Assembly (NCBI GenBank): GCA_017613135.1
Contig: JAGAEN010000008.1
Span: 1-51,490 of the forward strand
Origin: Candidatus Saccharimonadota bacterium
GTDB lineage: Bacteria > Patescibacteriota > Saccharimonadia > Saccharimonadales > Saccharimonadaceae
Length of the DNA: 51,490 nucleotides
Direction of reading: 5' to 3'
Shown: piece by piece, positions 1 through 51,490 of the stretch
Numbering within the stretch: position 1 is the stretch's first letter
Layout: the number at the start of each line of letters is the position of its first letter
The notes under the pieces: model-generated
Databases searched by the model: none
Told to the model about the DNA's origin: nothing
Seen by the model: only the letters and a program-made list of their open reading frames with translations
Translations under genes and position numbers: made by a program

Positions 1-204
1 CGGCGTATCAGTAATAGCCGTCATTGAGCAGGACTGATTTACTGTTACCGTAGCAGTAGAAACTGAAGCGTCATCCGCGTGTGCCACCGACGTCACGTTA
101 GTAAGCACCAAGGCCGAAAGAGTCGTAACCGAAAGGAGCAATAAAGACATCACGTGCAGTAAGCGGTCAATCATTTTTTGTTCTTCTAGTTTCATTTTAC
201 TCAT
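1..204 (-). CDS. N-terminus of a secreted surface protein (cut by window edge)
   Basis: The first 68 codons of a minus-strand gene whose remainder lies left of position 1. A short charged start (MSKMKLEEQKMIDRLLH) is followed by a hydrophobic stretch at about residues 18-36 and an Ala-His-Ala type cleavage region (AHADDAS), so it looks like a Sec signal peptide. The mature part begins Ser/Thr/Val-rich with a Cys (VTVNQSCSMTAI), a style seen in secreted beta-rich proteins of Saccharibacteria. The ATG at 204 is preceded by AGGAG about 8 nt upstream, which supports this start; the ATG at 208 is out of frame and stops at once. The style fits the missing N-terminus of a FISUMP-type protein such as the one at the right edge, but the function is not determined. 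Confidence 0.7.
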   Translation of the reverse strand, partial: MSKMKLEEQKMIDRLLHVMSLLLLSVTTLSALVLTNVTSVAHADDASVSTATVTVNQSCSMTAITDTP

Positions 205-319
205 CCATTATCTCCTATTAATATAAGCACTTTGCCTATACTCCCATTATAAGCCATCAATATCTTTTTGCCAAGCCCTTTTTTGTCAAAATTTATCATA
301 ATCCTCTCGCGCAATTTTC

Positions 320-350
320 CCCAGCAAAAAAGCCTCTCCCAAGGCTCTTT
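320..350 (-). terminator. Rho-independent terminator, copy 1 of a 31-bp exact repeat
   Basis: On the minus strand a hairpin (AGCCT / AGGCT) runs into TTTTTT. It follows the nuclease gene at 422-826. The 31 bp are identical to 879-909. The rest of the 205-421 gap shows no gene. Confidence 0.75.
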
Positions 351-421
351 CTAAGGAACAAGAGCAGTTGATCCAATTCAGTATCTTATACTCTTAATCC
401 CACACTCTCATTCTACACCCA

Positions 422-826
422 CTAATCTTTTATGTCAACCATTATTTGCTTTTTCGTCAAAACTTTTAGTCGCTTAATCCTAGAATGTTCCCCCTTAACA
501 AACTCCCTAGCCCGAGAAATGCCCTGCTCGTCTGTCATTTTAGCTCGGCTGAGATCCAATATTACATTTTCGGACTGGCCATCGGTCGCGCGAAGATTAT
601 TCTGAATGGTATGCTTACCACCACCCTGCGGAGATTTTAATTCCCAGCGCAGATTTGTTTTTAAAACATATAAATCTGGGGTTTTACTAGAATATCTCTT
701 CAAAAATACAATATCACTCTCGAAATAATTCGCAACAATCTTGGCTATTCTTTCTTCGTGCAAACGTGGCCTAGACTTGCCATGCTCCTCAAAATAAACT
801 TCGTATTGTTTTCCCATGCGCCCCAC
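422..826 (-). CDS. CdiA C-terminal tRNA-nuclease-like protein (orphan)
   Basis: A 134-residue protein without signal peptide or membrane segment. The middle reads TPDLYVLKTNLRWELKSPQ, then a KHTI...NNLR stretch and QSENVILDLSRAK. This arrangement (Asp, then E-x-K, then a conserved Gln-Ser...Asp-Leu strand) matches the PD-(D/E)xK-like nuclease fold of CdiA-CT tRNase toxin domains, which also occur in conjugative-element and phage proteins. The likely catalytic residues are D51, E58 and K60. The first codon is GTG at 826; an ATG three codons later (817) is an alternative, and AGAGG about 9 nt before the GTG slightly favours it. No immunity-like gene sits next to it. It is bracketed by two identical 31-bp terminators, which suggests it entered or duplicated as a unit. 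Family call by motif only. Confidence 0.6.
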   Translation of the reverse strand: MGRMGKQYEVYFEEHGKSRPRLHEERIAKIVANYFESDIVFLKRYSSKTPDLYVLKTNLRWELKSPQGGGKHTIQNNLRATDGQSENVILDLSRAKMTDEQGISRAREFVKGEHSRIKRLKVLTKKQIMVDIKD

Positions 827-878
827 CCTATCACACCTCTATCATATTTACAACCCCCCACCCGTCGCTAAACCTAAA

Positions 879-909
879 CCCAGCAAAAAAGCCTCTCCCA
901 AGGCTCTTT
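879..909 (-). terminator. Rho-independent terminator, copy 2 of the 31-bp exact repeat
   Basis: Identical to 320-350. It lies downstream of the DsbA-like gene (1105-1794) and upstream of the nuclease gene. The 827-1104 gap (278 nt) otherwise holds no gene. The ~60 nt before the terminator on the minus strand (about 910-970) resemble the ~60 nt before copy 1 only loosely. Confidence 0.75.
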
Positions 910-1104
910 TAATTTCTTTCTAGGCGGACACACTGCTAACCAAGATAACTCTACACTCTACCTAATAAAACTCTTTTTGCTCCGGCCTCTCTCAACGATG
1001 ATCGGCCCGAACCTAATCTTATTTTAGCATAGCCATAATCCGTGTCAATATTGATTTTTACGATTTTGATGTTGTAATTATATTTGACAAATACCGAAAA
1101 TATT

Positions 1105-1794
1105 TTACGACTTCAACCCGGCGTCAAAATACATCAATACATAGTCCCATCCCCAAGACAAATCAAATCCGCCCGAAGTATAATTATTAAACTTATAATA
1201 AGGCATCCCATCCACTAATTTCAAGGTCTTCTTCGCACTCGCCATCACTTCCTCTAGCACTTCGTCTTTTTCCATACAATCTTTAAAACTATCCTGTAGC
1301 CCCACTTCTTCACCTAGTTTTATCCAATAATCCTTCCCCAGTTTATTAAACTCATAAAACGCCGATTTCCCCGAATCTTTAAAATATTCCTTCCACACCC
1401 GCGTCACTGCTAGATTATAATAATCCCAGAACTTCCCCTCTTTTTTCGCACAGAAAATCCCTTCTGCGCCATAACGTGACTCCGGAGATTTCGACTCCCC
1501 ATATTCATATAAGAAATCCGACAGCCGTATTTCCACCAGAATATCATTTTCCTCAATATACCGCTGGAACTCTTCCTCGTGCTCAATAATCGCATTCTCA
1601 AAAGCAATACAATACGGACAAGCAATGTCCGAATAAATAATAAAGTAATTCTTCGCGTCCATATTCCCCACCGTCATCTCCGGGTCCCAGACTTTTTCCG
1701 CATTTGATGGCTTGCTAGTCATACTTGTCACGATTGCTGCAAGTATCAAACCCACTACCGCCACCACGCCAATAATTCTAAGCGCTTTTTTCAC
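1105..1794 (-). CDS. DsbA-like thiol oxidoreductase, membrane-anchored
   Basis: A 229-residue protein with one N-terminal hydrophobic segment (about 7-25) that anchors or exports it. It is followed by a thioredoxin-fold domain with the active-site motif C59-P-Y-C62 in the context YSDIACPYCIAFE. The spacing and the long helical insertion afterwards (Glu-rich, then FCAKKEGKFWDYYN) are typical of DsbA-type disulfide oxidoreductases or isomerases rather than thioredoxin. The expected cis-Pro loop is probably VDGMPYYKFN near the C-terminus. It likely introduces or shuffles disulfides in exported proteins; the FISUMP surface proteins in this window carry conserved Cys residues and are plausible substrates. 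It overlaps the upstream membrane-protein gene by 17 nt, so the two are probably translated together. Confidence 0.75.
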   Translation of the reverse strand: MKKALRIIGVVAVVGLILAAIVTSMTSKPSNAEKVWDPEMTVGNMDAKNYFIIYSDIACPYCIAFENAIIEHEEEFQRYIEENDILVEIRLSDFLYEYGESKSPESRYGAEGIFCAKKEGKFWDYYNLAVTRVWKEYFKDSGKSAFYEFNKLGKDYWIKLGEEVGLQDSFKDCMEKDEVLEEVMASAKKTLKLVDGMPYYKFNNYTSGGFDLSWGWDYVLMYFDAGLKS

Positions 1795-2428
1795 ACTCCT
1801 CCTTTTTCTTCAAATATCTTTCATTTACGATTATAACATAAGTTTCCTCGCCGATACGCTTTAAACTAAGAATCGCAATAACCACCGCAAGACATGTCAC
1901 GATATTTGAAAGCACCCCCACCATCGCCAGACCGCCGGTCGAAAAAATCGCCCCGAGTAGCGGCGTGAGCAGCGTCGTCCCACAAGTCGGACAACCCGCC
2001 CCCAGCGCAATCAACCCCGTGATAATCCCCGCCTTTTCCACATTCGCCGAGTTTGAAGTATCTTCGCCTTTGCTTACTCTCTTTTTCTGCCAGAGTAACA
2101 CAATCAGCCCGATCAGCACCCCCTGAAGTAGAGCCAGTAGAAACACCGGCACCCATTCACCAAAAACCATATTCACGCCAAACACACCAATCAATGCATC
2201 CCCTAATATCTTCATACTCCCAGAGAACCCTACCGCCCCCATCAGCTCAAATTTCGAAAACCCGCCCGCGAGAAGATTAATCAACATCCCAAACAACAAA
2301 AACGCCGGCACAAATCCTGCCCAAAATCTCCGCTCCTTAGTCGCAAGCATTATACCCTTGCCCGCCAGCACAAACTCGTCGCACCACTTGCGCCAATTAA
2401 ACCCCTTTTTACGAGCCTCCTTGCTCAC
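1778..2428 (-). CDS. Polytopic membrane protein with intramembrane CPTC motif
   Basis: 216 residues with about five hydrophobic segments (roughly 36-54, 62-84, 92-113, 132-158, 164-185). The fourth begins with GAGC146PTC149GTTLLTP, a CxxC at the membrane edge followed by a Pro/Gly-rich helix. I do not recognise a named family. The CxxC and the 17-nt overlap with the DsbA-like gene suggest a quinone-linked or relay thiol partner, the job done elsewhere by DsbB or VKOR, to which it has no visible similarity. The start is a GTG at 2428 preceded by GGAGG. A TATAAT box sits at 2456-2461, so this pair has a real leader of about 25 nt, unlike most genes here. Confidence 0.6.
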   Translation of the reverse strand: MSKEARKKGFNWRKWCDEFVLAGKGIMLATKERRFWAGFVPAFLLFGMLINLLAGGFSKFELMGAVGFSGSMKILGDALIGVFGVNMVFGEWVPVFLLALLQGVLIGLIVLLWQKKRVSKGEDTSNSANVEKAGIITGLIALGAGCPTCGTTLLTPLLGAIFSTGGLAMVGVLSNIVTCLAVVIAILSLKRIGEETYVIIVNERYLKKKEECEKSA

Positions 2429-2474
2429 TCTACCTCCACACTTACTATTTTTATTATTATAGCACTTCTTGTGC

Positions 2475-3746
2475 TTATTTAAACTCTTTTATGCGATAGC
2501 TTCCGTTTGCCACTTCGTCCTCGCCAAGCACTATCGCGTTCTTTGCTACCGCCGCCGCATATTTTAATTTATCACCTAATTTCTTTTCGCCTGCTACCAC
2601 CGTCACCTTCTCACCTTTCTCTCGCCTTTCTCTTGCCACCTTCATTGCAAATTCTAATTCATTTTCCGAAATCGGCACTACCGCCATATCTACCGGCTTC
2701 TCTATTTGACTTTTTATCAAATTATTATCAGCTAGAACATAAAATAGCCGTGTTAGTCCAATAGAACCCCCTACACCGGGGAATTTCTGATCAGTAAAAT
2801 ACCCAGCCAGACTTTCGTACCGCCCGCCTCCACAGACCGAACCCACCTGCTGATATTCCGGCAAATTAAACTCAAACACCGTCCCGGTATAATAGTCTAG
2901 CCCCCGCACAATCTTCATATCTGCCTCAATCTCTCCTTTATATCCATCAGCCTCAAGCATTCGCATCACCTGTTCTAATTCTTCCACGCCTTCCACAAAA
3001 ACTTCATTATTTACTCCGAGTTCTTTTAATTTCGTCGCCACTTCCTCGCGCTCACCTCGTATTTCAATAAACGCCATCATCATTTCCACCCGCTCACTAC
3101 CTAACCCGATTTCAGAAAATGCCTCTCTTGTCTTCTCCTCTGGTACTTTCTCCGCGTGGTCAATAATGTTAAAAATCTCGCCTGCTTTAGCCTCCAAATT
3201 ATATTCAGAAATTACGCCCGACAAAATCTTCCGATTCGATATCCTAGCGATGACCGGCGTATTCAGTTCAAATTCAAAAAAAGCATCAAGTAGTGTCGAT
3301 ATCACATCCGCATCATAATAAAGTGGCAAACTCCCCCGTCCCACCACATCTACATCACATTGATAAAACTCACGAAATCTCCCCTTCTGCGCCCGCTCAC
3401 CACGATAATTCCGCCCAATCTGCGTCACCTTAAACGGAAAACTTAGGTTACTCTCGTGCTCCACTACGTATCTTGCTAATGGCACCGTATGATCAAATCG
3501 AAGTGCCTGATCGGCATCCTCTGCCGCCTCCGCTGTTTTCACCACTTTATAAATTTGTTTCTCGGTATCACCCCCCGCCTTTGCAAGCAAAATCTCCGAC
3601 CTTTCAATCACCGGTGTCTCAATATGAAAAAACCCGTGCCGCCGATACACTTCGCTAATTTTATTTTTGATTTTATCAAATGTCGCTTGCGCTTCAGGCA
3701 TCAGTTCCTGCATCCCCGAAATCGCCGCCGTATTTATCTTTTTCAT
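2475..3746 (-). CDS. hisS: Histidyl-tRNA synthetase
   Basis: 423 residues, the usual length. Class II motif 2 is visible as NYRGERAQKGRFREFYQCDV. The HisRS-specific signature LDYYTGTVFEF lies near residue 287, followed by GGGRYESLAGYF and motif 3 GGSIGLTRLF. The C-terminal anticodon-binding domain (VDMAVVPISENELEFAMK to VANGSYRIKEF) is complete. The enzyme charges tRNA-His in the cytoplasm. The start ATG is exactly 6 nt after a TATAAT box, so the mRNA is probably leaderless. The gene follows directly after the terminator of the tRNA-Phe/Lys/Val operon and is transcribed in the same direction. Confidence 0.97.
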   Translation of the reverse strand: MKKINTAAISGMQELMPEAQATFDKIKNKISEVYRRHGFFHIETPVIERSEILLAKAGGDTEKQIYKVVKTAEAAEDADQALRFDHTVPLARYVVEHESNLSFPFKVTQIGRNYRGERAQKGRFREFYQCDVDVVGRGSLPLYYDADVISTLLDAFFEFELNTPVIARISNRKILSGVISEYNLEAKAGEIFNIIDHAEKVPEEKTREAFSEIGLGSERVEMMMAFIEIRGEREEVATKLKELGVNNEVFVEGVEELEQVMRMLEADGYKGEIEADMKIVRGLDYYTGTVFEFNLPEYQQVGSVCGGGRYESLAGYFTDQKFPGVGGSIGLTRLFYVLADNNLIKSQIEKPVDMAVVPISENELEFAMKVARERREKGEKVTVVAGEKKLGDKLKYAAAVAKNAIVLGEDEVANGSYRIKEFK

Positions 3747-3752
3747 AACCCC

Positions 3753-3758
3753 ATTATA
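3753..3758 (-). promoter_or_regulatory. -10 box of leaderless hisS promoter
   Basis: TATAAT on the minus strand, 6 nt before the ATG of hisS, with TGTGA upstream as an extended -10. Confidence 0.7.
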
Positions 3759-3770
3759 TCACAACGCAAC

Positions 3771-3790
3771 AAAAAAGCTCCACTGGAGCA
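3771..3790 (-). terminator. Terminator of the tRNA-Phe-Lys-Val operon
   Basis: On the minus strand TGCTCCAGTGGAGC forms a compact hairpin followed by TTTTTT, just after tRNA-Val and just before the hisS promoter. Confidence 0.8.
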
Positions 3791-3793
3791 ATG

Positions 3794-3870
3794 TGGTGGG
3801 CGACAGAGGAGTCGAACCTCTGACCTTGTCTACGTCAAAGACACGCTCTAGCCAACTGAGCTAGCCGCCC
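3794..3870 (-). tRNA. tRNA-Val (GAC)
   Basis: Acceptor GGGCGGC pairs with GTCGCCC. The anticodon loop TTGACGT sits on stem TGTCT/AGACA, and the T-loop TTCGACT is normal. Discriminator A and CCA are encoded. It is the third gene of a three-tRNA cluster. Confidence 0.95.
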
Positions 3871-3873
3871 AAT

Positions 3874-3947
3874 GATATGGTGAGTCGGGAGGGGCTCGCA
3901 TCGAGCGAAGCGAGATCCGACGCCCATTTTTTGTACATATCCGTCAG
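3874..3947 (-). repeat. Duplicated 3' end of tRNA-Lys plus hairpin
   Basis: Bases 3874-3898 repeat 3948-3972 exactly (25 bp), i.e. the T-arm/acceptor half and CCA of tRNA-Lys plus a few flanking bases. The rest of the 74-bp unit holds the hairpin GAGCGAAGCGAG and a short ATATCC/GGATAT palindrome. It looks like the residue of an insertion at the tRNA 3' end or of a partial tandem duplication. Confidence 0.7.
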
Positions 3948-3951
3948 GATA

Positions 3952-4028
3952 TGGTGAGTCGGGAGGGGCTCGAACCCTCGACACCGGGCTTAAAAGGCCC
4001 GTGCTCTAACCAGCTGAGCTACCGACCC
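3952..4028 (-). tRNA. tRNA-Lys (UUU)
   Basis: Acceptor GGGTCGG pairs with CCGACTC. The anticodon loop CTTTTAA on stem CGGGC/GCCCG gives UUU. The T-loop is TTCGAGC, and CCA is encoded. Its 3' part is duplicated immediately downstream. Confidence 0.95.
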
Positions 4029-4039
4029 AATTTTTAACG

Positions 4040-4115
4040 TGGTGGCGCCAACTGGACTTGAACCAGTGACACAAGGCTCTTCAGGCCTCTGCTCTACCAA
4101 CTGAGCTACAGCGCC
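4040..4115 (-). tRNA. tRNA-Phe (GAA)
   Basis: Acceptor GGCGCTG pairs with TGGCGCC (two G-U pairs). The anticodon loop CTGAAGA gives GAA. The T-loop is TTCAAGT, and CCA is encoded. It is the first gene of the cluster. Confidence 0.95.
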
Positions 4116-4125
4116 AATACCCCAT

Positions 4126-4131
4126 ATTATA
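4126..4131 (-). promoter_or_regulatory. -10 box of the tRNA-Phe-Lys-Val operon
   Basis: TGTGGTATAAT (extended -10) on the minus strand, ending about 10 nt before the tRNA-Phe 5' end. Confidence 0.7.
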
Positions 4132-4154
4132 CCACATATTTCGCCATTTTGAAA

Positions 4155-4907
4155 TTATTTTTTCTTAAGATAAGTCAAATAATACCCCCCACCCACAAAA
4201 ATCGCTCCACCAATAATATTACCCAGCGTCACCGGAAGCAAATTCCCAACTAAAAACCCAGCCACGCTCGGCCCCACCGCGCCTTCAAGTGAGGCCATAA
4301 ACATCCCCGCCGGCACATAAAACATATTTGCCACCGAATGCTCAAACCCACATAAAACAAATAGCATAATTGGCAAAAACACCGCCGCAATTTTCCCGCC
4401 CACCGAATCGGCAGCAAATGCCATCCACACCGCAATACACACTAGAAAATTGCACAATACCCCACGAATCATCGCCTCGGCAAATCCAAAATTCACCTTC
4501 GCACTCGCCGTCGCCATCACAGTATCAGAAATCGCATCAAACACTCCGCTCACCGCCACTAGTCCTGCTACTGCTACGGCACCAAGCAAATTCCCAAGAA
4601 ACACCAAAATCCAATTTTTCACTAGTCGCCCCAGCCCAAATTTCCGATCAAATAGCCCGATTACCATCAAATTATTCCCGGTAAATAATTCGCTTCCTGC
4701 TACCACCACCATCGCAAGCCCGGCCGGAAACACTAGCGCCCCCGCAATTTTCCCCACATATACATTCGCAAACGTCGCCCCCACTCCTGCCAGTGCAATA
4801 AACGCTCCCGCAAACATTCCGAGCATTATCATCTTCCACCACGGAAGATTCGCCTTTTTCTCGCCCACACTTGCCACCACTTTCGCTACCTCATTTGGTG
4901 CTAGCAT
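4155..4907 (-). CDS. Formate/nitrite-type anion channel (FNT family)
   Basis: 250 residues with six membrane segments and the internal two-fold style of FNT channels. The first half carries FAGAFIALAGVGA and the loop SELFTGNNLMV; the second half carries RGVLCNFLVCIAVW and the pore-histidine motif CGFEHSVANMFY, followed by NLLPVTLGNIIGG. FNT proteins conduct formate, nitrite, hydrosulfide or lactate/acetate. In a fermentative CPR cell, export of an organic acid end product is the likely job, but the substrate cannot be read from sequence. It has a genuine leader: TATAAT lies about 20 nt upstream and GGAGG precedes the ATG at 4907. Confidence 0.92.
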   Translation of the reverse strand: MLAPNEVAKVVASVGEKKANLPWWKMIMLGMFAGAFIALAGVGATFANVYVGKIAGALVFPAGLAMVVVAGSELFTGNNLMVIGLFDRKFGLGRLVKNWILVFLGNLLGAVAVAGLVAVSGVFDAISDTVMATASAKVNFGFAEAMIRGVLCNFLVCIAVWMAFAADSVGGKIAAVFLPIMLFVLCGFEHSVANMFYVPAGMFMASLEGAVGPSVAGFLVGNLLPVTLGNIIGGAIFVGGGYYLTYLKKK

Positions 4908-4935
4908 ATTACCTCCAATCTAACATCATTATATC

Positions 4936-4965
4936 AAAAATCCCCTCGTTTAAAAGGGGATTTTA
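4936..4965. terminator. Terminator between small membrane protein and FNT gene
   Basis: The inverted repeat AAAATCCCC / GGGGATTTT with A and T tracts on both sides lies after the minus-strand gene 4977-5387; the symmetry would allow function in both directions. Confidence 0.8.
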
Positions 4966-4976
4966 TTTCTTAATAA

Positions 4977-5387
4977 CTACTTTGAAGCTTTTTCAGTATT
5001 ACGCCAAATCTTAACAATTACCATCGCAAACTCATAAGCCGCGCGGCAGATAATTGGCCCAAGGAACAATTCAATAAAGAATCCCATCACATCGCCCAAC
5101 ACGACAGTAGCAATCGCTTGGAAGAAGATATACACCGTCGAACCAATATAAAACATCTTTAACAATGATTCGATGTACATATCTTTAAATGCCAAGAAAT
5201 TCTTTATCTTGCCACCAAAACCTTTAACGGCATCTTTCTTGTTGACAAACAAGAAAAATAGCAAAATAGCCGCAACGATAGAAACTACAAAGCCTACTAT
5301 CATCCAGTTAGTGACAAAATTCACCTTGCCTGTCGCAGCAGAAATCAAGCTATTACCACTGCTGAGTAATGATTCTAAGTCGTACAT
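4977..5387 (-). CDS. Small membrane protein, DUF4282-like
   Basis: 136 residues with two or three hydrophobic segments (about 27-48, 82-98, 100-118) and a conserved-looking core KDMYIESLLKMFYIGSTVY followed by FFIELFLGPIICRAAYEFAMVIVKIW. The pattern (membrane pair, then R-x-x-x-E-x-x-x-V) is reminiscent of small DUF4282 proteins, but this is a weak match from memory. No enzyme motif is visible. AAAGGAG precedes the ATG at 5387, and a -10-like TATGAT lies about 35 nt upstream, so it has a normal leader. It is transcribed alone and divergently from rarA. Confidence 0.55.
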   Translation of the reverse strand: MYDLESLLSSGNSLISAATGKVNFVTNWMIVGFVVSIVAAILLFFLFVNKKDAVKGFGGKIKNFLAFKDMYIESLLKMFYIGSTVYIFFQAIATVVLGDVMGFFIELFLGPIICRAAYEFAMVIVKIWRNTEKASK

Positions 5388-5458
5388 TTTTTATAACTCC
5401 TTTATTATTTATTACTTTTATCATAGCATAAATAATTTTATTTTGTAAAGATTTTTAT

Positions 5459-5464
5459 TATAAT
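5459..5464 (+). promoter_or_regulatory. -10 box of leaderless rarA promoter
   Basis: TATAAT exactly 6 nt before the rarA ATG; no Shine-Dalgarno between them. Confidence 0.7.
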
Positions 5465-5470
5465 ATTTTT

Positions 5471-6733
5471 ATGAATCGAGTTCCTCTCGCTGAAAGAATG
5501 CGCCCAACCAAATTAAAAGAAGTTCTCGGCCAAGACGAAATCATTGGCGAAGGTAAAATTTTGACTGAAATTTGTAAAAAAGGCGAGCCGGTTAATCTCA
5601 TTTTTTGGGGTCCTCCCGGCACTGGCAAGACTACCCTCGCTCGTATTCTTGCACGCGAATTTAAAGCCGACTTTGTCGAAATCTCTGCCGTCACTGCCGG
5701 CAAAAAGGATGTCGAGGCCGTCGTCGAACGCGCCAAAATCAACTGGAATCTCGGCACCCGCACGGTTCTTTTCGTAGACGAAATTCACCGTTTTAACAAA
5801 GCCCAGCAGGACGCTTTTCTTCCCCACGTCGAATCCGGCCTGATTACCCTAATTGGCGCCACCACCGAGAATCCATCCTTTGAAGTCATTTCCCCACTTC
5901 TCTCCCGCTCCCGCGTCGTCATCGTTAAACCGCTTTCTAAAAAAGACATCCTAAAAGTCCTCAAAAACGCCTGCAAAAAAGAGGGCATTATTATCAAATC
6001 TGAGGGAATACGGAGCGCGGCAGCGCGAGGACAAGCGCCGGCCGCCCGTGGCGACGGGCCGGCCGTACGCGGCCCGAAGATTGATAATGATGCCCTCTCG
6101 TTTATTGCTGAATTATCGAGTGGCGATGCCAGAAGTGCACTAGGTGATTTAGAGCTCGCCATTTCGCTAGCACCAGACAAAATCACCAAAGACGTCGTGA
6201 TTGAAGCCGCCGGCAAAAAACTCCCCGGCTACGACAAAAAAGGTGACAACCATTATGATACGATTTCCGCCTTTATTAAATCTATGCGTGGCTCTGATGT
6301 CGATGCGGCACTCTATTATCTTGCCCGTATGGTCGAAGCCGGCGAAGACCCCAAGTTTATCGCTCGACGTATGGTAATTTTTGCTTCCGAAGACATTGGT
6401 CTAGCCGGTAACGGTGCCCTATCTCTCGCCACCGCTTGTTTCCAGGCCGTAGAGCGCGTCGGCATGCCAGAGTCCGGCCTCATTCTCGCCCATGCCGTCG
6501 TCGCTTTATCACTCTCCAAAAAATCTCGCGCCACCACTGACGCCTGGTATACTGCTCTCGACCTTGCTCGTAAAACTAGAAACGAGCCAGTTCCTATTTG
6601 GCTCCGAAACGCCCCTACCAAACTCATGAAAGACCTCGGCTTCGGCAAAGGCCAAAAATGGGAATCCGGCTTCCACCTTGATAAAAACTACCTCCCAGAC
6701 ACCATCAAAAATGAGAAGATTTTCAAGAATTAG
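5471..6733 (+). CDS. rarA: Replication-associated recombination protein A (AAA+ ATPase)
   Basis: 420 residues. Walker A is GPPGTGKT (47-54), Walker B is VLFVDE (99-104), sensor 1 is IGATTEN (128-134), and the [13 protein letters not shown] sensor 2 region and C-terminal tetramer domain ([10 protein letters not shown]) follow. RarA/MgsA acts at stalled replication forks with the clamp loader and SSB. Residues about 171-209, between the sensor 1 and sensor 2 regions, are encoded by a GC-rich palindromic insertion (5981-6097) that gives an Ala/Arg/Gly/Pro peptide ([16 protein letters not shown]) absent from the family but kept in frame. It sits in a loop before the helix [18 protein letters not shown], so the protein may still fold. 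A -10 box 6 nt upstream supports the ATG at 5471. Confidence 0.95.
5981..6097 (+). repeat. In-frame palindromic insertion element, copy 1 (rarA)
   Basis: The conserved core at 6004-6075 is flanked by inverted arms 5981-6001 and 6078-6097, which match in 19 of 21 positions. The core holds a small hairpin (CGCG-gcag-CGCG at 6016-6027) and a large stem around the loop GGCG. Same orientation as the host gene. 117 nt, i.e. 39 codons. Confidence 0.9.
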
Positions 6734-6885
6734 TATTAGAAAATTTTTGAGCATAAAGCAAGCCCAAGAACAAAAAACTAGTTTCACAGAACGAGCACGG
6801 AACTGAAATTCCGGCACAGTTCTGCCTGAAACTAGTTTTTTGTTCCTGGCGCGCAGCGTAGAGCGAAAAAATTTTCTAATACTAG
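6731..6885. repeat. Nested palindrome between convergent rarA and ABC genes
   Basis: The outer arms 6731-6749 and 6867-6885 are near-perfect inverted repeats that include the TAG stop codons of both genes. An inner stem pairs 6767-6791 with 6818-6845 around a 26-nt loop. T and A tracts suggest it terminates both transcripts. Far longer than the other terminators here. Confidence 0.8.
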
Positions 6886-8654
6886 TTCTCTTCAAGAAAT
6901 GCTCCGCTTTGTCTTGACCAAAGTTTAGCATACTCCCCATTTTTAGCCAATAGTTCCCGATGCGAACCTTTCTCGACAATCGCACCATCTTTTAATACCA
7001 CAATTTCATCTAGCCCCGCAATCGTCGACAGCCGATGTGCCACCACAATCGATGTCCTTCCTTTCATCAGATTTTTCAAAGCCCCTTGGATCAACGCTTC
7101 CGACTCCGAATCAAGCGCTGACGTCGCCTCGTCTAAAACCAAAATTGGCGCGTCCTTTAATATCGCTCTCGCAATCGCAATTCTCTGCCTCTGCCCACCA
7201 GAAAGCTTTACCCCGCGCTCACCCACCAAAGTTTCATACCCATCCGGCAGCTCCCGAATAAACTCATCTGCATTTGCCAGTTTCGCCGCTCGCACCACTT
7301 CTTCCTCAGACGCCCCCGGCTTCCCATACGCGATATTTTCAAACACGCTCCGATGGAAAAGCGACGAATCCTGCGGCACATACGCAATCGCCTCGCGTAA
7401 ACTATTTTGCGTCACATCTCGAATATCATGCCCATCAATATAAATCGCCCCGCTCATCACGTCCGCAAACCTAAGTAAAAGTTTTGTCAGTGTCGTCTTA
7501 CCAGAACCCGACACCCCCACCAACCCCACCGTCTTCCCAGCCGGTATTTCAAGATCAAAATCAAAAAACAATTTATCCTTTTGTTCTTCGTGCTGGAAAC
7601 TAATATGTGAGAAATCAATCTCCGCCTTCGTTACTTTCAAAGGTTTGTCAGTTTTATCATCGATAATATATGGCAAATCCAAAATCTCCACCATCTCTTT
7701 GGCATTGCCAAATGAACTATTTATAATTCTGAGAATATGATTAATCGTCCAAATATTAGATAAAAGCGAATTGGATAACGAATAAATAAATACAATATCC
7801 GTAATCGAAAGTCCGAACCACTCATGACTCATAATAATAAGTATTAGTAAAACAACATATGTCACTAAGTTGATGACATTCATCGACAAGTTTCGCCAAA
7901 ACGACACTTTCGCCACATCAAAAGTCGCTTTTTTAGTCCTCGCCGTTGCCCGCTCAAATCTCGCACGCTCAAAACTTTCCCGCGCATACGATTTTACTGA
8001 CAATTCATTCGTAATCGCATCCGCTAGTTGCCCAGTCTGCTTATTCTCCGCATTCGCTTGCGCTTCATCCACATGCCGAGTCTTGTAATAGGTTACGACT
8101 GATACTATTATGTACGTAATCGCATACAATAAAAGAATTATCGCAAATGGCAAACAAACTACCGCAGTCGCACCAATCGAAAAAATTAGCGTCAAAAATA
8201 ATGGATAAATATCCCACACAAAATGCGACTTAAAAGAAATAAAAGCAGTCGGCAATTTATTTGCCGCCGAAGTAAGAGAACCTGAAAAGCGATTGCTATG
8301 AAAAGTCATCGATTGGTTTATCACCGCATTAAATGCTAATTGTGATAAATATTCACCGCCTTTGGCATCGAGCGACCAATCCAGCCAATCGATTATTCTA
8401 ATCACCCCGAGATTATTCACCGCCGCCGGCACAATGGTGAGTAGTAAAATCCCCACATAATTCGATATATCAAAATCACCGCTTGATAATTGACCAATAA
8501 TTCCCGACGTCCCATACGGCACCACCACATTTGAAATAAAAATCCAAATTGGCACCAAAATAAGCAATGCAAACGTCCTCGCCTTGTATTGCATTAACGC
8601 CAACCAAAAATAATGCAACGTCCGCTTAATATTCCCTGTCTTTTTTTGTTTCAT
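6882..8654 (-). CDS. ABC half-transporter, ABCB/multidrug-exporter type
   Basis: 590 residues: six membrane segments in about 1-310 (type IV exporter fold), then a nucleotide-binding domain with Walker A GVSGSGKTT, Q-loop YVPQD, signature LSGGQ, Walker B ILVLDEATSALD and the switch His in VAHRLST. It would work as a homodimer exporting a lipid, peptide or drug; the substrate is unknown. The start ATG at 8654 is 6 nt from a TATAAT box that overlaps the -10 of the divergent GlyRS gene, so the two promoters share 14 bp. The gene ends inside the palindrome it shares with rarA. Confidence 0.93.
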   Translation of the reverse strand: MKQKKTGNIKRTLHYFWLALMQYKARTFALLILVPIWIFISNVVVPYGTSGIIGQLSSGDFDISNYVGILLLTIVPAAVNNLGVIRIIDWLDWSLDAKGGEYLSQLAFNAVINQSMTFHSNRFSGSLTSAANKLPTAFISFKSHFVWDIYPLFLTLIFSIGATAVVCLPFAIILLLYAITYIIVSVVTYYKTRHVDEAQANAENKQTGQLADAITNELSVKSYARESFERARFERATARTKKATFDVAKVSFWRNLSMNVINLVTYVVLLILIIMSHEWFGLSITDIVFIYSLSNSLLSNIWTINHILRIINSSFGNAKEMVEILDLPYIIDDKTDKPLKVTKAEIDFSHISFQHEEQKDKLFFDFDLEIPAGKTVGLVGVSGSGKTTLTKLLLRFADVMSGAIYIDGHDIRDVTQNSLREAIAYVPQDSSLFHRSVFENIAYGKPGASEEEVVRAAKLANADEFIRELPDGYETLVGERGVKLSGGQRQRIAIARAILKDAPILVLDEATSALDSESEALIQGALKNLMKGRTSIVVAHRLSTIAGLDEIVVLKDGAIVEKGSHRELLAKNGEYAKLWSRQSGAFLEEN

Positions 8655-8668
8655 GCTATAATTATAAC
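8655..8668. promoter_or_regulatory. 14-bp shared divergent leaderless promoter (ABC / glyQS)
   Basis: The only DNA between two divergent ATGs. The plus-strand TATAAT is at 8657-8662 and the minus-strand TATAAT at 8661-8666; each lies 6 nt from its ATG. The two boxes overlap by 2 bp within a near-perfect palindrome (CATG...CATG). Confidence 0.75.
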
Positions 8669-10012
8669 ATGAGTAAATTAGATGATATTGTAAGCTTATG
8701 CAAACGCCGTGGATTTATTTTCCCTGGTAGCGATATTTATGGCGGTTTCGCCGGCACATGGGACTTTGGTCCACTTGGTGTCACGCTTAAAAAGAAAATT
8801 ATGGATGAATGGTGGCACTATTTCGTGGAATCTCGTGATGACATGTATGGCGTGGACGCCGCCATCATTATGAATCCACGCACCTGGGTCGCCTCCGGCC
8901 ATCTTGCCACTTTTGCCGACCCCCTTGTCGAATGTAAAGAATGCAAATCCCGTTTCCGCGCCGACAAAATTGCCGACGGTATCACCGAATCCGTCACTAC
9001 CGAAGAATTCTTAGATACTCATACCAAATGCCCAGTCTGCGGCAAAGAGAACTGGGGCCCGATTCGTAAGTTTAATATGATGTTTACCACTCACGTTGGC
9101 GCCGTACTTCCTGATGACGATGCCGAAACAACGAGTAAAAACCTTGCCTACCTCCGCCCCGAGACCGCCCAAGGCATTTTCACTAATTATAAAAATATTA
9201 TCGATACCATCTACCCCGACATTCCTTTTGGTCTCGCTCAGCAAGGCAAAGCCTTCAGAAACGAAATCAGCCCACGCGATTTTATTCTCCGCGACCGTGA
9301 ATGCTCCCAAATGGAAATCGAATATTTCGTCGCGCCAGACACCTGGGAAGAAAATTTCGAAAAAATGCGCGCTCTCCAGCACGAATTTCTAGAAAAAATC
9401 ATTAAACTCCCCGCCGACAAACTTCACGAATACGAAGTCCCGGCCGAAGACCGCGCCCACTATAGTAAGCGCACTATTGATTTTATGTTTGACTATCCAA
9501 ACGGCGAAGAAGAGTTGATGGGTCTCGCCTATCGCACCGATTTTGATTTGCAAAATATTGCAAGAGAATCTGGCAAATCCATGGAATATCGCGACAAAAA
9601 GATTAATGAGACATTTGTCCCACACGTCATCGAGCCATCAATTGGCGTAGAACGCCTAATGCTCGCCGTCCTCTCCACCGCCTATACCGAAGACGAAGTC
9701 GGTGGCGAAAAACGCATCGTCTTAAAACTCCCCGAAAATCTCGCACCGTATAGATTCTGCGTTTCCCCACTTCTCAAAAACAAACCCGAATTGGTTGAAA
9801 AAGCCCGTAACGTTTATCAAAAACTCCGCGACAAATACGTCAACGTCACTTGGGACGATTCCGGCAACATCGGAAAGCGTTATAGAAAACAAGACGAAAT
9901 CGGCACTCCAAAATGTATCGTCATCGATTTTGATACCCTAGAAGACGACACCGTCACCATCCGCGATCGCGACACCACCGAACAAATCCGCGTCAAAATT
10001 TCAGAGCTTTAA
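8669..10012 (+). CDS. glyQS: Glycyl-tRNA synthetase, dimeric class II type
   Basis: 447 residues, typical of the single-chain alpha2 enzyme. The N-terminus CKRRGFIFPGSDIYGGFAG and GPLGVTLKKKI is diagnostic. Motif 2 is GKAFRNEISPRDFILRDREC, and motif 3 is EPSIGVERLMLAVL. The insertion carries two Cys pairs (CKEC near 91 and CPVC near 118) that could bind zinc. The C-terminal anticodon domain ends KCIVIDFDTLEDDTVTIRDRDT. The enzyme charges tRNA-Gly, and one of its substrates in this window, the GCC isoacceptor at 35250, has an unusual elbow. The ATG is 6 nt after TATAAT, so the mRNA is probably leaderless. Confidence 0.97.
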   Translation: MSKLDDIVSLCKRRGFIFPGSDIYGGFAGTWDFGPLGVTLKKKIMDEWWHYFVESRDDMYGVDAAIIMNPRTWVASGHLATFADPLVECKECKSRFRADKIADGITESVTTEEFLDTHTKCPVCGKENWGPIRKFNMMFTTHVGAVLPDDDAETTSKNLAYLRPETAQGIFTNYKNIIDTIYPDIPFGLAQQGKAFRNEISPRDFILRDRECSQMEIEYFVAPDTWEENFEKMRALQHEFLEKIIKLPADKLHEYEVPAEDRAHYSKRTIDFMFDYPNGEEELMGLAYRTDFDLQNIARESGKSMEYRDKKINETFVPHVIEPSIGVERLMLAVLSTAYTEDEVGGEKRIVLKLPENLAPYRFCVSPLLKNKPELVEKARNVYQKLRDKYVNVTWDDSGNIGKRYRKQDEIGTPKCIVIDFDTLEDDTVTIRDRDTTEQIRVKISEL

Positions 10013-10013
10013 C

Positions 10014-10049
10014 AAAAAAATAACTCCGCATTTAGGGAGTTATTTTTTA
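10014..10049. terminator. Bidirectional terminator between glyQS and ppa
   Basis: AAAAAATAACTCC / GGGAGTTATTTTTT around a 7-nt loop, lying between two convergent genes. Confidence 0.88.
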
Positions 10050-10054
10050 TAATT

Positions 10055-10657
10055 CTAAAGATTATTAATTGCCTTTTTGGCTTTTTCAACCGTATCTTTA
10101 ATATCGTTCTTAATTTTTAGCTCTGGATGAGCTTCGGAATAACGCTCAATAGCTGCACGAATAACATTCTTAGCTTCGTCAATATCCTCAAATCCTTTCA
10201 CCTCCGTCGAACCTGGCTTCTTCAAATCTTTGTAATGATTAAAATGATATTCAATTTGCTTCAAGGTTTGCTTTGGCAAATCTTCAAGCTTATTATACGC
10301 ATCACCATTGTTGCGATCATCCGCTGGCACACATATAATTTTATCGTCCACTTCACCACCATCCACGAATTTCATCACACCAAGAATCTTCGCCTTCATC
10401 CAAATTCCAGTCGTCAGTGGCTGCTCAGTAATCATCAAAACATCAAGCTCATCGCCATCTTCATCAACCGTCTGTGGAATAAACCCATAGTTACACGGCT
10501 TCGCAAATGCCATCGGCTCTACCCGATCAAGCATAAAGCAAGCGTGCTTGCGGTCCCATTCAATCTTGTGATTGGACCCCGTCGGGATTTCAATCACCAC
10601 ATTAAGTTCACCATTTTCATAATCCCCCGGCGTCAAAACTTTATTAAAGTCTGCCAT
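10055..10657 (-). CDS. ppa: Inorganic pyrophosphatase (family I)
   Basis: 200 residues. The family I active site is visible: EIPTGSNHKIEWD near residue 24, YGFIPQT near 58, the DEDGDELDVL metal-binding segment (D-x-D-x-x-D) near 65, and VPADDRN. It hydrolyses pyrophosphate made by aminoacyl-tRNA synthetases and polymerases. The ATG at 10657 has AAGGAG upstream and a TATAAT box about 25 nt further up, so it has a leader. It converges on glyQS through a shared terminator. Confidence 0.96.
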   Translation of the reverse strand: MADFNKVLTPGDYENGELNVVIEIPTGSNHKIEWDRKHACFMLDRVEPMAFAKPCNYGFIPQTVDEDGDELDVLMITEQPLTTGIWMKAKILGVMKFVDGGEVDDKIICVPADDRNNGDAYNKLEDLPKQTLKQIEYHFNHYKDLKKPGSTEVKGFEDIDEAKNVIRAAIERYSEAHPELKIKNDIKDTVEKAKKAINNL

Positions 10658-10689
10658 ATTTTCTCCTTTTTATCTCTTTATTATATCAC

Positions 10690-11370
10690 TTATTTCAAAG
10701 TTTTTGTCAGGCTCCGTATCGTCGGCACTATTTTTTCAAAACCTTTCACCCGCTTCACCACTCTAAGTTCCGCACTTAGCATCAGCCGAAGCATCTTTAT
10801 CTCATCCGCCGAAAAATCTCCCGCAGCGTTTTTAGAAAAAGCCATTTCTATCGCATCCCAACTATATCTCTCATCCGGACTTAATTTCTCCCCGTCAGTG
10901 TCACGATATACATTTATTTCCTCTCCCGTCGCTTTTTTAAGATTTAAAATCGCCCAACTCTCCACTAGTGAGACATTTGTCCCATTATCAAGTTCAAAAA
11001 GTACTTGTTCTACGATTTTAAAATATTCCGGACTATCCGAGCTATCCGCTATAATACTCACTCGCTTTAAAATCCACGCTGCCACTTCCATCCGCTCATA
11101 ATCCGCCAAAATTTTGCTATAATATCGGAGCATCCGCGCACTCGTTACTATACCTAATTCCCCACGCCCAAGATGAATGCAAAGCTCAATTTTTGAAAAC
11201 ATCTCCACACCCCCCGCCAGTTTCGATTTTGGTTTTCTCACTCCTTTTGCTATCGCCGATGTTTTACCTTGCGGTGTAATCAAATTCAAAATCCTATCCG
11301 CTTCACCATAATTTGTTCGCCGAAGCACAAACCCCAAAGTCTTTATCTCATCCGACATATTTCTCGACAT
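10690..11370 (-). CDS. recO: DNA repair protein RecO
   Basis: 226 residues. The N-terminal OB fold is recognisable (LGFVLRRTNYGEADRILNL, then TPQGKTSAIAKGVRKPKSKL). The helical C-terminal domain follows, but the four-Cys zinc finger of many RecO proteins is absent. RecO helps RecR/RecF load RecA on SSB-coated single strands. It is the last gene of a three-gene run with the histidine kinase and receiver genes and overlaps the receiver gene by 23 nt. An alternative start (ATG at 11358) overlaps the receiver stop codon and could be the true one. Confidence 0.85.
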   Translation of the reverse strand: MSRNMSDEIKTLGFVLRRTNYGEADRILNLITPQGKTSAIAKGVRKPKSKLAGGVEMFSKIELCIHLGRGELGIVTSARMLRYYSKILADYERMEVAAWILKRVSIIADSSDSPEYFKIVEQVLFELDNGTNVSLVESWAILNLKKATGEEINVYRDTDGEKLSPDERYSWDAIEMAFSKNAAGDFSADEIKMLRLMLSAELRVVKRVKGFEKIVPTIRSLTKTLK

Positions 11371-11698
11371 ATTCTCTCACCTCGCTCGGAGTCATTTTAT
11401 CTTTTTCTAGCACTCCCACCACTCCATACACCGACAAATCCCGCCCCTCGAGATTAAGCGACGTCACTACCACTATCGGTATTCTTGCCGTATCATCATA
11501 AGACACTAGTTCATTTAGAAAAGTAAACCCGTCCGGCCCCGTGAGCAAAATATCTAAAAAAATCATTTCTGGTATTTCATCATTCGAAATCGCATTCATC
11601 GCCGAAATCGCATTGCCAAAAATTCTTACCTCATGCTCACCCATCGCCGACGCGATGCATTCTGCCATTATTTCATCGTCATCAATCACAAAAATCAT
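11348..11698 (-). CDS. Stand-alone response-regulator receiver domain
   Basis: 116 residues forming a single CheY-like domain. The acidic pocket is D6-D7-D8, the phosphoacceptor Asp is D49 in MIFLDIL, the switch Thr is T79 in VVVTS, and the conserved Lys is in VLEKDK. There is no DNA-binding or enzymatic output domain. The partner kinase gene lies immediately upstream (the stop and start meet at 11698) and recO overlaps downstream. With no output module it must act by protein contact, as CheY or Spo0F do; the partner is unknown. Confidence 0.9.
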   Translation of the reverse strand: MIFVIDDDEIMAECIASAMGEHEVRIFGNAISAMNAISNDEIPEMIFLDILLTGPDGFTFLNELVSYDDTARIPIVVVTSLNLEGRDLSVYGVVGVLEKDKMTPSEVREYVEKYVG

Positions 11699-12378
11699 CA
11701 GAACAAACTCGCTTGCCTAGATTTATTAAGTTCCACATAAAAACTCGTCCCGTCTCGATGTCGCACCGCTCCCACATTCGCGTGCATATATCGCGAAAAT
11801 CTCGACGCAATATAAAGCCCTAATCCCGATGACCCCGGTCGCATTGAAATTGCCGTTGGCTTTTCCACCCAACCTCTTTGCATTTCTCGCCACACCTCAA
11901 TTGGTAAAGCCGGGCCGTAATCTCTCACCGACACCCGCACTTTATCACGGTAATCTCGTACCATTAGTTCCGACCTTGTTTCCTCGCCCGAATAATGCAT
12001 CGCATTTAAAAGAAAATTATAAATCACACTATAAAGTAACTCCCGATTTGCCACTACCAACCCCGCTCGACTAGAATATTTCACATATAAATCTCGCTTG
12101 TTAAATCTAAACAAATAATCTAGCTCTCTCGTCACCTCATCACACACCGTCCTTATTGCCACCGGTTCCATTTCAAACATCCCTTCTTCCAACCTCTTTA
12201 ATTTGGTGAGATCATTTATCTGCTTAATCGCTCGCTCTGACACACTTACCATTTCGTCACGAATATGTTCATTCTTGTCGTTCATTTCGTCAAAAGAAAG
12301 TGCCAGCTGCCGAATCACCGCAAGTGGCGCCTTAAGCTCGTGCGCCGCTACCAAAATACCGTCAACCTCCACATCCAT
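11698..12378 (-). CDS. Minimal cytoplasmic sensor histidine kinase
   Basis: 226 residues from the ATG at 12378. The protein begins almost directly with the HisKA box (AAHELKAPLAVI, His13), followed by the dimerisation helices and a HATPase domain with N-box NFLLNAMHY, DYGPALP and the G2 box GSSGLGLYIASR. There is no membrane segment, PAS, GAF or HAMP domain, so no sensor is encoded. I chose the ATG at 12378 because TATAAT lies exactly 6 nt upstream; a longer reading from a GTG at 12396 would translate the promoter itself. It forms an operon with the receiver gene and recO. Confidence 0.9.
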   Translation of the reverse strand: MDVEVDGILVAAHELKAPLAVIRQLALSFDEMNDKNEHIRDEMVSVSERAIKQINDLTKLKRLEEGMFEMEPVAIRTVCDEVTRELDYLFRFNKRDLYVKYSSRAGLVVANRELLYSVIYNFLLNAMHYSGEETRSELMVRDYRDKVRVSVRDYGPALPIEVWREMQRGWVEKPTAISMRPGSSGLGLYIASRFSRYMHANVGAVRHRDGTSFYVELNKSRQASLF

Positions 12379-12384
12379 ACCCCC

Positions 12385-12390
12385 ATTATA
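12385..12390 (-). promoter_or_regulatory. -10 box of leaderless histidine-kinase promoter
   Basis: TGTGCTATAAT on the minus strand, 6 nt before ATG 12378. It decides the start. Confidence 0.72.
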
Positions 12391-12395
12391 GCACA

Positions 12396-13142
12396 CTAGG
12401 CGTTGAACTGGACCGTCTCGAGCAACTTATCAAAATCTTCTTTAAATAGCACCGAATCAGTTTGCAGAATTGCAGTCTTGTCCCGAATCTTAAACACAAC
12501 AATGTAACCATTCAAAATAGAATTCGGTATAGTCCCAGTATATTTATTTGCCAACGTCCCACCCACTTCGATAGTCTGCACAGTAAGATTTGAACCTTTC
12601 CTATTCATTGCTTTCTGATAATCTGCCACTACCGACTCAAAAGCCTTATCTAGCACCGTCACCCGAAGTGCATTAATGGTATTGTTTGAAATCGGATTCA
12701 CTTGCACCGGGTTAAAATAAGCCTGATAATTACCGCCAGCTGACGCATCTGATGAAATATAAAGACTCCAAGTCCGCGGATACTTAAAGCTTAGTTCACC
12801 ATAGTCTACCGGCCCCGCAAAATTAAGATACGGATTCTTCTCTCTCTCAGCAAATTCCCTTTCATCTTCCGCTTGCTGCTCCACTTTTGCCGCAGCTACC
12901 GCAAGAGTAATTTTGCCATTCACGTCATCACTCACATCGTTATACTTTATTAAAATCCAAATAAACAAACAAATAAAAGTCAGTGCCACAAGGGACAACA
13001 TTACAATTGCAATCGTCTTCACAAAACTGCTCTGTTTATTTTCTTTTGCCTTCAGACTCGCCTCCGCCCGCGCCATTGACATATTTGTCGGCACGCTAGT
13101 CGGCATACTCGGTTGTACTGGTGGCATCATTGTATTATCCAT
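12396..13142 (-). CDS. Single-pass membrane protein with extracytoplasmic domain
   Basis: 248 residues from ATG 13142. A Met/Pro-rich N-terminus (MMPPVQPSMPTSVPTNMSM) is followed by one membrane helix (about 44-65). An Ala/Glu-rich linker comes next, then a C-terminal domain starting LSFKYPRTWSLYIS, a phrase style found in PsbP-like or lipoprotein-like beta domains of CPR proteins. No catalytic motif is seen and the function is unknown. The start follows a TATAAT box by exactly 6 nt; the ATG at 13148 lies in that spacer and is unlikely. It ends 17 nt before the histidine-kinase start codon, whose own promoter overlaps its last codons. Confidence 0.7.
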   Translation of the reverse strand: MDNTMMPPVQPSMPTSVPTNMSMARAEASLKAKENKQSSFVKTIAIVMLSLVALTFICLFIWILIKYNDVSDDVNGKITLAVAAAKVEQQAEDEREFAEREKNPYLNFAGPVDYGELSFKYPRTWSLYISSDASAGGNYQAYFNPVQVNPISNNTINALRVTVLDKAFESVVADYQKAMNRKGSNLTVQTIEVGGTLANKYTGTIPNSILNGYIVVFKIRDKTAILQTDSVLFKEDFDKLLETVQFNA

Positions 13143-13148
13143 AAGCAT

Positions 13149-13154
13149 ATTATA
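13149..13154 (-). promoter_or_regulatory. -10 box of leaderless promoter for gene 12396-13142
   Basis: TATAAT 6 nt before ATG 13142 on the minus strand. Confidence 0.7.
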
Positions 13155-13157
13155 TCA

Positions 13158-13358
13158 CTATTTACTAAAATCTTCACTTAATATTTCAATTTCGTTTTTC
13201 AAGCTTTTCAAATCGTTTTCAATTTCCTTCGCCAGAGTCAAAGCTTCTTTATATCTTTCCGTCGCTTTTTCCAGTTCAAAATCATCCGAATAAAACCACT
13301 CCACTTGTGCATCTAAATCCGCAATTTTTTGATTTAATGATTTTTTACTTTCTGTCAT
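13158..13358 (-). CDS. xseB: Exonuclease VII small subunit
   Basis: 66 residues, all helical. The family pattern is present: LNQKIADLDAQVEWF, then DFELEKATERYKEAL and a charged coiled-coil tail. XseB binds along the XseA coiled coil and is needed for single-strand exonuclease activity in the cytoplasm. It overlaps the end of xseA by 14 nt, the usual xseAB coupling. Confidence 0.9.
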   Translation of the reverse strand: MTESKKSLNQKIADLDAQVEWFYSDDFELEKATERYKEALTLAKEIENDLKSLKNEIEILSEDFSK

Positions 13359-14358
13359 AAACCTCCTTAATCTCTGCTTTAATCTCTTCTTTAAATGTTG
13401 TAATTTCTACAACATTGCCCGGCGAAATCTCACCGCTCAAAATTGCATAACCCTGCTTCAAAACTTTCTCCGGGTTCAACGCTTCAAGTAATTTTAATTT
13501 TTGCGAAAGCCCATCCGATACCACCCGGTATTCCGTCTTAATCTTCTGTAAAGCCATCCTAATTTTTTCTTCGATTTTTTCTGTTTTTCTATCTCTCGTC
13601 AATAACTCTGCCGCATTAGATGGCGTCGAAGCCCGCACATCTGCCGCAAGGTCACACAAGGATTCATCCACCTCATGCCCAATCCCCGTAATCACCGGAA
13701 TTTTCGAACTTGCTACCGCTCGTACCAATTTTTCATCATTAAAACACGACAAATCATCTGCACTTCCACCCCCACGCAGAATCGCAATCATCTGCACTTC
13801 ACCCCGCTCGTTAAAATAATTTAAAGCCCGAATAATTTGGTCCGGCGCGTCCATTCCTTGCACCTGCGTATGCGCCACCTGAATTTTCATCCCGCCCCAC
13901 CGCGCATTAATAATCTTCACAAAATCCGCATAACCCGCCGCCTGTGTCGACGAAATCACACCCAGCCTCGTCAAATCTTCTGGAATTCCCCGCTTTTTCG
14001 CCACATCAAATAGCCCCTCATCCGCCAATTTCTTTTTCAATAATTCAAACGCCTTTTTGAGACTTCCTTCCCCCACCGGCTGCACCGCCGACACTGTAAA
14101 CGAAAACTTCCCCCACTTAGTAATCTTCGGCACTCCTCGCACAGCCACCTTCATCCCATCCTCAAGCGGCTGCCTCATTCCCCATAAAGCCATAAAACAA
14201 CTTACACTCGATTCCTCATCCTTCACGTCAAAAAACACCCACTTACCTTGATTCACCTTAAAACTCGCCACCTCCCCCACGATCGTCACCGCCTCGTAAT
14301 TATACTCCAGCGTCTGGTTTATTATTGAAATAAATTCAGTCGGAGTCAAACTATCCAT
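13345..14358 (-). CDS. xseA: Exonuclease VII large subunit (short form)
   Basis: 337 residues, against about 400-450 in most bacteria. The OB-fold N-terminus is present (VTIVGEVASFKVNQGKWVFF, VRGVPKITKWGKFSFTV), followed by the catalytic domain with LGVISSTQAAGYADF, ILRGGGSADDLSCF, the GHEVDESLCDLAADVRASTP signature and a shortened coiled coil ending PEKVLKQGYAILS. The lost length is in the coiled-coil region, which fits a compact complex. It degrades single-stranded DNA to oligonucleotides with XseB. It overlaps the upstream membrane-protein gene by 8 nt. Confidence 0.93.
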   Translation of the reverse strand: MDSLTPTEFISIINQTLEYNYEAVTIVGEVASFKVNQGKWVFFDVKDEESSVSCFMALWGMRQPLEDGMKVAVRGVPKITKWGKFSFTVSAVQPVGEGSLKKAFELLKKKLADEGLFDVAKKRGIPEDLTRLGVISSTQAAGYADFVKIINARWGGMKIQVAHTQVQGMDAPDQIIRALNYFNERGEVQMIAILRGGGSADDLSCFNDEKLVRAVASSKIPVITGIGHEVDESLCDLAADVRASTPSNAAELLTRDRKTEKIEEKIRMALQKIKTEYRVVSDGLSQKLKLLEALNPEKVLKQGYAILSGEISPGNVVEITTFKEEIKAEIKEVYDRK

Positions 14359-15394
14359 TTTTTCCCCTAATTACCTTATAATAAGGCCCTGTACCGGTAA
14401 TAATAGTAAATATGAGCGTAAATACGCGGGTCATCACGGTGACGATAGTCGCCGTCGGGAAATCCACCCCCAGCGCAATCATTACCCCCGCCATCCCTAG
14501 TTCGTACAGCCCATACGGCACAATTCCATCAAACACCGACCCAATCGCTTCACCCACCAGAATAAATGGCAAAAGCTCCGGCCTCCCAAGCGAAATTGCC
14601 ACAATCCAGTACGTCGCCACCTCAAAAAACGAGTATACAAACCCCCACGTCAAAGGTTGCTTCAAATATCTTTTATTCTTTCGTGCTATTTTTACGCTTT
14701 CGTGAATATCCGCAAAATAATTACTCACCCGGTCTCGCCGAAGAATAGCCTTCTTACGCCCAAAAGTCACAATTCTCATCACCGAATTTGTTAAAGAAGA
14801 AATGGTTTTTGAAAAAAACTCAATCCGCCTTTTACTGCTCGCCACATAAATAATTAAAGACAACCCCACAAATACACCGAAATTCATTAGAAGCGATACC
14901 GGAATAATCCACTTAGCTTCCGGTGGTATCATATCAAGCATCAAAAGAACCACTATCGCCACCAAAGCTTGAAAATAATTCACCACCGTTGTTACCGCAT
15001 AGCGAAAAACATAAAGAAAACTCGCCTGGCCCGCCGACACATTAAACGGATGCAACCGATAAGTTAAATATGCTAGTCCACCCCGCCCACCTGCCGGCAC
15101 CGCATGATTTACAAAATTAAGCTCCGTCGAAATCAGCAAAATCTCTGTTGGTTTAAATTCACGCACATTTTTCTGGTTTTTAAGATATGAGAAAAAAATC
15201 TGCCCGCACGCATAATACATAAATAATTGTTCCGGCACCAGTAGTAAAAGCACAAAAATATTTGTCTCACCAAGATGGTGAAAAGTCTCCACCATATCTG
15301 GCCAATTTTGATAAACCACATACCCCACGAGCACTGCAGTCAAAATCGACAAAATCACTCGAAAAGAAATCAACTTATGCTTTTTCTTTGCCAT
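14351..15394 (-). CDS. LPG-synthase-like membrane domain protein (UPF0104/AglD type)
   Basis: 347 residues with about eight membrane segments and the phrase HAVPAGGRGGLAYLTYRL, the conserved element of the UPF0104 / lysylphosphatidylglycerol-synthase membrane domain. The cytoplasmic aminoacyl-transfer domain of MprF is absent, so it is the flippase-like part only. Relatives move or modify polar lipids or glycolipids. The start is taken as ATG 15394 because a TATAAT box lies exactly 6 nt upstream; a GTG 18 nt earlier (15412) would translate the -10 box. It overlaps xseA. Confidence 0.82.
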   Translation of the reverse strand: MAKKKHKLISFRVILSILTAVLVGYVVYQNWPDMVETFHHLGETNIFVLLLLVPEQLFMYYACGQIFFSYLKNQKNVREFKPTEILLISTELNFVNHAVPAGGRGGLAYLTYRLHPFNVSAGQASFLYVFRYAVTTVVNYFQALVAIVVLLMLDMIPPEAKWIIPVSLLMNFGVFVGLSLIIYVASSKRRIEFFSKTISSLTNSVMRIVTFGRKKAILRRDRVSNYFADIHESVKIARKNKRYLKQPLTWGFVYSFFEVATYWIVAISLGRPELLPFILVGEAIGSVFDGIVPYGLYELGMAGVMIALGVDFPTATIVTVMTRVFTLIFTIITGTGPYYKVIRGKNG

Positions 15395-15400
15395 AGTATC

Positions 15401-15406
15401 ATTATA
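15401..15406 (-). promoter_or_regulatory. -10 box of leaderless promoter for gene 14351-15394
   Basis: TGTGCTATAAT on the minus strand, 6 nt before ATG 15394. The upstream T tract belongs to the rpmA terminator. Confidence 0.72.
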
Positions 15407-15410
15407 GCAC

Positions 15411-15435
15411 AAAAAACGGGCCCGACAGGACCCGT
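15411..15435 (-). terminator. Terminator of rpmA
   Basis: On the minus strand ACGGGTCC-TGTC-GGGCCCGT is followed by TTTTTT. It directly abuts the next promoter. Confidence 0.85.
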
Positions 15436-15440
15436 CTATA

Positions 15441-15713
15441 TTAGCGTACTTCTACTCTTACCCTTGGCAAAGACTTGCCCGAAAAATGTGTCTTCTTGGT
15501 TTTGACAAAAGTAACCACGCCATCTTTAGCAGCGTGAATCGTGAAATTACGCGACATATAAGTACCAGGACCAGCTAACTTAGTAGCCCCAGTCTGACGA
15601 ACTAACACTTCGCCATTTTTAACTTTTTGGCCACCAAAGCGCTTAACGCCGAGGCGCTGGCCAGCATTGTTATGGACGTTTTTGGCGGTACCGCCAGCTT
15701 TTACGTGTGACAT
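15441..15713 (-). CDS. rpmA: 50S ribosomal protein bL27
   Basis: 90 residues. The core RLGVKRFGGQKVKNGEVLVRQ is unmistakable. The N-terminus is MSHVKAGGTAKN, so the usual Lys/Gly-rich tail that reaches the peptidyl-transferase centre is present, with V replacing the common K. The C-terminal half (DGVVTFVKTKKTHFSG) is slightly shortened. The usual partner rplU is not next to it; instead it is downstream of the methylase and tyrS genes. AAGGAAG precedes the ATG. Confidence 0.95.
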   Translation of the reverse strand: MSHVKAGGTAKNVHNNAGQRLGVKRFGGQKVKNGEVLVRQTGATKLAGPGTYMSRNFTIHAAKDGVVTFVKTKKTHFSGKSLPRVRVEVR

Positions 15714-16853
15714 TTATTTCTTCCTTAATATTATTATATCTCTCGCTACGATTTGCCCTGCTCGTGCATAAATAAGCCCCTCGCGCGATTTATTATTCAC
15801 ATTATACCCCAAACTCTCAATCTCGTCAAGGATTTCAAGCCGCGAATATACGCCATTTTCACGAAGCCACGCCGGCATCGCTACTACCACTGGCGTGTTA
15901 GCTTTAACCTGCCCCACCAGATTCTTCAAAAATCCCAGCATTATCGCCCCACACTCTGCCTTTTGCTCTTTAAGTTTCATTTCGCTCGGCACTGCCGACA
16001 TCGGCTTCCCAAGATACCCCTCACACGCCACCGCATCAATCGGCTGTTGCCAAGTGAAAGAAGTTGCGTCGCCCTGAGAAATTTGAAAAATGTTCGATTC
16101 GAGGGACTGCGGAGCGCGACAGCGCGAGCATAAGCGCGCCTCGCCCGTGGCGACGGGCCGAGGCGACGCGGCCCGAGAATGAACATTTTCAAATTTCAAA
16201 AGCCATTTCAAATTTTTTTCGCTATATTCAATCATTCGTTCGCTAATATCCGTCCCGTATGCTCGGTAGCCCATCAGAAGCGCCTCTTGCAAAACCACGC
16301 CCGTACCACAAAACGGGTCCAAAACTGTCGCACCTGGCGCCAAAACCCCACATAAATTAATCAAAATCTGTGCTAATTTCGGTGGCAACATCCCGACCTT
16401 CGCGTCTCTTGCCGGCCTCGCCTGGTCACGTTTTGCATACGCTTCAATATCCTGCACTCCAATCACTCGGTACCACTCATCGTCAACCTTTATTAATTCT
16501 GCCTTTCGCTCATTTTTCCCTGATAATCCATTATGTAAAGACGTTGCTGTAGATAACACCGCATCCTTATTCTCCACCACTCTTACCGACCTACCATGTC
16601 GCACTAAAATCTTCTTTAACTTCAACGCTTCCATTGTCGCCGTCTTCCGCGACGCATTCTTAGAATAATCACTCACCCCAATCGTAATCTTCCCCTCCGG
16701 CAGCTTCTGCAAGTATTCAATTGGTCGCTCTTCAAACTTTTCTGCCAACTTTATCGTACCACCTAGCCGCTCAATATCTGTACAAAAATCTGTCGCTTCA
16801 AGTTCCGCAATCGATATTTCCGGCTGACGCCCTAGCACCGCAAGATATTTCAT
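15714..16853 (-). CDS. Trm11-like tRNA (guanine-N2) methyltransferase with palindromic insertion
   Basis: 379 residues. The N-terminal half is divergent (THUMP-like position). The Rossmann methylase half has the SAM motif VLDPFCGTGVVLQEAL near residue 192 and TDIS at the end of strand 2. The expected NPP(Y/F)G motif is replaced by ACEGYLGKP. This fits the Trm11/TrmG10 family of tRNA m2G methylases; a DNA methylase is a less likely alternative. Residues about 220-259, between KWLLKFEN and FQISQGDATSF, are encoded by the palindromic element at 16078-16196 and carry an odd Arg/Ala/Ser/Cys peptide (SRAASPRPVATGEARLCSR). The reading frame stays open. The ATG overlaps the tyrS stop by 4 nt. Confidence 0.75.
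   Translation of the reverse strand: MKYLAVLGRQPEISIAELEATDFCTDIERLGGTIKLAEKFEERPIEYLQKLPEGKITIGVSDYSKNASRKTATMEALKLKKILVRHGRSVRVVENKDAVLSTATSLHNGLSGKNERKAELIKVDDEWYRVIGVQDIEAYAKRDQARPARDAKVGMLPPKLAQILINLCGVLAPGATVLDPFCGTGVVLQEALLMGYRAYGTDISERMIEYSEKNLKWLLKFENVHSRAASPRPVATGEARLCSRCRAPQSLESNIFQISQGDATSFTWQQPIDAVACEGYLGKPMSAVPSEMKLKEQKAECGAIMLGFLKNLVGQVKANTPVVVAMPAWLRENGVYSRLEILDEIESLGYNVNNKSREGLIYARAGQIVARDIIILRKK
16078..16196 (+). repeat. In-frame palindromic insertion element, copy 2 (methylase gene)
   Basis: The core at 16103-16174 has the same length as copy 1. Arms 16078-16100 and about 16176-16196 are inverted repeats with small indels and are unrelated to the arms of the other copies. 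The element is antisense to its host gene. In the central stem four adjacent base pairs differ from copies 1 and 3, each with its partner changed too. Confidence 0.9.
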
Positions 16854-18085
16854 TTGACAATCACAAACTTATTTTTACCTTTTTTCACAATCGCAGTCTG
16901 GTTAATCGCAATATCATCCGTCACTTTGACCCCATTCACGCTCACCGCTCCTTGCGCGATAAACTCGCGAGCTTTTTTCTTTGATTCAGCCAGACCGGTC
17001 TTAGTTAAAATATCTACCAGCATCGTACCCTTCGACACCACCGGAAGATACGCCGCAAATTCCGTCAGCTCATCTTCCGAAAAATCCGCAAAATCCGTTT
17101 CGCGGTTAAACAAAGTCGCCGTAAGATTCTCCACCGCTTCCGCCGCTACTCGCCCGTGCACCACCGAAGTCACACCGAGAGCCAAAGCTTTCTGCGCAAT
17201 CCGCTTCTCCGGCACTTCAGAGTGTTGCCTCAAGATATCTTCAATCTCTTCTGGTTCTAACAAAGTATAAATCTTAATCAAATATTCCACCGCCTCGTCC
17301 GGCTGATTCATCCAGAATTGATAAAAATCAAATATCGAAGTGTAATTACCACCGCCATTGTCCGACGCAGCCAACCACACCGCATTGCCTTCCGACTTCC
17401 CAAACTTCCGCCCCGTCACCGGGTCTATCACTAGTGGTGTCGACCACACATCTGCCCGCGCCCCGCACAGTCTAGAAATCAAATGTATCCCCGAGGTACA
17501 ATTACCATACTGGTCCGCCCCACAAAGCTGCAAATCTACGCCATATTCACGATAAAGATGTAGAAAATCATACCCCTGAATCAAAGTATAAGAAAACTCT
17601 GCATAAGATATCCCGGCGCCGCCATCACCGATTCGCTTCTGTACAAACTGCCGGTCGAGAAGCTGCGTCATTGAGAAATTTTTCCCAACCTCACGCAGAA
17701 ACTCCAAGTAATTAATTTTTCTAAACCAATCGTAATTATCTACTATTATCGCATCGTTACAATTAATCACTCTTTTGATTTGCTCGCCAATGCATATTTT
17801 ATTGTGCTCTACTTCATCAAGCGACTTCAAATCCCGCTCGCCATTTTCCTTTGGATCGCCAATCTGCCCCGTCGCACCACCAACCAGTAGCACCGGCTGG
17901 TACCCGTGCCGCACAAAACATGCGCACATCATCAGAGCCGCTAGATTCCCAATCGTCAACGAATCCGCACTTGGGTCCGCCCCCCAATAAAATTTTTTTG
18001 ATTCCCGTGTGTCGAGCGAAGTGATATCCTCAATCGTCGTCTCCGCCTTAAACCCACGGTATAATAATTCTTCCGATAATTTCAT
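16850..18085 (-). CDS. tyrS: Tyrosyl-tRNA synthetase
   Basis: 411 residues. The HIGH-like motif is GADPSADSLTIGNLAAL, the Tyr-binding and specificity region is SYTLIQGYDFLHLYREYGVDLQLCGADQYGN in outline, the KMSKS equivalent is KFGKSEG, and a C-terminal S4 domain follows (AREFIAQGAVSVNGVKV). It charges tRNA-Tyr. The ATG at 18085 lies 6 nt after TAGAAT. The methylase and rpmA genes follow in the same direction. Confidence 0.97.
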   Translation of the reverse strand: MKLSEELLYRGFKAETTIEDITSLDTRESKKFYWGADPSADSLTIGNLAALMMCACFVRHGYQPVLLVGGATGQIGDPKENGERDLKSLDEVEHNKICIGEQIKRVINCNDAIIVDNYDWFRKINYLEFLREVGKNFSMTQLLDRQFVQKRIGDGGAGISYAEFSYTLIQGYDFLHLYREYGVDLQLCGADQYGNCTSGIHLISRLCGARADVWSTPLVIDPVTGRKFGKSEGNAVWLAASDNGGGNYTSIFDFYQFWMNQPDEAVEYLIKIYTLLEPEEIEDILRQHSEVPEKRIAQKALALGVTSVVHGRVAAEAVENLTATLFNRETDFADFSEDELTEFAAYLPVVSKGTMLVDILTKTGLAESKKKAREFIAQGAVSVNGVKVTDDIAINQTAIVKKGKNKFVIVK

Positions 18086-18091
18086 ATTATT

Positions 18092-18097
18092 ATTCTA
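18092..18097 (-). promoter_or_regulatory. -10 box of leaderless tyrS promoter
   Basis: TGGTAGAAT on the minus strand, 6 nt before ATG 18085. Confidence 0.65.
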
Positions 18098-18199
18098 CCA
18101 CAATCCTTTGTTTTCTTAAACTATAAGATTAGCTAGACCATGCCAACAAATATCAAAGTATGAGTTTTAGGATAAGCCTAGGCGGGATGGGGCGGTAGG

Positions 18200-18224
18200 C
18201 TACTGCGATATACAGCGGACGCTA
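18200..18224 (-). repeat. 25-bp 3' end shared by the two FISUMP genes, copy 1
   Basis: Identical to 49759-49783. It includes the TAG stop and encodes the final residues of both proteins; lower similarity continues for about 150 bp. Confidence 0.85.
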
Positions 18225-21200
18225 AACCCGAAGTACTTACTGTTGCTACCCGTACCAGGGCGGACGCTGCTACTGCCGAGGTTCAGGTAATACGCGCTGA
18301 TGCTACCGTCCGCCGAAGACGACCAATAGTACCCGTAGCTGCCACGACTGCTCGCCGACGAGCCACTCCAGTAGCCGGAGTAGATAAAGTTATTTGGGAA
18401 GCCGCGCCATTTAGAAGACTGGGTTATACCAGCAGTACTAGATTGGTTTTGACCATTACCACCCAATTTGCGATCTAAGTAGGAGAAGCTACCTACGCGA
18501 TTAGCGGCATCGGCTAAACCGTTTTCTAATGTACCGGTAGAAGTGACACCTAATGGGAGATGCCAACCGGCAGGGCAGATGGAAGTACCAGCTGAATCAG
18601 AGCCTGCGGTGCCGGTACGGTTGTAGTATGTATATTGTATGGTGCTTGCCATTGCGGCTGCCCAGGAGTAGTAGTTGCCATATGAATACCAAGAGACTTG
18701 GTTATTATTTTGATTATAACTATCAAATAGACTGATACTTGAAGCATTGACACCAGTACCGCCCATAGCAGTAGCGTTGGTGTTATTGGTGTTAAGTTGT
18801 GGGAGAGTGTAAGCATTTAAGCCGGTATAAAGGTTATTACTAGTGTTGCTATGCCAGTTCGTGTCTACACTACTTGGAAGCCCAGTGAAGACTCCGCCAA
18901 AGGCACCATTGTTGCTTTGGGTGTTGGAAGTGGTAATAGTAGCGTCATTGTCTAGTCTTAAGTTTTCAATCATCCACCATTTACCATCTGCTAGTTTGGC
19001 TACGGCATATACATCATTATCACGTGTATCTTCTAGTGCTATTACTGTACCAATTGGAGCAGAGTTATATGCAGCATAATTAGTAGCATTAAAGGTTTGC
19101 ATTGTCACATTGGTTTCTTTAGCTACCCAGACTGCGTAAAGAGTTATATGGTGTCTATTATCCGCATATTGGTTTATAAAGGAAGAAGATACAGTAATTG
19201 TCTCATTTGGACCATAGATTGGGTCAGCACCACCTACAGTGGCAGTAGGGCTTGGGGACCATCCAGCAAATCCATAACCAGTTTTTTCATAGTTTGGTGC
19301 AATGAGATCAACGGTGTCGCCACTGTTAAGCTCAGTATGTCTAGCGTACATGGAACCATCCGTAGCACCATTACCATCATATAATATACTATAGAAGTTT
19401 TCAATCACACAGCGCACGGAGCGCCCATAATATTTATAGGTATTAGCATCAATGATAACCATAGAACTATCAATAGCTAAATTTTTCGAGTCTCTATTTG
19501 CGTATGCTGAAGATGACCAATAATCGCCAGATCTACCCCGACTGCTCCCATATTCTCCAGAATAAACGAAATTGTTTGGGAACATCCGCCATTCTCTGGA
19601 ACCTTGTGCTGAAGTGTTTTTTCCCATCTGTTGATTCAAGTAGTAGAACGCGCCGCTAGTGTTTTGACTTGCACCTTTTGGCAACTTCCAACCTGCCGGG
19701 CAAAGGGAGGTTTGTGCGGCGTCGGAGTGGTATAATTCTCGACTATCATTAGCATAGTAATAATTGATATAGTGCTTCGTACTAGCAATAGCAGCTGCCC
19801 AAGTGTAATAATTGCCGTAAGAATAGACGTAGTTGTTGTAATCAGTGTGGGCATAAGCCGAAGTGACGTTTTGGCTAGGTCCAGTCGGGGTGGTGGCAGA
19901 AGAAGTATTATTATTCCAAGTAGTGTTGGCATTATTGTAGCGGGGGAAGAGATAGTTGAGATAGCTAGAATAACTACTATCAATGGTAAGTTGGTATTTG
20001 CCAGTTACACCACTAGCGGTAGTGTAGAGAGAGTTTGCAGTGTTTACATTACTGAAATTGCTGGTTTCTGGATTAGCAAGACCGTGGAACACCCCGCCAT
20101 AACCTTGCGATAGACTCTCATTAGTGACAGAACTATCAATGGTGTTTTGGCCTACGGTACCAGCGGTGTCTAGCCTTAGGTTTTCTATCATCCAGCAGTT
20201 GCCATCGGCAAGTTTGGCCACAGCATAGACTTTGCTGTCACGCTGGTCAGTGAGGGCGGTGATGGTGTTCTTAGCCACTGTGAGAGTACCAGTGGCAGAG
20301 TTGTAGGTGGTGGCAGTCATAGCGGAACAACCAGTCCAACCTTGGAGATAGACTGGGTCATTACTGCCATCTTTTTCGGCTGGAGCCCAGACGGCGTAGA
20401 GGGTAGTGATTGGTGAGCCACTATAGGCAGGGGCAGTGATAACTTCATTCGGGCCCCAAATCTTTGGGTCGTTGGTATTATCATTGTCAGTGAGATGGGC
20501 CCAGGCGCTAGCATCTGTACTCCAACCGACGAAACCATAGCCGTCACGCTTAAAGTTAGAAGCAAAGAGATCAAAGGTGTCGCCTTCACCAACATTTGTA
20601 TGATTGACTGGTTTAATACCAGTGGTAGCATTAGCAACACCCATACCGTTAGGGTTATCGGCACCATTGCCATCATATTGGACAGTGTAGATTGGGACCC
20701 AGTGGGCATAGAGAGTGGCACCATCACCAGCACCAGCACCAGTAACATTATAAGTACTACTTGCTGGGTAAGCAGCACCAGTACCATCAGCATTAGTGGT
20801 CCATTCTTTAATCTTCCAGCCGGTGAGGGAGAATGTGCTACTGGAGCCGAGAGTGCCAGAACCATTACCAGAAGCATCTAGATTGATACCTAAAGTAGTA
20901 GTATTATTTGAAGCATTATTAGTGCAATTACTATCTGAAGATGCCCAAGATTTACAGTTATTGGTATATGTAATAGTGTATTGTGGAAGCCACTGGGCGT
21001 AGAGAGTGACGGTGCTATCTGGAGCGAGGTTGAGGTTAGAAAGTGGTGCATTTGCTGCAATAGCAATACCAGAGCCGTCTGGCACAGTGTTCCAACCATT
21101 AAACCACCAACCTGTCCTAGTGAAATCATTTGCTCTGGACATAGCAGAGTTAATTTCCACATTCTCTTGGGTGGCAGTAGCACCAGTGGCTGGATATTCG

Positions 21201-23008
21201 GTGGTGCCATTACCATTATAGTTTACCGTAGTAGTACCTTGACTAGCAACACATCTAATCATCGCACCATAATATTTATAATAAGTTGTGGTACTACTAT
21301 AAAGACCACTACTGTACACATAAGTCCAGTAAGCATAGGTAGAACTACTATTCCTGGATGTCCAGTAATAACCGTAGCTAGTCTCACTAGTAAAGTAACT
21401 AGCACCACTTCTATAGCCACCATAAGTAAAGTTGTTTGGAGAAGCAAAAGCAGTATTTGCACTAGTAATTGAGCCTTTGGTCCTGAGATTTAGGTATTGG
21501 GATTCAGTAGGGAGATCCCAGTTCTTCGGGCAGATGGATGTAGTAACATAAACACTACCTTTACTATATGTATTGATATCTGCCGTGGCCGCAGCATAAG
21601 TATAGTAAGAAGCTACACTATCGTTATAAGTAACGCCATTAACTGTGTGGCTAGCGATGGTATGATTGTTTAGATTATTTGGAGTGTTGATATTAGTATT
21701 ATTATTGGTTGTGGAATAATTAGATGAAGAGGCTGGGAGGGTGAAGTCAGTAGTGATATCTGTGTCTTCTGGCGTAAGAGTAATACTACCGTTGCTTTTA
21801 CCTAGATTTAAGTTGGTAGTCATCCAGCAAAGACCATCGGCGAGTTTGGCAACAGTGTAACTTCTAGTAGTACCATCGCGATTGTCTGTTAAGGTAGCAG
21901 TGTCGTTGATAGATGAGTTATAGCAAGCCATTGGGGACATGTCTTGCATCTTCTTGCCATTTAACTTAGCGAGGTTTGGTTGCCACCAAGTAGCGTATAA
22001 GTCTACAATGTTTACTGTGGTTTGATCTATGCCATAAGCTGCTCCTGGTTGGTAGAGAGTACCACCAGCAGAAGTACAATCTTGGTCGTCTGGATAGTTA
22101 GTATCAGCTATTGGTTGGACATTGCACCAACCTTTTAGTTCATAGCCAGAACGAGTAGGCTTGGTGGTGCTTAGATTGATGGATGTAATATCATTTGCGG
22201 CATTGCCAGTCTGTGGGTTAGGGCTTGGCATATTGGTGGTGTTAGCACCATCAGCACCATCATTGGCGTGGTAGGTAATGCTATAGTTAATGGGATTACC
22301 TATAGCGATAATGGTGAAGGCGTGCTCATAAGTACCAGTAGGAAGAGTACTATCTACTCTAGCACCGAGAGTAATGCTATAAGAATCTGAAGCATCAGTG
22401 CAAGGTGAGGTGCCATTAGCACAGCTAGTAGTATTTAGTATAGTAGCAGCATTATAGTCTGGAGCTGCTAGGTAGTTGGTATTATCACTAGAGTTTAGTT
22501 TGCTTGGTTTATAGCCCCACATATTATTGTATTGGGTGTTAGAAGCGTTGGAGAAGACTGATTCTGATACAGAGCCAGAAATACTGCTGATGTATTTAGT
22601 GCTGTCTTCCGTATTAACTAGTCTAGAAGCATTGGCTACTTCTGTAGCATTACTTGGATTTACTACTTTAGACTTAATGCTCAGTGTATAGCCGGTGACA
22701 TTATTCGTTGACACTGTAAAATTAGCTGGGGTAGAGGAAGAGAATGTACCAGCAGAGGATAAAGGAGTAAGGTTTAGGGCGATGGTGTCATTTGAAAGAG
22801 TAAGATTAAGTGAGGTAGTGCTAGGATTGGCTGTACCAGGTGTGGCTTCTACATTGGTCCATTTGATTTGGATAGGAAAAAGAATAGAAAAGACAAGCAC
22901 ACCAAGAAGAGTAGAAGAGACAGAGCCAAGAAGACGGAGCTTCTTGCTGCGAGAGATATACTTAGAACAAGCGTACCTGCCAAAATAGTGTTTGTGTATG
23001 ACTTGCAT
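18200..23008 (-). CDS. Giant secreted FISUMP / InlB-repeat surface protein
   Basis: 1602 residues. A basic N-terminus and membrane segment (about 26-48) form a signal peptide or anchor. A Ser/Thr/Asn-rich beta domain (about 55-240) follows. Then InlB-B/Listeria-Bacteroides repeats (YNGNGT, YDGNGA and GYGFAGWS phrases; about five, at 243-325, 592-665, 672-745, 775-850, 1203-1280) alternate with three FISUMP domains, whose AKLADGxCWMxxNL motif lies near 386, 930 and 1336, each ending in an RC(V/I) strand. The third domain reads GKWWMIENL, so the usual Cys before WM is lost. There is no LPXTG or obvious C-terminal anchor. It is probably a long adhesin; ligand unknown. It starts 6 nt after a -10 box and uses a different codon style (AAT, ACT, AGT rich) from its neighbours. 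Confidence 0.85.
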   Translation of the reverse strand: MQVIHKHYFGRYACSKYISRSKKLRLLGSVSSTLLGVLVFSILFPIQIKWTNVEATPGTANPSTTSLNLTLSNDTIALNLTPLSSAGTFSSSTPANFTVSTNNVTGYTLSIKSKVVNPSNATEVANASRLVNTEDSTKYISSISGSVSESVFSNASNTQYNNMWGYKPSKLNSSDNTNYLAAPDYNAATILNTTSCANGTSPCTDASDSYSITLGARVDSTLPTGTYEHAFTIIAIGNPINYSITYHANDGADGANTTNMPSPNPQTGNAANDITSINLSTTKPTRSGYELKGWCNVQPIADTNYPDDQDCTSAGGTLYQPGAAYGIDQTTVNIVDLYATWWQPNLAKLNGKKMQDMSPMACYNSSINDTATLTDNRDGTTRSYTVAKLADGLCWMTTNLNLGKSNGSITLTPEDTDITTDFTLPASSSNYSTTNNNTNINTPNNLNNHTIASHTVNGVTYNDSVASYYTYAAATADINTYSKGSVYVTTSICPKNWDLPTESQYLNLRTKGSITSANTAFASPNNFTYGGYRSGASYFTSETSYGYYWTSRNSSSTYAYWTYVYSSGLYSSTTTYYKYYGAMIRCVASQGTTTVNYNGNGTTEYPATGATATQENVEINSAMSRANDFTRTGWWFNGWNTVPDGSGIAIAANAPLSNLNLAPDSTVTLYAQWLPQYTITYTNNCKSWASSDSNCTNNASNNTTTLGINLDASGNGSGTLGSSSTFSLTGWKIKEWTTNADGTGAAYPASSTYNVTGAGAGDGATLYAHWVPIYTVQYDGNGADNPNGMGVANATTGIKPVNHTNVGEGDTFDLFASNFKRDGYGFVGWSTDASAWAHLTDNDNTNDPKIWGPNEVITAPAYSGSPITTLYAVWAPAEKDGSNDPVYLQGWTGCSAMTATTYNSATGTLTVAKNTITALTDQRDSKVYAVAKLADGNCWMIENLRLDTAGTVGQNTIDSSVTNESLSQGYGGVFHGLANPETSNFSNVNTANSLYTTASGVTGKYQLTIDSSYSSYLNYLFPRYNNANTTWNNNTSSATTPTGPSQNVTSAYAHTDYNNYVYSYGNYYTWAAAIASTKHYINYYYANDSRELYHSDAAQTSLCPAGWKLPKGASQNTSGAFYYLNQQMGKNTSAQGSREWRMFPNNFVYSGEYGSSRGRSGDYWSSSAYANRDSKNLAIDSSMVIIDANTYKYYGRSVRCVIENFYSILYDGNGATDGSMYARHTELNSGDTVDLIAPNYEKTGYGFAGWSPSPTATVGGADPIYGPNETITVSSSFINQYADNRHHITLYAVWVAKETNVTMQTFNATNYAAYNSAPIGTVIALEDTRDNDVYAVAKLADGKWWMIENLRLDNDATITTSNTQSNNGAFGGVFTGLPSSVDTNWHSNTSNNLYTGLNAYTLPQLNTNNTNATAMGGTGVNASSISLFDSYNQNNNQVSWYSYGNYYSWAAAMASTIQYTYYNRTGTAGSDSAGTSICPAGWHLPLGVTSTGTLENGLADAANRVGSFSYLDRKLGGNGQNQSSTAGITQSSKWRGFPNNFIYSGYWSGSSASSRGSYGYYWSSSADGSISAYYLNLGSSSVRPGTGSNSKYFGFSVRCISQ

Positions 23009-23014
23009 ATTTTT

Positions 23015-23020
23015 ATATTA
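23015..23020 (-). promoter_or_regulatory. -10 box of leaderless FISUMP promoter
   Basis: TGTGCTAATAT on the minus strand, 6 nt before ATG 23008. Confidence 0.68.
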
Positions 23021-23084
23021 GCACAAACATTTTCAAAAATCTAGTGTTTTTTAACTTTTTCCCACATTTTTGCACTACCCTCTT

Positions 23085-23519
23085 TTACAGCGTCGCGCCC
23101 TCACGTGCCTTGTTCGCCCACTCATCCGCCATTTCATTAAACTCCGTCCCCACGTGCCCCCTCACCCACACTAACCTCATTAATTCCGGGTCATATAACT
23201 CGTATAATTCTTTCACGATTTCTAAGTTTTTGATTTCGCCACGGTTCTTTTTCCAACCTCGCTCTGCCCAAGTCCCCATCCACTTCGTCACCACATTAAT
23301 CCAAAACTCCGAATCAGTATGTATCTCACACGGTTCACCACTTTTTAGAGCCCGCCGCATCGCAGCGATCAAAGCAAACCCTTCCATCCGAATGTTTGAC
23401 GACTGCTTCTCGCGCCCCAGTATCACCGGCTTCCCCACGCCGTCTCGCACTTCAATCACCGCAAATCCCCCCGGACCAGGGTTCGGCGATGCGCTACCGT
23501 CTGTCCATAAAATCATCAT
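23085..23519 (-). CDS. rnhA: Ribonuclease HI
   Basis: 144 residues. The catalytic acids D7 (LWTDGSASPNPGPGGFA), E46 (NIRMEGFALIAA), D69 (HTDSEFW) and D132 (NEMADEWAN) are all present, with the conserved His of VRGHVG. It removes RNA from RNA-DNA hybrids. Two ATGs occur in tandem; the first (23519) is 6 nt after TAGGAT and is preferred. It lies 27 nt downstream of the helicase gene with its own promoter. Confidence 0.95.
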   Translation of the reverse strand: MMILWTDGSASPNPGPGGFAVIEVRDGVGKPVILGREKQSSNIRMEGFALIAAMRRALKSGEPCEIHTDSEFWINVVTKWMGTWAERGWKKNRGEIKNLEIVKELYELYDPELMRLVWVRGHVGTEFNEMADEWANKAREGATL

Positions 23520-23525
23520 ACTTCT

Positions 23526-23531
23526 ATCCTA
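23526..23531 (-). promoter_or_regulatory. -10 box of leaderless rnhA promoter
   Basis: TGGTAGGAT on the minus strand, 6 nt before the first rnhA ATG. Confidence 0.6.
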
Positions 23532-23546
23532 CCACACCCCGCCCCA

Positions 23547-25670
23547 CTATTCAAACACCGGCACATCCGGCGGAAAAGGGTCAAAATCCTCATTTGAAAA
23601 ATCCTCATCACTAAAATCAGTAAACCCATCCCCATCTTCATCTCGATATCCCGACGACCCGTACGGGTTGTACCCAATCTCCGTCAAAAATCTCGACGGC
23701 ATTTCGTAATTTCGGCTCCCATACGAAAATCTCGACGCCGCATACGTGAGAAATAGCCTTCGCATCGCTCGCGTCATCCCCACATACGCTAGGCGCCTCT
23801 CTTCTTCTAATCCCGCCTCGTCATCGCACGCTCTCGCACTCGGAAATAGCCCTTCTTCCATTCCCACCATAAATACCACAGGGAACTCTAGCCCCTTCGC
23901 CGCATGCATCGTCATCAAAGTCACCGCATTCTGCCCCGACGTCTCATCCGCCGACGACATTAGCGAAGCATCCGCCAAAAACTCTTCCAAACTATCGTAC
24001 TGCGCCGCATTACCGACCAGCACTTCTAGGTTCTTCATTCTTTCTTCTGAACTCGGTGTACCATCATCCGTTAGTCGCCGAAAGTCAAAATACTCTACCA
24101 CATTTTTTACCACTTCCCCTGTATTTTGCGGGATATTTGTCTCATTTACCATCTTTTTCAAAAAATCCACCAACTTTAGCAGCCCATTTCGCGCCTTCGC
24201 CACCGTCAAAACTTCTGAGAAATCTGGCTCGAGCAAAGGCTTATCACCTTCCACCGCGTCCACCGCCATCAAAAGCTTCTTCAAAGACACTTCCCCGATT
24301 CCCGACAGCACGTTTTTCACTACTCGCTCAAGCGATACCTTGTCTCGCTGATTCACCATCAACTTCAAAATCGCTAGCACGTCCTTTACTTCCTTCCGGT
24401 CATAAAATCTCACCCCGCCCACAATTTTGTACGGAATATGCAGATTAATAAACGCCTTCTCAAAAGTATACGATTGCGCATTCGTCCGATAAAGTACCGC
24501 AAAATCCCTATAATCCGGATAATCCTTCTTCATCCTAAGTATCGTCATCGCCACAAAACTCGCCTCCGCTTCCTCGTCACGCAAAGATTCAATATCCACC
24601 GGCTCGCCCTTGCCAATCTCCGTAAATAACGTCTTCTCCGTCCGAGTCTTGTTTTGCGAAATCACTTTTTGCGACGCCGCCAAAATATTTCCCGTCGAGC
24701 GATAGTTTTGCTCCAACTTAATCACCTTCGCCCCCGGAAAATCCCGCTCAAAATGCAAAATGTTCGTAAAATCTGCCCCCCGCCACGAATAAATCGACTG
24801 CCAATCGTCCCCCACCACGCAAATATTTTTCTCCGACCCGACCAAAAGCTTCACCAAATGATACTGAATAATATTCGTATCCTGATACTCATCAATCAAA
24901 ATATATTGAAACCTCTCTTGCCACTTTTTCCGAACCTCCGGATTATTACTAAATAATTCCAAAGTTTTTAAGAGCAAGTCATCAAAATCTAGCGCCCCAG
25001 CCTTTTTCTTCTCCGCCTCATAGCCCTCAAAAATCTTTGCTATATCCCGCTGATTTGGATATAGCGCCGAGGCCATATATTCTTCCGGCCCATTACCCTG
25101 ATTTTTTTCGCTCGATATAATCGACTGTACCGACTTCGGCTTTAAAGCTTTATTATCCGAAATACCAAGACTCTTCATCACTCGCCGAATCAAAGAAATC
25201 TGATCATCCATATCATAAATCACAAAATCTCTTGTGAGATTCGCCGCCTCCGCCTCCTGACGAAGAATCTTCACGCACACCCCGTGAAACGTCCCCATCT
25301 ATGGCATAAACGAGCGCGGGGGGAGGAGAGGCTGATGAGATTGGACATTGATGTCCAAATTCGGGGACTTCCGGAGCGCGGCAGCGCGAGGGTGAGCGCC
25401 GGCCGCCCGTGGCGACGGGCCGGCCGGACGCGGCCCCGAATTGGATATCAATGTCCACAACCTTTCTCGCATCTCATTCGCCGCCTTATTCGTAAACGTT
25501 ACCGCGAGAATATGCGAAGGCTGCACGCCGTGCGCGATTAGGTTCGCAATGCGATGCGTGAGAGTTTTGGTTTTCCCTGACCCCGCTCCCGCCAAAATCA
25601 GAAGCGGCCCCGACAAAGTTTCTACCGCCTCTTTTTGCGCCGGATTTAGTCTATCAAGTATCGGGTTCAT
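23547..25670 (-). pseudogene. pcrA: UvrD/PcrA helicase interrupted by one in-frame TAG after a palindromic insertion
   Basis: In total about 707 codons of a superfamily 1A helicase. The first part (25670-25299) has the Q-motif LNPAQKEAV, Walker A AGAGSGKT (27-34) and [15 protein letters not shown], then the insertion element (codons about 72-109), then ...PRSFMP followed by TAG at codon 124. The same frame continues at once with ATG (25298): MGTFHGVCVKIL, DEYQDTN, QSIYSWRGADF, YRSTGN, TMHAAKGLEFP and GMTRAM, all intact. A Trp codon (TGG) is common at the TAG position in relatives as I recall them, so one G-to-A change would explain it. Alternatives are a sequencing error, readthrough, or a split enzyme made by TAG-ATG reinitiation. 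The start overlaps the murA stop (TAATG). Confidence 0.85.
25343..25456 (+). repeat. In-frame palindromic insertion element, copy 3 (helicase gene)
   Basis: The core (25364-25436) is nearly identical to copy 1. Arms 25343-25366 and 25434-25456 pair over about 23 bp with few mismatches. It is antisense to the host gene; 114 nt, i.e. 38 codons. Confidence 0.9.
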
Positions 25671-27220
25671 TATATCCCCGTCAGTGGCGTAATGTCTGCC
25701 CCAAGATGTCGGAGTCTCGCCGCAAAATCTTGATATCCACGATTAATTGAATAAATATTACGAAGAATCGAAGTCCCCGGCGCCGCTAGCATCGCAATTA
25801 GCACTACTACCGCCGGGCGCAAAGCTTGTGGCGCCACCATTTCCGCCGGTCGCCAATTTGTTGGCCCTTCAATATACACCCGATGCGCATCAAGCAACTC
25901 CACCTTCGCATTTAGATTAGCAAGTTCTGTAATATACACCGCCCGATTTTCAAACACCCAGTCATGAATCAAAGTCCGCCCCTTCGCCACCGCCGCAATT
26001 ACCGAGAAAAACGGCAAATTATCGATATTCAAACCCGGAAACGGCATCGGATGAATTTTATCTACCGGCGCCACCAAATCAGACTTATGGACAGTGAGGT
26101 CCACCAACCTCGTTCTTTCATTTGCCGACAAATACTCCTCCGACTTATCAATCCGCGCATTCATTGATTTCAGTACCTCAAGTTCAATTTCAAGAAACTC
26201 AATCGGCGCTCGCCGAATCGTTATTTCCGATTTTGTCACTAAACCCGCCGCAATAAAACTCATCGCCTCAATCGGGTCTTCTGACACGGAATACTCCACA
26301 TCCTCATCTATACGCGAACAACCTCTCACCACCAAAGTCGTCGTACCAATTCCCGAAATCTTCACTCCCAACTTTTCCAAGAAAAAGCACACATCCTGCA
26401 CCATATAGTTTGGCGAAGCCCCCACAATCGTCGTCCGCCCAGGGGACAGTGCCGCTGCCATCAAAACATTCTCCGTCACTGTATCACCGCGCTCCGTTAA
26501 AACAATATATCTATCAGTATATTTATGGAGCGTCCCTTGATTTACTTTCACATTATAAAATCCACTTTCGCACACTGCGTCAACATTCAGCCCAAATGAT
26601 TTTAGCGCCTGAATATGTGGCTCTACCGTCCTTGTGCCGAGAGAACATCCCCCAGCATACGGTATTTTAAAACTCTCGTACCGATGAAGCAAAGGCCCGA
26701 GAAACATAATAATTGACCGCGTCCTTCGTGCCGCCTCTACGTCCATTTCTTCCAATTTCAATTCACGTGGTGATATAATTTCTAGGTCACGATGACGATT
26801 CTGCCAATGGCATTTTACGCCAATCGACTCTAAAACTTCAATGATTCTAAACACTTCCTCAATTCTCGCTACGCGGTGAAGAACCGTCTTGCCAGAATTT
26901 AAAAGCGCCGCACATAGTAGTCCCACCGCCGCATTTTTCGACGTGTTTATCGTGATTTCACCACTAAGCTCTTTCCCGCCCCGAATCCGAAAACTCTGCG
27001 ATACCGTATCATTTATAGAGAGAATTTGGTTCCCGAGAGCCTCTGACAGTTTTTTAATCATCGTGAGCGAAACATTCTGCCCGCCCTTTTCAATCCGGTG
27101 AATCGCCGATTGACTCGTCCCCACTTCACGCGCCAAATCACCCTGCGTCCAGCCTTTTTCTAGGCGCATTTGCTCAATCGCTTCACCAATTGCCTCCTGA
27201 TAAGTTTTCGTTTTTTTCAT
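25670..27220 (-). CDS. murA: MurA-type enolpyruvyl transferase with N-terminal HTH domain
   Basis: 516 residues. Residues about 8-70 form an XRE/Cro-type helix-turn-helix ([22 protein letters not shown] in outline). From about 78 onward it is UDP-GlcNAc 1-carboxyvinyltransferase: TSKNAAV with K95-N96, the catalytic loop YAGGC192[17 protein letters not shown] and the closing NRAVYITEL and HLGADI segments. MurA makes the first committed peptidoglycan precursor. The added HTH lengthens it by about 80 residues over the usual 420 and suggests the enzyme may bind DNA or sense the pathway itself. The ATG at 27220 is 6 nt after TATAAT. The helicase gene overlaps its stop. Confidence 0.93.
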
Positions 27221-27226
27221 ATCAAA

Positions 27227-27232
27227 ATTATA
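27227..27232 (-). promoter_or_regulatory. -10 box of leaderless murA promoter
   Basis: TGATATAAT on the minus strand, 6 nt before ATG 27220. Confidence 0.7.
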
Positions 27233-27258
27233 TCACGTCACGCATAAATAGTGCAATA

Positions 27259-28317
27259 CTATTTTAATTCAATCACACTAAGTCCAGGCAATTCCTTGCC
27301 CAACAAAAACTCTAAAGCCGCTCCGCCACCAGTCGAAACCAAAGAATAGTTAAGATTCGGATGCTCTTCGCTCAGACTTTCTACAAAACCCGTCGTATCA
27401 CCACCACACACTATCGTTTTTGCATCTTCTTTTTCGCCCATCATTTCCGCCACAATCGTCGAAGCCGTCGCATAAGCTGGATCTTCTGCCTTGCCCATCA
27501 ATCCGTTCCAAATAATCGTCTTAGCATCCGTGATAAAACCAGCAATTTTCGAAGTCGCCACCGGGCCTACATCCAGTTTCGCACCTGTACTGTCTTCATC
27601 AAAATCTTCCGCTACATAAATCTTCTCGTTTCCCTTGTATCCATCCGCTGCAATCTTACCACCCACTACAATTTGATCCGCCATTTTACTAAATTTAGCA
27701 ATTAATGGCTCTTTGTCCTCCACCTTCGCCCCACCGATTATTAGAAGTAGTGGCCGTGCTGGCTTTTCTAGTACCTTAGTCAAATTCAGCACTTCCTTTT
27801 CCACTAAAAATCCTGCATACACTGGCAAGTGATTTGCCACCGCCGAAGTCGAAGCGTGTGCCCGATGCACCACCGCAAAACCATCCTGTACATAAATCTC
27901 CGCGCCCGTCGATTCGATAATCTCCCTAATAAAATCGTCTGAATTCTTCTCTTCCCCCGCAAAGAATCGCAAATTTTCCAGCACCAAAATCCCACCTTTT
28001 GGTAATCTCTTTACCGCATCTTCCACATCCGGACCCGACACATCATCAATGAATGCCACATTTGGCATCATTTCGCCTAGTTTTTTTGATATCGGTGCTA
28101 GCGACAAGCTCTTATCTTTTCCTTCTGGTCGTCCTAAATGTGTAATTACAATAATTTTACTCGCACCCTTTTCGCGGAGATATTCAAGAGTCGGCAAACT
28201 CGCCCGAATACGCAAATCTTCCACCACCACACCATCTTTCATCGGTACATTAAAATCTACTCGAACTAAAACAATTTTGTTTCTTACATTTACGTCTTTG
28301 ATTGTTTTGTAATCCAT
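27259..28317 (-). CDS. pgk: Phosphoglycerate kinase
   Basis: 352 residues, shorter than the usual 390-400. The family signature VLVRVDFNVPM is at the N-terminus; ITHLGRP, LENLRF, GGAKVEDK and the nucleotide-binding CGGDTTGF and STGGGAALEFL follow. It transfers phosphate from 1,3-bisphosphoglycerate to ADP. The start is taken as ATG 28317 (MDYKTIKD), which has AAAGAG upstream; a TTG 24 nt earlier is less likely. It follows pyk with a gap of 24 nt, so the two glycolytic genes form an operon. Confidence 0.95.
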   Translation of the reverse strand: MDYKTIKDVNVRNKIVLVRVDFNVPMKDGVVVEDLRIRASLPTLEYLREKGASKIIVITHLGRPEGKDKSLSLAPISKKLGEMMPNVAFIDDVSGPDVEDAVKRLPKGGILVLENLRFFAGEEKNSDDFIREIIESTGAEIYVQDGFAVVHRAHASTSAVANHLPVYAGFLVEKEVLNLTKVLEKPARPLLLIIGGAKVEDKEPLIAKFSKMADQIVVGGKIAADGYKGNEKIYVAEDFDEDSTGAKLDVGPVATSKIAGFITDAKTIIWNGLMGKAEDPAYATASTIVAEMMGEKEDAKTIVCGGDTTGFVESLSEEHPNLNYSLVSTGGGAALEFLLGKELPGLSVIELK

Positions 28318-28341
28318 AATTACTCTTTCTGCCACACCCAA

Positions 28342-29775
28342 TTAAATTTGACGTACTCTTATCGTATCGGTACCATACTTATTTTTATCTCCCGACACAA
28401 TTACCGCTAATAAATCTTTTCTACCTTCTTCCACTCTCAAATATCCGCTTTCTTTTTGCTCTTTAGCTAGTTTATAACCAAATTCTTCCGAATACGGTCT
28501 TACAAAAGCCGAGTTCGCATAAAGAAGCGCCAATTGATTTGCTACTCGCGGATTCGAAGTTACTGACACAATAGGCAAATTTGGTCGCTGTGCCGCCATT
28601 GCAAACGCCGTCGCACCCGAAGCCGTCTGGCACATAATCACGTCAGCCTCAATTTTCTCTGCCAACCTTGCTGCTGCTGAGGAAATTGCATCATACACCG
28701 CCGACTCACCTTCTGGCGCTCTCGAAATCGGCGCAATCCGTGAATGATTCTGCGTATACAAAATCACTTTTTTCATTTCCTTCACCGTTTCGACCGGATA
28801 TTTACCATTCGCCGTCTCGTCCGAAAGCATCACCACATCTGCACCTTGCACTACCGCCGTCGCTACATCTGACACTTCTGCCCGCGTCGGCTCTGGATTA
28901 TCTACCATCGACGAAAGCATCTGCGTCGCCACAATACAAAGTTTCGCGTGCGCTCGGCACATCGCAATCAGTTTACGCTGAATTATCGGCACCACTTCCG
29001 CGCCGGCTTCCACTGCCATATCGCCCCGCGCCACCATAATTCCATCTGACGCTTTGACGATTTCTTCTAGTCTTTCGTCGCTTTCAATCGCTTTTTTCGT
29101 TTCAATCTTCGCAATCACTTTTGCCGTCGAACCAAGCGAGAGCAAAATCTGCTTCAATTTCAAAATATCATCTGCCGACTGCACAAAAGACAAAGACACA
29201 TAATCATAATCTTCCTCCGCTCCGCGCTCAATATCCGCCATATCTTTCGGCGTAATAATATCGCCACCAAAATCCGTATCCGGCAAATTAATACCCTTTT
29301 TAGACATTATAAAACCGTCATTTAAAATCTCAATCCTGATTGCCGTATCAGACTCAATGCCTGTAATCGTTGCTTTAATTTTCCCATCAAATAGAGAAAT
29401 TGGCTCACCAACTTTTACCTTCTCCGCCAAGTTATACTGCACTGGTACCGTCATCCCACCATTATGTTCAAAATCTTCTTTTGATTCTAGCACCAACTCA
29501 TCACCTCTTTTAACATCCAGGTGATTATCTTTTAGCATTCCCAGCCGAATTTTCGGTCCTTGCAAATCTTGCAAAATCGCCACTGACCGACCTTTTTTCT
29601 CCGCTGCTTCTCGAATCCATTTGATTTGTTGCGCACGTTCCTCGTTCGACCCGTGCGAACAGTTTAGTCGGCAACCATTTACCCCCGCCATAATTACTTC
29701 TTCAATTTTTTCGGCCGAATTCGTCGCCGGCCCAATCGTTGCTAGTATTTTTGTACGTTTAAAAAGTTTGCTCAT
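28342..29775 (-). CDS. pyk: Pyruvate kinase
   Basis: 477 residues. Visible features are TKILATIGPATNS at the N-terminus, LQDLQGPKIR, the catalytic Lys in KVIAKIET, the MVARGDMAVE metal and substrate segment, MLSSMVDNPEPTRAE and SDETANGKYPVE. The C-terminal domain is present. It converts phosphoenolpyruvate and ADP to pyruvate and ATP, the main ATP-yielding step in a fermentative cell. The ATG at 29775 is 6 nt after TAATAT. It is transcribed divergently from the small membrane-protein gene at 29820, with 44 nt between the start codons. Confidence 0.97.
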   Translation of the reverse strand: MSKLFKRTKILATIGPATNSAEKIEEVIMAGVNGCRLNCSHGSNEERAQQIKWIREAAEKKGRSVAILQDLQGPKIRLGMLKDNHLDVKRGDELVLESKEDFEHNGGMTVPVQYNLAEKVKVGEPISLFDGKIKATITGIESDTAIRIEILNDGFIMSKKGINLPDTDFGGDIITPKDMADIERGAEEDYDYVSLSFVQSADDILKLKQILLSLGSTAKVIAKIETKKAIESDERLEEIVKASDGIMVARGDMAVEAGAEVVPIIQRKLIAMCRAHAKLCIVATQMLSSMVDNPEPTRAEVSDVATAVVQGADVVMLSDETANGKYPVETVKEMKKVILYTQNHSRIAPISRAPEGESAVYDAISSAAARLAEKIEADVIMCQTASGATAFAMAAQRPNLPIVSVTSNPRVANQLALLYANSAFVRPYSEEFGYKLAKEQKESGYLRVEEGRKDLLAVIVSGDKNKYGTDTIRVRQI

Positions 29776-29781
29776 ATAAAT

Positions 29782-29787
29782 ATATTA
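29782..29787 (-). promoter_or_regulatory. -10 box of leaderless pyk promoter
   Basis: TGCTAATAT on the minus strand, 6 nt before ATG 29775. Confidence 0.65.
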
Positions 29788-29807
29788 GCATATTAAAGTT
29801 TTTATGG

Positions 29808-29813
29808 TAAGAT
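29808..29813 (+). promoter_or_regulatory. -10 box of leaderless promoter for gene 29820
   Basis: TGGTAAGAT, 6 nt before ATG 29820. Confidence 0.6.
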
Positions 29814-29819
29814 TATATT

Positions 29820-30323
29820 ATGACAAAGGTCAAAACAAATAGTCAAAAATATCACGCCTCACGCTCGCGCGTTAAATCTTCGCATCTTTCTTCGCGTAAA
29901 AGAATCGACCGCCAAGTCTATAGCGCCACCAAAAAGTCCATTCTCACTGTAATTATTTTTTCTATGCTTATTGTCATATTGGCTGTGCTTTTTGTGATTT
30001 TTAATGACCCAGAAAAACTCGTCAAACAAAAAATTACCGACATTACCACTGACTATTACGAGAATTATTATTACCCAAGTCTCATCGGCAACGCCACAGA
30101 CGAAGATTCTCTTTCTGACATTATGACGCCTTATGTCACGCCCGGCTTCGCTACGATTTCACTCCGTCAATTACTTCTTTTTGACAACGAGCGCTTCGCC
30201 AAAACTGCAACATTCGTCAAACAATACTGTGACGAAAACAAAACCTTCGCCCACATCTACCCCGACCCACCTTTCGGCAAGAAAAACTACCACATCGACT
30301 ACATCTACTCTTGCGCATTTTAA
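29820..30323 (+). CDS. Small single-pass membrane protein, unknown
   Basis: 167 residues. A basic Ser/Lys/Arg-rich N-terminus of about 40 residues (TNSQKYHASRSRVKSSHLSS) is followed by one membrane helix (about 41-62) and a roughly 100-residue outside domain that begins NDPEKLVKQKITDITTDYYENYYYP and contains two Cys near the end (VKQYCDENK and YSCAF). The architecture is that of many small Saccharibacterial membrane proteins with no assigned role. The two Cys could form a disulfide. A -10 box lies 6 nt before the ATG. The tRNA-Glu gene follows 24 nt downstream with its own promoter. Confidence 0.7.
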   Translation: MTKVKTNSQKYHASRSRVKSSHLSSRKRIDRQVYSATKKSILTVIIFSMLIVILAVLFVIFNDPEKLVKQKITDITTDYYENYYYPSLIGNATDEDSLSDIMTPYVTPGFATISLRQLLLFDNERFAKTATFVKQYCDENKTFAHIYPDPPFGKKNYHIDYIYSCAF

Positions 30324-30333
30324 TAATATTTGT

Positions 30334-30339
30334 TATAAT
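30334..30339 (+). promoter_or_regulatory. -10 box of tRNA-Glu
   Basis: TTGTTATAAT ending 8 nt before the tRNA 5' end. Confidence 0.65.
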
Positions 30340-30347
30340 TTAATTAC

Positions 30348-30422
30348 GGTCTCGTAGTATAACGGTTAGTACAACGGGTTTTCATCCCGTCAATAGGAGT
30401 TCGACTCTCCTCGAGATCACCA
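30348..30422 (+). tRNA. tRNA-Glu (UUC)
   Basis: Acceptor GGTCTCG pairs with CGAGATC. The anticodon loop TTTTCAT on stem ACGGG/CCCGT gives UUC. The T-loop is TTCGACT, and CCA is encoded. Confidence 0.95.
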
Positions 30423-30430
30423 AGTTCCGA

Positions 30431-30468
30431 AAAAATAAAATAACCCCTTATGGGTTCTTTTTATTTTT
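30431..30468. terminator. Bidirectional terminator after tRNA-Glu
   Basis: AAATAACCC / GGGTT(C)TTTTTATTT stem with a CTTA loop region and long A and T tracts. It serves tRNA-Glu (+) and probably ligA (-). Confidence 0.8.
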
Positions 30469-30477
30469 AAAAACGCC

Positions 30478-30512
30478 GGTGATCATAGCGTGCGTAGCAC
30501 GCGACGATCACC
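30478..30512. repeat. Hairpin with tRNA-Glu-tail-like arms
   Basis: GGTGATC / GATCACC arms enclose GCGTGC-GTA-GCACGC. The arm sequence equals the last bases of the neighbouring tRNA-Glu (GATCACC). A further small hairpin AAGACGC/GCGTCTT follows at 30519-30534. Confidence 0.6.
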
Positions 30513-30532
30513 AATATAAAGACGCTCGCGTC

Positions 30533-32530
30533 TTATTTTTGTGCAATCAGTTTCAAAAATTCCACCTCATTCATTCGCGGAATACCGAGTTTGTCTGCCT
30601 TATCGGTTTTAGTTTTACCTGGCTTTTCACCCACAATTAAAGCTGTGGTGTTTTTCGTCACCGATGAAGTCACCGTCGCACCAAGCGCCCGAAGTTTATC
30701 TTCCGCTTCCTCGCGCCCCATCGCCGCCAGTGTCCCCGTCACAATATAAAACTTACCAGAAAGTGGCAACGAAGCTCTTGATTCTTCTGCTGGCCACGCT
30801 CCGAGTTCCCGCATTTCTTCAAGCAATTTCACATTTTCCTCATCCGCAAAATACGCCAAAATCGACTCCGCCACTACTTCGCCAATATCTGGAATTTCTA
30901 ACAAATCTTCCTTCGTCGCTATCATTAGTTTATCAAGCGAGCCAAATTTTCTTGCCAAACTCACCGCCGTCTGACCACCCACGTGCCGAATCCCAAGTGC
31001 CGTAATAAACTTATTTAGCGGAGCGTTCTTCGACGCTTCAATCGCCGTCACCAAATTATGTGCCGATATTTCACCAAACCTCTCAAGTTTTGAGACATTT
31101 ATCTCATTTAGCTGGTATAAATCTGCCACCGACTTCACCATCCCCGCATCCACCAAAGCTTCCACATTTTTCTCACCCAGACCTTCAATATTTAAAGCTG
31201 GCTTAGACGCATAGTATTCAATCGCTCGCTTCAAAATCAAATCCGACGATTCCCCCGCCACCCGATACACCACTTCGCCTTCCGGTCGCACAAATTTTAG
31301 CTCTGGATACTGCTTTTTCAAAGCCTCTTCATAATTAAATGGTTTCGTGCCATCCGGCCGCAACATCAAAAGCACTTCCTTCACCTGCGGAATAATATCT
31401 CCCGCCTTATAAATAATCACTGTATCACCAATCCGCACATCAAGCCGCGCAATTTCATCCGCGTTATGAAGCGACGCGTGCTGCACCGTCGTCCCCGCCA
31501 CCACCACCGGGTCAAAAATCGCCACTGGCGTCGCCGCCCCCGTCCGCCCAATTGAAATTACAATATCTTTTACTACCGTCGTAGCCTCTTCCGCCGGAAA
31601 TTTATATGCCACCGCCGCCCGTGGCGTCTTCCCCACAATTCCAAGGTCATCATAAACCTTCCGGTCATTAATCTTAATCACCATTCCGTCCGTATTAAAC
31701 GGCAAACCTTTGCGGTAATCATCCAACTTATCAATATACTCAAATAATTCCTTTTTTTCCGTATCCTTAAATACCCTGTCCTCGCCCGAAGTCTGAAACC
31801 CTAGACTCCTGAGCATCTCGTAGGCTTCTTTATGGGTCGGCAAATTCGGTTTCACTAAATCGTATGCAATAAATCTAAGTGGCCTCGCCGCCGCTACTTT
31901 CGGGTCCAGCTGCCGAATCGACCCCGCCGCCAGATTCCGCGGATTCGCAAACTCCGGCTCCCCCTTCCGCCTCTGTTCCTCCTGCAACCTCTCGAAATCT
32001 TTCTTGAAGATGATGATTTCTCCTCTAACTTCTGCTTCATTAATATCGATTTTTAAAGGTATATTTTCAATCGTCTTCACATTCAGCGTCACATCCTCGC
32101 CAATCAGCCCATCTCCTCTCGTCACCGCCTGCACCAAAATCCCGTCCTTATATTTTAGAGCACACGCCAACCCATCCATTTTAATATCCGTAAAAAACTT
32201 TTTGATTTTCCCACCCGGCACTAACTTCTCATTCCGAGAAATCCAATCTAAAACTTCTTCCCGCGAAAACACATCGGCGAGCGAAATCATCCGCTTCTCG
32301 TGTTTAACCTTCGTAAACTTATCTAGCGGTTTCCCCGCCACCCGCTGTGTCGGCGAATCCGGCGTAATTAGTTCCGGAAATTCCGCTTCAAGTTCAGAAA
32401 GTTCGTGTTTTAACGAATCCGCCGCCGCCTCACTCATTATCGACTCATCTAGTACGTGATAATGATACCGATAATCATTTATCAGTTCGCGAAGTTTCAA
32501 AATCCTCGCTTCCGCCTCACTTTTTTTCAT
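30533..32530 (-). CDS. ligA: NAD-dependent DNA ligase, lacking zinc-finger cysteines
   Basis: 665 residues. The N-terminal NAD domain (LRELINDYRYHYHVLDE), nucleotidyl-transferase motif I KMDGLACALKY with the catalytic Lys, VTRGDGLIGEDVT, ANPRNLAAGSIRQLD, the OB domain, the HhH repeats (NIEGLGEKNVEALVDAGM) and a C-terminal BRCT domain (LSGKFYIVTGTLAAMGREEAE) are all present. The four-Cys zinc finger that normally precedes the HhH region is gone: the segment reads FVRPEGEVVYRVAGESSDLILKRA in outline, with the fold's flanks kept but no Cys. The start is taken as ATG 32530, preceded by AAAGGAGG; an ATG 21 nt upstream is less likely. It overlaps the upstream membrane-protein gene by 14 nt. Confidence 0.95.
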   Translation of the reverse strand: MKKSEAEARILKLRELINDYRYHYHVLDESIMSEAAADSLKHELSELEAEFPELITPDSPTQRVAGKPLDKFTKVKHEKRMISLADVFSREEVLDWISRNEKLVPGGKIKKFFTDIKMDGLACALKYKDGILVQAVTRGDGLIGEDVTLNVKTIENIPLKIDINEAEVRGEIIIFKKDFERLQEEQRRKGEPEFANPRNLAAGSIRQLDPKVAAARPLRFIAYDLVKPNLPTHKEAYEMLRSLGFQTSGEDRVFKDTEKKELFEYIDKLDDYRKGLPFNTDGMVIKINDRKVYDDLGIVGKTPRAAVAYKFPAEEATTVVKDIVISIGRTGAATPVAIFDPVVVAGTTVQHASLHNADEIARLDVRIGDTVIIYKAGDIIPQVKEVLLMLRPDGTKPFNYEEALKKQYPELKFVRPEGEVVYRVAGESSDLILKRAIEYYASKPALNIEGLGEKNVEALVDAGMVKSVADLYQLNEINVSKLERFGEISAHNLVTAIEASKNAPLNKFITALGIRHVGGQTAVSLARKFGSLDKLMIATKEDLLEIPDIGEVVAESILAYFADEENVKLLEEMRELGAWPAEESRASLPLSGKFYIVTGTLAAMGREEAEDKLRALGATVTSSVTKNTTALIVGEKPGKTKTDKADKLGIPRMNEVEFLKLIAQK

Positions 32531-33650
32531 CACTAACCTCCTTTGTGTCATATCCCAACATAAACCGATAATACAAATACAAATACGCCGTCACATAAAC
32601 TCCCGTACAACATGTCATCACGAGAAGACAAATTGGCACAAACGGTATCCCCGCCGTCCATTCAAAATTCTTCATCGCAAGATCAAAGATAATCAAAGGC
32701 AACATCACCACCACCCAAATCACCGCCAGCGCCAATAAAAGCGCAATTAGTCTCAGCACAAATTTCACCCGCCGCCCCGCCATCAAATCCGACGCCGTAT
32801 TCAGCGCTTTCATCGGGTAAAGCCCCGGCGCACTCACCGCCACAAACGCCATCAAAGAACTAGACAAAAGGTACCCAGAGAGAAGTAGCATCACCGCCGC
32901 AAAAATGAAAAACACCAACGCATAAAACGGTGTCGCAAGAAACTCCGTCTGCACCGCCGCCGAATACACAATAATCAAAATAAAAATCGGAATGCATTGA
33001 AACACCGCCACCACAAATACTAGAAACGTCGATATTAGTGGCGTCATCGCATTATACAGCGCGTCGCGCAGTTTAATCTTGTGCCCCGCCAAGCGATGCC
33101 GAAGAATAAAAATTGTCGAAAGCCAAATTATCAAAAAAATCAACACAAAAAACACCATCGCCGCTTCGCTCGACTCCCCCGACAGCCCACCCGTCGTAAT
33201 CGTCGAAATTAGAAGTAACCCCGCTTTTGCCACGTTGCCAATATCTCCCGTCCCCATCTGCTCCGAAGTTTCATCCAAAATTTCCTGAAATTGCCGATAA
33301 GTATCCTCACTCATCAGTCCTACAAACACCACCGACATCACCGCCGCAATCACGATTAACGGCAAAAATAATTTCCAATTTTTAAAAATCACTTTAAAAC
33401 TAAGAAATAAATGGTGCATAATCCCGGGCACCTCCAAATCTCTTTTGTAGTCTTCCCGATACGACCGCCGAAATGATTTATGCAAAATCACTCGTTTCGC
33501 TCGATTCTCTTTCCAAACCTTTTTCTTTTCCTTCAAAAAACTCCCCACTTTGCTGGCCTTACTGTCCTTACTTACTCTGCTAGCCTTGCTATCTTTACTA
33601 GCCTTGCTAATCTTACCAGCTTTCTTCCCCTTAGAAGTTTTTCTTACCAT
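32517..33650 (-). CDS. Polytopic membrane protein with Lys/Ser/Ala repeat N-terminus
   Basis: 377 residues. The first 40 are a low-complexity Lys-Ala-Ser-Lys-Asp-Ser repeat (KASKDSKASRVSKDSKASK) followed by a basic segment, then six membrane helices spread over about 90-365, with a glycosylation-like flexible loop near DTYRQFQEILDETSEQMG. No transport or enzyme motif is recognised. It resembles the DUF975 or YIP1 style of six-helix membrane proteins, a weak resemblance only. It overlaps htpX upstream (20 nt) and ligA downstream (14 nt), so it is co-transcribed with both. Confidence 0.65.
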   Translation of the reverse strand: MVRKTSKGKKAGKISKASKDSKASRVSKDSKASKVGSFLKEKKKVWKENRAKRVILHKSFRRSYREDYKRDLEVPGIMHHLFLSFKVIFKNWKLFLPLIVIAAVMSVVFVGLMSEDTYRQFQEILDETSEQMGTGDIGNVAKAGLLLISTITTGGLSGESSEAAMVFFVLIFLIIWLSTIFILRHRLAGHKIKLRDALYNAMTPLISTFLVFVVAVFQCIPIFILIIVYSAAVQTEFLATPFYALVFFIFAAVMLLLSGYLLSSSLMAFVAVSAPGLYPMKALNTASDLMAGRRVKFVLRLIALLLALAVIWVVVMLPLIIFDLAMKNFEWTAGIPFVPICLLVMTCCTGVYVTAYLYLYYRFMLGYDTKEVSDEKK

Positions 33651-34509
33651 TTTCGAGCCTCTCTATCCGCTTTTCAATCGGCGGGTGCGTACTAAACAAA
33701 TTATTGAAAAAACCTTTTCTCAAAGGGTCATTAATATACATCGGCGCCGCCGCTGTGTTTTGGCTCTTCATTGGCTGCGAATGCGCCTGCAATTTCTTGA
33801 GTGCAGCAATCATCCCCTCGGGATATCTCGTAATATTCACCGCCGAAGCATCCGCCAGGTATTCTCTCTGCCGTGATACCGCCATCTGCGCCACCGCCGC
33901 CAGCACCGGCGACAAAACTGCCGCAACAATAATCAATACATACCCCACCGGGCTTCCCTCATTATTCCGCCGCCTATCACCATAAAACACCATCCGAAAC
34001 GCAATATCCGAAATCAGCCCCACCATACACACCAGCCCAAACACAATCATCGACACCCGAATGTCGTAGTTTTTCACGTGCGACATCTCGTGCGCCATCA
34101 CCGCCGTTAATTCCTTATCATCCATAATATCAAGAAGCCCGGTCGTCGCTGCCACCACCGCATGCTGTGGGTCCCGCCCAGTCGCAAACGCGTTCGGCGC
34201 TTTATCATTAATAATATACACCTTCGGCATCGGAAGACCTGTCGTAATCGACAAATTCTCCACGATATTATAAAGTCTCGGATTGTCTTTTTTAGTGATC
34301 GGCTCTGCTCCCGTCATCATCACCGCGAGCGACCCCGCCGCAAAATATTGAATCGCCGCATAAACAATCGATACCACAATCGTCCACACTGCAATCCACG
34401 GGTCTTTAAAATATATCGCAAACGCGGCCGCAATTAGCCCAATCAAAATCACAAACCCCATCATAATAAATATGGTTCGTCTTTTGTTTTGGGCTATTTG
34501 CTTATACAT
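33631..34509 (-). CDS. htpX: HtpX-type membrane metalloprotease (M48B)
   Basis: 292 residues with four membrane segments. The HExxH zinc motif lies in AVMAHEMSHVKNYD, with the third ligand Glu in SRQREYLADASAV. The family phrase NDKAPNAFATGRDPQHAVVAAT precedes the active site. HtpX degrades misfolded membrane proteins from the cytoplasmic side. It is preceded by lemA, the classical LemA-HtpX arrangement, with a 76-nt gap that holds a terminator-like hairpin. Confidence 0.96.
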   Translation of the reverse strand: MYKQIAQNKRRTIFIMMGFVILIGLIAAAFAIYFKDPWIAVWTIVVSIVYAAIQYFAAGSLAVMMTGAEPITKKDNPRLYNIVENLSITTGLPMPKVYIINDKAPNAFATGRDPQHAVVAATTGLLDIMDDKELTAVMAHEMSHVKNYDIRVSMIVFGLVCMVGLISDIAFRMVFYGDRRRNNEGSPVGYVLIIVAAVLSPVLAAVAQMAVSRQREYLADASAVNITRYPEGMIAALKKLQAHSQPMKSQNTAAAPMYINDPLRKGFFNNLFSTHPPIEKRIERLENGKKNF

Positions 34510-34550
34510 TTAGAATCCTAATTTATACTCCGCGTTTTTACCCCTGTTTC

Positions 34551-34574
34551 AAAAAATCATACTCACGATTTTTT
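34551..34574 (-). terminator. Terminator-like hairpin between lemA and htpX
   Basis: AAAAAATC / GATTTTTT around an 8-nt loop downstream of lemA. Stem is AT-rich, so it may only attenuate. Confidence 0.55.
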
Positions 34575-34585
34575 AAAACATACTT

Positions 34586-35164
34586 TTAAAACTTTACGTC
34601 TGGGGCTTTCTCGATTTTCGCTTTTTCCGAATCAGCTACTTCAAAGTAATCACGTTTCTTAAAATGACCAATGATACTGTTTACCAAATTGGTCGGGAAA
34701 GTTTTAATCTTGGTATTAAGTTCTTTCGCACCGGCGTTATAAAATCTGCGTGCTGCTTGAATTTTGTCCTCCACATCTTGCAGCTGCTCTTGCAATTTCA
34801 CGAAATTCGAATTTGCTTTGAGCTCTGGATAAGCCTCAGCAATTGCAAAAATCCGCCCGAGTGCACCTTGCATTTCTTTTTCGGCTTCCGCCGCTTGCTT
34901 CACCGTCTTCGCACCCATCACTGCCGACCGCGCTTCCGTCACCATTTGAAAAGTTTCTTTTTCGTGCTTGGCATAGCCCTTCACAGTTTCTACTACGTTC
35001 GGAATCAAATCCGCCCGATATTTAAGTTGTACCGTGATGTCCGACCAAGCTTCATTCACCCGCTCGTCGAGTCTCACTAAACTGTTATAAATTCCCGCAA
35101 TCAGGCCGCCGATTAGAAAAATCGCTACCACGATTACGATTAATATAATTCCCCATGTAGGCAT
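34586..35164 (-). CDS. lemA: LemA family protein
   Basis: 192 residues: one N-terminal membrane helix (about 5-26) then a helical bundle. The family signatures YNSLVRLDERVNEAWSDI, QLKYRADLIPNVVETVKGYA, FVKLQEQLQDVEDKIQAARRFYN and NTKIKTFPTNLV are present. LemA proteins are membrane-linked coiled coils of uncertain role, often beside HtpX or envelope-stress genes, as here. TATAAT at 35193-35198 gives a leader of about 25 nt, and AAGGAG precedes the ATG. Confidence 0.95.
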   Translation of the reverse strand: MPTWGIILIVIVVAIFLIGGLIAGIYNSLVRLDERVNEAWSDITVQLKYRADLIPNVVETVKGYAKHEKETFQMVTEARSAVMGAKTVKQAAEAEKEMQGALGRIFAIAEAYPELKANSNFVKLQEQLQDVEDKIQAARRFYNAGAKELNTKIKTFPTNLVNSIIGHFKKRDYFEVADSEKAKIEKAPDVKF

Positions 35165-35192
35165 TTTATTCTCCTTTTATTTTTATAATTCC

Positions 35193-35198
35193 ATTATA
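35193..35198 (-). promoter_or_regulatory. -10 box of lemA (leadered)
   Basis: GTGCTATAAT on the minus strand, 28 nt before the ATG. Confidence 0.65.
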
Positions 35199-35232
35199 GC
35201 ACGATTTCATTGCGCAAAAATAAAATCTGTGC

Positions 35233-35238
35233 TACAAT
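35233..35238 (+). promoter_or_regulatory. -10 box of tRNA-Gly
   Basis: TGTGCTACAAT ending 11 nt before the tRNA 5' end. Confidence 0.65.
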
Positions 35239-35249
35239 TAAATGGACGT

Positions 35250-35326
35250 GCGAATGTAGCTCAGTTGTTTAGAGCGCTTCCTTGCCAAGGAAGAGGTCGA
35301 GAGTTAGAGTCTCTTCATTCGCACCA
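35250..35326 (+). tRNA. tRNA-Gly (GCC) with U19-A56 elbow
   Basis: Acceptor GCGAATG pairs with CATTCGC. The anticodon loop TTGCCAA on stem CTTCC/GGAAG gives GCC, and CCA is encoded. The D-loop is AGTTGTTTA (position 19 is T, not G) and the T-loop is TTAGAGT (position 56 is A, not C). The two changes preserve a Watson-Crick tertiary pair. Confidence 0.93.
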
Positions 35327-35350
35327 TTTTTAGATAATCCTGGAGATAAA

Positions 35351-36538
35351 ATGAAAATTACTGTTGCTGGCGCTGGCTATGTCGGACTCAGTCTCGCCAC
35401 CCTAATCGCACAAAACCATCACGTCACACTTCTTGATATCGTTCAAGAAAAAGTCGACATGATTAATGATAAAAAATCCCCTATCAAAGATAAAGAAATT
35501 GAAGATTTTTTCGCTAATAAGACTCTATACTTAAATGCCACCACCAGTTGGCGTCGCGCATTAAAAGGTGCCGACTACGTCATTGTCGCCACTCCTACTA
35601 ACTACGATTCCGAGAAAAACTATTTTGACACTTCAAGCATCGAAGATATTATCGAAAAAGTCCTTGCTCTAAATACCAAGACTCCCGACGGCGACTGCCC
35701 TACCACTATCATCATTAAATCCACCGTCCCAGTCGGCTACACCGAAAAAATCAAAACCAAATACAACATTAATAATGTCATTTTCTCACCTGAGTTTTTG
35801 CGTGAAGGTCATGCCCTTTACGATAATCTTTATCCATCCCGTATCATCATCGGCGACAAGACCGACAAAGCCAAAAAATTCGCTAAACTTCTACTCGAAG
35901 GCGCTATTGCCCAGAATGTCCCAGTTAAATATATGTACTCCACCGAAGCCGAAGCCGTCAAGCTTTTTGCCAACACTTATCTCGCCCTTCGCGTGGCTTA
36001 TTTTAACGAACTCGACACCTATGCCGAACTCCAACACCTAAACGCCAAGGATATTATCGACGGCGTTTGTCTCGACCCCCGCATCGGTAATCATTACAAC
36101 AACCCATCATTTGGTTACGGTGGCTACTGTCTTCCGAAAGACACTAAGCAACTCCGCGCTAATTACCACGGCATCCCGCAGACTCTCATTTCCGCCGTCG
36201 TCGAGGCTAATACTCTAAGAAAAGAACACATCACCGATATGATTCTTGCTGAAAATCCGAAAACCGTCGGCATCTACCGTCTCACTATGAAAGCTGGCTC
36301 CGATAATTTCCGTTTCAGCGCTATTAAATACATTATGAAGCTCTTAGACAAAGAAGGCATTAAAGTCATCGTCTACGAACCGACCGTCACCGAACCTACC
36401 TTCAAAAAATATCCTATCGAAAATAATCTCGACGAATTCAAAAACCAGAGCGACATCATCGTTGCCAACCGTATCGATGACAAAATTACCGACGTGCTAA
36501 ACAAAGTTTACACTCGCGACCTTTATGCCAGAGACTAA
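35351..36538 (+). CDS. ugd: UDP-glucose/nucleotide-sugar 6-dehydrogenase
   Basis: 395 residues. The NAD-binding GAGYVGLSLATLIA is at the N-terminus, VATPTNYD and STVPVGYT follow, and the catalytic Cys is C260 in GYGGYCLPKDTKQL. It oxidises a UDP-hexose to the uronic acid for cell-surface glycans. The start is ATG 35351, preceded by TGGAGA; upstream in-frame codons run into tRNA-Gly. It overlaps the LCP gene by 14 nt, pointing to a shared job in envelope polymer synthesis. Confidence 0.95.
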   Translation: MKITVAGAGYVGLSLATLIAQNHHVTLLDIVQEKVDMINDKKSPIKDKEIEDFFANKTLYLNATTSWRRALKGADYVIVATPTNYDSEKNYFDTSSIEDIIEKVLALNTKTPDGDCPTTIIIKSTVPVGYTEKIKTKYNINNVIFSPEFLREGHALYDNLYPSRIIIGDKTDKAKKFAKLLLEGAIAQNVPVKYMYSTEAEAVKLFANTYLALRVAYFNELDTYAELQHLNAKDIIDGVCLDPRIGNHYNNPSFGYGGYCLPKDTKQLRANYHGIPQTLISAVVEANTLRKEHITDMILAENPKTVGIYRLTMKAGSDNFRFSAIKYIMKLLDKEGIKVIVYEPTVTEPTFKKYPIENNLDEFKNQSDIIVANRIDDKITDVLNKVYTRDLYARD

Positions 36539-37676
36539 ACCCACCAAAAATCATACTAAAAACATGCTCCGCATTTTTAGCTATATTTTCTTTAGTATTT
36601 ACACGATTTTTGCTATTATTCTCTCTGTTATTCTAATTAGAGTTCCCATCCTCCCGCTCAAATACTTTTTGCCAATAATCATGCTCCTCACTATCCTCGA
36701 CATTTTGTTCATTTTTTTCCTTTTTAGAAAATCCACCAAAATCGTCACCAGCCTCGTCTGCATCGTTTTTGAAATAATTTTTACCGCCCTTATTGGCTTC
36801 GCGCTTTTTTATCTCGGCACCACCATTAGTTTCTTTAATTCCATCAAACCCCAAACCTCCATCGACCTGCCCGAAAAAACTGATTTCGATATTACAAAAG
36901 ACCCATTCAATCTTTACATCAGTGGCATCGACACTTACGGCGAAATCACCACCGTTTCAAGAAGCGATGTTAACATCGTCGTCACTGTAAATCCAAGGAC
37001 TCACACTGTCCTTCTCACCACCGTCCCGCGCGATTACGAAGTTCAGCTCCATGGTACTACCGGCCTGAAGGATAAACTTACTCACGCCGGACTTTATGGC
37101 GTCGAAATGTCAATTAAAACAATTGAGGATTTACTAAATATTGACATTAGTTATTATCTTCGCATCAATTTCGATTCGACCATCAAGCTCATTGACGCTT
37201 TAGGTGGCGTCGAAATTACTCCCGATGCGACTTTTTATAAGTCTAAGTATAATTGCTATTTTAGAGCTGGCGTCACCATGCACCTAGACGGTGGCTGTGC
37301 GCTTACTTACGCTCGTGAACGCAAAACCTACGAGTTCGGTGACCTTCACCGCATCGAAAATCAACAAGACATCCTAAGTGCCGTTATCGAAAAGCTCACC
37401 ACTTCAAAAACTTTGCTTACTAATTACGTTAACATTCTCGCATCTTTAAGTGATAGCATCGAAACCAACATTCCAAGCGACCAATTTTATCGCTTCATTA
37501 ATATGCAACTCGACACCATGCCATCCTGGACTATCGAACGAAATACTGTCGAAGGCACCGAGATTCACGTTCCGACCTACACTTACCCCGATCAAGATTT
37601 ATTTGTTTTTCAGCAAAACCCCGAATCCATCAAAGAGGCCTCCATCAAAATCGACGAAGTACTTGCCGCAGAATAA
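36525..37676 (+). CDS. LytR-CpsA-Psr (LCP) family glycopolymer ligase
   Basis: 383 residues. About four N-terminal membrane segments (15-120) precede an LCP domain: LYISGIDTYGEITTVSRSD, LTTVPRDYEVQL, KLTHAGLYGVEMSIKTIEDLL, VEITPDATF, then GCALTYARERKTYEFGDLHR and ENQQDIL. LCP enzymes transfer lipid-linked glycopolymers (teichoic acids, capsule) to peptidoglycan outside the membrane. Four helices rather than one is unusual for the family. Together with ugd it suggests a uronic-acid-containing surface polymer. Confidence 0.92.
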   Translation: MPETKPTKNHTKNMLRIFSYIFFSIYTIFAIILSVILIRVPILPLKYFLPIIMLLTILDILFIFFLFRKSTKIVTSLVCIVFEIIFTALIGFALFYLGTTISFFNSIKPQTSIDLPEKTDFDITKDPFNLYISGIDTYGEITTVSRSDVNIVVTVNPRTHTVLLTTVPRDYEVQLHGTTGLKDKLTHAGLYGVEMSIKTIEDLLNIDISYYLRINFDSTIKLIDALGGVEITPDATFYKSKYNCYFRAGVTMHLDGGCALTYARERKTYEFGDLHRIENQQDILSAVIEKLTTSKTLLTNYVNILASLSDSIETNIPSDQFYRFINMQLDTMPSWTIERNTVEGTEIHVPTYTYPDQDLFVFQQNPESIKEASIKIDEVLAAE

Positions 37677-37684
37677 ATTTGTGC

Positions 37685-37690
37685 TATAAT
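37685..37690 (+). promoter_or_regulatory. -10 box of the cation-exchanger operon
   Basis: TGTGCTATAAT, 29 nt before the ATG at 37720. Confidence 0.65.
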
Positions 37691-37719
37691 ATAAGCATAA
37701 ACATAATTAACATAAAAAC

Positions 37720-38691
37720 ATGGAAATCGCATTACAAATATTACTACTCATCGTCGGCTTCGTGATTTTAATCAAAGGTGCCGACTGGCTAATTGACGGC
37801 GCCTCGTCCGCCGCCTCACATTTTAAAGTTTCTAGAATGCTTATCGGTCTGACTATTATTGCCTTTGGTACCGGCGCACCAGAATTTGCTGTTTCGATTT
37901 CCTCACTCCTAAATGGCACCACCGACATGCTACTTGGTAATGTCATTGGCAGTAATATTACTAATATTCTCCTTCTTATCGGTATCGGTGCCTTAATCTA
38001 TCCAATCAAAATCAAAAAGAACACTATCTCAAAAGAGCTCCCGCTTCTACTTCTCATTTCCACCGTCCTTATCGTTTTATTCTTAGACACGCTTCTCATG
38101 AATGCCGACGGCAACACTATCTCACGTGCCGACGGTATAATATGCTTACTGTTCTTTAGCATTTTCCTTTTCTACATCATTTCAATGGCACGAAAAAACC
38201 GCAAAGCCAATAAAGAAGTTGAGAAGCCCAAATTTAAACTTGGTATCTCACTTCTGCTTGTCCTCGTTGGTTTAGTCGGCGTAGTCGGTGGCGCCGAACT
38301 CGTCGTGAGCTCTGCTTCGTTTATCGCTAAGTCGATTGGCATTTCCGATCGTATGATTGCGCTCACCGTCGTCGCACTCGGTACATCTCTCCCAGAACTT
38401 ATTACCACCATCAAAGCCGCCAAGAAAAAAGAAACTGAGCTTCTCGTCGGCAACATCATCGGTAGTAACATTTTTAACATTTGTATCGTACTAGGTCTTC
38501 CAGTTGCATTATTTGGTACCATTACACCAGAAAGCTTTGAAATTATTGACATCGTAATGCTAGTTGGCTCCGCCGCCATCCTTTGGCTTGTCGCAAGAAC
38601 CGGCCACAAAATCACCCGCTTTGAAGGTGCCGCAATGTTAATAATGTTCCTGATTTATTATGGCTTTATCATTTATGGAGCGCTAGCTTGA
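37720..38691 (+). CDS. Calcium/sodium antiporter (CaCA family, YrbG type)
   Basis: 323 residues, about ten membrane helices in two inverted repeats. The alpha-repeat motifs are GTGAPEFAVSISSL with GNVIGSNITNILL in the first half, and GTSLPELITTIKA with GNIIGSNIFNICIVLG in the second. It exchanges Ca2+ for Na+ or H+ across the cytoplasmic membrane. Its TGA stop overlaps the TTG start of the next transporter gene, so they are coupled. Confidence 0.95.
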   Translation: MEIALQILLLIVGFVILIKGADWLIDGASSAASHFKVSRMLIGLTIIAFGTGAPEFAVSISSLLNGTTDMLLGNVIGSNITNILLLIGIGALIYPIKIKKNTISKELPLLLLISTVLIVLFLDTLLMNADGNTISRADGIICLLFFSIFLFYIISMARKNRKANKEVEKPKFKLGISLLLVLVGLVGVVGGAELVVSSASFIAKSIGISDRMIALTVVALGTSLPELITTIKAAKKKETELLVGNIIGSNIFNICIVLGLPVALFGTITPESFEIIDIVMLVGSAAILWLVARTGHKITRFEGAAMLIMFLIYYGFIIYGALA

Positions 38692-39614
38692 ACTGGTTAG
38701 TTTTAGTCTTAATCACCGTTATCTTTGACTCTACTCGTATTTTTATTGATAACTATATTTCAGACTATTATTTCAAAGGTCGTGAAGCCGTTTCGCAAAA
38801 GCTTTTTTACGGCTACACTTTCATTATTCTTGCTCTTATTTTAATGCTCGCCACTGGCGTAGATTTTTCAAACTTTACCCCACTTGTTCTATTCTTCCTT
38901 TCCGGTATTATGCACAGCTTTGCCGGCATTCCATATTATCGCGCGCTCGAACTCGATGATTCCACTAATCTTGGTATTTTTATTCAACTTGCTCCCGTCA
39001 TCTATCTCATTATGGGTTGGTTTTTCCTTGGCGAAACTTTTTCAATTTTACAACTTGTCGCCTTTTTAATTATTTTGTCCGGCCCGCTTCTCATTGTTAT
39101 GACCACCAGGAAACGCAGCCGCAAAGTCAAAATCAAAGCCGTCTTTTTCGCCTTTCTTTATGTCTTAATTGCCGTTTCCGCCAACGTCCTTTTCGTCAAA
39201 GAAAACAATCTCACCGAAAACTTAAGTTTCTTCACCGAAATGGCATTTGTCTTTCTTGGCAAAGGTATCGGCAACCTCATTATTATGTACGCGATGCCAA
39301 AATGGCGCCGACGCTTTATCTCGATCGTGAAATCTAGTCGGAAAAAAGTCTTCCGCCCGCTAATTAGTTCGTGTGTTTTTGGCGTCACCAAAGATTTCAC
39401 TTACCGTGCCGCACTATTTATGGCTCCGTCTGTCGCTCTCGCCTCCGCCGCTTCCGATTCTACTACGCCAATTATGATCTTCTTTATGGGCATTGTTCTT
39501 ACTATCCTTTGGCCAAACTTCGGTCGCGAAAAACTCAACCGAAAATCTGTCCTCATTCATCTCATCGCCACAGTACTTGTCGTCGCCGGCATCATTTTGA
39601 TACAAAATTCTTAA
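38688..39614 (+). CDS. DMT-superfamily (EamA-type) transporter
   Basis: 308 residues with ten membrane helices in two halves. The first half carries GIPYYRALELDDSTNLGIFIQLAPVIYLIMGWFFLGE in outline, the hallmark of EamA domains; the second half has YRAALFMAPSVALASAASDSTTPIMIF in outline. EamA proteins export or import metabolites such as amino acids; substrate unknown. The start is TTG 38688, overlapping the stop of the antiporter gene, with no good alternative. tRNA-Cys follows. Confidence 0.88.
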   Translation: MNWLVLVLITVIFDSTRIFIDNYISDYYFKGREAVSQKLFYGYTFIILALILMLATGVDFSNFTPLVLFFLSGIMHSFAGIPYYRALELDDSTNLGIFIQLAPVIYLIMGWFFLGETFSILQLVAFLIILSGPLLIVMTTRKRSRKVKIKAVFFAFLYVLIAVSANVLFVKENNLTENLSFFTEMAFVFLGKGIGNLIIMYAMPKWRRRFISIVKSSRKKVFRPLISSCVFGVTKDFTYRAALFMAPSVALASAASDSTTPIMIFFMGIVLTILWPNFGREKLNRKSVLIHLIATVLVVAGIILIQNS

Positions 39615-39623
39615 ATCTTATGA

Positions 39624-39629
39624 TACAAT
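39624..39629 (+). promoter_or_regulatory. -10 box of tRNA-Cys
   Basis: TGATACAAT ending 10 nt before the tRNA 5' end. Confidence 0.6.
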
Positions 39630-39639
39630 ATTAATATCT

Positions 39640-39713
39640 GGTGCTTTGGCGGAGTGGTTACGCAGCGGTCTGCAAAACCGCGTACACCGGTTCAATTCCG
39701 GTAGGCACCTCCA
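39640..39713 (+). tRNA. tRNA-Cys (GCA)
   Basis: Acceptor GGTGCTT pairs with AGGCACC. The anticodon loop CTGCAAA on stem GCGGT/ACCGC gives GCA. The T-loop is TTCAATT, and CCA is encoded. It converges on the GT8 gene with only 3 nt between. Confidence 0.95.
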
Positions 39714-39716
39714 TTT

Positions 39717-40688
39717 TTATTTGTCAAAGATTGGTTTTTTCAGTTTAGAAAGTCGTGCGGCCTTTTTAATTAAGGCCTCCACTTTTTTATGATCTTCGTC
39801 TTGTTTTTTCTCATCAAACGCTGCTTGCTGACGCTTCAAATCACCATAAAATCCTGTGCCCCTCGCCGCATTCCAAAACAAATTCTCACACGGCACATCT
39901 GTATAATGCCACGGCTTATTAAACAAATTAAAATGCACCAACTTAGTACCTTTCGGCAAGTTTTCCGACGGCTCCGTATTCCAACAAGAATCAAGATGCT
40001 TAATCCGACCCCTCAAAATCACATTGAGATAATCCTGGTCCGGCGCCACGAGATCTGCATTATATTTTTCAATCAAATCCACCATTTCTGACAAATAATG
40101 CATCTTCCGCATTTTCCTAAAATCCATCAACATCACACCAGAATTCACATACTCATCGTGTGGCACTCCCACTGCATTATCCACATAATCACGAAATTCT
40201 TGTATCACCGTCACCTTCGGGTCCACCATCGCCGCGAGCACCTCATCTTCTGACAGTTCTATATCAAACAACTCCCCGATATCGCCCAGAAGCACCGTAT
40301 CGCTATCAATATAAACTCCCTTTTCATACATCGGAAAAAGTCGCGGAATAAAAAACCGATAATAATAGACCGCCGACGAAAAGAAATCACCCGCCCCCTT
40401 CTCGCGCGCACAATATTTAATCACCGCCTTTAAGTATAAACTATGACTAATCTTCCGAAACTGAATCGCCACATTCCGAGTCACTAGACTTCTGAGCCGA
40501 ATCCGATTTACCCACGACAAACCATCATGCAAAATTATCACCTTGTAATAGCGATTCTTGTCACACTTCTGTGTCAAAGAATGCATTGCCGCCGCCGCAT
40601 AAGGCGCATAGGCATTATTAATCGCCATAAACACCGGCACTACCTTGGTTAGTTTATCGAGCGGATTCCCCGTCGCAAAAATACTCAT
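39717..40688 (-). CDS. Glycosyltransferase family 8 protein (a)
   Basis: 323 residues. The GT8 fold is recognisable from PVFMAINNAYAPYAAAAMHSL at the N-terminus, the metal-binding D-x-D in GVYIDSDTVLLGDI, the acceptor-site phrase YVNSGVMLMDF, PDQDYLNVIL, and the second metal-site region TKLVHFNLFNKPWH. It transfers a sugar from a UDP-sugar to a cell-surface lipid or glycan. It is the last gene of an operon with a PlsC-like acyltransferase (4-nt overlap) and a second GT8 enzyme. Confidence 0.9.
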   Translation of the reverse strand: MSIFATGNPLDKLTKVVPVFMAINNAYAPYAAAAMHSLTQKCDKNRYYKVIILHDGLSWVNRIRLRSLVTRNVAIQFRKISHSLYLKAVIKYCAREKGAGDFFSSAVYYYRFFIPRLFPMYEKGVYIDSDTVLLGDIGELFDIELSEDEVLAAMVDPKVTVIQEFRDYVDNAVGVPHDEYVNSGVMLMDFRKMRKMHYLSEMVDLIEKYNADLVAPDQDYLNVILRGRIKHLDSCWNTEPSENLPKGTKLVHFNLFNKPWHYTDVPCENLFWNAARGTGFYGDLKRQQAAFDEKKQDEDHKKVEALIKKAARLSKLKKPIFDK

Positions 40689-41515
40689 TTCTTAGTCTTC
40701 TTCCTATACTCAAAATATTCGTAAGTATTATTCTTACTATATTTTACCATAGAATCGTAAGCTTTTTTCGAAAGCATCGCGCGATTTTCGTCTTCCGTCT
40801 TGTTTTTGTCTGGCCAAAATGGTCCATCCACATAAACATCCATCCGTGGCAAATCGCCTTTCTTATTGTTCTTGCGCTTGTGGTATGTCGTCGTCATCGT
40901 AAAGATTGGCAAATTATTTCTCACCGCATATTTAAACGACCGGTCGCCCGCTGGGAACTTCCGAATCTTAGTCGTATACGGCCACACGTGCGCCTCTGGA
41001 TAAATTACCAAAACCTTCTTTTGTTTCAATCTCTTATCTACCGCATCATTAAATGCCTTCTTTTCTTCTGGCGTTTTCCCGAGTGGCAACCCACCAATCA
41101 TCGGCAAAAATTTCCCAATGCCAGGAATCTTCAAATTTACCGGGCTAATAACCGTAAAAATCCGCCTGTCCGCCGCAAGCGCCGGCCCAAACACATCGTG
41201 AAACGGATTCGTATGATTGGCATAAATCACATAGCCCTTGCCCTTAGCCTCCTTTAATTTCTCCCGCCCATAAAACTTCGTCTGCCAATAACCTCTCTCA
41301 TAGTATTGCCCAAACAATTTAAAAATCCGAAATAGCGTTGCCGAGTATAATCTTACGAAAGGATTTTTCGGGATAAATTCATATCCTTCGGGAAGCCCCA
41401 CTTCCACCTTCTTTTCCTGCTCATCCGTCTTAATCGGATCATCTTCTTCCGACTCATAATAAAACACCCGCTCTTTTTTAGGAATGTCTTTTTGGAATAA
41501 TTCTGCCTTAGCCAT
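40685..41515 (-). CDS. PlsC-like 1-acylglycerol-phosphate acyltransferase
   Basis: 276 residues. The acyltransferase block I is seen as YANHTNPFHDVFG (H-x-x-x-x-x-D, one residue longer than the usual HX4D), followed by the block III equivalent VLVIYPEAHVWPYTTKIRKFPAG and the substrate-binding stretch PMIGGLPLGK. No clear membrane helix apart from a hydrophobic patch near residues 50-70. It would acylate lysophosphatidate or a glycolipid. It sits between two GT8 genes with 1-nt and 4-nt overlaps, which suggests the three act on one glycolipid. Confidence 0.82.
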   Translation of the reverse strand: MAKAELFQKDIPKKERVFYYESEEDDPIKTDEQEKKVEVGLPEGYEFIPKNPFVRLYSATLFRIFKLFGQYYERGYWQTKFYGREKLKEAKGKGYVIYANHTNPFHDVFGPALAADRRIFTVISPVNLKIPGIGKFLPMIGGLPLGKTPEEKKAFNDAVDKRLKQKKVLVIYPEAHVWPYTTKIRKFPAGDRSFKYAVRNNLPIFTMTTTYHKRKNNKKGDLPRMDVYVDGPFWPDKNKTEDENRAMLSKKAYDSMVKYSKNNTYEYFEYRKKTKK

Positions 41516-42342
41516 TACAAGTTCTCCTTTAATTTTTCAAAGTTTTCTAAAATATCGTCGTATTCATAAATTTTCAAAACCCGGTGGATTTTATCAATTT
41601 CAAACGGCTTCACTTTTTGTACTCTAAAATACGGCCAAAACTTAAAATTGTTCGAAAAATGATGCAACACCGTATCTTTCCGCGGCCTCTCTTCCTGCTC
41701 ATTATATTTTCTATTCATTAATTTCCGTCGATTAATCGCCTTATTTAGTGCCGCTTGGTCTGCCAGCATCATCCACCTCGTCGCGCAAAGCTTCACCGCC
41801 TTTTCAAACATTTTAGTTTTAATGCACTCCGGCAAATTAAATAACATCACGCCCGAATTCATATAATCCTGTACCAATAGTCCGTGATAGTGATACCACC
41901 TCCGCCCATAAATATCAAGCACCCCTGCTACTTCTATACCATCAAGATCCATATTATAAAACTCAGAAATATCTCCCCGACATACCACATCATAATCCAT
42001 ATAAAGTATGCGGTCTAGGACAGCAATCTCCGGCACCTTATCCATATAAAGCCGAAGCATCGAACACGGCGTAAAATACGAACCCATATTCTTTTTTGGC
42101 AGATTCCGGGTAAACACTTCCGTCGCGTCAATCAATTTCACAAAACTTTTCTTATTATACTTTTTCACTAACTCATCTAAAAACTCCGCAGTCTTTTTTG
42201 AAAACGGCTTCACCCCCTCATATTTTATCGTCATTATATATATATTATATATATTGTCTTTCGGGGCACGCATTAATAGCGACAAAATCGACACCAGCAC
42301 CCCCCTAGAAATCCCCGCATCCCCACAGTACAAAATATTCAT
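41515..42342 (-). CDS. Glycosyltransferase family 8 protein (b)
   Basis: 275 residues starting MNILYCGDAGISRGVLVSI. The GT8 motifs are the D-x-D in RILYMDYDVVCRGDI, the acceptor phrase YMNSGVMLFNLPEC, ADQAALNKAIN, and VLHHFSNNFKFWPY. I place the start at ATG 42342 because TATAAT is exactly 6 nt upstream; a longer reading would translate the promoter. A short TA-rich run inside the gene (42235-42257) encodes NIYNIYIM. It is the first gene of the GT8-PlsC-GT8 operon. Confidence 0.9.
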   Translation of the reverse strand: MNILYCGDAGISRGVLVSILSLLMRAPKDNIYNIYIMTIKYEGVKPFSKKTAEFLDELVKKYNKKSFVKLIDATEVFTRNLPKKNMGSYFTPCSMLRLYMDKVPEIAVLDRILYMDYDVVCRGDISEFYNMDLDGIEVAGVLDIYGRRWYHYHGLLVQDYMNSGVMLFNLPECIKTKMFEKAVKLCATRWMMLADQAALNKAINRRKLMNRKYNEQEERPRKDTVLHHFSNNFKFWPYFRVQKVKPFEIDKIHRVLKIYEYDDILENFEKLKENL

Positions 42343-42348
42343 AAACCT

Positions 42349-42354
42349 ATTATA
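42349..42354 (-). promoter_or_regulatory. -10 box of leaderless GT8 operon promoter
   Basis: TGGTATAAT on the minus strand, 6 nt before ATG 42342. It overlaps the stop codon of the small gene 42350-42568. Confidence 0.7.
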
Positions 42355-42568
42355 CCAAATTTTCGTCTTCGTACCTATCGTCATCCAAATTTGGCTCAAT
42401 CACACGTCTTTTCTTAAGCTCAAAAAACTTCGCCGTGCGAGCAATTGCGCTCCCGTGTCCAGAAAGCGCCGCATATGGCGCAAACTGTGCCGCCCGCATC
42501 GCTCGAGACATCCGCAGATGATTTTTTGGCTCATAGTGTGGGTGGTTAATTATTTCTTCATATTTCAT
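42350..42568 (-). CDS. Small conserved partner protein of Y-family polymerase
   Basis: 72 residues: MKYEEIINHPHYEPKNHLRM then SRAMRAAQFAPYAALSGHGSAIARTA. The HPHYEP and RAAQFAPFAAL phrases mark a small family that, as I recall, sits next to UvrX/ImuB-type DNA polymerases in Firmicutes and their mobile elements (sometimes grouped near YolD-like proteins). Its start overlaps the polymerase stop by 4 nt, which supports a joint function in lesion bypass. No catalytic residues. Confidence 0.75.
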   Translation of the reverse strand: MKYEEIINHPHYEPKNHLRMSRAMRAAQFAPYAALSGHGSAIARTAKFFELKKRRVIEPNLDDDRYEDENLV

Positions 42569-43923
42569 CCTCGATGCCCTCCGATTTGCATATTCCGCTC
42601 TCTACCAGTCGCTCCTTCTTCAAAATTAAGGCCTTTTAATATCGCATTTTTACCGTAGCGTCTTTTTATTTTCAAAATCGCCTCATTCGCTCTTTTTTCT
42701 TTTTCCAAACTGCCCTTCGGCTTCTCGTCAAATAATGTAAGTTGCCTCATCTCGCCACTACTCGCCAAATCTTCTTCACGTTTAATATTGTTAACGTCAA
42801 TCGTAATTCTCCGCACAAATAGTTTCGAATCAACACACCTATCAAACAATCTCTCCACTGCCTCCCGAATCATACTTGTCGAACAAGTATACTCACCTAA
42901 ATTATCAGTCCCGTGCGCATGCTTCGGTACTTCACGCCCATAAAAATCTTTCATCACCTCACCTTCATAACCATTAAGACTCACCTTATCATATCCCACT
43001 GTCAGAATCACTTGATTAGTCAGCATTCTCTTCTTAAGTAATGACAGGCCCACTTCATCCGCCATTTCCATCGCCACTACCTTAGCTTTTTCAAAACTAT
43101 ACGGCTCTTTTAAAACTTGTCCCGACGAAAAAGAATGATTGCTTGGCCGATAAGCCTTAATGTCAGAAATCTCACATGGCTCATAACCCCACGCATGGTC
43201 AATCAGAAGCTCAGCATTTACCCCAAACATATCATAAAGATAATCTTCATATTTCTCCGAGCAAAGTGCTACGTCACCCATAGTGTAAAGCCCGGCTTTT
43301 TCAAGCCTCCTAGCATATCCTTTCCCCACTCGCCAAAAATCCGTCAGCGGCCGATGTTCCCAAAGTAGTTTCCGATAGCTCATCTCATCAAGTTCGGCAA
43401 TTCTCATCCCATCCGCATCCGGTTCCGCGTGTTTTGCTACAATATCCATCGCCACCTTCGCCAAATATAAGTTAGTCCCAATCCCTACCGTCGCCGTCAC
43501 GCCAGTCTCATTCAACACATCTTTAATAATTTTACTCGCTAGTTCTCTCGCCGTCATTTTATAGGTTTTGAGATACGGCGTCGCATCAATAAATACTTCG
43601 TCAATCGAATAAACGTGCATATCTTCCTCGGCAATATATCTAAGATATATATTATAAATACGCGTACTATAACTAATATAAAATGCCATCCTCGGCGGCG
43701 CAATAATAAAATCCCGCGCCTTTTGTTTCACTTCATATAGTCTTGCTCGTCCAGGAATCCCCAGCGCCTTAAGAGCCGGCGACACCGCCAGGCAAATTGT
43801 CTTATCCGTCCGCGATTCATCCGCCACCACAAGTTTCGCCTTCAAAGGATCTAGCCCCCTTTCTACACACTCCACCGAAGCATAAAAAGACTTTAAATCA
43901 ATTGCGATATACACCTTCTCCAT
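42565..43923 (-). CDS. Y-family DNA polymerase (UvrX/UmuC type)
   Basis: 452 residues. Motif I is YIAIDLKSFYASVECVERG, the catalytic pair is YSIDEVFID, with GIGTNLYLAKVAMDIVAKH and the HhH region RVGKGYARRLEKAGLYTMGD. The little-finger domain follows, and the C-terminus (RQLTLFDE) carries a likely beta-clamp binding motif. It performs error-prone bypass synthesis. This branch is close to Bacillus UvrX/YqjW rather than DinB. A GATTAT box 6 nt before the ATG may be its -10, less convincing than others here. Confidence 0.92.
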   Translation of the reverse strand: MEKVYIAIDLKSFYASVECVERGLDPLKAKLVVADESRTDKTICLAVSPALKALGIPGRARLYEVKQKARDFIIAPPRMAFYISYSTRIYNIYLRYIAEEDMHVYSIDEVFIDATPYLKTYKMTARELASKIIKDVLNETGVTATVGIGTNLYLAKVAMDIVAKHAEPDADGMRIAELDEMSYRKLLWEHRPLTDFWRVGKGYARRLEKAGLYTMGDVALCSEKYEDYLYDMFGVNAELLIDHAWGYEPCEISDIKAYRPSNHSFSSGQVLKEPYSFEKAKVVAMEMADEVGLSLLKKRMLTNQVILTVGYDKVSLNGYEGEVMKDFYGREVPKHAHGTDNLGEYTCSTSMIREAVERLFDRCVDSKLFVRRITIDVNNIKREEDLASSGEMRQLTLFDEKPKGSLEKEKRANEAILKIKRRYGKNAILKGLNFEEGATGRERNMQIGGHRG

Positions 43924-43949
43924 ATCAATATAATCATATCACACAAAAA

Positions 43950-44034
43950 TGGTGCTCGGAGCGGGAATCGAACCCGCACGGATTTCTCCATTCGATTTTA
44001 AGTCGAACGCGTATACCTATTCCGCCATCCGAGC
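43950..44034 (-). tRNA. tRNA-Leu (UAA)
   Basis: Acceptor GCTCGGA pairs with TCCGAGC. The anticodon loop CTTAAAA on stem TTCGA/TCGAA gives UAA. A long variable arm is present, the T-loop is TTCGATT, and CCA is encoded. 85 nt. Confidence 0.95.
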
Positions 44035-44042
44035 ACTCTATT

Positions 44043-44048
44043 ATTATA
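44043..44048 (-). promoter_or_regulatory. -10 box of tRNA-Leu
   Basis: TGTGGTATAAT on the minus strand, ending 8 nt before the tRNA 5' end. Confidence 0.65.
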
Positions 44049-44053
44049 CCACA

Positions 44054-44821
44054 CTAGCCCAGATATTGCACGGCTGCATTTCCCGCCACCGCGCCATCCG
44101 CCGCTGCTGTCACTAATTGCCTGAGATTTTTCGTCCGACAATCACCCGCCACAAATACCCCAGGACAAGAAGTCAGGCAATCTTCCCCCGCCATAACATA
44201 TCCATCATCATCCAAATCCACCAGACCCTTTGCTACTTCCGTATGCGGCACTCGCCCAATCGCCACAAACACCGCCACAGCCTCCTCTGGAATTGGCTCG
44301 TCATGATGAATATGATAAACTTTCGATGCAATATTAGAAAGGTATGCCATCTCGTGCTTCGCCGTATTACCACTACCTACCACCACCACTGGCTTACCTT
44401 TATAAAGCGCCCCGTCACAAGTCGCGCAATAAGAAATCGCTCTTTCACCCGCATCCTTCATTTGCTTTTCGCTTAGTTTCCTTGGCTCCGTACCCATCGC
44501 AAGAATCACCGCACCCACCAAAAATTCACCGTCATCCGTTTCGACCATAAACCCCTCATCCGTCTTTTTCACGCTAGAAACCGTCGCATATTCAAGCTCT
44601 GCCGAAAGCCCCACCATTTGCTCCTTAATCTCTCGCGACAAATCCGCTCCTGATATACCCGGCTCTCCCGGCCAATTCGCCACAGACGAGGTATTAACGA
44701 TTTGCCCGCCCGGCACCTTTTCCTCAAAAACCACCACCGATTTTCCTGCTCGTCTCACATAAATCGCCGCTGTCATTCCCGCCACGCCAGCGCCTACAAT
44801 CGCAACATCATACTTCTTCAT
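44054..44821 (-). CDS. Thioredoxin-reductase-like flavoprotein with shortened NADPH domain
   Basis: 255 residues, about 55 fewer than ordinary TrxB. The FAD-binding GAGVAGMTAAIYVRRAG, GGQIVNTSSVANWPG, the redox pair in SYCATCDG and the C-terminal FAD motif VFVAGDCRTKNLRQLVTAAADG are intact. The NADPH domain starts normally (VVVGSGNTAKHEMAYLS) but the HRR-type NADP-phosphate motif is replaced by YHIHHDEPIPEEA and the following beta strands are missing, with direct entry into FVAIGRVPHTE. Either it uses another electron donor or it binds NAD(P)H differently. The start is ATG 44821, preceded by GGAGG; it overlaps the upstream gene by 14 nt. Confidence 0.85.
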   Translation of the reverse strand: MKKYDVAIVGAGVAGMTAAIYVRRAGKSVVVFEEKVPGGQIVNTSSVANWPGEPGISGADLSREIKEQMVGLSAELEYATVSSVKKTDEGFMVETDDGEFLVGAVILAMGTEPRKLSEKQMKDAGERAISYCATCDGALYKGKPVVVVGSGNTAKHEMAYLSNIASKVYHIHHDEPIPEEAVAVFVAIGRVPHTEVAKGLVDLDDDGYVMAGEDCLTSCPGVFVAGDCRTKNLRQLVTAAADGAVAGNAAVQYLG

Positions 44822-45551
44822 TTTTTTCCTCCTTTTTACCATTTTTAATTACTTCAATTCTTTCAAATTCAAATTCTTTTTCTAAGTCCGAGTTTAGCCC
44901 CGCCACCGCATCCGCAAATCCTTTAATCTTATCCGCCAAACCATTATTAATTTCATTAATCCGGTTTTTGTAACACGTATCAATACAATCCGTTAGTTCC
45001 GAAGCCTTTACCATCATTCCGTCTAACATTTCATTTACCGCGTTCACTGCTTTCAAAACTTTTTCTTCCTTGTAATTCTCAGCATTTAATTTAATTCCAG
45101 CAATCCCGTCCCTCACCCCCTTCAATTTATCTCGGGTCAAAGTATCTTTATTGCCATAATTCTCGTTCATTTTTTCTTTCACCGTCACAATCTCCGTCTT
45201 TGCCGCTTTCATTTCTTTTAATAATCCAGTTTTACTCTCCAACAAATCAGCATAACTCTGGGCTTCTTCTAAATACTCCGCCTGCTCACTTTTCACTAGC
45301 CACAAAGGTGAAATCACCGCTATCTGCTCCCTCACTCCCGCTAAATTATTTTCATACATCTCCACATCTTCCGTCAGCACCCCAATTTTGAGCATGTCAA
45401 GATTAAAATTAATTTTTTCGTGCGCTTCTGCCGCAATTTCAGACTGCCGCAAATATTCTTTTTTCATAATTGAATAACCTTCATAAACCAAAAATCCTAC
45501 CACCACTCCCCAACAAATCACGCCAACTAATACTTTCTTTAACAGTTTCAT
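44808..45551 (-). CDS. Membrane-anchored coiled-coil protein, unknown
   Basis: 247 residues: one N-terminal membrane helix (about 7-26), then long amphipathic helices rich in Lys, Glu, Leu and Asn (ADLLESKTGLLKEMKAAKTEI, VREQIAVISPLWLVK) that look like coiled coils facing outward. Two Cys (DCIDTCY) lie near residue 190. I do not recognise a family. It overlaps the OatA-like gene upstream by 4 nt and the reductase gene downstream by 14 nt, so all three are co-transcribed; a structural or tethering role at the envelope is possible. Confidence 0.65.
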   Translation of the reverse strand: MKLLKKVLVGVICWGVVVGFLVYEGYSIMKKEYLRQSEIAAEAHEKINFNLDMLKIGVLTEDVEMYENNLAGVREQIAVISPLWLVKSEQAEYLEEAQSYADLLESKTGLLKEMKAAKTEIVTVKEKMNENYGNKDTLTRDKLKGVRDGIAGIKLNAENYKEEKVLKAVNAVNEMLDGMMVKASELTDCIDTCYKNRINEINNGLADKIKGFADAVAGLNSDLEKEFEFERIEVIKNGKKEEKNEEV

Positions 45552-47479
45552 AGTCCACTCACCGCCTGATTTACCATATTTGCATACGCCTGCCGACCTG
45601 CCGGCGTAAGATGTATTCTGTCTGCATAAAGATAGCTCGATGCGTTCGCATCTGCAATCGGCACCCAGTCAGCCACATATACATTACCATAATTATTCGC
45701 CATCCAAACAAGTGTCTGATTCTGCGATGCTCGCGAATAAGCATCTTTGCAATACCCCGTAATAAATACAAATTGATGCCCCGGCCCCGCCGCATCCATA
45801 ATCGCTTGGAGTGTCCCCACCCCAAAATTCGTATAGTTTGTAATCAGCCCAATCACGATTATCCGCGGCAAAGTCCCGCCGTTCGCTGCTCGGTACCCTG
45901 CTAGCAAATTAATTGCATCAACCATATTACGCGACTTCAACGCATCCACAAACACTCCTGGCACAGTATTATACAAATTATAATATGCTCCCAGCACGAC
46001 CGAATCACCTAATACCATCACTCGCTTCGAGGCTAGCTCCGAAGTCCGAGTATAATCTGGTGTATTATAATACGCCCTACCAGACAATGAGGTCGCTCCT
46101 CCATATCGCACCGAGACTGGGTACGGCTTCGCAAACCCCTCCGTCGCGTCAAAGAATTTCATCACGTCACCGCCTAGTAAATCTGCCAAATCTTTCATTC
46201 CGCTATAATCCACCGCCGCAGTCGTCACTCCTTTAACCGGCTGGTTTGCTTCTTCAAGCGCGGTTTTCGCCTCTGCCAAATTCTCTTCAATCGAAGATTT
46301 CTCCGGCGCCTTAATTAAAGACATTACTGGCAAAACTATACTACCAGCCAACAAAACTCCAAAAATCACCTTGTGTTTTTTACTAAACGGCGCAATCACT
46401 TTAATAAGCAGGATCGATAAAACCACGCTCGCCACAATTACAATATACGGTATCACTTCAAGCGGCCAAAATGACAACAGGCTCGGGAATAAAATTAGAA
46501 GCCCCCAATGTAGTAAATAAATTGCAAACGACAACGCACCAAAATATTCTAAAACCTTTAATGTCCTTGGTATTCTTTTTGATACCGGTCTCTGTAATTT
46601 TAGTACCGAAAGTACCATTGCCACAGAAAGCACCGCCGTCACCGGAAGAGCCATACAAAATGCCAGCCCAGAACTATATTGAATAAACGGCGCCATCGCC
46701 ACCACTCCCGCAATACTCGTGAACACCAAAACCAGCCACCCCCACCTTCGCCCCTTCTTTGCCGGCCAAATTCGGTGCATCATCGTAAAAGCCGCCAGCG
46801 CCGCCCCAAGAAAAAACGCTCCGATATGTGAATCCGGCCCAAAATACGCCCGGTCATACAAACTAAACCATCCACCATACACCGCCATCAAAGCAAACGA
46901 CACCACCGCCACCCCCACACACAGCCACAGAACCTTTTTATAAAACTTCTTCGTCTCACCCTTTTTCATCGGCGAAAGTTTCGTTACCACCGCCATCATT
47001 AAATAAAAAATCACACAGACCTGTAACTCAAGAGCCAAAAACCACGTCTGATTAAATAGATTCGGAATTAAAGAGTTTTCGTAAGTACTGCCATTTACTA
47101 TCGACGCAATATTGGTCGAAAACGTCATCGCATAAAGTGTATTTGGCCGTGCCGCCGTGAGAAGATCTGGGTTTGCAAAATACGCCAGCGACAGCGTCAA
47201 AACCACACAAAAAACTAACGTCGGCAAAAATCTTTTTAATCTTTCAAGAACAAATTTTAGAAAACTCTTTGGGCCACCAAACTTATCGCCTTCCTTCCGG
47301 TAAGCCCTGAGCAGCTTCTGCCCCATCAAAAATCCTGATATTCCAAAAAAGATTTCCACCGCAATAAAACCACCTGGTAGCACCCCCGAGAAACAATGAT
47401 ATATCACCACCATCACGATAGTAACAAATCGCAGTGCATCCAACCCGACGATTCTTCTCTTCGCCACACTCTTTTTCAT
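45548..47479 (-). CDS. OatA-like acyltransferase 3 / SGNH hydrolase fusion
   Basis: 643 residues. The N-terminal half is an acyltransferase 3 membrane domain with about eleven helices, opening RIVGLDALRFVTIVMVVIYHCF and VEIFFGISGFLMG, the family signature. After a linker (about 400-455), the C-terminal SGNH domain carries MVLGDSVVLGAYYN (the Ser nucleophile) and DRIHLTPAGRQAY (the Asp-His pair). OatA-type enzymes O-acetylate peptidoglycan or surface glycans and confer lysozyme resistance, which would matter for a host-associated CPR cell. The ATG at 47479 is 6 nt after TATAAT, a box directly abutting the RNase J stop codon. Confidence 0.93.
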   Translation of the reverse strand: MKKSVAKRRIVGLDALRFVTIVMVVIYHCFSGVLPGGFIAVEIFFGISGFLMGQKLLRAYRKEGDKFGGPKSFLKFVLERLKRFLPTLVFCVVLTLSLAYFANPDLLTAARPNTLYAMTFSTNIASIVNGSTYENSLIPNLFNQTWFLALELQVCVIFYLMMAVVTKLSPMKKGETKKFYKKVLWLCVGVAVVSFALMAVYGGWFSLYDRAYFGPDSHIGAFFLGAALAAFTMMHRIWPAKKGRRWGWLVLVFTSIAGVVAMAPFIQYSSGLAFCMALPVTAVLSVAMVLSVLKLQRPVSKRIPRTLKVLEYFGALSFAIYLLHWGLLILFPSLLSFWPLEVIPYIVIVASVVLSILLIKVIAPFSKKHKVIFGVLLAGSIVLPVMSLIKAPEKSSIEENLAEAKTALEEANQPVKGVTTAAVDYSGMKDLADLLGGDVMKFFDATEGFAKPYPVSVRYGGATSLSGRAYYNTPDYTRTSELASKRVMVLGDSVVLGAYYNLYNTVPGVFVDALKSRNMVDAINLLAGYRAANGGTLPRIIVIGLITNYTNFGVGTLQAIMDAAGPGHQFVFITGYCKDAYSRASQNQTLVWMANNYGNVYVADWVPIADANASSYLYADRIHLTPAGRQAYANMVNQAVSGL

Positions 47480-47485
47480 ACCTTA

Positions 47486-47491
47486 ATTATA
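47486..47491 (-). promoter_or_regulatory. -10 box of leaderless OatA-like operon promoter
   Basis: AGTATAAT on the minus strand, 6 nt before ATG 47479, ending where the upstream RNase J reading frame stops (47492). Confidence 0.68.
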
Positions 47492-49627
47492 CTATACTTT
47501 ATTAATCACCGGTATCACAATCGGTGTATGTCCGGTTGCATCAAAGAGAATATGCGTAATATCTTCCTTAATTTCTTCCTTCAACACTTTCATTTCCGGG
47601 TCGGTCGATATCGACTTGTCCGTCTTTTGACGAAGATAATGCCGAATTTTGCCAATCAATTCTTCCGAATTATCTAGGTAAATAAATGCTCTCGACACAA
47701 TGTCTGGCGTCTTAAGTAAATGCCCAGTCTTTTTATTGAGAGTGAGAACTATTACAAAAATCCCTTCCCGCGAAATATGAATCCTGTCTTTCACCACAGC
47801 CTCATGTACCGGCTGGTCCGCATCATCATAAAGTTTATTCCCTACGTGAATTCGCCCACATTTTCTAATCGACTTATCCGGCATTAGTTCCACGATATCA
47901 CCATCATCCGAAATCATAATATGCTCACGCGGAATGCCAATCACATTTTCTGCCATTTCCGCATTATGTTCTAGCATATAAAACTCACCGTGATATGGCA
48001 AATAATTCTTCGGATGAAGCCGCGTTACGAAATCCACGTGGTCTTCATAGTACGCGTGACCTGATAAATGTAAAGGTCCGATATTAGTAAGATGCGTCTT
48101 GCCATTTTGAATCACCTGCGCACCTTCGCGGAGTAACCCATCCACCGTCCCTACCACGTGAGGCTCATTGCCTGGAATCGGGTTGGACGAAAACACAATC
48201 GTATCCGTCGCTTTAATCTTGATGTATTTGTGCGCGCCAGTCACCATCCGGTTCAAAACCGCATTAAGTTCCCCCTGCGACCCCGTACAAACAATACATA
48301 CTTTTTCATCCGGCAGTTTAATAATATCTTCCATCTTCACGATCGTGTCTTTTGGCACTTTAATCGACTTAGACCTTAGAGCCACCTCCACGTTATTAAT
48401 CATCGAGAATCCCGAAAACGCTACTTTTCGCCCACGTGCCGCCGCTTCTTTTAGAATCAGCTCAATCCTCAGAATCTGCGACGAAAAACACGAAATTATC
48501 ACCCGCCCATTCGCATAGTGGTCCATCACCTTGCCAAGATTTTCGCCCACGTCATATTCTGAATGTGGATGCCGCCCCGGCGAATCAATGTTGGTCGATT
48601 CGTTCATCATCACGTTGATACCTTCTTTTGCCACAATCTCATCAATCCGCTCGTAATCCGTCTGTATACCCATCGGATGCTCCTCGTGCCGCCAGTCACC
48701 CGACATATAAATCAGGCCATTCGGCGTCCTAATCACAATCGAAGTATTTCCCGGAATCGAATGCAAGGTATGAATAAACTCCACCGAAAAATGCTCCGAC
48801 ACCTGAATATTTTCGTGCTTAAACGGGTCTACTACTTGATAATTCATTTCCGGCACGTCTTCGAGTTCCGACATCTGCTTCTTAATCATACCAATCGTAA
48901 AATCGGTCGCGTAAATCGGCGTGAGGTGCGAAAATTTCGGCAGCAAATGCCGACACGCACCAATATGGTCTAGATGCGCGTGGGTAAAAAGTATCGCCTT
49001 CACCTTACTCATATTATCTTCAAGATATTTAATATCCGGAATCAAATAATTCACTCCCGGATAATCCTCACCCGCAAACAGTACGCCCATATCTACCACT
49101 ATCATCTCCGACTTATATTCGATAATGGTCATATTTTTACCAATACCAAACTCACCCACACCACCAATCGGAATGATTCGCACCGCTTCCGGATCTGGTC
49201 GCATTTGTTTTAATTTCGCATTCGTAATCTGCTCGCCATTGTATCCGTTGTAGCGCGACTTATCCACTGGAATCCCAATAATATGTTGTGTCGCCTGCGC
49301 ATTGACGTCTTGAGACAGCATTCTCTGATGATGTACCATCTCGCCTTTTTTCACCGATACCGAGAGATTGACTTTACGCTTCTCCGCCTCGGCCTTGGCT
49401 TTAGCCTTCGCCGTCTGCGGCGCGGCTGGTTTACTAGCTTTAGTCGCCTTTGCCGCCGGCTTCTTCGCCACTTTAACCTTCACCAATTTCGCATCTTTTC
49501 CCCCAGGCTGAAAATTCGCATTAAAATTCCTCTTCTGCGCCTCTTCAAATTGCTTTTTGATATCCGGCAACCTTTCCGCCCTAGATTTTAGGAGCCGGGC
49601 ACGTCGCTCCTCTTCATTTATATTCAT
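47492..49627 (-). CDS. rnj: Ribonuclease J with long basic N-terminal extension
   Basis: 711 residues, about 150 more than the usual 555. Residues about 1-110 are a Lys/Ala-rich low-complexity tail (KVKVAKKPAAKATKASKPAA). The metallo-beta-lactamase core follows (RIIPIGGVGEFGIGKNMTII, FTHAHLDHIGACRHLL near 215), then the beta-CASP domain (ISCFSSQILRIELIL, VCTGSQGELNAVLNRM, FSSNPIPGNE, HLSGHAYYEDH, NYLPYHGEFYML) and the C-terminal domain. It is a 5' exo- and endoribonuclease. In a cell that starts many mRNAs at the AUG, its 5' end preference would matter. A TATAAT box at 49674-49679 gives a 46-nt leader, and AAGGAAC precedes the ATG. Confidence 0.95.
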   Translation of the reverse strand: MNINEEERRARLLKSRAERLPDIKKQFEEAQKRNFNANFQPGGKDAKLVKVKVAKKPAAKATKASKPAAPQTAKAKAKAEAEKRKVNLSVSVKKGEMVHHQRMLSQDVNAQATQHIIGIPVDKSRYNGYNGEQITNAKLKQMRPDPEAVRIIPIGGVGEFGIGKNMTIIEYKSEMIVVDMGVLFAGEDYPGVNYLIPDIKYLEDNMSKVKAILFTHAHLDHIGACRHLLPKFSHLTPIYATDFTIGMIKKQMSELEDVPEMNYQVVDPFKHENIQVSEHFSVEFIHTLHSIPGNTSIVIRTPNGLIYMSGDWRHEEHPMGIQTDYERIDEIVAKEGINVMMNESTNIDSPGRHPHSEYDVGENLGKVMDHYANGRVIISCFSSQILRIELILKEAAARGRKVAFSGFSMINNVEVALRSKSIKVPKDTIVKMEDIIKLPDEKVCIVCTGSQGELNAVLNRMVTGAHKYIKIKATDTIVFSSNPIPGNEPHVVGTVDGLLREGAQVIQNGKTHLTNIGPLHLSGHAYYEDHVDFVTRLHPKNYLPYHGEFYMLEHNAEMAENVIGIPREHIMISDDGDIVELMPDKSIRKCGRIHVGNKLYDDADQPVHEAVVKDRIHISREGIFVIVLTLNKKTGHLLKTPDIVSRAFIYLDNSEELIGKIRHYLRQKTDKSISTDPEMKVLKEEIKEDITHILFDATGHTPIVIPVINKV

Positions 49628-49673
49628 AAGTTCCTTTTTATTACAAGTAAATTCGTTAATACTATTATAGCAA

Positions 49674-49679
49674 ATCTAC
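49674..49679 (-). promoter_or_regulatory. -10 box of rnj (leadered)
   Basis: TTTGCTATAAT on the minus strand, 46 nt before ATG 49627. Confidence 0.62.
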
Positions 49680-49758
49680 TCGAAATGTAAAGTGGGACTT
49701 CTTGAAATATCACATAAACCTTTGTTACCCGGGGTTTAAGAAGGCGGAAATAAGATAA

Positions 49759-49783
49759 CTACTGCGATATACAGCGGACGCTA
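49759..49783 (-). repeat. 25-bp 3' end shared by the two FISUMP genes, copy 2
   Basis: Identical to 18200-18224, including the TAG stop; flanking sequence downstream of the stop is different. Confidence 0.85.
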
Positions 49784-51490
49784 TACCCGTAGTACCTACT
49801 GCTGCTGCTAGTACCTGGGAAGACGAGGCTACTGCCCAAGAGCAGATAGTAAGCGTAGTATCTACGGTCCGCTGAGCTAGACCAGTAGTAGCCGTAGGAA
49901 CCGCGATTGTTGGCGGACGAGTCATAGAAGCCGCCGGAATAGACAAAGTTGTTAGGGAAGGTCCTAAATAGATTAGAATAATTTGAGCCATTATAATATG
50001 CATTTCCAATATTTGGCGTGTTCTCATAGGCTGTTGTACCTACTAGTGTATAACCTAGATTATAGAAGTCACGGTAGGTGGAAGGGTCATTTGTCACGTT
50101 TACACCGCTAGTGTCGCCCTCTGCGTAGGCCTGTCCACCTTGTGGAAGATGCCAACCTGCAGGACAAAGGTCGCCAGATACTGAATCGTCGTTGGTGTTA
50201 AAGCTACGAATACCATTGCCGGCAGTAGCAGAGTACCAGTTGTAATAGTTGCCATAACCATACCATTGCGCGGTAGCGGTATTGGTGTTGTAACCTGGGA
50301 TAAGGTCAGTATTTGAAGCATTCTTGCCACCGATATTAGTATTGTTGGTATTTAGCATAGTCTGATCGAGACAAGCAGCACCGTCACCTTTACACCAGGA
50401 ATCACTAGTAGAAGCAAGATGATTTGCGGTAGTACCATTAGCATAATCTATTTTGAGATTAACTGTTCCGTTAGTGTTTAGTGGGTTATGAGTATTAGAA
50501 GTAGAGATAGTAGCTTCGTTGTCTAGCCTGAGATTCTCTACCATCCAGCATTTACCATCTGCTAGTCTAGCTACTGTGTAGACATTGTTGTCACGGGTAT
50601 CAGTAAGAGCGGTCATGGAAGCGAGAGTAGCTCTAGTACCATCACTTGGAGCAGCGGTGAGCGAAGAGCATCCAGTCCAGCCTTGGTTATTGGTACCTTG
50701 GAAAGTACCAGTAGGGGCAATCCAGACTGGGTAGAGTATCATACCCTTTGTAGCAAGAGTGGTAGAAGGTACTGTGAGAGTTTCATTTGGACCGTAGATA
50801 GTACTAGCATTTGTGGCGGTGAAGTCTTTACTCCAACCAGCAAAGCCATAACCTTCACGTTTGTAGTTTGGTGCGATAAGGTTAATGGTGGTGGCGGAAG
50901 TGCCCACACTAATCTTTCCAGCAGTAGGTGAAGAAGAAATAGAGCCGAGTGAGTCCATTGAACCAACTATATCACTAGCGTTAGGCGCATAGCAGACATA
51001 GCCGGCTGGACAATCCGAAGCCTTAAGCGGAGCTACTGGTTTCCCAGCAGTAGATGGGTGAACTAGAGTGTATTTAACTTGTCCAATGTATGTTCCAGCA
51101 GGTTGAGTCTGTGAAATGTAGGCTCTATAGGTAGTAGTAAGGTTAGAACCAGAAGCAGATGAACCTATATCAGTAGAAGATGGGAAGTAAGCAACTTTAG
51201 TGTATTCTTCTGGTACTGCAGTATAGCCTGAGAAATCTGGGTCACCTGTTTGTCTATTAGTATCGTCAGTAGAACCAGCAATGATTGGAGTATAGCTATT
51301 GGTAGTTTTAGTGAGTTTCATCGCCCAAGAAGATGTACCAGTAGTGACAGTAGTTGCAGTAATGATATCGTGAGCAGAACCTAGCGTTGCATTAGTTAGT
51401 TTATTATTGCCATATTCATCATTAGTATAGCCAATAGCATATAGAGCATATCCGGTATTATCATTACAAGTCACTTTGACATTAGTAGTA
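49759..51490 (-). CDS. FISUMP surface protein, N-terminus beyond the window
   Basis: At least 577 residues; the frame is open through the right edge (…TTNVKVTCNDNTGYALYAIG), so a GTG at 51474 is not a real start. The visible part begins with a beta domain (KVTCNDNTGYALYAIGYTND), carries an InlB-B-type repeat (NYKREGYGFAGWS) around 210-265, and ends with one FISUMP domain (VARLADGKCWMVENLRLDNE, then DLCPAGWHLPQGG, TFPNNFVYSGGFYDSS and SVRCISQ). Its last 25 bp are identical to the end of the 1602-residue paralogue. The missing part should contain a signal peptide; the protein fragment at 1-204 has the right character for one. Confidence 0.85.
   Translation of the reverse strand, partial: TTNVKVTCNDNTGYALYAIGYTNDEYGNNKLTNATLGSAHDIITATTVTTGTSSWAMKLTKTTNSYTPIIAGSTDDTNRQTGDPDFSGYTAVPEEYTKVAYFPSSTDIGSSASGSNLTTTYRAYISQTQPAGTYIGQVKYTLVHPSTAGKPVAPLKASDCPAGYVCYAPNASDIVGSMDSLGSISSSPTAGKISVGTSATTINLIAPNYKREGYGFAGWSKDFTATNASTIYGPNETLTVPSTTLATKGMILYPVWIAPTGTFQGTNNQGWTGCSSLTAAPSDGTRATLASMTALTDTRDNNVYTVARLADGKCWMVENLRLDNEATISTSNTHNPLNTNGTVNLKIDYANGTTANHLASTSDSWCKGDGAACLDQTMLNTNNTNIGGKNASNTDLIPGYNTNTATAQWYGYGNYYNWYSATAGNGIRSFNTNDDSVSGDLCPAGWHLPQGGQAYAEGDTSGVNVTNDPSTYRDFYNLGYTLVGTTAYENTPNIGNAYYNGSNYSNLFRTFPNNFVYSGGFYDSSANNRGSYGYYWSSSADRRYYAYYLLLGSSLVFPGTSSSSRYYGYSVRCISQ

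Follow-up and report, generated by a model that had tools for sequence, protein, structure and literature searches.

The tertiary pair between G19 of the D-loop and C56 of the T-loop is nearly universal and is regarded as almost invariant in elongator tRNAs. With position 57 sandwiched between the pairs 18–55 and 19–56 (PMC7912444), a planar Watson–Crick pair is expected to matter more at 19–56 than the identity of the letters. Departures from G19–C56 are known. The methanosarcinal tRNA-Pyl, an archaeal suppressor with a reduced core, is functional with U19:A56, and introducing G19:C56 improved this tRNA in mammalian cells (PMC5758916). PRORP3 processes a G19A/C56U pre-tRNA-Gly nearly normally (PMC5039416). 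In the non-proteinogenic tRNAs of staphylococci, as described in PMC4052509, G18G19 is changed to UU or CU (Giannouli et al., cited therein), and A49–U65/A51–U63 replaces G49–U65/G51–C63, which yields a T-stem with weaker EF-Tu binding. In the searchable open-access literature, outside of which most subscription papers lie, we found no bacterial description of the variant analyzed here and no report of A19–U56 in a bacterial tRNA-Gly.

The tRNA-Gly(GCC) gene and its genomic context

We analyzed a stretch of 51,490 nucleotides (hereafter the window; contig C8) from a genome of the class Saccharimonadia (G000) which comprises 728,709 bases on 19 contigs and is 96.7% complete. The following features of the window are relevant here:

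35250–35326, plus strand: tRNA-Gly(GCC), 77 nt, with encoded CCA and discriminator A73 (ARAGORN and Rfam)
35268, plus strand: U19 in the D-loop AGTTGTTTA (35263–35271), with G18 kept at 35267
35306, plus strand: A56 in the T-loop TTAGAGT (35304–35310), read from the sequence
35299–35315, plus strand: T-arm with the pairs G49–U65, A50–U64, G51–C63, A52–U62, and G53–C61, read from the sequence; 49–65 and 51–63 are strong pairs with regard to EF-Tu, a significance taken from PMC4052509
8669–10012, plus strand: dimeric glycyl-tRNA synthetase (profile match NF003211, 568.5 bits), the expected charger of an A73-type tRNA

Both ARAGORN and Rfam call a complete tRNA on the plus strand (35250–35326 and 35250–35323, respectively), and its RF00005 score of 70.1 bits is the top tRNA score within the window. 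The four stems, the GCC anticodon and the CCA end are all present. The D-loop reads A14 G15 U16 U17 G18 U19 U20 U20a A21 and the T-loop U54 U55 A56 G57 A58 G59 U60, in which U54, U55, G57, and A58 are standard. The elbow pair is thus U19–A56 and not the canonical G19–C56. Each of the remaining six window tRNAs has GG in the D-loop and TTC in the T-loop. A preliminary description of the window had reported exactly this constellation, and its placement of the tRNA and of U19–A56 proved exact to the base, as did its account of the other six genes. The glycine identity elements G1–C72, C2–G71, G3–C70, C35, and C36 (PMC9976931) are all found. Hence the tRNA shares with a canonical bacterial elongator tRNA-Gly(GCC) the cloverleaf, the anticodon, the first three acceptor pairs, G18, U55, G57, A58, and the T-stem, and differs from it by U19–A56 and by A73 in place of U73. 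Compared with tRNA-Pyl, which has the same U19:A56 pair, the window tRNA is otherwise standard and its pair varies to A19–U56 among relatives. No convincing promoter or terminator could be called for the gene.

U73 is the bacterial discriminator of tRNA-Gly, and A73 is the archaeal and eukaryal type which suits the dimeric GlyRS. The window tRNA has A73 (position 35323), in agreement with the dimeric GlyRS encoded in the same window. A73 is found in the tRNA-Gly(GCC) of 30/30 relatives from the order or genus, and U73 in 30/30 genes from other classes of the phylum. All three tRNA-Gly of the genome have A73. Among 232,109 bacterial tRNA-Gly only 239 carry A73, and it has been argued that D-aminoacyl-tRNA deacylase (DTD), for which a tRNA-Gly with A73 would be a target, selects against this nucleotide (PMC6097841).

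The genome contains 47 tRNA genes, and the window gene is the only tRNA-Gly(GCC) among them; tRNA-Gly(UCC) and tRNA-Gly(CCC) are likewise encoded by one gene each. In 27 ORFs of the window GGU and GGC account for 481 of 850 glycine codons (57%). As the sole GCC isoacceptor, which would have to serve this codon demand, the tRNA appears to be needed for translation, and we infer from its single-copy status and the codon use that it receives glycine and decodes GGC and GGU on the ribosome.

Two further observations concern other genes of the window. A MurA homologue (residues 75–511) is apparently fused to an N-terminal HipB/Xre-type helix–turn–helix (residues 10–65; window 25670–27220, minus strand), and two large proteins on the minus strand have C-terminal FISUMP domains (18200–23008, 1602 aa; 49759–51474, 571 aa).

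Positions 19 and 56 in the class and in other phyla

To survey the class, 147 genomes were sampled evenly and searched with a D-loop-to-T-loop pattern which is blind to positions 19 and 56. The tRNA-Gly(GCC) gene was found in 139 of the 147 genomes. Read off the listed sequences, U19–A56 is present in 116 of them and A19–U56 in the other 23 (G405, G378, G384, G398, G189, G379, G382, G091, G077, G093, G086, G092, G073, G468, G465, G472, G460, G389, G380, G393, G397, G387, and G146), and G19–C56 or a mismatch occurs in 0/139. Relatives of the window genome gave the same picture. An extra match in G397 is due to chance and a second copy in G079 is degenerate. For the genomes in which this pattern gave no match, BLAST and a more permissive pattern did not reveal a hidden G19–C56 tRNA-Gly(GCC): in G026 the gene is truncated by the contig end, G423 and G078 have U–A, and in the others the gene was not found.

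The two positions covary perfectly. Across 92 distinct tRNA-Gly(GCC) sequences, 19 and 56 share 1.30 bits of mutual information, compared with 0–0.48 for slid partner columns, and standard pairs make up 98.9% of the cells. The lone non-standard case is a sequence with G18 misplaced by the automatic rule; such genes (G113, G359) have A18 and G55. In these two genes (G113:C9:663-710, G359:C4:192222-192269; D-loop AGCAGTA/AGTAGTA, T-loop TGCGA) the neighboring elbow pair 18–55 is altered on both sides. The preliminary description was right that 19 and 56 changed together with retention of pairing, which holds in more than 100 genomes and is always Watson–Crick. Of the two options that it offered, a lineage-wide covariation is borne out by the 139 genomes, the mutual information and the flips on the tree described below, and a non-standard cell-wall tRNA-Gly is not (see below). 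A normal GCC tRNA in sister genomes, which would have pointed to a one-off error, did not turn up.

Second copies of tRNA-Gly(GCC) were seen in a few genomes (G079:C4:162822-162871; G335:C2:3-52 and C5; G428:C12 and C17). One is degenerate and some sit at the ends of contigs, which might point to the gene as a site of duplication or integration. In the 99% complete genome G423 the gene (C14:35606-35681) has G58, and one of its acceptor pairs is broken (GCGGGTG/CACCCCC), so that it is perhaps decaying.

The orientation of the pair has changed many times. When the A–U/U–A label is mapped onto a tree of LigA from 31 members of the class, 10 changes are needed and eight of them are forced by starred branches, a number which is approximate as the tree conflicts with the taxonomy in places; the label does not cluster more than in shuffles. 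Three flips lie within single taxa: G468 in genus g1, G091 versus G433 in family f33, and G465, G472, and G460 versus G430, G299, G351, G326, and G471 in genus g46. Over the compared stretch the tRNA-Gly(GCC) of G468 differs from that of its genus only at 19 and 56, and the same is true for G465 and G351. In most of these genomes the tRNA gene and ligA lie on one contig, often 4–20 kb apart, suggesting that the same orthologous gene changed in place.

The swap is not limited to glycine tRNAs. In the window genome tRNA-Ala(UGC) (G000:C19:3441-3514; D-loop AGTTGATTA, T-loop TTTGAGT) and tRNA-Ala(CGC) (G000:C9:9976-10048; D-loop AGCTGATA, T-loop TTTAAGT) have A19–U56, and tRNA-Ala(GGC) has G19–C56. 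In some members of the genus Ala(UGC) has U19–A56, and the Ala(UGC) genes of G001 and G032 differ only at 19 and 56 over the compared stretch. A generic pattern which excludes G19 and C56 was run on the class. Among the matches listed are Gly(GCC), Ala(UGC), and Ala(CGC), some examples of Gly(CCC) and Gly(UCC), and a single Val(GAC), and these are invariably A–U or U–A. Ala(GGC) is A–U in G074, G067, G064, and G270; unlike Gly(GCC), the alanine tRNAs of the class mix G–C and A–U freely.

In Patescibacteria outside the class tRNA-Gly(GCC) mostly has G19–C56, with A19–U56 in families f82, f112, and f69. Elsewhere in the phylum the generic pattern found Gly(GCC), Ala(CGC) in f97, Thr(GGU) in f86 and f43, and His(GUG) in f82, all with A19–U56. 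The few chance matches outside tRNA genes were about as frequent as in a reversed control. The alanine, valine, threonine, and histidine cases rule out a restriction to glycine tRNAs.

For A–U, a restriction to Patescibacteria is ruled out as well. When 84,980 named genomes were scanned for tRNA-Gly(GCC) with A or U at 19 and 56, a GCTC D-stem, a variable loop of 5 nt and U73, at least 114 loci matched; of those listed, 113 were called as tRNA-Gly(GCC), and 113/113 have A19–U56. They belong to Clostridia, Bdellovibrionales, the Bacteroidota Labilibaculum and Flavobacteriales, Gammaproteobacteria (SAR86 among them), and Peregrinibacteria. A19–U56 is therefore a recurrent variant of tRNA-Gly(GCC) across phyla. 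The same isoacceptor has changed the same tertiary pair to an A/U Watson–Crick pair in these groups as in the window, and the differences are that only the A19–U56 orientation is seen there and that the discriminator is U73. U19–A56 was not found outside the class among the matches listed with GCTC D-stems, 5-nt variable loops, and U73.

Interpretation of the elbow swap

We suggest, with a probability of roughly 80%, that the window tRNA is an ordinary essential tRNA in which G19–C56 was swapped for another Watson–Crick pair in the ancestor of the class and later flipped, with selection acting on the geometry of the pair. The dimeric GlyRS would charge the tRNA, which would then decode GGC and GGU on the ribosome. 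The ancestral change probably led to A19–U56 first, by way of two transitions, and would have been followed by repeated flipping between A–U and U–A. Selection would keep the geometry of the 19–56 pair and not the identity of its bases; the planar Watson–Crick cap may stack on purine 57 and on elements of RNase P and rRNA.

An alternative explanation is that G19–C56 is actively excluded from the tRNA-Gly(GCC) of the class, and that the weak pair acts as an antideterminant against a factor that reads G19–C56 or as a tuning element that gives this strong-codon tRNA a looser elbow. An A–U pair returns to G–C by two transitions through G–U, whereas a flip between A–U and U–A takes two transversions through a mismatch. 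A neutral isosteric swap should therefore revert to G–C more easily than it flips. Nevertheless, 0/139 genes have reverted and at least 8–10 A–U/U–A changes have occurred, so that something beyond geometry may act. The independent rise of A–U in the tRNA-Gly(GCC) of several phyla and the concentration of the swap in the glycine and alanine tRNAs of the class also favor exclusion. On the other hand, the alanine tRNAs of the class shift freely between G–C and A–U, and the swapped threonine, histidine, and valine tRNAs have no evident common reader. It is a tentative proposal that tRNA-Gly(GCC) is selected not to carry G19–C56, in the class and independently in other phyla, and that the elbow serves as an antideterminant or as a dial of decoding strength for which A–U and U–A are interchangeable; we consider it possible, but less probable than not. 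The avoidance of pairing between a UUGG in the D-loop and the CCAA of the anticodon loop was also considered. It finds no support, as TTGGC and TTGCCAA occur together in other Patescibacteria.

Loss or change of Psi55 formation might have freed position 56, with A56 arising only where TruB is missing. In fact the TruB/PUS4 consensus for positions 53–61, GUUYRANYC, has a pyrimidine at 56 (PMC7912444), to which the A56 of the window tRNA does not conform, and outside the class tRNA-Gly(GCC) shows U56 and no A56 among the matches listed. However, TruB_N is present in 143 of 147 class genomes, those with U–A included, and three of the four genomes without a TruB match have A–U (G077, G189, G405), the fourth having no typable Gly(GCC) (G401). 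We reject loss of TruB as the cause of A56 on account of its retention, and an altered Psi55 formation is improbable.

Three side observations concern TruB or position 55. The TruB of the window genome (G000:C13:6088-6669) matches its profile in two parts, with additional residues separating profile positions 69 and 70, a split that recurs in several members of the genus. The tRNA-Gly(CCC) of this genome (G000:C7:83752-83823) has the T-loop TCCGACT, that is, C55 with G18 kept, and Psi55 is not possible in it. The same T-loop with C55 is found in the tRNA-Cys(GCA) of the Clostridia L122, L164, and L177.

The preliminary description had also drawn a parallel to the staphylococcal tRNA-Gly which feed cell-wall bridge synthesis and bind EF-Tu weakly. 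A non-proteinogenic tRNA supplying FemXAB-type enzymes would have altered D- and T-loops, as is the case here, and the lineage shares with staphylococci a tRNA-Gly altered at position 19 and FemAB-type genes, which occur in the window genome and in 46 of 57 class genomes; the ugd and LCP genes next to the tRNA are real envelope genes, but their adjacency alone carries no weight. This role is nevertheless very unlikely. According to PMC4052509, the staphylococcal tRNAs have UU or CU at 18–19, A49–U65/A51–U63 and are extra isoacceptors; the window tRNA keeps G18, with only 19 altered, as well as G49–U65 and G51–C63, and it is the product of the sole GCC gene. Among 30 relatives 51–63 is G–C in all, and 21 of these have A49–U65. 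Furthermore, the swap is retained in eight genomes of at least 90% completeness without a FemAB match (G270, G408, G089, G064, G309, G379, G392, and G396). The sole isoacceptor, the codon use, the T-stem, and the FemAB-negative genomes thus lead us to reject an exclusive role in the cell wall, and the parallel is not supported. The FemAB-family genes (PF02388) of the window genome lie at G000:C1:6952-8909 and C7:43615-43944, with at least two in tandem, in a reduced genome.

A pseudogene or an assembly error, which the near universality of G19–C56 could bring to mind, has a negligible probability and is refuted by conservation: every stem of this top-scoring tRNA of the window is intact, and more than 100 genomes assembled independently show the same two letters, which also speaks against chance and against a base-calling error.

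Implications of a swapped elbow in an essential tRNA

A whole bacterial class departs from the near-invariant G19–C56 in an essential tRNA, and the reading that we prefer is an ordinary tRNA with an isosteric elbow swap. The flips between A–U and U–A are natural double-mutant experiments in which the pairing is kept and the identity of the bases is free. Furthermore, tRNA-Gly(GCC) is singled out as a tRNA in which G–C does not come back. For annotation the finding is a warning: the loop sequence alone is no ground for calling such genes pseudogenes or cell-wall tRNAs.
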